Below, in pieces: positions 1 through 64,000 of a stretch of DNA of 64,000 nucleotides. The position numbers and the translations under genes are program-made. Where the stretch lies: the NCBI RefSeq assembly GCF_026210795.1, contig NC_089451.1, positions 1,410,001 through 1,474,000 of the forward strand. Direction: 5' to 3'. Every line of letters starts with the position of its first letter. Position 1 is the first letter of the stretch. The notes beneath the pieces were generated by a model, which was given only the letters and a program-made list of their open reading frames with translations, was not told where the DNA came from and searched no databases. Origin of the DNA: Rhizophagus irregularis (taxonomy: Eukaryota > Glomeromycota > Glomeromycetes > Glomerales > Glomeraceae).

Positions 1-2362
1 TCTATCAAATTTTAATGGACCATCCTTCCATACCGCTGCAGCAAACCCATTTTCTCTTTCTCTAATATCACTAAACTGATTGTATGATATCCATTCAAAT
101 ACTATATCTAATGGACTATCAATTTGTGATCGCTTTTCTTGAATAAAACAATCAATTTGCTTATCTCCACTGGTCCAACTTGCAAAATTACATTCCAAAA
201 AATCAATTTGACATGATTTACACCATTTATTTATTTCATCTGGATAATTCTCCCCGCAATCCTTACAAAATTTTTCAAGATATTTTTCATGAAAAACTAA
301 AATATAATCTTTTGTATCTGGATTTTGAGACACACCATAACTGGTAATATCTTTTGATTTAATCTATGATATAATATATATTTCATTTATTAGTATATAG
401 TATAAAAGGAAATGTTTATATAACTTAAATTCATAAATAACTTCATACCATACTTAAAAACTCATCAGATATATATTGCAAATTATACAAATATCTTAAA
501 GCAACTGATCTTTGTTGGCCTATTAAGAAGTCATATATTAATGGCTTATTTTTCCATATTGCTGTGGCGCCAATATTTCCTATTTCTTTGATATCACTAA
601 ACTGTTCATATGGTATCCATTTGAATTGCTCTTTTTGAAGAAAATCAATAAAAGCTTCAATTTGTTTAATTTTAGTCCAGTCTATAAAATTACTTTTCAA
701 GTAATCAATTTGACATGGTCTACACCATTTATATTTCATATTTGTATATTTTTCATCACATTTTAAACAATATTTTTCAAAATATCCTTTATAAGAAACC
801 AAAATATAATCCTTTGTATCTGGATTTTGAGACATTCCATAACTGACAATATCTTTTGATTTAACCTATAACAATTCAATATATATTATATTAATAAAAA
901 TGGTTTAAATTAAAGATTATAAATGGACTTCATACCTTATCTAAAACTTCAAGGATATCTAATATATCAGATAAACTAACATTTTCATTTTCCAATTTTC
1001 TTTCATATTTATTTAAATTTGAATTATAATATAATGGACCATTCTTCCATATTGCTATAGTACCAATATTTTCTATTTCTTGAATGCCAGTAAGCTGATT
1101 GTATGGTATCCATTCAAATACCATTTCTGATGGATTATAAATTTGTAATTGCTTTTCTTGAATAAAATTATCGATTTGTTTATTACCACTGGTCCAGTTT
1201 ATAAAATTATTTTTCAAAAAATCAATTTGACATGGTTTACACCATTTATATTTTATATTTATATATTCTTCATCACATTTTAAACAATATATTTCAAAAT
1301 ATTCTTTATGGGAAACCAGGATATAATCCTTTGTATATGGATTTTGAGACATTCCATAACTGGCAATATCTTTTGATTTAACCTATAATAATATAATATA
1401 TATATATATATTAATAAAATATTTTAAATTCAAGATTATAAATGGACTTCATACCTTATCTAAAAATTCATCAAGGATATCTAATATATTGGATAAATAT
1501 TTTAAACTAACATTTTCATTTATCAATTTTCTTTCATATTTATTTAAATATGGTTTATAATATAATGGACCATTTTTCCATATTGCTATAGCACCAATAT
1601 TTCCTATCTCTTGAATGCTAGTAAACTGATTGTATGGTATCCATTCAAATATTATATTCTATTGGTTTTCAATTTGCAGTTGTTTTTTTTGAATAAAATC
1701 ATCAATTTGCTTATTTCCACTAGTACTAGTCCAATTTGTAAAATTATTTTTCAAAAAACTAATTTGACATGGCTTACACCACTCATATATTACATCTGAG
1801 TAATTCTCACCACAGTTCTTACAACATGTTTCAAGATATTTTTCATGAAAAACTAAAATATAATCTTTTGTATCTGGATTTTGAGACATTCCATAACAAT
1901 AATTATAATTATCATTACCATCATAATATAATGAATTTGTAATAAACTCATCCTCTGTTGTTAAATATGATTTTACCTAAACATATAAACACAAAATATA
2001 TTTAGTAAGTAAAATTTAAAAAAAAAGTCATAAATACCACATACCTTGTTTAAAAATTCATAAGAAATATTTTGAGAGTTATTAGAGTTATTAAAAATTT
2101 TTAAAACAACTTTTTTATTTAAATCTCTTATATACATTCCAAAATCTTCATAAAACTCTAATGAGCTATCTTTCCATATTGCCGTAACAAAACCTTGTAC
2201 GTCCGTTTCTTCAATATCAATAAATTGATTGTATGATATCCATTCAAACTTAACCATCCGCCTATCATTCTCTCTTTGAATAAAATCATCAATTTTTTTA
2301 TTTCCACTGGTAAACCGATTTTTGAAATTATTTCCTTTAAAATTATTTTTTATTATTTCCAT
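1..2362 (-). CDS. Tandem-exon kinase N-lobe repeat gene (partial; runs off left edge; one internal stop)
   Basis: Exons read on the minus strand: 2362-2045, 1976-1455, 1382-936, 865-449 and 363-<1. All junctions are phase 0, with AAG|GTATG-type donors and TATAG or TTTAG acceptors. Exon 1 has the N-terminal region usual for Rhizophagus-type kinases: TSGNKKIDDFIQ, then FEWISYNQF, a reduced Gly-loop, AIWKD, then VVLK with a possible VAIK lysine. Each later exon begins with VKS...YGMSQNPDTKDYILV (kinase beta4/hinge) but does not continue into a C-lobe. It restarts with a CxxC...WCxxC ribbon, NWTSGN, EWIPYNQ and AIWKNGPL. The product is therefore a chain of N-lobe modules with no HRD or DFG visible. 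The glycine loop is eroded in every copy, and the lysine is R or absent in some. Exon 2 carries an in-frame TAG at 1659-1661 in an otherwise open frame, so the gene may be decaying or may give a product of about 211 aa. Exon 5 has GTG where the others have ATG and stays open to the window edge. Confidence 0.72.
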
Positions 2363-3265
2363 TACTACCTGTTTTCTTCATTGAATATAAAATTTTGAAC
2401 AGAAATCAGTATTTGATAACGAAAAAATAATAAAAAATAAAATTGGTTACAGAAGAATAAAAATGAAAGTTGACGTGTGACAATATGCAAATTTGCAAAT
2501 TTTTTTTTTTTGTTAGTAACACGTTTTTCTTAACAAATGACATTCATAAACGGTAAGTCTACAATGAATATAAGATATAGTGTTACGTCGATAGATAATC
2601 AATGCGAAATTGATGGATATGATAAATGGTTAAAAAAATATAACCAATCAGATTGCAACTTCGAATAAAAACTGTGCCATTTATTATTAACGTAAGCACT
2701 ACAATGTGTCACTTTAAACTATATTCTACCGACTACCGGTAAGTTTGTTTTATCAATTTTAAATCGTCAACATCATGTGACAATAACTTTATTTGGTTCG
2801 TCAAACTGTCAATTACTATCGCGTGACTTTTGCTGTTAACTGGTGGCGAAGTAGTATGTGACAAATAATTGTGGCAAATAAGATTTCACACGCCAAAAAA
2901 ATACGAGTACTTAGTAAAAATGGGAAAGCGGGTGGGTGACAATTATTTTAATATTTTTCATATGATCCGTATAATAAATAAAAGTCACATGTTAAAATCA
3001 GTATTGGCCACTTTATAATGGAACTAGGACTGTTTTAACATTGATTACTTTAAAATTTTAAGACATGTATGTGTGTCGTACGTATGTACTTTTTAAACAT
3101 TATTATATACCAATACTAACTCCTAATACTCATTCTGTTCAAAGCTTATGTTTCAAATATGATAATTTTTTCTTTACTTTTGATTCTCCTTATAAGACTC
3201 TCCCTTCATTGGCCAAAATTAATAATACTGCTGCTGAAAAATTCCTATATTCACAATCTATAATT
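2363..3265. other. Spacer upstream of the N-lobe gene
   Basis: This stretch is AT-rich and has no supported reading frame. It presumably holds the promoter of the minus-strand gene that starts at 2362. I see no recognisable regulatory motif. Confidence 0.5.
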
Positions 3266-4056
3266 GGTTACGGAACGATTTCCCGACGTAACCTTTCCCA
3301 TTTAACCTTTCCCATGTAACCTTTCCCATGTAACCTTTCCCGACGTAACCGTTTTCCCGACAACAATTTCCCGACAAGACAAATCCTGAATGAACATTTT
3401 CCCGAAAGAACTTTTCCCGACATGATATTGCCTCGACATGACAATTTCCCAAAATCAAAATTACGAAAAATGATTTACAAAAATACTTTATTTTACTGCG
3501 AAAAAAATAAAAATAAAAATAAATTTTTTTTATATAATAAATAAATTAATGATCTTATAAAAAAAACTTTTCTATAGAATATTACGGCTAAAAAATTTCA
3601 TGAAATTTATCATAAATTATTTACAGTTTAGGAATATCGTCAAATTTATTTAATTTGAAAAATTAACGTTAACGAAATATTTAAAAAGTATTAGATATTA
3701 ATGACAAAAAAAATATGAAATGGTCAACAATTATTTTCTAAATTGATTATTTTGCTCAGTTTATTATTTTGTATGTCTATTTGTAAAACATTGTTTGTGT
3801 AGTCTCGCAAAAGAATATTTTAATAAATATTTGCGATTTATCAGTTATAATGTATTATTATTTTATTGTTATTTATTGTATACTCAATCCTTTTTAATAA
3901 TTTGGTTTCAGGAAAATTTCATGTCGAGATAATGTCATGGTCAGGAAAAAATGCTTTTCGAGGAAATGTCCACTCAGGAATTTGTCTTTTCGGGAAATTG
4001 TTGTCGGTGAAAAGGTTATGCCGAGAAAATGGATGTCGGGAATCGGTCCGACAACG
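3266..4056. mobile_element. Non-autonomous inverted-repeat DNA element (~791 bp)
   Basis: The left arm (about 3266-3460) is built of TTTCCCGACATGACA-like and TAACCTTTCCC units. The right arm (about 3905-4056) is its inverted, diverged copy: both contain GACAACAATTTCCCGA and a following GACAAATCCTGA block when read inward. The element is flanked by an identical 8-bp sequence, CTATAATT, at 3258-3265 and 4057-4064, which looks like a target-site duplication. The ~500 bp interior has no coding capacity. Long arms with an 8-9 bp duplication suggest a MULE-, hAT- or P-like MITE, but the superfamily is not certain. The short frames at 3065-3458 and 3866-4144 overlap it and are not genes. Confidence 0.7.
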
Positions 4057-6000
4057 CTATAATTTTTTTATAGATAAATTGGATAAATTACAATTGATTA
4101 TTGCTATTATTGCTACAAAGTCAATTAATAATGATCTAATATGAAATAAATTCTTTGTCCAATTCGTTAATAAAGAAATATTAAAGAAAATAGTATCAAA
4201 GTCATACGATAAAAAAGAAGATTTGATTTACAATATATATTTCCTTAGTTTTGATTGATTGGTACATTTGGATGATGACCTCGTCCTAATAGTAACGCTA
4301 ATGACGCTAATTGTGACGATTAAATCACGTGAATTTTAAATGATTGGCCCATGTAGGTCATAATTTACAGAAGGAAATTTTAGTGGATCATTTCCTTTAA
4401 TTTGATTTACAATAATTTTATTTTTTTGGAATAAACCCAAACGAAGAACCAGATTTTCAAAATTCCAAAATTCTTTTTTATGTTTCATCTTCGTTGAAAA
4501 TTATGATTTACTAATAGTTTATAAGGATCTTCATAAAGAAAAGGTTCCCTTGTTATCCAAAAATAATGAAATCAAATAGAGAAGCCGTGTTACCATGTGC
4601 ATAGGTTTTTAAGGTGAAGATCAATAAACACAGTAAACACAGTAAAAGGTTGATGAAAAAAATTTAAAGATTTACTAAAGTTTTTTTAAAGACTCAATAA
4701 TATTTAAATAAATATTTAATATAAATAAAACAGCCCATATCAAAAAAAAAAACAGATAACGTAACAAGATAAAATAACATGACATAAATAAATAAATAAA
4801 TAAATATTTTAAATATTTAAATATTAAAAATTAAAACAAACAAGTTAAACAAGTTAACTTTGCAAAGATGAGATTACGGAATTTAACGGAATTTTAATGG
4901 AAATAAAAATTTCTAAATTTTAAATTTTTTTTTCTTGTTACATTGTTGTTACTACTTACTACGTATGGGTCGTATGACTTAAAAAAGAAAAAAAGTTTCT
5001 TTCTTTCTTTTTTAATAATAAAGTTTATAGTAAATAATGACAATGAAATCAGAAAACTTTTTTTTTTATTGTTGTTTCTTAAAGAAAAAAATATTATATT
5101 ACATTACATTATTTATCGGAAAATATATTTCATGCATTAAGCATTATTAATGAATATAATGATTATCATGTTATTTGTAACATCCTGATGATGATAAATA
5201 AATTCGTCAAATGTTTTTCTTTTTCATCCTGAAACTTTTGATGATAGACATTAAACATTAAACATTATGAACATTATGACATTTTTGATATATGAACAAA
5301 GAAAAGATTTCATTTTAAATAAAGAAGAAAAAATTTATTTGTTTGATAAAGAAAAAAAAAAAAACTTTCTTATAAACAATAAACAGAAAACAAAAAAAAG
5401 AAAAATTACTGAGTTAAAAAATTTCAGTATATATATATAATCTTCATATGATCTACCCATATGGTAAATAATTTCATCCAATCATTGAAAGGTACCGTGT
5501 AAGTATAAAGGATTTCTTTGTTTTTTTTATTCAAAATGTCATTTTTTAAATGAATTTGTCATTTTTTATTTCAAATATTGATTAGTATTAAAAGGTTAGT
5601 ATTAAAAACAAGGTTAGTATTAAAAACAATGAAAATAATGTCATTTTATAATAATCTAAGACTAGAATTATGCTTCTTTTGATTTATCGGTAATTGATTA
5701 AATTGATTTTTAAAATTGATTAATAAATTTAATAAATTAGTTGATATCACATCATACAACGACTACAACGTAGACCAACATCATTACAACATAGATACTA
5801 CGTAGAATAACGTAGTAAAAATATGACAAATATACCAAGAGTAACGTAAGTTTTATTTGCAATGTCGGATTTTTACGCGTTAATAAATGTATATATATAA
5901 TATTAATATATATAATATTAATATATATATATATATATATATATAAGCGAATAAAAAAATTTATTTATTAATACAAAAAATATTATTATCTAATACATTT

Positions 6001-6410
6001 CAAGATTACGGTGAAAAAATTTATTTTTAAGATGAAAACATTTTTTTACGACGAAAAATCTTTTTTTAAGACACAATAATTTATTTTTTAAGACGAAAAT
6101 TTTAATTACGCAAAAATAAGGCGAAAAAAAAATTAATTTTTAAGACGCAATAATTTATTTTTTTAAGACGAAAAAATTTAATTTTTAAGACGCAATATAA
6201 AAACGAAAAAAAAGTTAATTTTTTAAGACGCAATATAAAAACGAAAAAAAGTTCATTTTTAAGACGCAATATAAAACGAAAAAATTTAATTTTTTAAGAC
6301 GCAATATAAAACGAACGAAAAAATCAACTTTTTAAGACGCAATAATTTATGAAAAAATTAATGCAATATGAAACGATAAAAAATTACTTTTTTAAGACAC
6401 AATACAAAAA
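6001..6410. repeat. Minisatellite with AAGACGCAATA core
   Basis: About ten imperfect tandem units of roughly 35-48 bp share the core TTTTTAAGACGCAATA followed by an ACGAAAAAA stretch. Variation is mainly in A/T run length. It is non-coding. Confidence 0.7.
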
Positions 6411-6554
6411 GTTGTTAAAAAATTAATAAAAACATTATCTTTTTTATTAAATAACCGAAATTGAATGAATTGAATTGAACTTGTAAAAAAAAAAAAAAAA
6501 TTTCACAAATTATAAAGAGATCAAAGTACATATCTGATATTAATTAATTATTAT

Positions 6555-6660
6555 TAAAAAAAAAGAACATTCATAAATTGAAAAGAACGTTCATTATATT
6601 GAAAAGAACGTTCATAAAAATTGAAAAAGAACATTCATAAAATTGAAAAGAACATATTTT
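6555..6660. repeat. Short tandem repeat, AAAAGAACRTTCATAAA unit
   Basis: Five imperfect copies of a ~21-24 bp unit with core AAAAGAACATTCATAAATTG lie head to tail. The GAACGTTC inside the unit is itself palindromic. Confidence 0.65.
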
Positions 6661-7031
6661 TTAGATTACTATGTTATCAAAAAAAATAAAAAAGTTAAAG
6701 AAACTTTCATAAAAAAGAAACTAAATTGAACGTTAATGTAAAATAAAATAAAGAAATTGTAAATATCTTTTTTGCCAAGTGCCACCTCAGCTTGTTTTTA
6801 AAAAAAAATATTGAAAAATAAAAAAATGGAATAAAAAAAAATAAAATTGATAATAATAAAATTGAAATTGATAAAATAAGAATAAGGTAAAAGAAAAAGT
6901 TTGAGTAAGTTAAAATATATATATATATAATAGATAATAAAAAAAAAAAAAATACATGCAAAAAGAAAACATAAAAGATTCTTTTTTTGTTTTTTTGTTA
7001 AATTTTTTTTTGTCGTTTTTTTTTGATATGA

Positions 7032-7067
7032 TCGTGTTGTGTGTGTGTGTGTGTGTTGTTGTTGTTG
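7032..7067. repeat. Compound (GT)n(GTT)n microsatellite
   Basis: An uninterrupted run of GT dinucleotides passes into GTT trinucleotides. It is simple sequence only. Confidence 0.8.
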
Positions 7068-7840
7068 TGAATGCAATAATAAAAAAAAATTGAAAAATAA
7101 TAAAAAATTTGTGAAAGAATCAAAATTATTTTTTTTTTTTTTTAGCCTAAGAGCGGGAAATTAAAAATATAAAAAAAAATATATATATAGGAAAAGAAAA
7201 AAAAAAATCTACAAAAAAAAATATATAAACAAAAATTCTAATTTTTTTTTTCCTCCTTTAAAAAAAAATTTTATTTCCCACTTTTTTGCTCTTTTCTTCT
7301 ATATTATTATTTTTTTTAAAAAAAATTTTTAATCCCCCGCTCCACGAGAAATTTATTTGATTTGATTCTTTCACGTCTATATTCAAAAAGTTTTTTTTTT
7401 TAGAAAATGCTTAAAATAGTATATAAAAAAAAAAAAAGTATGTGTATGTAAATATTTATAAAAATTTATGATATAAAAATAGAATAATAAAAAAAAAACA
7501 CAACTGAATCGATATTTTACATAAAAAATGATTGGTTGAAAAGTAAATACAAAGAAAGAAAAAAAATGGTAAGAATTACAAGAATAAAAAAAAAATTTGT
7601 AAATGGAGAAATTATATATACGCAAGAAAATATAAAAGTGAATGATATAAAATGATGCATATTTGTCCATTGTAGAATAAATTAAAATTCTTCTTTTTCG
7701 CATACTTAATTCCGTTAATTAATGATGTATTACATTAAAAGGAAAAATTGATTGTCTGATTAAAGAGCTCTTTGTTTAAATATAAATTATGCATTTGATT
7801 GGTCATGAAAAGAAAAATTTTTTTAGTTATATTTACTATA

Positions 7841-9401
7841 CTATACGACATTGCGTTCGCTATTGGAATTTCGACCATCGTTATTTTGAACTTCCAAATT
7901 ATCCCAATCAGGAAAACCATCATCTTTTAATGATAAATTAATTCCTTCAAATTTACTTTGAAGTGTTTCCATATCATAAGAATCACTTGTTCGATGATTC
8001 TGTTGATTTTGTTTTATTACGGCAGAACTCATAGTAACGGGAAAAGTTGGAGTAACAGGACTTAAAGCGCTCTTTCTTGTATCAGCTGAAGAAGAATTTG
8101 TACTTGAATTCACATCATCAGAAGCCGGAACTTGACCAGTAAAATGTTGATAAACACGTTTCGCCAAAATATATTGAGTTACGGCTATTAAGGGTTGAGC
8201 ACCTCCAATATGCCACATAGTTGATAAAAAAATATTTACACCGTTAATTGAACTTAATATAGTATCATGAAAAATTCCAAAAATTCCCCACCAAGGAGCC
8301 GAAATCATTGGTAAAACTGCAATATATGTCATAGTATATTTAAGACGATCAAGAGCTGAACGAGTAGCATTACTGTGAGATTGATAATAACCTCCTGAAC
8401 GTCTTGAAAATTGTTTCATCGAATTTCTTAAAATCAACATAAAATGAATTCCATAATAAGCACCAATGAGAGCAAAAGATGAATCAAAAATTATATATGA
8501 TATATATTGAGCACCAGTCCATCTAGCAGCAGCAGCAGCATTACCATGATCTCTTGATAAACCTGATAATATAGCAAAAGGTAAAGCTGTTACTGTTGGA
8601 TATAAACACCATAGACCGAGGATAATATTTAAAGTGTTTGGTGTTGGAATATAAATTTCACGCGAAGTAAAATAACTTAGAGAATCTTTTTTTGTTTCAA
8701 TTTTTAAAGTTGCTTTTCCACGCGTGTAATTTACCGGAATTGTATATATGATACCTAAAAAAAGATGATGGTATTATTAATGTTTGGGTAATATTAATGT
8801 TTGGGTATTATTAACTAAAGTCATTCCTTAATAATTTGAAGTTTAAATTTGTCACAAGTCAATCCTTTATATAAGTTTTAACTCGTCACTCTTTAATAGT
8901 TTAAGTTTCGATATGATATTTTTAAGCTTAAGAAAGTATGTAATCAAGTCGATCCTTTTTTAATAAATAAATAAAATAAATAAATTAAGGTTTTTTAAAC
9001 TTACCTACGAGATAAAGTATACCACCATAGCAAAGCATAGTCCAACCAATTTCTTGCATGAATTCCTTTTGCCAGAAACGAGTATATGCGTTTGTTAACA
9101 TTAATAGAGAATGTAAACCTCTAAGATAACAAGCGATAGTCCAAAAGAATAATAAATTATCTACAGGTAAAGGTCTAATCCCATGACCATGATCGACGAA
9201 TAAACCTTTCCACATATGTTTATAACGATAACCAAAAACAAATGTACCAGATATTGCAAGTATAAAATAACTTATAACTGAGACTGTTACTTGAGCTACC
9301 CATAATTCACTCATTACACAATTATATACTTCTATACGCCAGTCACAAAATGTTAATGCTGAAGGTACTTCTGTTGCATTTGCTATTGTATCGTTATTCA
9401 T
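7841..9401 (-). CDS. Orphan seven-transmembrane protein (two exons, 436 aa)
   Basis: Exon 1 is 9401-9005 and exon 2 is 8754-7841, joined in phase 1 through GTAG|GTAAGT and TTTTTTAG|GTATC. Together they make 1311 nt. Seven hydrophobic segments can be seen, among them VTVSVISYFILAISG, LLFFWTIACYLRG, WTMLCYGGILYLVG, LGLWCLYPTVTALPFAIL, YIIFDSSFALIGAYYG, MTYIAVLPMISAPWWGIFG and a last one around IFLSTMWHIGGAQPLIAV. The ~35-residue N-terminus has NDT and NAT glycosylation sequons and no signal peptide. The ~110-residue C-terminal tail is Ser/Thr/Asn-rich and hydrophilic. This topology (N-out, 7 TM, long polar tail) resembles a receptor-type membrane protein, but I do not recognise a family. A conserved-looking patch, DHGHGIRPLPVDNLLFFW, lies before TM2. 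The exon structure is well supported; the function is unknown. Confidence 0.8.
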
Positions 9402-12400
9402 GATTTCTATATTTTTTTTTCTTTCTTCTCGTAAAAAAAAAGGTAGGGTTTCTTTTCGATGGATGAGAGAGATGATTTTGGTTTGTTTTCTTTTTTCAGG
9501 TTGTGTTTTTTTTTTATATATTAGGAAATTATAGGAAAGTTTTTTTTTTTATGTCTATCTATTATATATATATATTAATAATTTAAGCTCAAAAGGACAT
9601 GTATTTTAAGAGAAAGTAAATTGATTTTTAAAATGGGCGTTGTATTTATATAATCAGTCCTGCTGAACCGTTTAAAAATATTAGTATTAATAAATTATAA
9701 TAATTCCATGGGAGGGGGTCAAATAGGTCAATAATCGAATTCGATTAAAAGATTCGAATAAAATAAAAAAAAAAAATGTAGGGTAAAGATTTAAATGATA
9801 TAAATATAAAAAAAAAAAGGAAGAAAAAAGAAAAAAAAGGAAATGAAAGGATAATACGGAAAATAAATGAAGCGGGAAATCATGGATATATATATATGCG
9901 TATCAAAAAAAAAATAATGAAAAAGAAAAAAATAATTAGACAAAAAAATTATATATATAATAACGAATGATTATAAAACAATTGATTATAATAAACATTA
10001 TACGTTACCTATTAGTCAACAACAGTATATAATAAATAATAATAATAAATAAATAAATAATAAATAATCGTTTAAAAGAAAAAAAGTAACAACAAAGGAA
10101 AACTTTTATATTAATAAAATATAATATAAAAAATTTTTCTTTTCAAAGCCAAAATATGAATATAATTGGTGTTAATTGTTATTTTTTTTCGAAATAAATA
10201 AAAATTGACAGGACAGGACTGAACTGGATGAAATGAAAGTAAAAAAAAAAAAAAAGACGCAAAATTTATTATTTTATATAAAAAAATTAATCAATTTATT
10301 TTTGTATATAAAGAAATATATATATATTTTTAATATAAAAAAAAATTTTTTTTTTATTAATTACCTTATGTAAAACAAATTATCATGTATATATATATAT
10401 ATCGTACAACTTTAGGGGAATATAACAAAGAGAATAAATTGTTTATGTAGTAAAAGAGTGGCAATGGTTTAATATGGATTACACACACTAAAAAAGACAA
10501 GAACAAAGGAAGCTAATTATCACGGGAGGGGGGTGATGGATTAATACGACTGGGCGGATTTTAGATAAAGAAATTAAAAGGTGATACCGAAATTCCGTAG
10601 AAAAATCGGTAGAAATTTGTTCCTGTTGAAAAGAAGAGGAAGAAAAATGATTTCTGGTGGGGAGTCTGAATATATATTAATTTTTTTTTTTATTATTATT
10701 AAAAAAGGGGAGACTATTTCTTGAAAAGTTTTGCGAATATTATCGAAAAAAAAAAAATGAAATAAAATAAAATAAATAATAAATAAATAAAAAAAATAAA
10801 AAAAAAAAATTAAAATAAAATAAATAAAAAAGAATTCAAAAAAAAAGACTTGTTTTACGTTTTTGGAAAACAAAGAAAAAAAAAAATAATGATGTTTTAA
10901 AATAAAATCCTTTACTTAGAAAGAATAAACATCAAATATTTGATCGAAAATATCGGATTGAATATCGGTTTTTAATTTTAGAACATTGAACAGACCATAT
11001 TAAGAATCAGTTTCCTCTATTAAAGCGAAAATTTTTTTATATAATAAAAAATTAAGCTTTTATTGTTTATACTCACAAAATGTACGATTTGATTTACCAT
11101 ATTAAGTGAACAGCAATTTTATGACAAGCTTAATTAGGAAGGTAGCACAAATTGAGATTTCGGTAATGTGGTAATGTTGTGTATTCATGTTTTGTTTTCA
11201 CACATGTTGAAAACTCGCTTGAAACTACTTTAAATTTTTCAATCGTACTAATCCCATACGCAATAAATTAATTAATATTTTTGATCATGTAAAAACTAAA
11301 AAGTAGTAATCAAAAAATCTAATTAAAATTTAACGATAAATTAACGATAAATTAACGATTAAATTTTAACGCAAGGCTTAGTCACGTAGTTTACACTGCA
11401 TCTTTTAAGAAAGTATGCTATGACAAATATGACAAGGTAGACGTTGTTAATAATTTTTTTAAATGTAACAATATATCTATTAATAAATTAGGTCTAGTTT
11501 ACATGTACTCTAATTTTTGTTTATATTTGGTCCAATTTCCTTGTGGGGAAAAGTTTTTACGAGTTAACATTGGCTATTTACAAAGAAGGTTGATTATTGT
11601 TAATCAGGGGATTTGGGTAATATTGCGTAAGTTGATAATCCACGAAACATATTTGTTATTTTATTTTTATTTTTTCTTTTTTTTTGCGGGGAAGTTATTA
11701 CAATGGTTGGAATATATTAATATGGAAAACAAGATTCACCAATTAGTGGGTAATTTAGTTTTTGGGTATATATTATAAAAGAAAAACCAGTAAAACCAGT
11801 GAAAAATAAAATAACGAAAAAAACATTAAAAATAATTCTTTTTTTTTCTTTTTAACAAATTAAAATAAAATATTCTATTATAGTAATTGGTTTAACATAT
11901 CTCCAAAGAATTTTGTCACGATTTCAAGTGAATATATAGTGTACGATTATTCATTGATGCAAATCATATTTTTGCATGATGAAAATAAAATTCATCAGCT
12001 GTTAAGAAATAAATTTCTATTCGTCAAAAAATCTTTGACCTATAATTAGAAATTCATATACCAATAAAAAAAAATATATATATCATTTCAAAAAAGAAAA
12101 AAAGAAGAAATATTAAAATATTAAAAAGTTAAACTAGTTTTCATCGAATATATTTATATGCGATATGAAAATCAATTAATTATAATCCACATATAGAATG
12201 CATCATACCCTATAACTACTATATGTATAATTTTGGCTATTTGGCATAAAACAGCAAAAATAAGCAAAATAGCATAAAATCATATAATGATATCCTAATA
12301 TGTTAATTTGGACAAAAGTACTACAAACATTTTTATGCGATTTTTGCTTTTATGGAATTTCAAATTACTTATTTTGTTAAAGAAAACATATAAATTACCA

Positions 12401-14973
12401 TAGGAGATATTATTGAGTATTACGGGGATCTTTGATATACAAAATTTCCGATGTGCTATAAATAATGCTATAAATAAATAAGGATCATCAATTAATTTAT
12501 ACAGGGGATACAGAGTATTAGGAGGACCGGGGGTGAAGAATATAACATTAATTTTTAAAAAAAGATCTACTACATTACTAACATTGAAGTTTTTATACAA
12601 AAGTGACCGAATAAATCTGGAATGAATAGATTTACTATTTTTATATTCATTTATTTTTTTTTTCCATTTTATTTATCCAAATATATTCTGTAAAGATTAA
12701 CCAAATTTAGAAAATAATTTTAATAATTCAAAATTTATGAGAAAAAATTCAGAAATGGAATATCCATTCAAGGAATACAAGTGATTTAAAAAATCAAATC
12801 CGGTTAACTACGTATTTAATTAATTAATGATGTATTAAATAAATGTATCTAATATGACTTTTTTTTTTTTAACGAAAATATTAGAAAAAGTTTAATTATT
12901 TTGATTGGTTTATAACTTTAATACTATATACTGACTTATTAATAGTATGTTAATTAATATTATTAAAATGACCCAAGTGTAAAAAAAATTGTTTCTTTTT
13001 GAACTTATTCAAATTTATTCAAATGATTGGTTATTTGGTTTTACTGTTTTTGAATTGATAAGATATTTGTAAAACATTAATATTGAACTAGATGTCTAAT
13101 TGTTTTTTTCCTTGTATAATTTTATAATTTTTTAACAAAGAAATTTACCCCTCCCAAAAATATTTTTTTTCTATATAGAACATGTAACGTATACTATGTG
13201 TATACTATGTGTATACTGGTTCGCGTTAAAGAAGGAGTCTTAATTTTGGTCACATTTAAGAGGCGCAGCAACCTTGTTACGTCATTAACGTCACTAATTA
13301 TTTACGCAATCAAACATGCATTACGAAATCAAACGAATCAAAATTCCCATTGTACTTTTGACAATGTTAAAGTATTTACCATTTTTTCTTGGAAATATGA
13401 TCAAATTATATTAATTATATTTTTAATAATGGTCTTTGTTTTAAGAATTGTTTATTTATTTGTTTTTTTTAAAAAAATAATTGCATAATTACTTTTTTTG
13501 TAAGTTGATAATTATAATTATGACTTGAGATTGCTTTTGCATGCTGTCGAAAAAATTAAAGAAACTAAAAATATTAATAATAATATTATTAATAGTAATA
13601 AATAATATAATATACAGTATATATATAATTATGTAACGGTAAAATGATAATAAGAAAAAATTATATTATTGTTTCTTTTTGACATATGTAGAATTAAATG
13701 AAAGGTGTATGAATGAATACTTACGAAATTTTACGTATTAATCATATTAATAGTATTAATTGTATTTGATTGTATTTAATTGCATTAATTATATTATTTG
13801 TATCTATTTGTATATTTGTATATTTGTATCAACATATTTTTAGGGGGGATGAACCATCAAATTATTACCGCAGTAATATGAATTATTAACGATATTACGA
13901 TTATCTTTCTTCTCAAATATGATCGTGTAGAACATATAAAAATTATTCATATGAAATTACTATTTACAGTACGAACTAATAATCGTACTACTTGATATCA
14001 ATTTTTGATTTGTTCTTGATAAAATTATTTTTATTTTTTATTTTTTATTTTTTTTATTTTTCATTTTAATTTCTAATTTATTTATTTTAATATTTCGTAT
14101 ATCTCCTTGTCTATTCAAAAAGAGATATATTTTTTTTTAAAAAAATGAACGAATAAATTAATAAACGAATAAAATAATAAACGAATAAGTTAATAAACGA
14201 ATAAGTTAATAAATTATTATACGAATAAATTAATGAACGAATAAATTTACAAATTCTCATTTCATTTTCTTGCCATGAATGTTAATTTCATTCATGTTAT
14301 TTACTTTATAATTCACATGCAGCAGATTTGTTTATTAAAAAAAGTTCATGTTCTGAATTTACATTTACACGCTGTTTGTTTATTTACAAAACATTACATA
14401 CGCTTTATAAAATAGATGTGATGGATTAGATCACGCATGGGAAAGTGAGAAACGCATTTTTTCCTAAAATAATAAAAGAATTAAATACTTAATCTTATAT
14501 TCTCATTCTAACTTAAATTATATTAAACTATTTTACCGGCATTATCATACGTTCAATAAAATTTCATCCAATAGAATTTCATCAATGATAGAAAGGTTTT
14601 TTTTGTTTTGTTTTCCAAATTAAATTTTTTAAAAAGTCTGTCATTAATTCTTTTCTTCTGAACTTACGTAAAATACGTAAATAACATTCCGTATAATTCT
14701 ATTTATAGTAATTATATATCATCAATTTTTGTACTTTTTCATTAATCTTACTGTATCCAAAACTTTACATACCACTTCTAATGATGAAAAAGAAAAAAAG
14801 TCATTGGTTAAACATCTTAAGATACGCGCAGCCTTCTTGTTTACCATAAATTGAATATTCGGAATTTCTATTTCGGAATAAACTTTAAAGCGCGACTCAA
14901 TTCCTTAAAAAAACTACGCAAAATAGGAAATATATCGGGACGGAAAGAATCGGATATTTCATTATTAAAAATT

Positions 14974-15063
14974 AAAGTTCATTATAATAATTACATTAAA
15001 AGTAAATTTCATTATAATAATTACATTAAAAGTAAAGTTCATTATAATAATTACATTAAAGGT
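14974..15063. repeat. Three 30-bp tandem repeats
   Basis: Three nearly identical 30-bp units (AAAGTTCATTATAATAATTA and ten more bases) lie at 14974-15003, 15004-15033 and 15034-15063. The unit is a multiple of three, so it gives a repeated HYNNYIKSK peptide in one frame. I regard that as coincidental. Confidence 0.8.
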
Positions 15064-18000
15064 AAATATTTATCACATCCATAATAATATTTTTGAACGA
15101 TAAGAAAAAAAAATTTTTTTTTCTTTTTTATCTTTTTATGACTTAAATGACTTAATGATTTTTTTTAAAAAAAGTTTACTCAAAAAATTTCTATATATAC
15201 TTTTATAGAATTAGATCTTCAACACATCTGACTATGGTTTAACAGTTTCAAACCTAAATTTAAATTTATACCCATTATTGATATATATTTATTTTATTTA
15301 ATATATAATGAAACAGAAAAATCGATCAAGGGTGGGTGGGCGTATAGTCTGTTCGCCCATTGACTTTTGTTGTAATACAATGCATCTTGTAATACAAATT
15401 TAGAAATTACCTAAAGAGTTAAGTGTCATTAAAGTGTCATGTACTCATTGTAAATGAGTTTGATGACCCCTGTAGACCCCTGTATTAAGTAGTAACACGA
15501 CATAATGACTAATACTATTTTGTCTTTTTTGTTCATCGTATGATCCGCTGTCAGAAATTTTTACCAGATTTAGTAAATTTAAATCCTATGCGGCCGATAT
15601 GTCAGTCACCGAACCTTTTTTTCTTTTTTTTTTTCGCTGTTTCGTGGTTTAAAAATTATTTATTAAAATTTTTTCAGGCGTGAGGATCTTCCAACTTTAC
15701 TTTTTAATGATTAAATGTTAAGACCATAATTAGAAAGTAGGCTGAAAAAATTTTTTAATTTTTTTAATTTATTGCATCAATGTCTACATAGAGTTTAAAG
15801 AAGGCTGATAAATTTGGTAAATTTCATTATTATTTTATGATTTGCATTTCGGATATTCATTTTTTTTTTAAAAAAAAAAACTTTTTACATGAAAATACAT
15901 GAAATCATTATACCCTTTCGGAAAATAAAAATTTTACTATAAATCGAAATAGTTTTGAAACCCATGTTTAAAAAAAAAGACTAATTACGTATTGTATCAC
16001 ATACGGTATATATTCTGATCAATGAAAAAGATCTACGAAAAAATACTGTAATAAATTTATTATTAGACGAATAAATCAAGATTTCAAGAAATTTTTTTCA
16101 TTTAAAATCATTTTTATTTAATCAAAATATATATTTATTAAAATAAATTACTTTTTTTATATAACTTATACTTTTCGTTTATTCTAAATTGAGAATTCAA
16201 AAGAATCAATGAAAAAAAAAAACTTCTTTAAATATGATGGATAAAATCTTCTTCGTTGATTGAAAACTAACTTTGATTAAAAGTTTAATAACTTGTATTG
16301 TAAAAATATTACAAATTATTACAAAATATTATAAAATATTATAAAATATTATAAATTGATTAAATAATTGATTTAATTGATTGTAATTTAAAAAAGTTAT
16401 TTAAACTTTTTTTTTTAGGATCTCTTACAGAAAATTCCTAATTGAAATCGCGTCTTTTTTAGGTAAATTAATTAATTTTTTATTTTCCCATTTATGCGCA
16501 AGTGTAAGGAGTGAAAATAACGCAAGATTTCGGTTTTCCCCAAATTTCATCATCATTTTCCAATCTCGACGCGAGTCAAACTTTTTTAATATTTCCTTTA
16601 AAAGTTTTTATTACTTACACCAATAAGTGAAGAATTTCGTTACAGAACATTTTTTGAACATTTCTAATCTTGGAGAACAAGAAGAAAAAAGATGAATTAT
16701 AGGCAATAGGTATATATTCGGTTATGATTATTCGGATTTTTCTTTGGCAAGTTTAAATAGATTATATAGTTTTTATATAGTTTATATAAGTTTACATAGT
16801 TTACATATTTTACATCTCCTTTTTTTTTAGATCATTTAAGGGAGAATACACATGCACAAAAAAAAAAAGCCAAAAAAGCGAGATAAAGTTGTGTTGCTAT
16901 TTAATTATGCTGCATCATTTATTACTGTATGTATGATATCGCGTTTAGTAATCGTTTAAATTAAATTTGTAATAATTAATAATTTTAATTTGTTGAAAAA
17001 AAAGTTAAAAGGGGTGTGAATTGTTTATGATTATTCATGATATGGTATATGGTAATTTTAAATTAATTTTCATTTTTTAAACAAAGAAATTTTTAGATCA
17101 AAAAAAAAAAAATATTTTTTTTTTTTCGTTTAATCTAACGAGGGAAAATGTTTTGTAAACATTATGCGCTTATTATGTCTTATTATGTCGTGCGTTAATA
17201 ATACTATCTATCTGCTTAATGTTGCGTTTAACTATGCTGAGTTACAAATATTCAAAAAGCATGAGGGTTTTTTCTATATTTACAAAATATTTTTTTTTAA
17301 TTATTTAAAATTTATAATTTTTGCATCATTTAAAATTAAATTAATCGCGTGATTATGAAGTATTTTGGATGTTCAGTTGCCGCAGTAGCGTCTTTAACAT
17401 CCAATCAAAAAATATAAATTGGTTTCTTAGTTATCTTTATTTGGTCAAAAGAATGCGAGAATGCGAGGTTTTAATTAAAAAAAAATAAAAATAAAAAATA
17501 AAAATAAAAATAAAAATAAATAAAAATGAAAAAAAATTCAAAAAATAAAAAAAAATAGAAAATAAAAATAAATAAAAATGAAAAAAATCAAAAAAAAAAT
17601 ATTTGGTGGTTTAAAATAATTTACCAATCATGTTTTATTATGCTTTATTGCTTTATTGCTTTATGCTTTATTGCTTTTTTGTACATTCTCACTCTCGTTT
17701 TTTACCGAAAAATTTTTTGTCTTTGTGTTATTTTTTTTTTTTCATTATTCCAATTCATTGCTTTACAAGTACATATTAAAATTTTTTACACAATTATCTC
17801 TCATGCTTTACAAGTACATATTAAAAATTTTTTACACAATTATTCTCTGTTATTGAATTTTTTTAAAATATTTAAATTAATCAAAATAAAAATAATAATA
17901 AATAATAATATATAAATGATAATAAATAAATTTTTAAAAAGTTCTAAAGTTCTAAATTCTAATTAAAAATTAAAAATTTTTTTTTTTAAACTTGAAATCC

Positions 18001-18320
18001 GATAAAAAAAATTTCAAATTCGGAATATTCGAATCACCGAAGTTATTGAGATTTGAGATTATTTCAAATCAAATATTTAATTTTCATATTTTCATAGTTA
18101 AAATCGAAATATATATTTAAAATTTCTATATCGGGAGTAAAAAAAAAAGGAAAGATTATTTTTTTTTTTTAATAATTTTTTTTTGAAAGCGAACAACTTT
18201 TTACGTGCTAAATATTATAATGTTATTTTTTATTTTTTGTAGATTATAATATATAATAAGACTTGTTTTTAAAAAAATCCTAAAAATCGGTGTAACCATG
18301 TAGTAATATAAGGTAAATGA

Positions 18321-18590
18321 CAGCAGCCTGATATTCGATATACCGATATACTATTAAAAACTTGATATACCGATAAAATTTTATTTTCCTACTATATGTG
18401 AGGACATACAATTATCGGTATTTCCTAAAAATTTCATATATGTCCCGACATATCGTTATATAAAGGTTTGACTGTAATGTGATTTATTATGTTTTATATA
18501 ACGACATAAAGGAAGGAATCCAAAAAATGGTATGTCGTTATACAATAATATGTCGTTATAATGAGATGTCGTTATAACGGGTGGCACTTG
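18321..18590. mobile_element. Relic of a pogo/mariner-like MITE family
   Basis: A segment runs from CAG...CCTGATATTCGATATACC (from about 18321) to an inverted end, TATAAAGGTTTGACTG followed by TA at 18475-18476. Immediately after come three further copies of the same TIR vocabulary (ATGTCGTTATA) up to about 18590. CAGT-ended, TATAACGA-rich termini next to TA are typical of Tc1/mariner-pogo non-autonomous copies. The copy is degenerate and its limits are approximate. It shares motifs with the cleaner copy at 62207-62400. Confidence 0.45.
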
Positions 18591-18694
18591 TATTAATTTT
18601 CATAAATTCATACCTATCTGGTCAAAATTTATCATTTATATTCTCTATGTTCTCGTGTTACTTCGTAAAGTAATATTTTTTCGCCGAATAAACG

Positions 18695-18873
18695 CTTGCG
18701 ATTAGAATGAAGTTCCGGTTGATACTTGAATAAACGCATTGACGCTTGCGATCAGAATTAATCTCTGGTTGATACTTGAATAGATGCTTGTGATTAGAAT
18801 TAATCTCTAGTTGATACTTGAATACTTGAATAGACGCCTGCGGTTAGATTTAATCTCTGGTTGATAACTTGAA
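18695..18873. repeat. 42-50 bp minisatellite, four units
   Basis: Four diverged head-to-tail units have the core TTAGAATTAATCTCTGGTTG followed by ATACTTGAATA and a GACGC spacer. It lies ~430 bp upstream of the HMG/ART gene. No coding potential is seen. Confidence 0.7.
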
Positions 18874-19306
18874 ACCTTCTCATTGTTATCTTTCATCTTC
18901 CGTTTTTGAATTATCCAATATACGGATCGATTTCATAAGTCTTAGATATTAAAGAATGGTGAACACAAGAATAATAGAAAAAATATTTTTTAACGCGAGT
19001 ATGTAAAAATTTTTTTGAAAGCAATAAATTATAGCGTTTAGTGCTGTATTTCTATCTCATAAAATATTTTTAATCTCGGCTGGCATTACGGCATTAGGAA
19101 ATAAGTTACGATTTTAATCATGTGACACGTAACTTGTTGTTTGATTAAGTGATCATCTGGAATTTCGATAATTCTGGCCAAAATCTAAAACGCAATTTTT
19201 CTGGAAAATTTTATGAGAAATCTTAATTTTTATTTTTATTTTTATTTTTTTTTTAAAAAAAAAGCAGTTACTGTTTTATTCGTACATTATTCTGTCACTA
19301 AAAGAA

Positions 19307-20723
19307 ATGACCGATCTACACAAACAATATGAAACTATGCTGGAAGTTATACGTTCAGACAGAACGCTTGTTTTTCCTCCCCCAGTTAAGGAACCTGATA
19401 AGTTGACCGAACGTTTAAACAAGATAGATCTCAGAGATCATCCTGTTAACGGACGTAAACTTTTAAAATATTTCGTCTCATTATATGGTAAAGACTTAAC
19501 TAAACAAACAATCGCAAGTGTAGTCGAACATTTGTGGGTGAATGCATCTCCACAAGAAAAGACTGAATACGTTCTTTTGGCTTCCTCAGTGAACGTAAGT
19601 AAACCAAATTCAGAATTTACTTTTCTCAATTTATTGATTTCATCACTAATCTCGATATTATTTTTCATTACAGAGTATTAACATAAAGACGTCTGAAGCA
19701 GATTTAACGACAGCTAAAGCAGATTCACCAGTCAAGAGTTTTGTAGACATTGGATATTTCAATTTAAACGATGTTATTTCATGGTGGGAAGAAGAAAAAG
19801 AATTTTATGAAGAGGACAGTTACGATGATATTATGTTATCCTTCTTTAGGGAGAAATTTGGTAATGTGAAGGACTTTATGGACATTGTCGATGATAAATA
19901 CTTCTCAAAACAAACAAAGATTGCATTATTGGATTTTTACAATAATTTTTTGCCAATTTTTTATGATTATACGCCTTGGGAATGGTTTTCCTGGTATATT
20001 CGTATGGAATGTAAGTCCACAAGTACACCAGCACCATGTCCTTTCAATTCGGTCAAGACTAAGTTGCCAAAAAATCTTCAACATTTTTATTACCAAGGAA
20101 CTATCTCTAAACAAATTAAAGATGAAGAGTTGAAACAACTTAGGGAATTTATTAATTTGATTATGGAGATTAAACACCCAGGGCAAGATGATTCAAATAT
20201 TTGGTACCATGGAACGACTAGTGTTGCTGCATCCAACATCGCCCGAAGAATTGATCTTACTGTATGCAGTCATTTTAACCATGCTTTCGGCTTTCATCGC
20301 AGTTTCTATATTGGTGATAATCTTAAATTTTGTCTTATTTGGGCATTGAAAAAAGCGATGACTTTAAGAACTGTTAACTGCGCACTGGTAGTTTTTTGTA
20401 TAAATGAAGGGGAGTTACACTTAATTCAGGATTATTTGAAGCTAATATCTAATGAAGACTCGCAAGGTCATGTTAATACTGGTAATATTTGGGAAGAAAT
20501 TGTCCCAGCTTCCAAAGATTCAGACGAGAATAGCAACCTGGATGACGATCCAATACGACCAAATGTGCAATGGGTTGAAGGGCCAAGTCTGAAACAAATT
20601 GAAAATAGTTGGGTGCCAAAAAAGGAGGAGATCATTCGTTCCTTCAGGACTGATAAAAGCACAAAATTTCTTCAAAGTCAACTGGCCTTTATTATTACCT
20701 TTAAAAATCCGATGGTTAGTTAA
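19307..20723 (+). CDS. HMG-box-like / ADP-ribosyltransferase-like fusion protein (445 aa)
   Basis: Exon 1 is 19307-19594 and exon 2 is 19674-20723, joined in phase 0 (AAC|GTAAGT, TTACAG|AGT), giving 445 residues. Residues ~45-96 fit an HMG-box pattern: a Pro-Val start (HPVNGRKLLKYFVS), a middle segment LTKQTIASVVEHLWVNASP and a final helix QEKTEYVLLAS. Residues ~270-400 resemble the ADP-ribosyltransferase fold of DUF3990-type proteins: WYHGTTSVAASNIARR (His ~275 after Tyr), GFHRSFYIGDN near 303-312 (Tyr ~308) and QWVEGPS near 396-402, a typical place for the catalytic Glu. A Trp-rich linker (WWEEEKEFYEED) joins the halves. If both calls hold, this is a chromatin- or DNA-directed ADP-ribosylating enzyme, or an inactive relative that only binds. 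Both calls come from motifs read by eye. A GTTAGT right after codon ATG at 20714 could be an alternative donor, but the next exon would stop at once. Confidence 0.72.
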
Positions 20724-21992
20724 TACTGTCATTTTTATTGTATCATTCAAATGGTATTCATTTCTTTGGGTGCCTTTGTTTACCGTTTTAGTTGTTTCGT
20801 GAGATCTTAAAAAAAGATTTTAGCTTATAATTGCTAAAACAAAAAGTAAATTTATTTTATTTATTCATTTATTCATTTAATTTATGAATTTATACTCTTC
20901 ATTTCAGTAGATGTGAACGAAAGGGTACGATTCTCAATTTTCTTTGAAAAATCTGGAAGATTTTAGACAATTTCCATACGTACATGTGATCCTATTTATG
21001 AAGAGATTCATGGCAATATGTTTAATCCAATGTGAGATTTCTGGATGTCGGAGAGCTAAAGAATTTTAAATAATGTTCTTGACATACGTGCTAATTAATA
21101 TCACGATTAGCATGAAGTGTATATGGACCATTTCAAGATTTTTAACAACATTACGAAATCGGATTAACTCAGTGTTGGTCCCAGTTATTTTTGATTGGAC
21201 TTGGACTATAAGTTCAGTCACTAAACGAGTAAAGAATTCCTCGTCCACCAAATTCATTTATTTTGTACCGTAAGGCAAAACAAAAAGTGTCCAATAGTCC
21301 AGTTTTATTTTTGATTATTAGTTTTTCTCAAAATAGTATTGTATGTAATGATATTGTTGTTAACAATAGAAACAAATATGAAGCGTGAAGCGTGATGGAG
21401 TCAAAAAAAAAATCCACCTGTAGAATTTACAATTTGTTTCATGCCTTATAATCACATACTATCATGTATATTATTAATTTATTCATAAATTATTATATAC
21501 TTTAGTAAGATTATCAATAACAACATGATTGAAAATGTACGACTATATCTACAATCCCGACAGAACTTTTCAATAAATATTCCAATTTTTTTTTTTTAAT
21601 AATCAAGCGATTAAAAATAACCCAAACCCTCATAGTCCCCCTCAATGCTAAACCCCCTAATGAAATGACCGATTAAAAATAGTTAAAATGTCCATCCCTA
21701 TTTACAATTATTTCCGGATTTTTGAAGTATTTTAATAATTATTCAATTGATGCTAAAAATAACTCTCGCCAGCTGCCAGCGCCAGTATATTTAAAGCTTT
21801 TTAGTTCTTTTTAAGCCTTAACCCAATAATCCAATACTCAAATTTCCTAATATTAACGTTATAATTACTAATAATGTGGATATATATATGTGTGTGTATA
21901 AAATTTTAAGTTTTATGATATAATAATAATAAATGAATAATAAATGTTCATGTTTAATGTTCGTTTTTGATTATATAAATTTTTTTTTTTTT
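20724..21992. other. Spacer between convergent genes
   Basis: This is the 3' flank of both the HMG/ART gene and the kinase gene. Overlapping opposite-strand frames at 21066-21273 have no recognisable content. I see nothing else that can be named. Confidence 0.45.
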
Positions 21993-23495
<1,503 letters not shown>

Positions 23496-23975
23496 GCAAC
23501 TTGCTAGCTAAAGAAAAAAGTTGTTCCAACGATACTTTTGCTGGAACTATTTTGTTTTGAAAGTAAAAAAAGTTATAAATTCAACTATTTTTACGTAAAC
23601 TCACGACTGAGAAATAAGTAAACCAACCAAATTCAAATTTATATCCATGAAACCTAATTTAATTTAAAAAATAAAGTATATCATAGTTTCCAAAGATATC
23701 ATAATGATACAGTTCAAATGCAACAAAATACTTTATAGGGGAAAACAAAATCATGTATATCGTCTTTTATTTGATTAATAACACATTGTAAATGTTACAA
23801 TGCATATGAGATATAGTACTATGTTGTCAATTGTCATACATTATTAGCAAATCATAATTAGATAAGTTAAAAATATGAATTTATTTAAAAAGCGTAATAT
23901 CTAAAAATAAATGAATAAAAATACACAAGAATAATTTCTCTCCTTATAATACATAAATAAACAACAATACACAAA
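23496..23975. other. Intergenic spacer, 480 bp
   Basis: It lies between the kinase start (upstream side) and the methyltransferase stop, two tandem minus-strand genes. It presumably contains the kinase promoter. No motif stands out. Confidence 0.45.
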
Positions 23976-25166
23976 CTAAGAAATAATTTCTTTCCTTATA
24001 ATGCATATAACATGACTAGCATCAACTTTCCAAACCATTTTTCCATCTCTTTCAGTTCTTCCCAATCCGAATCGTCTTTCTTTTTCATCTTCAACCTTCA
24101 TTAACGCTGCATTTTTAATTTCATTTAACATAAATTCTAACCTTCCTTTATCGAATTCTTTTTCATTTGATTCCAAAAGATTACCACATAATCCCAACAC
24201 GGCCATATCTGCTAAAGATTTTGCATAAAATGAAAATTTATGTTTCAATGTTTCTATTTTTGGCTTAGTTTTGAATCCGTCTTCATCTTTTGATTCAAGA
24301 TATTCGATAATTTGCCCTTTATATATCAAATTGTCCCTAGCTTGATTTATTTTAGCAATATTTTGAAATAAATTGTATTCGTGAAGAACTTCTTCATAAT
24401 ATTTTTTTTGCACATTTCCACCAAAATCTTGATCTTGATCTCGATAAGCGATATATATTGCACCCCCTGGTTTCAGAATAGAGTAAAGAAAAGTGATGAA
24501 ATTTATAATATCTTTGTGTGGGTCCAAATTGTTCTGTTTATAATCGGTACTAAATGAAAAAATAAATAAATAAATAAATAAAAATTTCAATTTAATTATT
24601 AATTTATTTTTGAATTTTACTTACAAATGATAAATCACATGTATAGCGCTAATAAAATCTACTTTATCTGATGGTAAAGGAGGTTTCTCACTGTTCTCCT
24701 TAACTTCATAATAATCCTGAACGTAACCTTGATAAACGATATTTTTTTTCAAATGTGGATATTTTTCTAACGTTTTTAAATATGATTTTAATAAATCTGG
24801 ATTTGGTTCAATTACATTTATAAGATTTTCTCTTTTTCCTACATTTTTTGATAATTCTTTAGAAAAAATCCAATCAAGTGGTGATCCAGATCCACCTCCA
24901 ACATCTAACAACTGAAATTCTTTAGAGGAATCCAAAATTGAATCATCTAGTGCTTTTTTTAAAGTAGGATACATTCCTGCACGGTTATCAACTCCAAAAT
25001 AATCATTTGGTGATGTAACTTCAGTTACACCGTCATTTAAAGCTAATACACGAAGACGAAAAACATGATCATATGCTTGATTATTATTGATATTTGTGAA
25101 TTCTTTTAATACTTGTTCTTCTGCTTCAATTTCATTTTTTGAATTTGCCAACTCTGAAATCGACAT
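23976..25166 (-). CDS. Class I SAM-dependent methyltransferase, histamine N-methyltransferase-like (371 aa)
   Basis: Exon 1 is 25166-24625 and exon 2 is 24549-23976, joined in phase 2 (CATTT|GTAAGT, CATTTAG|TACC). Motif I is FQLLDVGGGSGSPLDW, followed by the acidic post-I strand NVIEPNPDLLKSY, a motif II-like VDFISAIHVIYHF and motif III LKPGGAIYIAY. These define a Rossmann-fold methyltransferase. The arrangement after motif I resembles the histamine/polyamine N-methyltransferase-like group, but the protein is longer than human HNMT (about 292 aa). A ~150-residue C-terminal half follows motif III and probably forms the acceptor pocket. No signal peptide or membrane span is seen, so the protein is probably cytosolic. 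The substrate is unknown. A 79-bp near-palindrome lies about 100 bp upstream of the start codon. Confidence 0.85.
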
Positions 25167-25262
25167 TTTTTTTTTTTAAAAAAAAAAATAATTGGTACGT
25201 TGCACATATATATACCCTTCCGCGGTGATAATAGAAAGATATCACATATGTTAATTAGCGGA

Positions 25263-25341
25263 TTTGATGATCGGAATGTCGATCATTTTGACTAAAATTA
25301 ACGTTAATTTTGGCCAAAATGATCGACATTCTGACATCAAG
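25263..25341. repeat. 79-bp near-perfect palindrome
   Basis: Arms of about 40 bp (AATGTCGATCATTTTG and flanks) are inverted around a TTAACGTTAA centre with few mismatches. The same AATGTCGATCAT word recurs at the right end of the element at 25738-26195, so this is probably a solo or collapsed copy of that family. It lies just upstream of the methyltransferase. Confidence 0.75.
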
Positions 25342-25737
25342 TGAGTCAAATGACAAAAACCGGCTGAATCCGTACAAGGTTACATTATTCATATACTATC
25401 ATAGTACTAAAAATTCAATCAGTACAACGAAGGTGATATAAAATAAATAGTGTGATATAATCGTATTCAGGGTCCTATATAAATTTTTGGGTTAGCTGTA
25501 TTATGATTTATGATGATAACCCTAAAGCTTAACATAGATGAGTAGTTTGTGAAAAAAAGATCTGCCGTTTTAATATGAATTTGTAGCAATTGAATTTTTT
25601 TCCCACGAATAAGGGGTTGAGTAATACGAATCTGCGCATCATACATTAACTATATTTATCACATTGATAATTAACGATCAATGATATATCAATGGTTCAT
25701 TGAATCATTGAATATGACGAAATATTTTCTGGGTTTT

Positions 25738-26195
25738 ATTGCCATTTTCAGAAATGTTGACAATCTAAAATTTTGACCATTTTATACCGAACACACCGAA
25801 CACACCGTGAACACATACAAAAAATTATGCAAACTTGAAGTATTCATGCATAACTTTATATAAAAATTATTTTTGTCATTTTTTAGATATGAATAAAATT
25901 GAAAATATGAAAATTTGTACCGAACACACACCGAACACAAACGAACACACCGAACACACCGAACATTGGCAAATACAAGCAAATACAAGTGAATACATAT
26001 ATGTAAATAATATAATTTTTATACATTTTTTTATGCACACTACCTAAAAATATATTACTAAAGTTTTAATTTTGTTTTTTTTAAAGGAAAATTTGTTTTT
26101 TTTTAATTTTAATTGCTGTGTTCGGTGTGTGTTCGGTGTGTTCGATTTATAGAAATGATCGACATTCTAATGTCAACATTTCTGAAAACGGCAAT
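25738..26195. mobile_element. Inverted-repeat element with CCGAACACA satellites
   Basis: The ends are inverted copies: ATTGCCATTTTCAGAAATGT (25738 onward) and its complement ending in GGCAAT (26195). Inside, the 9-10 bp unit ACCGAACAC is tandemly repeated near 25787-25811 and 25919-25966, and lies in reverse orientation near 26113-26146. No gene is present; the ~70-codon frames on both strands are translations of the repeats. No clear target-site duplication is visible. Confidence 0.6.
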
Positions 26196-26524
26196 AATTA
26201 GGCGTATGTTTAACATGTTCACGTTATTTTATAACCAATATATTTTCCGTTAAGAAAAATAAAAATATCTTTTGCTCTGTATTTACATTTTTAATTAAAA
26301 TATCAGATATATCATTATGACGACTTTATTAATGTGTATAATGTTTACAAATATAACATTCCAATGAAAATAATTGAATAAAAGGACGACTTAAACGAGA
26401 GTTTATTATAAAGCATAAAATATTTATATGTAAAAAAATATTCTAAAAATCTTAAAATTGTTTCTAATGTCTATATAGATTATTCATTATTATCTAAAAA
26501 AATTATTAAAATGATTAAAAGAAT

Positions 26525-27536
26525 TTAAATTGCCAAAGAATGTAATTTATTCATATGATGACTTAAAATGCCAAGAGCGGGAATTGCGCTACGTTCAGTT
26601 AGTTGAGAAACACTTCTTTCTTTCAATATTTCACCTAAACCACGTCTATGATAAGTGCAGTGTGGAAGATATAACTCTTCCAAATGATGATAAGATCCCC
26701 AAATATTCTTCTCAACAGATTTCTTCAATCTATGATCTTTGACATAATCAACATAGATATGGGCCATCTTTCTAAAGCAAGGATCGCAAAAGAACGATCT
26801 TGGTATACGAATTTTCTTTCCATTTCCTTTGATAACGAATTTAAGATCGTGAGTAACAATAGCCTTTGGATCAGCGTTTGTTTTCTCTTTTACCCATTTA
26901 GTGAGTTTTTCAACGATTTTAATACTGCAGAAATCTATATAATAGAGAGTTTACATTTTTTAAGTTATATATAAAAGAACTTTTTATGTTGTGAGCACCT
27001 TAAAATTATAACTTACCACCATCATTATTCTTTTTACAAAGAGCTTTTCGGGCGGGAATTCCAGTATAATAGGTAAGTAAAGTTCCATAAGCAGCGTAAG
27101 CGGTTTTATCTTCAAAATCCTTAGGGTTATTACTCCAATTAAACTTAACACTTAATTCACGTTTACAGACACTTTGAATGTTATTATAGATCTTCTCAAC
27201 TTTTTGTTGACTACAATGGAAACCTTCATGACAATAATCTTTTAACCCTTTCTTAAAGAATTTAAGATCATAAGGTTTTGGTGTTTCCCCGGAATCTTTG
27301 ATAGCTTCAAAAATATCACGGCCAAGGTTGAAAGCAGTGGCACATTGTCCAGGATTTTTGAAATGACTCCACATTAACGATTGACATTTATTACAATTTT
27401 TAGTTTTGAAAAGTTCTTCACAAGTATCAGGAAAATCATGTTTCCATTGTTCATAATCATCATAATCTCCGTGGGCTTGAATTTGGATTACAAAAATCGC
27501 GAGTAATGCTAAGAGAAGAAGATATTGAGACTTCAT
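26525..27536 (-). CDS. Secreted cysteine-rich protein (two exons, 309 aa)
   Basis: Exon 1 is 27536-27017 and exon 2 is 26934-26525, joined in phase 1 (GGTG|GTAAGT, TATATAG|ATTTC), giving 930 nt. Residues 1-21 are a clear signal peptide (MKSQYLLLLALLAIFVIQIQA). The mature part has 12 cysteines: TCEEL, NCNKC, QCAT, YCHEGFHC, VCKRE and LCKKN in exon 1, and FCSI, FFCDPC and HCTY in exon 2. No membrane span or GPI-like C-terminus is visible. An even number of cysteines and mixed-charge helices suggest a disulphide-stabilised extracellular protein. I do not recognise the family. A secreted Cys-rich protein in a putative root symbiont makes it an effector or wall-protein candidate, which is inference only. 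Confidence 0.85.
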
Positions 27537-29736
27537 CTTTGTTGTATAATATTTATGTATTATTCTTATATCCTTTATTTTAATTTATTGTTTAGAAGAA
27601 ATAAATCTTGAGGATGACTTTTGGATAAAGCGAAAAATGGGACTTTTATATGTATTTTACCTTCTGCGCCATTATCATAAAAAGAGATATTGTAATTGTA
27701 ATGATTGTGTCATGAGATCATTCTTTATTTCTCCAAAATTAGTTAATTAATAAATTTCCTATAATGGGGATTCTTCCATAAAGCGAATGAGAACAAAGTA
27801 GTAAACATAATCAAAATTATATCAAATTAAGTCAAATTAATCAATATAAAAATCAAACCATTTTCAGGACATTTCTTACCGAAAATATTTATTTCTTTTG
27901 ATATCTTTTTTTATTGTGATCATCATGTCATACAGAAAATGTATATAAATAGGTATCAAAAAAATGCGGGGTTATTATATATTGCGTTTTTTCATTATTA
28001 AATGGAAATCCAAACTAATCAATTTAATCCTTATTTATCTAAATAAAAAAACGAAAATATTTTTAATTTTCTTTTTTTCGTAGACTCCGAAGAAAAAGTT
28101 ATTTTATTATCATAAATTCATGCATTTCATTTTCACATTTCCTTATTATTATTCTATGAAATTTCTCTCAAAAGTCCAAAACATGATTCGAGAATTTAGA
28201 TAATTGTCTAAATGAATTAATATTTACTTTAAATAATAATTGGTTTATTGTTGAAAAAAAAAACAAAAGTAAAAATTCTCCTGCATAAATAATTTCCATT
28301 ATTATAATCATTCATGACTTTTGATTGAAAAATAATTATTTCGAGATACAACTTTTATGAAAAATAAATCGTCACGAAACGACGAAACGTAAAATATACT
28401 TTAAAATTAAAATATGAAAAATCTTTTTTTACTATATGTATCGTCTCATTTTGATACATCTCATCTTTTTTTTTCATTTATCATATTTATCGTATGATCA
28501 GATCCAAAAACTGGGAGGCTTGCATAAAAGAATTTGGCCAATCATCCAAGATGATTGTTAAAGTGCTTATTTTGGTTTAGGTATGGAAAAGAGAATCCCA
28601 CTTTGTCTGGCCTAAAGCTTACATACAGTGTGTAACAGAAAACACTGGAATTCATATTATCTGTGTAACATTTCCATTAATGATGTGCATCAGATTAGTG
28701 GAAACTTCCAATTCTTTCAATATAATTTGCATTGGAAGTTTCCAATACCATATACATATATATGCAATAATAATAAGGACACAAAATTATTGGAATATTG
28801 AAAAGGATTGGAATTGGAACCAATTTCAATAGAAATCATTGGAAGCTTCCAATGCACATCACTGCATTCCATGCAATACCCAAAAGCCTATGTAGATTGC
28901 ATAATCTGACTACATTTTTGATATCATTTTGGCATATTCAATTTAATAAATTTTTTGATTATTATCATCTTTATTATAACACGATTTTAAAAAAAAAATG
29001 TTAATAAAATTATTGGACTTAGGTTGTTAAAATTGTAAAAATCAGGCAATCAAGACTTAACCTTGATCTAAGATCATTACGATAATAATTATTCATTCAA
29101 AACTCTTTTAGAAATGCCGTTAAGTATCTTTCAATTGATCGTGTGACGATTAAAAATTTTCTCGGCAAAAGATCAAATGCTGATATATATCATTTTATTC
29201 GTTTCTTTACACTTCGATGACTAGAATTATTTGCCAAAACGGAAGACATTTTGACTAATTAACTGTGTCGTTTGATTCAATTAGATAAAGATTACTTTTA
29301 GCCAGTTTTTCTTAGTTTATTTCACCGTGCAGCACCATACTATAAAAAATTAATCAGTGGCACTAAAGACCGTCCTATCTAATAAAAGAATATATATTTA
29401 CTTTTTTTCGATACTCCAATCTATTCGGCAGATTTATTCTAAATGTCACGTTAGAATCGATAAGTTTGTTAATTTGAAATGTCGAAATTGTCGATAGACC
29501 ATATAAAAGAAATCAAGCCTTTTGTGCACAATAAAATGATTATTTGTTTAAAGCAAGAATATATATTTATTTATTTAAGTTTTTGCAAGAAATTACATTA
29601 AAAGATTTAGTAAACAGCTATTGTATAAGTATGTGTGAATTTACAAATGTAACAAATGTAAGCATAATAACAAATCGTTTATAAAAAATATGTTGTAGAA
29701 ATATCCAGGTAGAAGAAGAATAAATATTTATTTATT
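27537..29736. other. Intergenic region upstream of the secreted protein
   Basis: No gene is supported in this 2.2 kb. It holds one small inverted-repeat element (28681-28861). The remainder is AT-rich. The 3' end is the 3' flank of the histone gene. Confidence 0.45.
28681..28861. mobile_element. Small MITE-like inverted repeat (~181 bp)
   Basis: The ends are inverted: TGATGTGCAT at 28681 and ATGCACATCA at 28852-28861. GGAAACTTCCAAT / ATTGGAAGCTTCCAAT sub-repeats sit just inside both ends and recur in the middle. There is no coding content. Confidence 0.6.
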
Positions 29737-30371
29737 TTATTCTTCCTCAATTACTTCTGGCTCAGGGACCGGCTGAGGAGCTGACTGAGAAGTACCTTTT
29801 TCACCTTTTATTTTAATCAAATAAACGTTAGTTCAACTTTTTCAAAATAAAAAAAAAAATTATTCTTACAAACTCACCTTTACTTTTCGTGGTTTTCTTT
29901 GGTAACAAGCTTTCATGAATGTTAGGTAAGACACCTCCTTGAACAATAGTGACGTTTCCAAGTAATTTGTCCAATTCTTCATCGTTACGAATGGCCAATT
30001 GAAGATGGCGAGGAACAATTCTTGCTTTCTTGTTATCACGAGCGGCATTACCAGCAAGTTCTAATATTTCAGCTACCAAATATTCAATAACTGCAGCAAG
30101 ATAGACGGGTGCACTAGCACCAGTACGTGGTGCATAGTTTCCATCTCGAAGATAACGACCAATACGCGCGACTGGAAATTGGAGACCAGCCTAAAAGATT
30201 AATAATCGATATATTAACGAAGAATTAAATTAAAAAAAAATAAAAAAAATTTAAAAAAATTTTACAAAGTAAAGTACTTTGTCTTTCGATACCCAAACAT
30301 ACTTTTGCAGATCTTGAATATTTCTTCTTTCCTTCTGCTGATACACTTTTGCCAATACCTAGACCGCTCAT
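29737..30371 (-). CDS. Histone H2A variant with divergent acidic tail (149 aa)
   Basis: Three exons, 30371-30303, 30190-29878 and 29804-29737, total 450 nt with GT-AG junctions in phases 0 and 1. The core is unmistakable H2[59 protein letters not shown] and [15 protein letters not shown]. Acidic-patch residues (EYLVAE, DEEL) are kept. Differences from canonical H2A are a non-standard N-tail ([15 protein letters not shown]), [11 protein letters not shown] in place of KGNYAERVGAG, and a longer C-tail ending in PEPEVIEEE. The tail lacks the terminal SQE(L/Y/F) motif of H2A.X-type fungal H2A, although an internal TSQ is present. It is not H2A.Z-like. Two introns and no neighbouring H2B argue against a replication-dependent histone pair. 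It is probably a replacement or specialised variant. Confidence 0.92.
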
Positions 30372-30887
30372 TTTGTATATTTACGTGTATTATATTTTTT
30401 TCTTTAAAAAAAAATATGGTATTAGTTTATATTTCGATTAAATTTTTTGTTTTATAATATAAAACGTTTCTAGGAAATTTAAGAAATTTATTAAATGTTT
30501 GGGGGTATATATATACCTTTTTAAAAAATAAGTTTAATAGAGTTTGCGAAGTACGCGTCTGATTAGTAAGCTAGTAAGCTATAAATAGTATAATAAATCA
30601 TACTTCATAAGTTTCTGACTTTATATCCTTTATATCATGGGAAAATTACTAATGGCAATAACAGACTACAGTTATGTAATTTGTCCAAAATAGGTTTAAT
30701 ATTATTGAAATCAGAATCTCAGATAAATCAATTTTTTTTTTGTGTAATTCTTACTTCAATATGTCGCGATGGCATAACAAAGAGTTCGTGTCATTACATT
30801 AATCATTAGTTAATTATAATTAATTATAATAAAAATAAAAATAAAAAAAAATTTATTTCGTGTATTTTATGTATTCATGGATGAGCG

Positions 30888-30935
30888 ACCACCTTGATTT
30901 TCCCGAAAAAAAAAAATCGGAAAAAACAAGGTGGT
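30888..30935. repeat. Hairpin with ACCACCTTG arms
   Basis: ACCACCTTG...TTTTCCCGA and TCGGAAAA...CAAGGTGGT are inverted around an A11 loop. It could be a MITE remnant or, if transcribed, a terminator-like stem. Confidence 0.65.
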
Positions 30936-31020
30936 AACTCATTTACAAAAATATATTATAAAAAAATTCAACTATTAACTATTTAATATCTTAATTTACA
31001 ATATAGTTAAAGTATTATTG

Positions 31021-31082
31021 TACCCACAGGCCAGCAACAGAACTTTCATCTGAAATTTCTGAAGGGCCCTGGCCAGTGGGTA
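31021..31082. repeat. 62-bp TA-flanked inverted repeat
   Basis: TACCCACAGGCCAG at the left and CTGGCCAGTGGGTA at the right are inverted copies with one mismatch. They enclose a short GAACTTTCATCTGAAATTTC segment. The TA ends fit a tiny mariner-like remnant. Confidence 0.6.
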
Positions 31083-32839
31083 TTGGTCATTTCCATAAAT
31101 AAAATGAAAGATACATCTTTTCGATAAATGAAAATTATTAAACATTGTATAAATCTTATAGAATTTAAAGAGTATCAATATTATTTTAGGATTCAATTGA
31201 TATTGGTTTTGCTTTTTATAATAAAGAGTCATTCGTAATTAATGAAATATTTTAAAATTTATAGGAATTAAAAAGAAGTGTAATATTTAAATGAATAATT
31301 ATTTGGTTTGTGAAATTACATTATTGATATTAATTTTGTTTGTTTAATTTTGTGAAAATGTTTCAATTTTAATTTATTTTGTTATTTTTATTAGATTTTA
31401 AAAATTATACTCTTTTTAAAAAAAAAAAATGAAGTGTCCTCGTCCGTTTAAATAGGTAAAGGAATCAATTATATAACCAATCGTTTGCCTACATTTATTT
31501 TTAACATATATCTTTCAACAATACTCAAAAAGAGATATTTTAAAAGGGGCTTTCAAAAATTTCTTTTTTTGATAGAAAATAAACGATGTGACCATTGTTT
31601 AATTTCCATTAGGTTCGAAATAATAAAACTTTTAAGTTTGATGGCTGTTTTGGAACCTTCTCTGTGTGAGCAGTTTTTCCAAGTTTGAAAATTAATTTCT
31701 TGTTTCAACCTTGTGTTATATCATAATTAATGCTAATTATAACAGCAATTTTATTCATGCACTCGTATGAAAGCAGAATGAAAACAAAAAGAGTAATCGT
31801 AAAAGCACATCTGATGAACCACTTACAGCACTGTTTTTTCATTTATTTCATCAATGAATGAGAATAAAAACGGTTCGATTTTGAAAGTTATCAATCTTTC
31901 ATCATATCGAATGGTTCAAACATTGATCTCATTGGTATTAAGATCTAACATAAAGATTGCAAAGAAAATATCTTTATTAAGTACGTAATACATATACATA
32001 TCTGATATATATTATGTATATGTATGTACTATGTGTACTAAGTGTATCATTCTAATAAATCAATGATTTATGTCATCAATTGATTGTAAAACTGTAGAAA
32101 ATTGAGAAAAAAAAATGAAAAATAAATGTAAAAAATGAAAACGAAAATGAAAGAGAAATTTTTAACGATACAAAAAAAGGCAATAAATTAATTGTGTGTA
32201 ACACAGGCAGACGAAATGAAAAAGCGATGTTACACGAATTTATCACAAGAACAAAACTTACTGCGGTTTTTATAGATTACATTATCTCAATTTTGATCCG
32301 TTTTTTCATTGTTTTCAATAGTTTTCAGATATTATGATAGTCCCATTTATTTACTCCCTTATTAAAAATCGAGCATATTTTTGAAGTGGACGCTGTGTTA
32401 CTGCACCATCATGATGCGGGTACCTTAATATACATTTGAGGTAACATTTTCACGGTGTTTTACATAATCTTGATTTAGCTATTTATTTCAAGATTGAACT
32501 TACAGAGAACTAATGTATTATTATATTACACTTATTATGGTAAATTCTTCCTTGAGAAGAAAATTACAATTCCTAGTTTGTACAAAAACTGCATACAAAT
32601 ACAATGACCAAAAATCAAAGACTTGCTAGAAAAAATTGAAGTATTTCTTAATTTCTGTTAAAGTAACAACTTTTAATTCAAACCAAATTAGGTTCAAATA
32701 ATCTGTGATATATTACCATATTTGACAAAAAGTTATAAATTTGAACTACTTAACGCAGTTTCTTTTTAAAAGTTTCAAGTCTGTAGATAATTTTAAATTT
32801 TTTTTTTTTTGCGCTAATAAAACATTTCAAGTAGTCGAA

Positions 32840-34747
32840 ATGTCTTCACTTATGTTGTCGCACGAACAAAGAGCTCATGGGCCGTGGGTTAAATTACAGT
32901 CTGAGCCAAGTAAATTTCAATAAACTTTTTAAATTTATTCGTTATTCTGGTTTGGATATTAAATTTTCTTATTTTTTTACAGAATTATTCACCGCATTAA
33001 TGTATGATTTGGGTGTAAGAGGAGCTCAAGCTACAGAAGTTTTTGTACTTGATGATACGCTCGATTTTGACGATTTGGGGTAAATGATTATAATTTATAT
33101 TATTTTCTTAATTTATTTGAATTTATATTAATTATGTTAAATTGGCTTTTAGCGAAATATATGGATTCGTGTTCCTTTTCAGGATGATGGGAGATGTTAA
33201 AAATCTATACAAAGACGAGGAATATACACCTGTCGAAAATCCAAGTAATGTTTATTTCGCAAATCAGGTTTGAGAGGGTTGATAATTATTTATTTATTGA
33301 TTTAGTCGATAGATATTTTATAAAAGATTGTTTACCAAAATTTTTATTATTATTATTTTTTTTTATGGCTGGTCTCAGGTCATTGATAATGCTTGTGCAA
33401 CTTTGGCAATGTTGAATATAGCTTTAAATAACCCGCAAATGGAACTTGGTGATGATTTAAAAGAATTTAAAGAATTTACGAAAGAATTCTCTCCTCCTGT
33501 TGGTTTTCTATTTCTTCATTTTCAATCGAGAATAGATTATTTTGCTAAAATCAAATAAATTTATTAGATGAAAGGTTTCGCGATAACGAATCATCCAGCA
33601 TTCCGTTTAATCCATAATTCAATGGCAAGGTACCGGACGTTCTTTGTCTTTTTTTTTTCTTGATAATGCTTTTAATGCTTTAATGGTTACCATAATTCTA
33701 ATTATGTTGTTAAATTGGATAGGCATCCTGAAGAAGCCCTGGTTGTAGAAGAAGCTATTGGTAAATCTAATTCTGCAGAAGATGAACCTGCTGAAGCGTA
33801 TCATTATATTGCTTATGTTCCTGTTGATGGTGAAGTTTGGCAGCTAGATGGTTTATATCCGCATCCTGTAAGCGTTGGTATGTTGATAATTTACATATAA
33901 TAACGGAATTTATTTGGAAATAAATTAATTGACAAATAAATTATTATTATTTAGGAAAATATACAGATAAGAAAAAATGGTACGATGCTGCACGCGAAGT
34001 TATGCGAACACGTACACAAGGGTATGATATTGATCTTAAGTAAATCGAAAATAATCACAAAAAAAAGGTCGTTTTAATAAAATAATTTCTTTATTTGATT
34101 AAAAGATTCTATAAAGAACAAGTTAATTTTGTTCTATTAGCGATAACAAAAGATCAATTAGGTAGAAGGAAAGAGAGAGTAAAGGAATGTTTATATCTCA
34201 ATAGAATTGTTGAAGCAAGGTTGAACGAATTAAATCGTGAATGGAGAGCTGCAATTGTTGATGAACCAACCGTACGTATTAAATTATATTTATCATAATT
34301 TAATATCCATTTTTGTTAACATCTCTCACTTTTTTTTAAAAACAAATTAAATCACAGATCGATGAAGTCTTAACTACGGATGAAGAAGAAAAAATTAATG
34401 AACAAGATGGTATTAAAAAAGAGATTGAAGAATTCGATTCTAATAGAGATAATATAAATAAACTCGTACAATTACGAACAAAGTGGGTTGATGAGATTCG
34501 TCTTTTACAAAAATCCATTGAACGAGAAAATAAATTGAAGCAGGTAAAGTAGATCGTAATTCTGTAACCCTTTAATATGTGATTCGTTTGATTAATAATT
34601 ATTCAAAAATTTTAGATGGAAAAAACACGTCAATCATTTGATTATGGTCCATTTATTCGAGAATATGTTTCTATTTTACATGAACGTGGTGAATTAAAAG
34701 AATTGTTGAATAACGCTGAAGAAGAGGAATGTGAAATAGTTTTCTAA
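32840..34747 (+). CDS. UCHL5: Ubiquitin carboxyl-terminal hydrolase UCH37/UCHL5 orthologue (ten exons, 389 aa)
   Basis: Exons are 32840-32909, 32983-33079, 33153-33267, 33379-33498, 33568-33629, 33723-33877, 33955-34021, 34106-34271, 34358-34543 and 34616-34747. The frame closes at 1170 nt. The C12 peptidase domain shows the N-terminal WVKLQSEPKLFTALM, oxyanion Gln94 (ANQ), catalytic Cys100 (DNACAT), His182 (YHYIAYVPV) and Asp197 (QLDGLY). Gln-Cys and His-Asp spacings match UCHL5. An acidic coiled region (DEVLTTDEEEKINEQ) follows, then the C-terminal ULD-like segment with YGPFIREYVSILHERGELKELL, which in known UCH37 binds the proteasomal receptor Rpn13. The expected role is deubiquitination at the 19S proteasome. 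The exon 4 donor is weak (CCT|GTTGGT), but homology fixes the join. An ATG at 32852 in the same frame could also start translation. Confidence 0.95.
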
Positions 34748-35437
34748 CTAGTAAGTATAATTCTTTTCTTTTTTTATCTTTAGATTTATCAAAATATAAT
34801 AAACATTTTAAGTCGTTAATATTCAAGTTCTATTAATAAATAAAGTTGATTCACATATTATTTGCCTTGGTAGATATATTATTATATCATTTTATCATGA
34901 AATATCAGTCACAAGACCAAATGATCGGATGATGAAGGACCATGTGATCACGTAGTCAATCTCTCATCCAATAAGTGTGATCATTAGGGAATTTAGGTTA
35001 AATATTCATATTATAAGATTTTATTTATTTTTATAGAATTTCAATTATTCGATTGTAAATTATATATTTGTTAATTTATAATAAATTATTTTTCAATTGG
35101 GATAATTAAATCCAATTTATCTATTTAACTAGATTTTATTTAGCCTATTTAGCCTGTTTAGCCTATTTAGCCTATTTAGACACAAAAAAAAAGTTTAATT
35201 CGTGGTACTTAGTCGTCAAAGACATGTAATTTTGCAGTTAATCAGGGTACGATACAAATTATCTATTGAATTAATTTTATTGTCCAGAGCGGACATTGAC
35301 GTCCAAAGAAAAAAAAGAAAAACTTGAGAAATTAATTATTCTTAAGATTTTTATTAATTGATTAGTAAAATTTCATAAATTTCTGATAACATATTAAATA
35401 TTCTTATTTATAATAAACTTAAATAATAAAAATTTCG
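34748..35437. other. Convergent intergenic spacer
   Basis: This is the 3' flank of UCH37 (+) and BTB-TLDc gene 1 (-). It contains a 9-bp tandem repeat at 35139-35179 (TTTAGCCTA, about five copies). Nothing else can be named. Confidence 0.5.
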
Positions 35438-37424
35438 TTAATAATTAACATACGTAATATATTTTTTTAATATCGAGATAATCTTACTATTAATTAATCT
35501 ACTACACAAAAAAAAAATATGTAATAACTTAGTTTTAAAATAATAATAATAATAAAATATATATTTATATATAAATTATACTTACTTTGTTACTTTATAA
35601 ACTTCATAATCTTCCAAAAAATAAATTTGTCTAGGATTAATGAAAGCAAGAAGTTTTGGATAAGAAGTAATATTATCACATTTAATAATATCATTTTCAA
35701 TAATTAAATCAAATCCAGTACCAAAAGTAGGACCATAATTTGAATTATAAAGATACTTATCATAATTTTTATTTGCTAATCTTGCAATAATAGGTTCATC
35801 ATCATCATCAGTAAAAGATTTATCAAAATCATCATCTAAGATAATATTATTATTAAAATAAAATAAATAACTATCTTCAGATTTAACTAAAAATTCATTA
35901 TCATTACAATTCCAACTATTAGGATTATAACCACCAATAATTGTTCCATTATCTTTTAATTTACATATTATTATAGTTGAACCTTTATTATCACATAAAT
36001 TATGAAAATTTGTTGAAGAGAATCCATCCCTACTTGCTCTATATAATAATTCAAAATGATAAGGCATTGTTTTAATATTATAAAAATTTTTTTCTTTATA
36101 ATCAATCCAACTAGAAAATATAGGTAAATGAAATTTTGTTATAATTTTTGAATTACAATAAATAGATTTTCTTGGTTTTAATGAAAAATATTTAAAATTT
36201 TTTGTAATTATATCTTTATAAAGATAATCAGGAAAAATTGGTTTAAAAGGACTTATTTGTTGATAAAAAATTTTTGAAGAAATTTGAAACCATCTAATAT
36301 GTAATAAAAAATCATGTAAAATATTTTTTAATTCAAAAAAATTTTCTAAATTCCAATTAGAAAAATTATTTATATCAATATTATTATTATCAATATTATT
36401 ATGATGATTATTATTATTTTCTGTTGTTGTTAATGATGATGACATTCTTTCAATACCCCATTTTAATATATAATTCCAAATTTCATATTCATCATGTATT
36501 TCAAGATCATCCCTTTGAATTAATTTAATTAAAATAGATTTTTCAATTGATAAGAATTTTGTTGATTCAAAAAAAATCTTTGGATTTTCACTTATAAATT
36601 CTAAACAATTATTTCTTAATGAATTAAAATGTTCATATTTAAATATAATTTGTAAAATATCAATTGGATCCTCTTTTATATAAATTTCATATTTTTCAAT
36701 TATATAATTTAAAATATAATCACTTAATTTTTTAATACCTAATTCATCTGATGCTATAAAAAGTTTGAATACGTTTACTCCTCTTTGTTTATCCAATTCA
36801 ATAATTCCACTATAAAGATACCTTTAAAAAAAAATAATTATTAATATTGTTATAATAAAGGAAAAAGTTAATGATAAAAAAAGGTACGATAAAAAAAAGG
36901 TAACGATAAAAAAAGGTAAGGATAAAAAAAAGGTAACGATAAAAAAAAGGTAACAATAAAAAAAAGGTAGCGATAAAAAAAAGGTAACGATAAAAAAAAG
37001 GTAACGATGAAAAAAAGGTAACGATAAAAAAAAGGTAACAATAAAACATACTATAATAAAAAAAGGTAATAATAAAACATACTATAGGTAATAATAAAAC
37101 ATACTATAATAATGCTATAATAATGCTATAATAATGCTATAATAACGATAGTAACAATAAAACATACTTTAATAGATGATTCATAATTTCGGGTGAAATG
37201 TTCGGTTTCTTAAAAATGATCATTCCATTTTCATTATGTATCCAATTCTTTGATAACGCGGCTTTAAAATAAGTCGATCTTGAACATAATATTAAAGAAT
37301 GTGTATAAAATTCTTTTTTATTGTCATTCTCTTCAGCTTGAATGATTACATCACAATTATTTCCGCTAGAGAATAATTCTCCTAAATCATTTGATAATTC
37401 TTGTAAAAAATTATATTCGTCCAT
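35438..37424 (-). CDS. BTB-BACK-TLDc protein, gene 1 (498 aa, or ~518 aa if the last donor is spliced)
   Basis: Exon 1 is 37424-37168 and carries the BTB domain (GNNCDVIIQAEEN, FYTHSLILCSRSTYFKAALS). Exon 2 starts at 36821 (KYLYSGIIELDK), with BACK-type helices to about residue 240 and a C-terminal TLDc domain (ITKFHLPIFSSWID, FELLYRASRDGFSS, FHNLCDNKGSTIIICK, GTIIGGYNPNSW, FLEDYEVYKV). BTB-BACK proteins of this kind are usually Cullin-3 substrate adaptors. TLDc is linked to oxidative-stress and V-ATPase regulation. Without further splicing the frame stops at 35582. That TAA lies inside ACAAA|GTAAGT. Splicing from 35586 to an acceptor at 35502 (GTGTAG) would add an exon 35501-35438 containing INSKIISIL before a stop. 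The ~346 bp intron 1 holds a minisatellite. Acidic DDDD and Asn runs make this copy more low-complexity than its paralogues. Confidence 0.88.
36855..37165. repeat. Intronic minisatellite in BTB-TLDc gene 1
   Basis: From 36880 to about 37045 a ~17-18 bp unit, GGTAACGATAAAAAAAA, is repeated about ten times. From 37035 to 37165 come copies of GGTAATAATAAAACATAC and of ATAATGCTATA. On the gene strand the second class reads GTATGTTTTATTRTTAC, which is the real 5' splice site of intron 1 plus its next ~12 bases, present four times. The array is confined to the intron. Confidence 0.8.
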
Positions 37425-40400
37425 AATCGTTCATAAAAAGTAAGTATATGTATGTATGTATTTTTTTAAATAAATTTTTTGGCTTAGCATATAAAGATTT
37501 ATTATTTCTTTCTTGGAAAGAAAGATGTTTATATATATATATATATTAAATAATTATACGAAATCTTCGTATTGTGAGAATGGATGAAAAAAAAAAAAAT
37601 TCGAAATTCGAAAGAACCTTTTATAAAAATAATGATAAAATTTGGTGTGACAATGTTGTTAATTATAATTATCTGTTATTGTAATTATGTAATTATTTAT
37701 ATTTTACCCGTTTTACCCGTTTCAGGAGGTTTATGATATCACAAACCTTTTGAATAAACCGAATAAACCAAAATTTCTAATTTTCCTTTTCTTTATTGTT
37801 ATACATAAAGACAAAATATTTGATTTTTTTCTTTTTGTAATAAATTTCTTCATATGTTATTACCTTATTTAACATTCACAAGATTCATCTCAAACTGATT
37901 GACGCGTTTAAACTTGCTATTACCATATTGTTACCGTATCATACTTACCATATATATAAGCATCAATTACAATATTAAACCATAATATTGGACGTAAAAT
38001 TACTCTCAATAAAGCAAAGATTATCTAAGTTAATTTCCTCTATTTAGTTAGTCAGGCTCATATTTTTGTTATCTGGTGCCCCGTACCGTTATTTAACTAT
38101 TGTTTACTTTTTTTTAGATTTCCCTTATTTGCTTTTTGAATTTGATGAGATGAGATGCATTTAATTAGGGTTAATTCTGATTGGATAGGAATAGTTTAGA
38201 TTATTTAAACATATTCCAAGTTTCTAGTCTAGAATCTAGATAGAATTTTTCGCGTATTAAGAGATAAATATTTGCAATAGCACAAAATGTTGTATCTTAC
38301 GCCACAATAGGATCGATTGGTTATATAATAAATTAATATTAGTATTAATAATATAATAATAAGTAATTGAACATTAATTGAATTGGTTTTTTAATATTCA
38401 ACCATTAATTTACATTATATCCAATCATTGATTTTTCAAAGAACATTAATTGAATTTTTGATGAAAAGAAAAAAAAAAAAAATAATAATAATAATCTAAA
38501 ATTCTTGAAACTGTTTATCAACATGAAACATTTTTACTTAAAAATTATTTGTGGTAAAGATCGATGGTATCATTCTATTATGATAATGTCCAAAAAAAGA
38601 ATTTTTTTTTTTAAAAAAAATAAAAAATAAAAAATAAAAAAACCCAAAATATAAAAATTTTTTTTAGAAAATTCGAAAATCTCATTCAAATTTTTTGTTT
38701 TTTTAAAAAAAATTTTTTTTTTTTTTTACAAGCATGGTGGTTACCGGAAAAAATAAAATTAAAACCTTGTATCAGGTGTGTAACAAAAACTTTAAAAAAC
38801 TTAATAATAATAATACTGCTGCGAATTTCAGAATTTTTTTTATTAATGATTAGATAATGGACAAGTATTTTTTTATTATTATTATTATCATTTTTTTTTT
38901 TTAGAGTTGGATAAATATCAACAAATATTGTAAATATTGTAAATATTGTCAAAACTCTTATCATTTTGATTGGTCCAATTTGGTCACTTTTGCGTTTAAA
39001 ATAGGAGAATCGGAACGAATTTTCTCCGAAAAATTATTAACGTTACATTTTATTACATTTATGTAATTGTAACATTTATCATCAATTTGATAATGGTATT
39101 ATTATATCATTTTTTTATAGAAATTAATTAAAAATTAAATTTTTTATTTTTTTTACCAGTAATATTTTTCTAAAAATTAACTTGCATTAGAAATTTAGAA
39201 TGATTAGATATGGTGAATGGATCGTTGTTCTATTTTTTTTTTGTTATTGTTTTTTTTTTTGTTTTGATCTTAATGAGTTCGTGTCCAAATCTTAAATTTT
39301 CGAATTCTAATTATCGATATAACGATATCGTCGGGATTTCGGGACCATATGAAAATATCGTTATATATTTAAAATTATTATACAGATACATTTATTTGTT
39401 CTCTCTCACGAAACGAACCCTTCGGTTCATTATATCAAAATTTATAAGTTTTAATATAACGATTTTTATATGTTCTAAAATCTTTAAAAAAAATCGCTTT
39501 GTCATGAAATTTGTTATATTACATAGTCGTTATAACAAAGTTCTGACTGTTGTGAGAAAGTTATATATAATATAAATCAGAAATTCGGGTGAGAAAGTTA
39601 TATTTTATCGTTATATCAAAGCTTTTAATATAAATCAATAAGAAAATCAAAAAAAAAATAAAATAACAAAAAAGCAAACAAAAATATCATTATACATCGA
39701 ATATTGGAATATCGAAGATTAACTGTATTTAATTAAACTTTATTCACAAATTTTTTAAAAAATATTCTTACGTGATGAATAAAAAGAAAAACAAAGCTGC
39801 ATCATTTATCATTCTAAATTATGCTACCATAAAGTTATATAACATTTCTCTTTTATGCATAAATATTCCTTCTCTACAAATATTTCTACAGTACGTCACA
39901 CTTAGGTAGTACCATAGTAGTACCCTGAAATTTTATGGTAATGTACAAAATTTATTCCGTTTTTTTTTATTTATTATTCACGGAGTTGTTACGGAAATTA
40001 CGGATAAAATTTTTACAGGGTATTATACTATACGGAAAGTTTTTCTTTAATTCTCCATATAATTTATTAATTCACATATGTTTAAATTGTCGCAGCAAAT
40101 ACTACGCTAATGAAAAAATAAATTGTAATTCGTTATCAACGATATCACGATAAAATTTGTTGATTTTTTAATCGACGGTGGTCATGTGCACTTGTACATG
40201 AATGAAAAGATTTCCACGCATAATTCTTTTTTAAGTTAATATAGTTAATTTGCGCAAACCCGTACAGTATCAACACAACGAATGATTTTTTATTTTTATT
40301 GCGCGCCACATATTATAATTTTCAGTGATATTTCGAAATGAGATAAAGTATTTAGGTATTTGAGATATTTAAAAATTAAGCATTTGGGTATTTTTTAAGA

Positions 40401-41128
40401 TATTTTTCCAAACTAATCCTAATCCTAAACCTAACTCGCGCCCTTCTAACTCGCGCCCTTTATTAAAATATTACTCTTTTTTTTAGGGCGTGTGCTGATA
40501 ATAAAGAAAGATGAATTAAATTAAATGTCTTTCTAAATGATAAATGTCTTTATTTATTACAGTGAATTTTTTCTTTGTTCAAGTATAATGAATATATGCA
40601 TATTTATACAAAATAATTTACAATTTCTAAGATCAAATTTCAAAATCGATCGTTCGAATCGAAGAAATCGAAGAAAGAATTTGTCTTATCTAGATTTCTT
40701 TATAACTAACAATTAAAAAAACTTTGATTTCATCATTATGAATATAAATAATTATTGTAACTTTTATACAACTTTAAAAAAAAAAAAAAAGATGGAAAAA
40801 AATACGATAAAAAAAAATCCAGAATCCAAGAAAAAAAAGGAAAAAAAAAAAAAAATTTTTTTTTAATTACAAATAATCAGAATTATAGGAAAACGTCGTT
40901 AATGTATTTAATGTATGTGATATGTTGGGTAATATGTTACTATTAGTATACTAGGTATACTAGTGAATTTATTAGACTAGTTGTAATTAATCGAATTAAT
41001 AAATAATAAATTCGAATAATAAAAATTCGAATAATAAAATCATTAAAAATTTAATAACCAATGGAAATCAATCCTCTATAACTAACAACTAATCAAATCA
41101 CCAACCCAACTAATCCAAACCTCTCTCG
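37425..41128. other. Intergenic region with an element relic
   Basis: No gene is supported in this 3.7 kb. The frames at 38686-38964, 39210-39575 and 39935-40153 are A/T-run or repeat translations. A short duplicated CTAACTCGCGCCCTT motif occurs at about 40433-40461. A pogo-like relic is listed separately. Confidence 0.45.
39290..39727. mobile_element. Degenerate pogo/mariner-like relic
   Basis: TATAACGA-type TIR vocabulary appears at 39318-39365 (ATCGATATAACGATATCG, ATATCGTTATAT), at 39525-39552 (GTCGTTATAACAAAGTTCTG) and at the right end, where the complement reads TACAGTTAATCTTCGATATT with a flanking TA at 39726-39727. The left end is not defined. It is related by motif to 18321-18590 and 62207-62400. 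Confidence 0.4.
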
Positions 41129-42811
41129 CTAAAAGTAACCAGTGTCTTGAAAATAAAAAGGATAAAAATTATTCTTTCCTAAAACGTAATTAATTTTTGG
41201 TATTGTTTTTAAAGCATGTAAAATAGGATCTAAATAAACTTCACCATAAACCTTGTTATCTATAATATATCTTAATTCAGTAAATCTCTTGTTCTTTTGA
41301 ATATATTTCTTTAAAAATAAGAGAACATCATCAAAAATATTTTGTTGATGATGTAAAGAAATTTTTTTAAGTGGGGAAGAACAATTAGAAATCAAGACCA
41401 TTAAATCTTTTGGTAAAATTTCAAGTAAAAGATCAAGATGATATAAAGTTGAAGGTAAAGATTTAGAAAATTCTACCAAAGTTTGTTGATTAAAGTAATT
41501 CTTGTGTTTACCAAATAATGTTAATTGTTGTAAATCTGATGATAAAAGGTATAAGGGTAATAAGGAAGAAATATCTTCGCTCGCTTGTATTATTAAAAAT
41601 TTTAATTTTTTACATTTAAAAATCGTTAAACATAATTCTTTTGTAAAAGTTCCTAAAACTAATTTTGTTAAAGTTGAAGAACTAGATTCGAGGATCGATT
41701 TTACAATATCAAGATCGAACGTTATATTAGGATTAATTATAAAGTGAGATATCATTGGTTTACCCCAAACGCAAAAATTGGTTAATTCACAATTAAAAGA
41801 AGGAACTTCTGAATCAACTCGAATATCAGGTTCTAAAAATCTTAAAATCTTTAAATTTGGACAAGAATTTAAAAGTTGAGATAATTTTTCGTGAAAATGT
41901 GTTATACGTATAAGAGAGAGAGCTTTTAAAAAATTACTTTGTAATCTTAAAGTATCAAATACATCAGCTGTAAGAGAAATATCCCAAAATTCTCTTACAA
42001 CAAATTCTTCAAGATTTTTTTGATTTTTCAATAATTTCACCAATTCATGACCAGTCCTTCCTGAACGACTTTCTGGTAAATTTATTTCTAAATATTTAAT
42101 ATTATGAGCGTATTTCGTTATAATTTTAAAATTATCATTTAAAGTAACTTGTTCTCTATTTTCAGTATAATTATAATATCTTCCTTGTAAATCATGAATA
42201 ATTTTACAAGATTGTAATTTTGTTAAACCATTTGAAGGTTCTTCAAAGTAAGCTATATTTTGAGTATAAGCAAAGAATATTATATCAAGACTATCCAATC
42301 CTCTACATCTACTAAATAGAATATCACCGATAGCTTTATCCATATCAAAATGACCGAGTCTTTCCCAAACAGTTCTCCAATGATGTCTCTTCCATTTTGT
42401 CATCGCTTCTTGAAAACCAAAAGTGTCAAGACATTTAAGATAAATTGGATAATCGAATAAAGGTTTTTTTAAATCTGCTTGAAGGATCCACTTATTTACC
42501 TTTGTCTTTTCATCATCAGGAAGACAACTTAAATAAGTTCTTATAAGTTGCCATCCACGATCATGTTTTTGACATCTCAAATATCCAAAGGGATTACTCC
42601 AAAGAAAAGGAATAGCAATTTTACACCATAACCTATTAACTAATGTACAACTAAATAATGTTTCTATATCATCAGATAAATCACAGAAATTTCCTAAAAT
42701 TTTCTCCAAACATTCGATGTCTAATTTAGCAATCGTTGAAGTTGATTTTATCGCTATAGAAGTTCCTTCAGTAGTATTCTCACTTGTTAATAATTTATCC
42801 AAGTTACCCAT
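41129..42811 (-). CDS. F-box/LRR-type protein (560 aa, single exon)
   Basis: This is one uninterrupted frame from ATG 42811 to a stop at 41129. Residues ~28-78 form an F-box (IAKLDIECLEKILGN..., LFSCTLVNRLWCKIAIPFLWSNPF), which in known proteins binds Skp1 in SCF ubiquitin ligases. The remaining ~480 residues contain irregular Leu-rich segments such as LKALSLIRITHF, LLNSCPNLKILRFL, LTKLVLGTF and CKKLKFLIIQAS, spaced like degenerate LRRs and presumably the substrate-binding solenoid. No signal peptide or membrane span is visible. This architecture is highly multiplied in Glomeromycotina, so a specific substrate cannot be inferred. The lack of introns contrasts with most genes in the window. 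Confidence 0.9.
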   Translation of the reverse strand: MGNLDKLLTSENTTEGTSIAIKSTSTIAKLDIECLEKILGNFCDLSDDIETLFSCTLVNRLWCKIAIPFLWSNPFGYLRCQKHDRGWQLIRTYLSCLPDDEKTKVNKWILQADLKKPLFDYPIYLKCLDTFGFQEAMTKWKRHHWRTVWERLGHFDMDKAIGDILFSRCRGLDSLDIIFFAYTQNIAYFEEPSNGLTKLQSCKIIHDLQGRYYNYTENREQVTLNDNFKIITKYAHNIKYLEINLPESRSGRTGHELVKLLKNQKNLEEFVVREFWDISLTADVFDTLRLQSNFLKALSLIRITHFHEKLSQLLNSCPNLKILRFLEPDIRVDSEVPSFNCELTNFCVWGKPMISHFIINPNITFDLDIVKSILESSSSTLTKLVLGTFTKELCLTIFKCKKLKFLIIQASEDISSLLPLYLLSSDLQQLTLFGKHKNYFNQQTLVEFSKSLPSTLYHLDLLLEILPKDLMVLISNCSSPLKKISLHHQQNIFDDVLLFLKKYIQKNKRFTELRYIIDNKVYGEVYLDPILHALKTIPKINYVLGKNNFYPFYFQDTGYF

Positions 42812-45800
42812 CTTTATTTGTGTTCTTTAAAGAAAAGGTTCGTGTGGGGTAAATTTTTTTTTTTATTAATAATATTGTTTTTGTTATTGTTAAGAAAAAA
42901 AAAAAAAAAAAGAAATTCAAAAGAAAAAAAAAATAAAATTAAAAAAAAAGAAGGATAATGCAAAAGAAAGCAAAAGCAATGAGACCCAAAAAAAAAAAAT
43001 TTATATTATTTTAAACAAAAAAAAAAAATCATAGTCACAAATTCTGCAGCGTACAATATTATATATTGTGCATTATGCTTTTTTTGTAATTCGGGGTTTT
43101 TCGTACTTTAAATAATTCGGTCTCGATTATCAAAAAAAGCTTATCTCATGATATTTCTTTGTATGACAAATAAGCCAATAAGAATAGTAACGTGTATCTT
43201 AAATAATGCATATTTATTTTCCATTATTTTACTTTACCTTTACCATATTCGTCAAATTGGCGCAGTGAAAAAAAAAGCCTTTGTCATATTTTTAATCCAC
43301 TCAATTGTCTTAGTTTACCTAATTAAACATTGTTAAAAAAGAAATAGAAAAAATTTCCGATTATTCTAAATTGAATGATAATATTTTTATTTAACTTGTC
43401 TTATTATCGTTAAATCGGTCTAGAATATTTATAAACCTTAGGTTAATAATATTCTGTGTCACAGTATGGATTACCACACCTTTATTTTTGTTTTGTGTAA
43501 TATTTCGTCAATTTTTTTTTTTTCGTTTAAAACAAACAATTGAGTAAGTAATCCAATGTCTAGCCACTCCTCATTTTACAAATAAGAAAGGAGTACTTAA
43601 AAAATATATATACATGTGCTTGGCTTAATTTCCATTTATATTTTTAAAGTTTATAATTATAAATATAAATATATATTTTTTTTTGTTAATCCGTTTGGTC
43701 AAGTAAATAGATTTTTTTTTCTCGATTGTTGAGAAAGCCGACCTGACAAACCTGTCTTATTTGTACACACTAATGTAATTTTAATATTGTGGCGTGAAAT
43801 TATTATTATATTATTGTTCATCCTCTGATAAATTTATAGGAATTCATTTATTTGTACTTATTAGTAAATTTAATGCTAATTTTATACTTCAGCCAGTTGA
43901 TCACCCACGTATTTGGTGAATTTATATCGGACCTTTAAACTTTAATCTTTAACAGTTAACAAATTTTAAATATAAAAATTAAAAAATTTTTTTGAAAAAA
44001 AAAATAAAAAAGCATTTGAAAATATTTACATTTCGTTTATGTGACGAAATGTACATGTAATATTCAACAAGTACATGTAAATATTTCAATAAAAATCTAA
44101 CCAAGGTTATCCGTAAGTCTTATACCAATTCGTCACTTATAATATTAATTTGATAAACGAAATTTTATCCAAATTTGTTTATACCCTATACAATTTTATA
44201 TTTTATACTCCATTTTATTTATCCGTTTATATTAAATTATAATTTGTGTCAGTTACTTTTATAAGTAATGATTCTCATAATCTCATTTCCCTCTCCTTAA
44301 TAAAAAAGAATTTGTTTGCCAGAAGGGAAAATTCTTCTTATTGTTGTCGGGTCTTATTTATGCCGGTTCGGCCGAATCATACTGATCACTGATCACTGAT
44401 CACGTGATATATAAAAAAGATACGAAGGGTGATTTGCTTCTTTCAGATGAATTTCAATTGACATTAGTAGTACAGCGTTTCGACATATTTTTCTAAAATT
44501 CTGTATTATTTTGATTTTTGTATATATATATAATCCCTCTTCTTTTTAAAATAATTATCAAAAAAAAGAGCAAATATTATAAGCATAGTATAATTAAAAC
44601 TAATAAAATAACAAAAATAAATCCACTTTAGGATAAGCGGAGATCTTATTGCTTAAAATAGCTGTAACTTACATGAACTTCCTTGCAGAGATATTCACCA
44701 ATAGATACGTATTAAGTACCTTAAGGGCTGTGGGCTATTAAGTTAATCACTTTTTTTTTCATTACAACGAAAATAGAAACATTTAAAGACACATATTTGT
44801 ATAAGGGTCATATTACCTTTTTTTTCAAAAAAAAAAAATGTTCGGATGCATATTTTTGAATCATATGATCATAACTTTATTGGTCAAACAAACATCCTTA
44901 AATCTGAAAAGATAGTTTCGTGTCACAACCACACAACCACTTTACTGTTTACGATCGTCATATTGTACACTTCATATATTATTCTATTAGTATAAAGTTA
45001 AAAAATATGTTAGAATATGTTAGAATATGTTAGATATTTTTAATCTCCATCCAATAATATGTAAATGTTGAACAGATAAGAAGATAACACATGCAATCTC
45101 ACTGCGGTGACTAATAGAAAAAAAAAATAGAGTTTTTTATTACATAAAAATCTTACGTTAGAAGTGAATTTCCATGAGGTCATATGTTCATGATGTCAAC
45201 CAACAATACATTGGATAGAGATAGAGAATCATAACGGACCGAACGGTCCGATAAAATTTACTTTTAATGGTTAATGTCTGAAAACAAGCCAAATTCCAAT
45301 TATCCGTCAAAATATTGGACATCTTTTAATTAGTACATAGTAGTTAAATTAAAGGTCATAATTCAATTGCGTCCATAACTTTGAGTGTAAACAAAAATAT
45401 ATATATTTTTTTCGATTTTTAATAACTTTTTTTTATTCTTTTTTATTTTTAGTAGGAGTAGGAATGAGAATTAATTATATACTTGTAGGATTCTTTGATA
45501 ATGCCCGAAAAAATATAACGAATGGATCTACCTTGAAAATAATTGGAGGATTTTGTAACGTAGTATGCAAAATATGGGAACGCCAAAAATATATCCATTT
45601 TATCAGTATATTGAGTTACGCTAATAATTTTTTATCAAAATGTTTAATAATTTTTATCAGAATCAAAAGTTACTTTGCGAGTTCCGAGTTCTTGAAGACG
45701 ACATTAGGGATTAAGAATTTATATTTGAAAATTATTTTGATATTTTTCTCTGGGATTATGAATTAGAGAATTTTTTTTCATTTCAGAAAATTTTGTATAT

Positions 45801-45954
45801 TGCATTATGATTTTTGGATTATGATTTTGTGGTTTTTTGGAATTGGGATGTGCGGGATAATAAGTTTAACACGGTCGATAGAAAACTTTAAGGATCAAAC
45901 AGGTCGGTTTTTGCACGAAAGATCTGACCAACCACAACTTACCGAAACATGCGG

Positions 45955-46001
45955 CCGACCGAAATTGGACAAGGTCAAATAATCTTGTTCATTTCGGTCG
46001 G
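45955..46001. repeat. Hairpin with CCGACCGAAAT arms
   Basis: CCGACCGAAATTGGACAAG and CTTGTTCATTTCGGTCGG are inverted arms around a 10-nt loop. The surrounding GC-richer DNA (about 45850-46200) looks like a decayed transposable-element fragment. Confidence 0.65.
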
Positions 46002-46739
46002 TTGATTAGCCGGGTCTTTGTTGAATTCAACTTTTTGGACAATATTTTTTGAGCGTGCCTCACTAATGGGATGAACAAGTCTAATATTAATCTAAAAGTT
46101 CGGTCGTACAAGCAAATGCAAACAGACCACCGTGATTGTACCATCGGAATTTGAGCTTTTTGGTCCATAATGAATTGCAAATTCAGAAGAGCTACTACCA
46201 AAAAATTTTTCGGTAACGTGACTTTGTACTACAAATCTAAAAATAGTAGGACACTGTAATATTTTTCGGTTCTCACCTCGTGTCTTGAAATCATTTTTTA
46301 TTTTAATTTATTCTACTCTATTTTTTTTTTATTTTTATTGTATTTTACTTTGTCTCGAAAATAAAAACGCGTTTTTTTTCTCTATTAAGTATAGGTGTAT
46401 GAAGTTGAACTATTTAAGTTTCGAAAAAACTTTTTAATACAGTATAAAAATTATATTATTCGTCTCATTTTACTAAAAAAAAAATTTTATAAATATTTTA
46501 GATACTGTAGACGTTTTCTAGAATTCGTCAAATCACATTATCGAAAATTTGATTATCACTTATAATATGTAGGGATGGGAAGAGTTCGAAGTTGAGTTGG
46601 TCAGAGTCGGTTCGTTCATGTTCGGTTTGGTACTTACCGCTTTCATCGGTTCTAATAAAATTTTGATATGAACATATGAACTGACTTAGTTCAGCGTTCC
46701 GGGTTCGGCATTTTTTTGAATTTTCGGGATTATGATTTT

Positions 46740-47045
46740 CTAGAATTGTGAATGTCGGGTTTGTACTATAACAAGAATGAGATTTTTTAGTGGAACATTA
46801 ATTATTAATTGTTATGAATTTTCGGGATGATAAATTGTCCAGGATTGTGAATGTCGGGTTTGTACTATAAACAAGGGTTGATGCCTATTGGTTCCCCATT
46901 TTGGTGTTAAAAAATTATAATAGAATTTTGACAGGTTTGTACTATAAACAAGGGAATGATGTCTATTGGTTCCCCATTTTAGTGTTAAATTTTTTTAAAT
47001 GGAATGTGAAAAAATTATAATAGAATTTTGAGTACTTTGTACAGT
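46740..47045. repeat. Tandem ~75-110 bp duplication
   Basis: A block with TTTGTACTATAAACAAGGG, then TATTGGTTCCCCATTTT and GTGTTAAA, occurs twice in a row (about 46857 and 46933), with a partial third copy near 46762. A shared AAAATTATAATAGAATTTTG follows both full copies. It is non-coding. Confidence 0.65.
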
Positions 47046-47404
47046 GGAACATTCCATAATAAACTCATTTCGGTAATTAGCTCGAAGTGTAACGAAGGAC
47101 TATAATACGAATGTCTTGATGTCCGTTCGGTACGTGATTATGTACACGAATAAAGTGAGTAGAATTTCTTTTTTCACTACTTTTAAAAAAAACGTTTTTT
47201 TTATTCAATTTATTTCATTTTCATGTGTTGGTGGTTTGGAAAACAAGAGAAAATTAATAATTTAATTACTCTTTTCATTTTGTGAATGAAATAAATGAAA
47301 TACCAATAATGGATGTTTAATGTGATAATCTTTTTCTTATACTCCCAAATCCGAAACTTTACAGTTATTCATTCTAATTTCATTATACAAACAACTCATC
47401 TATC

Positions 47405-47853
47405 ATGAAACATATAGTTTTTATTGTTGTATCATTTCTTATGTTCTTGATCTACCCCACTTGTAATGATGAAGGTAAGTTATCTAAAAACGACTTTTAT
47501 TTAATTTATCCAAAATAGCGTAATATTAATAATTCATCTGTTTTTTTTACATTCATGCTATAAAAAAGATGGTATTTGACTCAGGAAAAGTAGAAAATCC
47601 TAGTAGTGTCATATGCTATTTGCAACAGATCATGAGTGACTATAAGTTTTATACAGATGATATAAACGACCCAATTTATACTGTCAATTTTAATCGTACA
47701 TGGGTAAATGGGTACGTCGTAAATTTGAGCTTAGATTGTAGTAAACCTTATGAAGGAAAATTGACATACACGCGCGACAAATATGACTCCACAAAAATTT
47801 CACTAAGGATAGGAAAAGTTACACACAGAATTTGCTTTCGACGGACCGCTTAG
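47405..47853 (+). CDS. Small secreted protein (two exons, 112 aa)
   Basis: Exon 1 is 47405-47474 (ATG through GAAG|GTAAGTT). Exon 2 is 47585-47853 (GACTCAG|GAAAAG), joined in phase 1. The ATG at 47569 inside the intron is out of context and not used in this model. Residues 1-20 form a signal peptide (MKHIVFIVVSFLMFLIYPTC). The mature part has three or four cysteines (CND at the cleavage region, VICYLQQ, LDCSKPYEG, RICFRR) and is rich in Tyr, Asp and Lys. No family is recognised. Size and secretion make it a candidate apoplastic effector, which is inference. The acceptor was chosen because it is the only AG that preserves the frame, so exon 2's start is a little less certain than the rest. Confidence 0.72.
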
Positions 47854-48618
47854 AGCAGGTGATTTAGGAAAAAACATCGGCGATTAGACTTTATATCTGA
47901 CTCGTGCACTTACCATTAGCTTTTTTAGACTTTAAATTAAGCTATTTCTTAATTGATTGAGTTTAGTAAAATTTATAAATATCAAAAAATTAAGTATTGA
48001 ATTCTATTTATTTATTGATTCACTTATTATGTATCATATTTAATTGTGAAAAAATCACGAATAGAAAATCATTTAATTTATTGTTCGATCTTATTCAAGT
48101 TTATTCAATTACACTAAGAGAAATTTATTAAAATAAATCAAAAACCATAAGAAACCGGATGTAGCTCGCTTCAGACTTTCTAACTGTTCCCGTCACTATT
48201 TGATATTTACATAATAATAGTAATATTTATTTATTGATTTATCCAAAATATAGAATAACCAAAAAAAAATTAAGAGTTCACATTTACAATAAATTATATA
48301 AATTATGGCTGTATTTAAAATTATTTGTATAATTTTTCTCTGATACCTTAATAATATTTGTAAAATTATCAAAGTATTTTAAGATACCGAATACTCCTGT
48401 CGGTACTATCAGCGACATCTTCAAACTATTTTTGTAAAGGAGTCGAAGGATTCCTCATTCAAAATACCTGCCTCAACCATTGATATTAACTTTTTACTAT
48501 CTATTTTTATCCATATCGAATTTTTGTCTGTACTTGCTTCTGAACGACCTTGTAGGTTTAATATTACTCTAATAAAAATTAAAGAAACGAGATCATTGAC
48601 CACAGTTAAACATATTGT
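47854..48618. other. Convergent spacer
   Basis: This is the 3' flank of the small secreted protein (+) and the membrane glycoprotein (-). A 60-codon minus-strand frame at 48421-48603, starting at GTG, contains no recognised motif and cannot be spliced in phase to the upstream gene with the donors I see. Confidence 0.4.
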
Positions 48619-50468
48619 TCAACAAATGGATCTTGGTAAAGATATAAGAATTATAATTATTAATCCAATAATAGCTATAAAATATTGTGTGGCGTAACGT
48701 AAGTCATAGCATGTTTTATCTTTCATAATTTGGACTTGACCAATGATCTTAGCATCATTGGTAGGTGTTACCATATTAATCATAATATCAGTCCATTGAC
48801 GTTGAAACATACGACTTATACCTTCTTCAGTTGTACCTTCCTCTTTCCATTGATTTAATAGAGCCAAATTTCCGGTACCATCTCCATTATAACCATAAAC
48901 ATCAAAGTTGATATTGGACATAAAAAACGATGATCCACCAATAGCAGAAGCACTTTGTGCACCATCACCGTTTCCAGAAAAGAAGGCAGTTCCTGCAGGT
49001 AACAAAAGATTATTCTCACTTACTATCGCGCTGTTGTTAGGAACGTTTTCTCCAAATTCGACTCCTCCCCACCAAGGATCCATATCACGAATACTGACGT
49101 TACTCTTCTCAATATACCATTGCGCTGGAATAGTTTGTTTATTTACTATATTTATTTCTTGAGTTGCATTAGTTTGCAATTCAATTATATTAACACTTGC
49201 TTCAATCATACTAGCGCATCCATATAAAATTTGTTCTGTTCCACTTGCAGTAAGTTTTGGTGGTCCTAATAATTTCCAACATTTGACACCAACTATATTA
49301 TCTGCAAGATTGTCTATACCACCAAATCCATCACACGAAATATCAATAGCAAGATCATCATCATCATCGTCAGAAGTGAGTATTTTAGGTAACTTGGGAA
49401 GAGAATATTTATTGATAGTTTCCGGTGATGTTAAAAGACTATAAGCTGAAGACTCAAGATAATTTCCATTATTTGTCAAATTAAATTTCTTCCTAATAGC
49501 TAAATTTATAAATGTACTATATCTGGAACTTCTATATGAAAGATCTGTCATCTGACCTCGATCACCAATTGGATTTATCTGAGGAGGATACATATCAGTG
49601 TTTTTAATGTACAATTTGGCTTGCCAATCGAAAGTTCCATTTTTATTTGAAACTTGTGTGAAATTAGTTGATTTACAAATGACGTGTGGTTGTAACCACA
49701 TGCCTTTAATTGACCAGTTGTATTTTTCGCCAACTTTTTCTTTAGGTCCAATCGCATGATTCATCAAGAGTCCACCATTATCATGATCTACTACCATTGT
49801 ATCAACAATTCCATAACCTTTTTTTGTACTTGTTACCACACTCATCTTAAAGGAATTGGTAGGAAATGTAATATTATCATCACTATAAGAATCCAGTAGA
49901 CGATATCTCATTGCAAAGTTACTATATGATTTGTTAAAGTCGGTTAAATATGTGTCATCAACATGAAGATTATCGATCATTCCCAAACATGATTTAAACT
50001 CAAATAAACCACAAGTTCTAACTTGTGATAATTCTTTCGAAGAAAATGAATTATTAACCGCTTTACTAAGTAATGGATCAGGACTAACATAATTATATCT
50101 ATAGAATTTGTATTTGTATTAGACATTACTGAACAAGTATGAATACCAAGTGGTGCAATAGCAGATGCTCCATACAATAATATTGGACATATCCCAATAA
50201 GTAAATAAAGTACGTTACGCTTATACGATCCTAAACTCCACAATCTAATTCCTGTTAACGCGGGTTGACCACCGGTTCCAAAATAACTAAGTGGAATATT
50301 TTGAGATATTTTACTTAGAGTTGTCCACTCTAAGGCTGTCATTTTATCACTAGTACTCATAAATATTGCTAGAACTCCTATTCCACTTATAAGAATAGGT
50401 AATAAAACGTTAATGACACCAATTAGCGCAGCTAATTGACCAGCATTTAGATCGACTACTAATGCCAT
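48619..50468 (-). CDS. Multipass membrane glycoprotein with large ectodomain (two exons, 590 aa)
   Basis: Exon 1 is 50468-50176 and exon 2 is 50098-48619. A 77-nt intron (ATT|GTATGG ... CTATAG|ATATAAT, phase 2) joins two frames that otherwise look frame-shifted. The total is 1773 nt. Hydrophobic segments lie at ~12-36 (LAALIGVINVLLPILISGIG), at ~80-98 (NVLYLLIGICPILLY) and near the C-terminus (YFIAIIGLIIIILISLP, followed by RSIC and stop). The ~450 residues between TM2 and TM3 carry many N-glycosylation sequons (NITF, NWS, NFT, NGT, NAT, NVS) and several cysteines, consistent with an extracellular or lumenal domain. A DDDDDD run lies in the middle. I do not recognise the family. A plasma-membrane or secretory-pathway protein is inferred. 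Confidence 0.8.
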
Positions 50469-51108
50469 CTGTATAATATATTCTATAGTATATGTAAATT
50501 TTACGAAAAAAAAAATATCAAAGTTCCTATTATTATATGAGGGATTGCTCGTCGCACAAGCTCTTCATATATTCATGTAGGGTAATTAATTAATTGTGTG
50601 ATCAACATGTAAATTTATAAGAATGTTTAGTCAAAATGCTTGATCTGATTAATTAAATTTAATACTTTTCCGGAGAAACTATTTTTCAAAAACAATAATC
50701 TGAATTATAAGGACCCGTACTTGTAGATCATTTTATTTGAATGCATTCATTTGTTAACTATTAAATAATTGCCTCTTTGGATCTATTAAATATATTTATC
50801 TCATGTTTACTAATTGGTCGCCAGTGATTTTTTTGATGATATATTCATGCCTGTTCGTGTTTTTATAGTTTATTTATACCTTTCCCACTCTTTCCCATCA
50901 CTGGACGAGTTATTTCGCGTGTCGCATAAATATCATGATTTTCACGGCGCAGCCGTGAAAATCATTGATATTCGACTATTACATATATAAGGGATTTTTT
51001 ATGTGAAAAGTTCAAAACCAATAACAATATCATCTATTCCTATATTATCTATAATACATAAATTACATGCGAGATGGTCATATGATTCATATCAATTTTT
51101 CCCTTAAG
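50469..51108. other. Intergenic spacer
   Basis: It separates the membrane glycoprotein from the terminal exon of BTB-TLDc gene 2. It contains the hairpin at 50935-50965 and is otherwise AT-rich. Confidence 0.45.
50935..50965. repeat. Perfect 14-bp-arm hairpin ATGATTTTCACGGC/GCCGTGAAAATCAT
   Basis: The arms are perfect inverted copies around a GCA loop. With one bulged base the pairing extends outward through AATATC/GATATT. The context (GTCGCATAAATATC before it) looks like a dispersed genomic hairpin repeat. Confidence 0.8.
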
Positions 51109-51681
51109 TTAAATAGGGAAATATTTATGAACAATAAAGAAAAGAATAATAATAATTACATAATAGAAAAAAAGAAATTTATAATTATTCAATCGTTTAA
51201 AGCTTTCAAGTTTACTATAGAATTATTTAAAAGATTTATTATTTAAGATTATTATTATTTCGTATAAAAAAAAAATAACAGATAAGATTACTTACATTAT
51301 TGAATAAATTCTTTCTTTTTGAAACAATATTTTTTGAATGATGAATTTCTTCCTATAAAAATAATTAAGAAAAATTCACTATTGTTAAATAAACATACTT
51401 GATTGAATAAATTCTTTTATTTATACGTAAAATAATAAAACGTTTTATAGTAATTTTTATCCTTCAAGGATGTACTAGAATATTAGTTATTGTATTTCAA
51501 GAGAAAAGTGAATTTTTGATTACTTACGCGAATGAATAAATTTTATCAATTCTGTATTTTCGAAATATAGAAAAATCAAATAAATGTTATTTTATATTAA
51601 GTTATTTTATTTTAATAAATTATTACTTACATCATTGAATCAATTTTGCTTTTTACGATTTTTTCACGATTTACTGATTTG
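51109..51681 (-). other. Mini-exon cluster and membrane-anchor exon of gene 2
   Basis: The candidate exons are all flanked by AG and GT, all divisible by three up to the terminal one, and all phase 2-2. The first (51681-51631) codes NREKIVKSKIDSM and matches the first mini-exon of gene 3 (NEKITKSQVNL). The others end in KIYSF, IYSI and ERIYSI just before the donor. The terminal exon (35 codons including stop) is a transmembrane-like tail. Similarity to gene 3 at the same position supports an ancestral 3' exon set. Confidence 0.7.
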
Positions 51682-53142
51682 CTATGTAACAAAGTGAATA
51701 TTAATTTTCACGTTATCATAATTTATTATTTCCTGTAATCACTTACTTAAGTTTTGTAATTTTAAAAACTTCATAATCTTCCATCAAATCAACATTTATA
51801 AAAGATTCTTTTCCAGGATCCTTGATGGTCAAATTAAATAAGTTAATAAAGCTAGGATAATCAGTAAAAATAGAGTCGTAATCATCACATCTTGCAATTA
51901 TAGGTGAACTAAGATCATCTTGATTTTTAAAAGAAAATATAAAGCTATCGCCTAACATTGCGTGATTTTTTATATTATATCCTCCAATTAACCTTCCAGT
52001 ATCTTTAACTTTAGCAACAATGAGTGTTGGTCCTTTATCATCACATAATTCATGGAATTTTGTTGTTTCAAATCCATCTCTAGTTGCGCTATAAAGTAGT
52101 TCAAGAGAATAAGGAACATTCTTAATATTGTAATATTCTTTTTCTTTATCTATCCAACTAGTAATTATAGCAAAGTGTTTTTTATTTATAATTTTAAAGG
52201 ACGGATTTCTTGGTTGTGATACGAATAAAGATTTTGGTGGGGAATCAGGATCTAAATAGTATCCAATTATATCATCGTAAATATTTTCCGAAAAAATCCT
52301 TTTAAACGGGCTTATTTTTTGATGAAATAATTTTGGAGGGATTTGGGCCCATCTAATAAGTAGAATAAAATCGTAAAGAATTTCTCCAAGTTCAACGAAA
52401 TCTTCTTCAGTCCAATTGGAATATACATTAATATTAATACATTTTGACATTTGTGCTATTCCCCATTCTAATATATATTCCCAAATATTATATTCATTCA
52501 TGTATAAATCATCTCTTTTAACAATAGAGATTAAAATAGTCTTATCTATTGTTAAAAACGTGGAAGATTCAAATAATACTTCAGGGTTATCACAGATTAA
52601 CTGTAAATAAAAATTTTTTATAGAAGTTAAAGATTCATAGTGAAGTATCGTTTGAAGAACTTCAGTTGGATCTTCGTTTAAAAATTTCTCTTGTTTCTCA
52701 ATTATGTAACTTTCTATATAATTTTGTAAATTTCCGAAACATATTTCATCTGACGCTACAAGATATTTTAATATATCTAGTCCTTTCTGTTTATCTAATT
52801 CAATGGTTCCAGTATAAATATACCTTTTAAACGAACATATATAAAATTATTATAAGTTCATTAAAATTAATAAATAAGATGAAATATTTTAACTTACTTT
52901 AATATTAATTCCATAATTTTTGGATTAATATTTGGTTTATTAAAAACGACAATTCCATATTTTTTACGAGCCCAATTCTTTGATAATGCAGCTTTAAAAT
53001 AAGTTGACCTTGAACTTAATATTAAAGAGTGAGTATAGAAACTTCTAATATTTTCATTTTTTCCAGCTTTAATAATTACATCATAATTATTTCCGCTAGA
53101 AAGTAATTTTTCAAAATCATTTAATAATTCATCTGGTGTCAT
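51109..53142 (-). CDS. BTB-BACK-TLDc protein, gene 2, with mini-exon 3' extension (~524 aa spliced)
   Basis: Exon 1 is 53142-52898 (BTB: GNNYDVIIKAGKN, FYTHSLILSSRSTYFKAALS). Exon 2 starts at 52823 (KYIYTGTIELDK), with BACK helices, NEYNIWEYILEWGIAQM, and a TLDc domain (KHFAIITSWID, LELLYSATRDGFET, FHELCDDKGPTLIVAKVKD, GRLIGGYN, LMEDYEVFKITKL). An unspliced message ends at TAA 51743. That TAA is inside CTTAA|GTAAGTG. Splicing from 51747 continues in phase 2 through 51681-51631, 51551-51528, 51413-51399 and 51352-51296 to a terminal exon 51214-51109, which codes a hydrophobic FLFFYYVIIIILFFIV segment and a stop. The frame is open throughout. The 24- and 15-nt exons are the least certain. The likely role is that of a Cul3-type BTB adaptor with a TLDc domain, either soluble or C-terminally membrane-anchored depending on splicing. 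Confidence 0.82.
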
Positions 53143-56100
53143 GTTTTTTTCGTATGATGGAAGAAAGAGCGTTAAATGAATTGATCATTTTAGGTGCCTG
53201 CATATTATTTTTAACATTGCAGATCAATCAATTATGAAGCCTCAAATAGAAACATTATAATAGACGTTAGTCATACAGTACAGTACATTCATTTTGCTAT
53301 AAATAACATATTAATAAAGCGTACGACATACTATATGTATCTTGTTGCTCTCGATATCATTTTCCTTTCAATTGTTAGACACGACATATTCTTGAATGGG
53401 CCTAGTCACAAACATAAAATTTTCCTGACATGACATTTCCCAAAAGTTATTATTTTATCCCTGACATTTTATTCTTATTTATTATTATTAATAATGATGT
53501 TTTGCAAATAAAATTTGATTTGATATTTACAACAAATAAGAGTGCGAAAAATAAAAGAAAATAATAAAGTTGTTAATTTATTATATAATCATTTTTAAGA
53601 AAGAATATGAAATATTTTAATGGCAGATAATTACATATCTTAGTAAGTAGATTATATAAACATAAACAAATAAATTTTTTTCTGTGATAAATTATTTTCG
53701 GTAAATCGGGTTTGAGAAATATCTTGTCAAAATATTATCTTTCAGAAATATGTTGCCGGGAAAGCAAGTTATTAAACTTTGGCTCAGCAGACTGATGATC
53801 TTTAATATGAAAATCATGTGACGATCATGACATGTGCTATTGTGCTTACAAGTTGCAAAAGTATCGGACTTGACCCTCCTAGTGGACCCTCCTTACTGTA
53901 AAATATATTATGCGGGTCAAGTTAGCACGTTGTACAGGTTACAAGTTAATATTATGTATAGCCAATCAAATGTAATTTAGTCGTGTGCATGTTACATTTT
54001 GATAAGTATATCAGATTCAATTGAAAAAAGAAGTCTGCAAAGTGTAAACAATTTATTGACACAGTGTGTTTGAATGTTAAATTAGTATCAATATGATATT
54101 GAATTTCCTCGAATCCTTTAATCTCTATCTTGAATCAGAATATAAAAATCGACTTCTTGGAGAACACAATGCAAATTTGGGCATCATTTTATCTAATCAA
54201 ACAAGTCTTTATCTTCGTATTCAAACTTGTCGCGCATCACTTCGTTACATATTGTGTATTTGTTCGAACCTCAGTATAAAATGCTATATAATGCTATATA
54301 ATATATATTATTAGGAATCAAACAATATTTGCTACGAATTAGCAACAGCAGGTAAACATAGTATTATATTTTTTTAAAGTGATCAAAGGAAGAAAGATTA
54401 AAGCATGATTAGACTATATTGATCTGTTTGTTCAGCCTGCTGACCTAACCATAGAGAGAGTTCATTTTCAATTACTCCGTATTACTAATCTTTACTATCT
54501 CTATCTTTCTGACATTAGGTACGTACGCCATATCGACACGTACAGTATATTCCGAAAGGCAATCCTCGACAAGAAACTCGATTTAACAAAAAGATTTAAG
54601 GGACGAATTGCCACTCAACAGGAGAAATTTAATAATTCTGATTTACGCAAAATTTTATCCCCTTTTTTACTGGATCATCATCCCATCATGTGATATGATA
54701 TGCAAATTTTAAAGATAGTAATTAATAGTGTCAATCCTGGCTAAGCCACTTGCAGAGTTTGAAGTCGCTAAAAGTTCCACGTCTCGTCTTCGACTTCACT
54801 ATGGAGGAACGTAAAATTCCGATCATAAATTTCCAGTTAATTCAAATTTTAAATGATTTATTTTTGAACCAATTTTGACCAAAAATAAGTTAATTTTGGT
54901 TCTAATTTAGCTTTTAAACCTTTATTTAGTTTTAGTTTAGCTTTTTTTTTATTTTTTTTATCTTTTATATTTGTATGGTTCCCACAGATTTTATGCATAT
55001 ATCCCATAGTGCGAGTTTTAAAACAATTCCCCTAGCCAAAAGAGTTACTGCATACTGTTTTTTTTTGTTCATTAAAAAATTTGTATAATAAAGAACATGA
55101 AATTTCAAAAAAAAAAAATTTTATTAATAACGAAGCCCGTAAAATTAATTATACAGTACATAGATTGCCGATCATTTTCTCCTATTTGAGTGCCGAACTA
55201 TCACTTTAAATTGATTAAACATGTAATTATTTATATACTATATTTAACTTTCATGGTGATGATTTTTCACATGATTAATTAATAAGCATTCATCGCATTT
55301 TATTTTCAAAAAAAAAAAAATTTACAATTTATAAAATGTTCTTTAAAATGTTTTAAAAGACGGAAAAAAATTTTTATTTGCTTAAAATCAACGAAGTTAC
55401 ATTCTCGTAAATGTCGTTATCAGGCAAATCGTTTTGGGGAAAAGGGAAAGGGTACGTTCGGAAAGGAAAAATGAATGTCGGCAAAATCATGGTGTAACAT
55501 TATGTCAACATACCAAGAATCCAAGATCGAACAATCAATTATTATAATAAGATATGTTAAAAATTTGAATTTCGATGACATAATTTTTTAACTGATTTCC
55601 TATAAAATGATTTTTGATAATCTTTTCAAGATCGTTATAATACAAATAGTCTATTTTATAGTTTTTTTATTACGTGGCAAAAAATCAAAGGCGTTCATTC
55701 ATAAAAAAAAAAATAAATGTCATTCGATTCTTTATTTTGATTTCTCAGGAAGGTTTACTTACATCTTTCCATATTATCATACTGTATATTCCATCGTTGA
55801 ACTACCATCTCATATTCATTTAATAACCAAACATTTAATATAAATCAAAATTTCTTTAACGAGAATTTATTTCAGATTCCCAAAGTCAATCGATCAACTA
55901 ATCAAGAATTAGTAAGCGGAACGTGATATTGTAACTATAGATGAGATATCTAATCCATTCAAAGTTCATTGATTCTAAACTAATAATGACTAATAATACG
56001 AAAAAAAATGGTTTCAAAAAAATTGAAAATTTTTCAATTTTAACTAGATTCGGTCAAGAATATGCACTTACATAAAAATTATCAACTAAATTAGCGTGAG

Positions 56101-56210
56101 TAAATAATTGTTAAATGAGTAAACTCTTTTGATAGATCAAACTTTTTTCACCTTTTCTCACTTATTTAAAAAATATCTAAAAATTATTTTTTTTTTATTA
56201 GAAAAATACA
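53143..56210. other. 3 kb intergenic region between divergent genes
   Basis: It lies between BTB-TLDc gene 2 (-) and the Crinkler-domain gene (+). The 73- and 78-codon plus-strand frames at 54093-54314 and 55607-55843 are not supported by any motif. A relic related to the 3266-4056 element lies at about 53398-53790, and a fragment with GGGAAAAGGGAAA and ATGTCGGCAAAATCATG words at about 55420-55500. Confidence 0.45.
53398..53790. mobile_element. Decayed relative of the 3266-4056 inverted-repeat element
   Basis: The left side has TTTTCCTGACATGACATTTC with CCAAAAG following, very like 3410-3455. The right side (about 53705-53775), read in reverse, has TTTCCCGGCAAC and GACAAGATATTTCTC in the same order. 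The arms are much diverged and no target duplication is visible. Confidence 0.45.
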
Positions 56211-57103
56211 ATGTCCGAAACAAATATCACAATATTCTGTCTTGTTCTTGGAGAAAAACCCATTAATAGTTGCGTTTTCGAAGTTAATATCAATAAATAC
56301 GATAGTATTTCACGCCTCAAAAACGTTATAAGGGATGAAAAAAAAAATGATTTTTTTAATATTGACGCTAACAAACTGAGATTATGGAAAGTTGATATAC
56401 CTATTATTGAAGACGATAAGCTGAAAATACTTAATAAGCCTCATACAGAGATTAATATTGAACAAGAACTTGGAGGTGAAGAGCTTTCATCGGTTAAGAA
56501 AATTCATCATTACTTCCACAAACCCAAAGATGAGCACATTCATATCATCATAACATTGCCCACCAATAACATTGGTAAATGGTACGTCTTCTTTGAACCA
56601 GCGAATCAACAAAAAATTGATGATTCTATGATCAAAAAAGAATACGAAAAGGTTGAAAAAATCGCAAAAGATATTGGTTTGGACGACTGGCTGTTGCTTA
56701 TTATGTCAAACTGTTCAAATAATACATTTAAAACCAACTTACCATCAAAATGTACGATTAACGATGAAATTCAATTCTATGATCCATCTCGGGACCAAAT
56801 TGTTGACTGTAAGCTATATATATATCCTTAAAAAAATTTCATTTCTTGTTATTTCAGTTTATTAATTGAATAATTTACTCCTTTGTAGCTCAAGATAAGT
56901 CCTGCATTAATTCTAGGGTTATTGATGACATTGAGCAAGAAACTGTATCCGATACTATTGAATTTGATGAATATAATAAAAGAAAATTTGATGATGATGA
57001 GGATCTATTAATACGCACAAAGTTTCCAAGGTTGTCCTTAGATTGTGCAGAGGACGAACCCTTAAAACCCTTAAAACAAAGCGTAAAGATTTTAATGTAT
57101 TAG
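56211..57103 (+). CDS. Crinkler (CRN) N-terminal-domain protein (two exons, 270 aa)
   Basis: Exon 1 is 56211-56808 and exon 2 is 56889-57103, joined in phase 1 (GACT|GTAAGC, TTTGTAG|CTCAAG). Residues ~5-110 match the CRN ubiquitin-like N-terminal domain known from oomycete and Glomeromycotina effectors: TIFCLVLGEKPINSCVFEVN, SISRLKNVIRDEKK, ANKLRLWKVDIPI, then a variable loop, HYFHKPKDEHIHIII. No classical signal peptide is present, as is usual for fungal members. The rest (GKWYVFFEPANQQKID, a helical EYEKVEKIAKDIGLDDW, an acidic tail FDDDEDLL) is short. The large C-terminal nuclease- or kinase-like domains common in CRNs are absent. It could be a header-only paralogue or a minimal effector. 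The function is unproven. Confidence 0.87.
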
Positions 57104-57601
57104 AGGTTTTATACGAAAATTAAAATAGGTAAAGTGGGTTCAATAAAGCTAAAAGTGAATTCCTATGTAATTCATATTAATTTTTTTTTCTAATTTTGAA
57201 TAACAGAATTGCTAAATTACCTATATATATATAATTTTTGGTTTTTTTTATAATTAAAGATTTGAACTTAATAGTGTACAAAAAATTAATTATTACATTA
57301 AACATCAATCAGTTCTTTCTAGATGGAACGCCGCGCCTTTGGATTAAATTAAATTCTATTAAAATTTTGGTTAAAATTGCCCTTATATAAACTGCTTATT
57401 TTCTTTTCCATCAAATACTTTTTTTAAACCTTATTTATATTTTCTTAATAAAATCTCTCGATAAGAACACTAAATATAAATTTAATACTTAATTTTCAAA
57501 AATAATATTTTTCATTTGTTTATTTTATTTAAATTATTCTATTCTACATATAAAAAAATTATCATCAATATATATCTATGTAAATAAAAATCTCGGATAA
57601 A
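57104..57601. other. Convergent spacer, ~500 bp
   Basis: AT-rich 3' flank shared by the CRN gene (+) and BTB-TLDc gene 3 (-). Nothing else is seen. Confidence 0.5.
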
Positions 57602-59909
57602 TTATAATTGGTAAATATAAATTACAAGACCAAGAATAAATCTAAATTTAATTAAGTCTATTTTAAAGAAATTATTTATAAATAACAAAAGAATGAACAA
57701 AAGAAAAAATATAACAAAAAATTTAATTACATATTGGAAAGAAAGATTAATACTAATTGAACTACTAATAACAGTTGATGTACTTGTCAGTGAGACAATT
57801 GGGATACTTGCAAATTTACTATAAAATAATTAAAGGAAATTAATACTATGTTTACTATTTTATATTATAACTTGTATTATATAATTAACGATAAATATAC
57901 TTACACGATTGAATTAATTTTATCCCTTTGATATAAAATAATTACTATATTGGCACATCCTTGAAAGATTGCAATAGTTGACATAAATTTACTGTAAATT
58001 GATTAAAAGATCAATTAGTATTTTAAAATATAGAATAATGGACAATTTCATTCTGATATTAATTACTTACATAACTGAATAAAATTTTCCTTTTTGAAAT
58101 ATAGTATACAATATATCAATACATTTTCTAAAAGTAAATTTACTAGATTGAGATTAAAGCAAAGAACATAGTTAGCAAGGTAATTTCATAGGTATTAAAA
58201 TTAAGGAAAGTTCTAAGTTACTTACATAATTGAATAAGATTGAAATATAATAGTAATACATATTTGAAAAGTGAAGTTGCTATAAAAAAAAATTAGCATT
58301 AATTTAAAAATAATACGTTAATTATATAAAACATCCTTATAACGGCATTGCAATTACTCACGTAATTAAATAGGTTGTAAATATAATATCAGCACATCTT
58401 TGAAAAATAAATTTTCTATAAAATAATTAAAAATTGAAAATTAGTTTAACAATGCGCTAAATATAATATAAAGGAAGCTAGGATCAAATTTGAAATATAA
58501 CATCAGTACATAAAGAATTAAAAGGAAAATTAGGGTTGTTTTATATATGGGTGACTATACAGAATCGTGAATATTAAGAGTAATGCTCATAAGATCACCC
58601 AACAGTTTTAACAAATCACTTACATAATTGAATAAATTTTATAAACAACGTCGGTACATCTTTGAAAGATAATTTTACTATAAATAATTAAAGTAAATTA
58701 GTACGAATTCATATAAATAATAGTAAAAAACGAATTACTTACATGGTATTAAATAATATTTTAGCACATTCTTGTAAGGTATTTTTGCTATAAGATGATT
58801 AAAGAGAAAGGTAGTATTATTTCATAATAAAGAATTTTCATTGGTGAGTATTAATTACTGGATAGTGATTGCGTATAGAAATCATCGCATATGTTTTAGC
58901 AATGTTTTGGATAAAGGTTAATTACTTACATAATTGAATAAACTTGAAATATAAAATAAGCACAACTTCGAACGCCAAATTTCCTATTATAGAGTAATTT
59001 AAGTTATTTTGTTAAAGAGAATATAAGATTCAAAAAGTAACTACTCACATAATTGAACAAATTTGAAATACAATATCAGAGCATCTTCGAAAGATAAATT
59101 TCCTATAAAAATAATAAAATAAAATTATTATTATTTCATATAAAATAATGAAAAACGAATTACTTACATAGTATCAAATAATATTTCAGCACATTTTCGT
59201 AAAGTATATTTGCTATAAGAAGATTAAGGAAATTAGCATATTTCAAAATACGTATATGTATTAAAACACGAGCTAATGATTACATATAGAGCCTGTAAAA
59301 ATCTCTCATAAGTATTAGCGGTGCCTTAAATAAAAAGACAAACCAACATTAATCACTTACATAATTGAGTAAACTTGGAATATAAAATTAGCACATATTT
59401 GAACGCTAAATTTCCTATTATAAAGTAATTAAAGTAAGTTAGCGTTATTCTGTTAAAGAGGAATGCGGGATTAATTCACAAAGACCTGTCTATGATTAGG
59501 ATTAAGTGATTACATATAAAATACGTAAAATAATCCCATTAGTTTTAGCAATTTTCCAAGTAACCCAATTCAATTACTCACATGATGGAATTAATTCTGC
59601 CAAAAGTATTAACTAATATTTTAGCGCATTCTTGGAGGGTAAATTTACTATAAGATAATAATAAAAAAAAAGTAAATAACGTCTCATATGATATAAACAA
59701 AAATTTATTATACTATAATCACTTACACGAACGAAGAAATCTTATCGATTTTGTGTTTCGCGATGATAAATTCACTACAAAGATGATTAAAAGAAAAGTT
59801 AGAATCATTACGTACGTAAATTATCAACTTCAAGTATTTGATCACTTGATCACTTTACGTCGTTAAATTAACTTGGCTTTTCGTAATTTTTTCATTTTTT
59901 ATTAATTTG
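57602..59909 (-). repeat. Tandem mini-exon array of gene 3
   Basis: Minus-strand exons: 59909-59859, 59774-59727, 59647-59582, 59414-59361, 59212-59168, 59102-59049, 58983-58930, 58787-58743, 58677-58624, 58415-58362, 58279-58226, 58142-58071, 57991-57905, then terminal 57818-57602. The thirteen have lengths 51, 48, 66, 54, 45, 54, 54, 45, 54, 54, 54, 72 and 87 nt. Each starts one base before an AAA, AAC or GAA codon after CTATAG-type acceptors and ends in AT, AC or GT before GTAAGT, GTGAGT or GTAAAG. From the third on, each codes a variant of K-F-x-[LFV]-[QR]-x-C-[AT]-x-I-[LIF]-F-Q-x-Y-S-I, with the Cys present in all eleven. The terminal exon is open for 71 codons, including IKFFVIFFLLFILLLFI. 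A decayed copy without a donor lies at about 58490-58540. I have not seen this described. Confidence 0.75.
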
Positions 59910-61471
59910 CTATGAGAAATTAAATTAACTTTTAATTAATTTTAACATTATCGTAAAATATTAATTTAGTTAGTACTTACCTCAGTTTTGTTATTTTAAA
60001 AACTTCATAATCTTCCATCAAAAACTTTTGACCAACATTTATAAAAAATTTTGTTCCAGGAAATGAACTTGTAGAATTACATTCAAGAGTATTATCTTTG
60101 ATGAACAGATCGAATAAATTAATGAAATCAGGATCATGAATAGAGCTAGAACTGTTTAAATTAACCGCTCTTGTAATAATTGGTGATCTAACATTATTTT
60201 CATTTTTAAAAGAAAATAAAAAATGGTTATCTGATATTGTATTAAATTTCCAACTTCCTGGATTATACCCTCCAATTAACTTTCCAGTATCCTTAATTTT
60301 AGCGATAATTAATGTCGGTCCTTTATCATCACATAATTCATGAAACCTTGTTGAATCAAATCCATCTTTAGTTGCGCTATATAATAATTCGAAAGAATAA
60401 GGTATATTCTTTATTTCATAATATTTATTTTCTTTATCTATCCAACTAGAAATTATGGCAAAATGTTTTTTATTAATAATTTCTGAACTAAAAGACGGTT
60501 TTCTTGGTTGCAACAAGATTATCGATTTTGGTAATGAATCAGGATCTATGTAATATCCGACTATATCATCAAAAATATTTTCCGGAAAAAGTCTTTTAAA
60601 TGGAAAAATTTTTTGATAAAATAATTTTGGAGAGATTTGAACCCATCTAATAAGCGGAATAAAATCTGAGATAATTTTTCCAAGTTCAATGAAATTTTCC
60701 TCAGTCCAATTAAAAAGATTATCAATATCAACAGAGACTGGCATTTGCGCTATTCCCCATTCTAACACATATTCCCAAATATTATATTCTTCCACGTATA
60801 AATCGCCTCTTTGAATAAGTAAAATTAATATAGATCTATCTATTGCTAAATTTCTTGTTGAAAATAGTATTTCGGGATGATCACAAATTAATTTTAGAAA
60901 AAATCCCTTAATACAGTTAAAGATTCATACTGAAATAAAATTTGAAGAACTTCAACAGGATTATCTTGTAAAAAATCTGCTTGAACTTTAATTATATAGC
61001 TTTGAATATAATCGTTTAATCTCCAGAAGTACAGTTCATCTGATGCCATAAAAATTTTCAATATTTCGGATCCTTTTTGCTTATTCAAATCGATCGTTCC
61101 GGCATAAACGTACCTTTCCATCATCAAAAAAAAAAGTGAAAGATTAAATGAGATTTCTAAAATTTTATTACTAATATATCGTATTCATAGTCTTTTTTAA
61201 GATAAAATTTCACTTACTTTAGTAATAATTCCATAATTTTAGGATCAAATTTTGGTTCTTTAAGAAGAATCATCCCATCTTCTTTGTGGATCCAATTATT
61301 TGATAATGCAGCTTTAAAATAAGTCGACCTTAAACTTAATATTAACGAATGCGCATAAAATCTTTTAATATTTCCATTAACTCCAACTTCAATAATTACA
61401 TCATAATTATTTCCGTTGATAAGTAAATTTTCAAAATCACATAATAATTCTTCTAAAAAATTTTCTGTCAT
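57602..61471 (-). CDS. BTB-BACK-TLDc protein, gene 3, with 13 mini-exons and membrane-anchor exon; 1-nt frameshift
   Basis: Exon 1 is 61471-61218 (BTB: GNNYDVIIEVGVN, FYAHSLILSLRSTYFKAALS). Exon 2 begins at 61113 (KYVYAGTIDLNK), with a BACK region (NIWEYVLEWGIAQM) and TLDc (KHFAIISSWID, LLYSATKDGFDS, FHELCDDKGPTLIIAK, GKLIGGYNPGSW, LMEDYEVFKITK). Within BACK, a poly-A/T run at 60898-60903 is one base shorter than the frame needs (the paralogue at 52.6 kb is intact). This shifts the frame and could be a real mutation or a homopolymer error. The TLDc frame ends at TAA 59977, inside CTGAG|GTAAGT. Splicing there (exon end 59981) leads through 13 phase 2-2 mini-exons to a terminal exon 57818-57602, which codes a Ser/Thr linker and a hydrophobic tail. 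With the base restored, the spliced product would be ~780 aa; the unspliced form ends after TLDc. Confidence 0.78.
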
Positions 61472-63672
61472 TTTTTTTAGTAAATTTGTGATAGAGAAAA
61501 GAGTTGAAAGAGTACGATTCCCAAATTAAACAACATCATTACATATTAACACATGGTCATACATAGTGTTTTTTGCACAACTATCACTTCTTTCAAATAA
61601 AGTCCCTTTTTTATCTAAACAATGACAAACCATGGTTACGGCAACTGAAAGGTTAGAAATGTTATTATAAATGCTAGATTTGAAGGAGAATATTGCAAAC
61701 TTTTACCTTATTTTGTGCTTTAATATCAAAAACATAGCATAGATTCTACCGCTTTCCTCATAAATATTAGAAGGAATCTAAATTTGGTTGTATTATAAAA
61801 GGTTCAAAGATCATAAGATCATCTATTTTTAAATGAAAAACCAAATACGTCGTCGATCGCGTCGATCATTAGTTGACTGATGTCAGAATATTAATTTAAT
61901 TGAAAATATTATACAAATCTTAATTACCTCTTAATTGAATTAATTGAAATCTAGGATTGAGTTCAATCATATTACAAAAATTTATTCCCTTTAAATTAGA
62001 ATATTTGAAATTGAGACTTAAAATATTCCTGAGTTGTTTTTTTTCTTGTATTTTTTTCTTATTTATTTTTACAAGAGCATAGAATCAGTAGATGGGCATT
62101 GGAAGTACACTTACCGCGATAATAAACTTAGGATAGAAATCCATGTGATAATTCTCCTTTCGACATAGAGAAAAAAAAACTTGGATGAAACAGAACAAGA
62201 TAAGTACACAGTGAAATTCGATATACCGGAACCTTGATATAACGGAACATAAGTAAAGTCTTGATATATCGGAATTGGGGTCTGGAACGGATTATCATAA
62301 TCTATAATTAATATAATTTACCCTCGATATAACGATATAACGGATTTTGACAAATTTTACTAATGGAACGGATGGTTCCATTATATCGAATTTCACTGTG
62401 TATTAAAGGATGAAAGAGAGAGATATACAGTATATACGAAAAAGTAAGTAATACGAACCCATTATTGACGAAAAATAATAAGCTATTTTATACTCGTCCA
62501 TTTTAAAAATTTTGTATTCCATGAATTGAGTTCACTTTATCTATATCTACAGTACATAATGTCCTACCATCTATTTAAGCTGATAATTTAAATGTTGTAC
62601 CAATTTTCTTTTTTTTTTCAATAAAAGTCGAACAATCGTGAAAAGAATACGATTTAATGACTGATATATTCTAATAGCTTGTTTTACTTGTCTTACTTAA
62701 ACGTTCCGACTTTCACAGATCACAGTGAAAAAAAAAAATAATAGTAAAAATTAATGTGATCACAATCGCGAGATCTATAAATAGTAAAAAAAAAATTGAT
62801 AAAATCATGGCGAAAAAAAAATGATACAGTAGTAAAGGAAAATTGATTTATAATCGCGAAAAAAAAAATAGTAAAAAAAAATTGATTTATCAGTAAAAAA
62901 ATCATGTAATATAGTAGTAAAAAAAAATAATAGAAGAAAAATATGTTTACTGCAATCGCGTAAAAAATTAACTGCAATTTAAGAAAAATTATTCATCAGT
63001 AAAAAAAATACATTTTGGTCAAAGAATCTCGATCATATAACAAAAAATTCAATTTAACAGGTACTACACACATTGCTGCCGTCACATGACTTTTCGACGG
63101 ATTGCTGCGAAACAGCGAAAGAAGTAATCAATATTTCCTATTTATAGTTAACAAAAAAGAAACAATCAAAATTATAACGCAGAGCATTTATCACATTAAG
63201 TTGGTAGTACAATACTCAATTTATATTGTACAACTGAAAGATTGCGTAACAGTAATTCACTTTTTTTAAATAAATACTCATGATAACTCAAGTTTAACAT
63301 CCTGGAGCTTATAAGAGTTACGATAACGGGATGGCTAAAAATTATGAAAATCTTTCTCGAGCAGTATAAATTTTGATCGCGGGAAACTGGTAACGAAAAT
63401 TGAAAAATATGAAGAAATTCAATTTTGTCCTACTGTAATTATAATCACTTAATTCACGGAGTTTAAATAGTAGTCTTAAAATGAAAGTTACATAAATACA
63501 AAATTCTTTATTATTTTTTTTTTTTTACAAGTACAACGCGCCCGCGCGTAATTTTTTTTTTTACAATAAATTCCTAATCCTAAAATAATAAATAAATAAA
63601 TAAATATATTTTTAAACCTAAAATAAAATAATTAGATAATTTTTTCAAATTTTAACATTTTTAATTAGTAAT
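61472..63672. other. 2.2 kb intergenic region
   Basis: This is the upstream side of BTB-TLDc gene 3 and the 3' flank of the gene at the right edge. The only structured feature is the MITE at 62207-62400. The interval 62720-62977 is an A/T-run repeat that gives a spurious Phe-rich frame. Confidence 0.5.
62207..62400. mobile_element. 194-bp Tc1/mariner-pogo-type MITE with TA target duplication
   Basis: It is flanked by TA at 62205-62206 and 62401-62402. The left end, CACAGTGAAATTCGATATAC, and the complement of the right end, CACAGTGAAATTCGATATAA, match over the first 19 bases, and both continue to GGAACC. Inside are further GATATAACGG copies. No coding capacity is seen. It has the cleanest termini of the pogo-like copies in this window. 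Confidence 0.85.
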
Positions 63673-64000
63673 TTACAAATCAACAGAATTTACTTCTACA
63701 AAAAAAAAGATATATGTATGTATGTACAGTAGGTAAGTTATCGGTAAAGTTAGGAATTACAGATAAAATAGCAAATCATATATTTACCATCAGAGATAAT
63801 TTTACAATCAAGTGCTTCGGATTTCACTAAATTTGTATTATATTTATCATATTAATTTTAAAATTATAATATTAATATAAAAGCAAAAATTAATCATGTC
63901 TTACCGCTACTTATTGTAGAAGATTCGTAAAAAAAATCATCATCGTCAAAATTATCGGCATTCCTTGGTTGAAAATCTATATAGCCAGTTGAATAAAACG
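63673..64000 (-). CDS. 3' end of a gene running off the right edge (three exons seen)
   Basis: Exons run >64000-63905, 63826-63788 and 63695-63673, in phases 1 and 1, with AGCG|GTAAG, ATTTAG|TGAAA, GATG|GTAAAT and TTTGTAG|AAGTA junctions. The decoded tail contains YIDFQPRNADNFDDDD, then KSEALDCKIISD, then VNSVDL and a stop. The SEALDC-type motif in an acidic tail resembles C-termini of Rhizophagus-type kinases, but too little is present to assign the gene. No domain is visible inside the window. Confidence 0.55.

Follow-up and report, generated by a model that had tools for sequence, protein, structure and literature searches.

A 64,000-nucleotide stretch of the Rhizophagus irregularis genome (contig NC_089451.1; hereafter the window) contains a BTB-TLDc gene which, 3' of a TLDc stop codon that overlaps a splice donor, continues into an array of 13 real coding mini-exons (M0-M12) in the TLDc frame, as our analysis confirmed. 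We consider it probable that these symmetric mini-exons, grown by duplication, encode a conserved tail of the BTB-TLDc protein, the length of which may be set by splicing.

The gene was recognized by Pfam matches to BTB at the N terminus (4.4e-15 for the BTB piece) and to TLD (5.5e-14); TLDc proteins have a role involving the V-ATPase. A BACK domain was matched in a tandem paralogue and in two related proteins (P0005 and P0006), and in neither the pieces of the focus gene nor the R. clarus protein P0004. Exon 2 ends CTG AG/GTAAGT and reads CTG AGG TAA if left unspliced, so that the visible TLDc stop overlaps the donor. As a first-pass annotation of this DNA had claimed, all 13 internal exons (minus strand, 57602-59909; Table 1) are multiples of three and share phase 2-2; they are 45-87 nt in length and the introns between them 65-208 nt. 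They are likewise open in the frame continuing from TLDc, with no in-frame stop across the 13 exons compared with 24 and 7 in the other two frames, and the spliced frame, counted from where TLDc ends up to its stop at 57602, has 318 codons. The GTRAGT donor given earlier for every block holds for 12 of the 13, M0 having GTAAAG, and the acceptors of M0-M12 resemble one another. The block at 57602, previously counted in the array, proved to be the terminal exon, while the 13 internal exons stand. Eleven blocks had been credited with a K-F-x-L-Q-x-C-A-x-I-x-F-Q-x-Y-S-I motif, and these are M2-M12, with Cys in all 11 here. Units could also be skipped without a change of frame, as that annotation had it, given that every internal exon (13/13) is symmetric.

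Table 1. Positions in the window of the exons of the BTB-TLDc gene, its mini-exon array and its tandem paralogue.
Feature	Position	Strand	Description	Basis
Exon 1	61218..61471	-	most of BTB domain, start ATG to donor	ORF, Pfam BTB, paralogue exon of similar shape
Exon 2	59981..61113	-	BTB end, middle region and TLDc; ends AG/GTAAGT	ORF, Pfam TLD
M0	59859..59909	-	51 nt, donor GTAAAG	in P0002 and P0003, missing from P0001
M1	59727..59774	-	48 nt	chain search, gene model
M2	59582..59647	-	66 nt, first motif module	chain search, gene model
M3	59361..59414	-	54 nt	chain search, gene model
M4	59168..59212	-	45 nt, absent from R. clarus model	chain search, gene model
M5	59049..59102	-	54 nt	chain search, gene model
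M6	58930..58983	-	54 nt, P0003 terminates here via intron read-through (ATG TAA)	gene model
M7	58743..58787	-	45 nt	chain search, gene model
M8	58624..58677	-	54 nt	chain search, gene model
Possible weak module relic	58483..58511	-	in M8-M9 intron	nhmmer E 0.095
M9	58362..58415	-	54 nt, absent from R. clarus model	chain search, gene model
M10	58226..58279	-	54 nt	chain search, gene model
M11	58071..58142	-	72 nt in gene model; 57 nt with inner acceptor	chain search, gene model
M12	57905..57991	-	87 nt	chain search, gene model, module-model match 1.4e-5
Terminal exon	57602..57818	-	hydrophobic segment near end if unspliced	
Optional intron in terminal exon	57658..57730	-	73 nt, GT-AG, 60% T	removed in P0002
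Paralogue exon 1	52898..53142	-		start and junction match P0006
Paralogue exon 2	51747..52823	-	BACK and TLDc; donor/stop overlap AAG TAAGT	67% identity to focus TLDc
Paralogue mini-exon 1	51631..51681	-	51 nt, M0 homologue	sequence comparison
Paralogue mini-exon 2	51528..51551	-	24 nt, like 3' half of M1	sequence comparison
Inverted module relic	51443..51489	+	in intron before paralogue mini-exon 3	nhmmer E 0.0012
Paralogue mini-exon 3	51296..51352	-	57 nt, motif module	nhmmer E 0.0092, cmsearch E 0.00015
Paralogue terminal exon (our reading)	51109..51214	-	hydrophobic end, Kyte-Doolittle 2.18	

Dynamic programming was used to find the longest chain of open blocks in phase 2-2, each a multiple of three in length and lying between [CT]AG and GTRA[AG], and returned precisely M0-M12 (13 blocks) in the focus gene. 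Control stretches, taken on both strands at 46 places of the window, gave 0-2 in 90 of 92 cases, and the remaining two, which gave 4 and 5, both overlap the paralogous array; the longest chain in 300 first-order Markov sequences was 3. Splice-like blocks arising by chance in AT-rich non-coding DNA would account for the weak chains of 2-3 seen in the controls and nothing more, and against this origin for the array stand both the control chain lengths and the conservation of the tail protein across species. We therefore rejected it, its probability being negligible, and the earlier opinion that chance preservation of frame is unlikely is borne out by a chain of 13 against at most 2 in the 90 controls and at most 3 in the Markov sequences.

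A database search with the tail protein yielded four proteins at E ≤ 1 among 2255 candidates. The C-terminus of the R. irregularis protein P0002 (OCT59_015283) corresponds, letter for letter, to spliced M0-M12 followed by the terminal exon without its 73-nt intron, and ends in QYT. The gene set of strain DAOM197198 was built, according to the available text of its description, from Illumina RNA reads with Nanopore refinement (PMC10234402). P0002 presumably belongs to this set, 'OCT59' itself not being found in the main text of that paper. Compared with P0003, P0002 is without 52 residues inside TLDc, in frame, which either an additional splice or an error in the model would explain. P0003 contains M0-M6 and then stops by reading on into the next intron (ATG TAA), and P0001, from strain A1, is without M0 and otherwise agrees at 280 of 282 residues from the TLDc end on, the unrelated N-terminal part of P0001 marking it as a poor model. 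These gene models support the use of the mini-exons in messages, and units missing or cut short in some of them may reflect artefacts of prediction.

In R. clarus, the BTB-TLDc protein P0004 (699 residues; BTB, Pfam 8.4e-14) is unbroken and has the tail. It aligns 11 of the 13 internal modules in order, M4 and M9 being missing, and is identical to the R. irregularis protein at 162/233 positions of the tail and 365/461 of BTB-TLDc; over the final 17 residues, P0004 and the unspliced frame of R. irregularis are identical (17/17). The Glomus cerebriforme protein P0005 ends in three tail modules with matching borders, and its tail matched the focus tail in one pairwise comparison (BLASTP, 2e-9). 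This tail was not among the database matches of the focus tail (E ≤ 1, 2255 candidates), and, as a protein query in its own right, it recovered only itself among 325 candidates. Six proteins (P0002-P0007) form one clade with 100/100 support in a midpoint-rooted tree whose inner branching is partly unresolved, and the clade neighbours P0019 and P0022 terminate at TLDc. P0007 is annotated as ending at the TLDc stop, as judged by the protein annotation alone. Comparison of the predicted proteins shows the tail to be conserved at the protein level and, as far as tree and models go, it arose before G. cerebriforme and Rhizophagus diverged.

Upstream of the array, exon 2 has a frame break in a T6 run near 60903 (minus strand; T TTT TTC just before the first-frame TAA), after which the frame agrees with R. 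clarus and with the paralogue. In this assembly the domains do not share a single open frame; the R. clarus protein is unbroken. Because P0002 and P0003 both begin downstream of the break, it does not appear to be a quirk of one assembly; possible origins are a pseudogene lesion, a feature of the strain or a shared error. We also weighed a programmed frameshift at T TTT TTC and set it aside, the downstream RNA fold being unremarkable (z -0.34) and an indel simpler. The break, and the downstream start of both models, would fit a decaying gene, i.e. a recent pseudogene whose tail seems conserved as its decay is young. We regard this as unlikely given the intact R. clarus orthologue with its tail, the undamaged state of the 318-codon frame with its 13 exons and 14 donors, and the difference of strain A1 at just 2/282 residues; even if it were true, the array would still be real in R. 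clarus.

M2-M11 are mutually alignable duplicates of one another, and an nhmmer model built from them detects M12, which was not included (1.4e-5), and the module of the paralogue (0.0092). A copy relation is supported for M2-M12 and not for M0 and M1. M3-M4-M5 and M6-M7-M8 represent a duplicated block, introns included, at a spacing of ~425 nt. Its exons are identical at 127/153 positions (83%) with 0 gap columns, and its introns at 215/264 (81%) with 96 gap columns; substitution is thus alike in exons and introns, and length is preserved in exons. The Ka/Ks check advised by the first-pass annotation gave 0.41 for the duplicated block (48 codons), a value short of significance (Fisher p 0.08). 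Counterparts of M3 and of M5-M8 occur in R. clarus, which suggests that the block was duplicated before R. irregularis and R. clarus split. At the level of sequence, these comparisons demonstrate that the array grew by repeated duplication of exon plus intron.

We surveyed 70 TLDc loci (L014-L083, from 130 matches; 129 of 1226 candidates scored) up to 1500 bases downstream, and a chain together with a donor/stop overlap was found in two of them, i.e. the focus gene (L014; 9 blocks within the 1500-base reach) and its tandem paralogue (L015; 4 blocks, one of which lies past the terminal exon and is probably due to chance). L074 has a chain of 3, and L053, L061 and L077 have chains of 2, the overlap being missing in all four. 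Run over 69 loci with cmsearch, the module model matched the paralogue twice (E 0.00015 and 0.08), and its three other matches (E 0.026, 0.89 and 1.5) were judged to be chance. Searches of the fungus's own genome with the tail protein (E ≤ 10) and a 551-nt DNA piece found this array only, among the best candidates scored. The tail array is rare among the TLDc family members examined. A further BTB-TLDc relative (L032; 35582-36823, minus strand) has a stop overlapping GTAAGT (AAG TAAGTA) and no mini-exon array, a state that is possibly ancestral. In the paralogue, the first mini-exon is resembled by M0, and the third is in none of the gene models compared; P0006, the paralogue model, contains the first two mini-exons and, with the following intron retained, stops there (GCG TAA). 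Elsewhere in the window, a gene convergent with the mini-exon gene encodes a Crinkler N-terminal domain (56202-56831, plus strand; Pfam 1.3e-20), and a piece of a histone H2A gene lies at 29828-30190 (minus strand).

Pfam returned no domain above threshold for the tail (E ≤ 1), sub-threshold matches to XPA_N (0.15) and RBD_ZCCHC3_1st (0.56) being judged chance, and a PDB sequence search with the tail gave no match. AlphaFold2 predicts long helices, mostly at pLDDT < 50. The hydrophobicity of the array has its top periodicity at 100 degrees, the modules are moderately amphipathic and, in the 18-residue units, the hydrophobic face is centred at 336 and 340 degrees, close to Cys at 340. In permutation tests the helical moment fell short of significance (P 0.10 for R. 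irregularis and 0.08 for R. clarus), and in R. irregularis strand-like periodicity is as high as helical (0.343 against 0.336). On balance we lean slightly towards a helical tail. The stalk proposed in the first-pass annotation is not upheld, its basis being helix propensity alone, with AlphaFold2 helices below pLDDT 50 for most of the tail. Nor could we sustain its adjustable number of cysteines: Cys is present in 6 of the 9 alignable motif modules of R. clarus (M2-M12 minus M4 and M9), in 0 of 2 in G. cerebriforme and is missing from the motif module of the paralogue, so that this residue does not count as a conserved motif core.

The terminal exon, if unspliced, encodes a hydrophobic segment (Kyte-Doolittle 3.0 over 19 residues); retention of the 73-nt intron supplies this segment and splicing, as in P0002, deletes it. 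That the terminal exon anchors the protein in a membrane seems doubtful. There is close to an even chance that no real anchor exists, in which case the hydrophobic stretch would be a translated T-rich intron and the true tail would end QYT: the intron has GT-AG borders, is 60% T and is removed in P0002, the R. clarus model is without the most hydrophobic part (its end reaches 1.62) and the annotated G. cerebriforme tail has nothing above 1.6. The identity of the final 17 residues of the unspliced frame in R. clarus, however, argues against such an artefact, as does the paralogue terminal exon, which is likewise hydrophobic at its end (2.18).

In phase 2 the G of GTRA falls in the last position of a codon, so that translation into a retained intron gains a single residue before it meets TAA or TGA; this holds for 14/14 donors (those of TLDc and M0-M12). 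These stops follow from phase 2 plus GTRA, and selection is not needed for them. Two gene models, P0003 and P0006, end precisely in this way. Messages with retained introns may undergo nonsense-mediated decay. With all donors spliced, 318 residues would be added to the protein, or ~277 if the 73-nt intron were also removed; exon skipping would drop one module with the frame kept, and retention at a border would give a clean C-terminal end, the first right after TLDc. The tail might keep BTB-TLDc at a membrane or a partner, which is a guess on our part.

An almost equally balanced question is whether the array simply encodes a constitutive repeat protein, with all mini-exons always spliced in, the shorter models as annotation noise and one exon per repeat as the footprint of tandem duplication; we put this slightly below an even chance. 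Such constancy would agree with P0002 holding all 13 units and with the GTRAGT donors of 12/13 internal exons and their similar acceptors, and the symmetry of frame and phase results from duplication without function being required. Set against it are gene models in which entire units are missing (M0 from P0001; M4 and M9 from P0004) and the two that terminate at retained introns. A comparison of unit number, suggested in the first-pass annotation for related strains, thus found units missing from two models. We treat these absences as two hints, at gene-model level, that units are optional; the same picture could arise from choices made in annotation or from loss in the genome. Returning to a tail whose length is set by splicing, we consider this plausible; that the variation in length is put to biological use is a tentative suggestion, somewhat less probable than its opposite. 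A still stronger version, in which splicing counts the tail units and each donor offers three outcomes (the unit is included, it is skipped, or translation stops one residue later), giving isoforms from a bare soluble protein to one with 13 modules and a membrane end, appears improbable to us. Under that version, a 54-nt unit could be gained or lost with no change in frame or in helix face; 6 of the 13 units are of this length, i.e. 18 residues or five helical turns.

The array is an unusual version of known symmetric mini-exon arrays. Fibrillar collagen genes contain tandemly duplicated symmetric exons of 54/45 bp in phase 0, encoding Gly-X-Y. The likeness lies in symmetric duplicated exons of 54 and 45 nt, whereas here the phase is 2 and the module has 18/15 residues. 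The MEG proteins of Schistosoma are varied by splicing. The MEGs resemble the array in having many short exons, mostly multiples of three; in the available text, their exons are given as 6-81 bp, mostly 15 bp, and their introns as 100 to almost 5000 bp (PMC10526429). Their proteins are described as secreted. Here, in contrast, exons of 45-87 nt and introns of 65-208 nt form the tail of a fungal BTB-TLDc protein and the units are mostly mutual copies, so that the likeness is one of layout alone. Likewise fungal are the NACHT-ANK genes of Tuber melanosporum, which encode NLR receptors and, as described in the part of the source available, have dozens of in-frame mini-exons through which splicing can diversify the C-terminal region (PMC9815663); compared by description, those mini-exons differ in being of 3 bp and their genes in being NLR. 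In R. irregularis itself, SP7-like proteins are described, in the accessible portion of the source, as modular, with a variable number of imperfect repeats (PMC11333574). They share the host fungus and variable repeat modularity with the tail but differ in their signal peptide, hydrophilic repeats and other domains, and no correspondence of exon and repeat was seen in that portion of the text. Among the literature matches listed, no title or abstract opening describes an array such as this one, most subscription papers being outside the scope of that search.

Symmetric mini-exon arrays, known from schistosomes, collagens and truffle NLR genes, are thus found here in an arbuscular mycorrhizal fungus and in a BTB-TLDc protein. 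The growth of the array is still legible in the duplicated block, the relic and inverted modules, the paralogue with three mini-exons and the orthologue with 11 of 13 units. Similar genes may in some annotations be cut too short, at the TLDc stop, which is where the annotation of P0007 ends. If graded use of the units proves true, the array would, since 14/14 donors double as stops, be a compact natural test of a tail length set by splicing.
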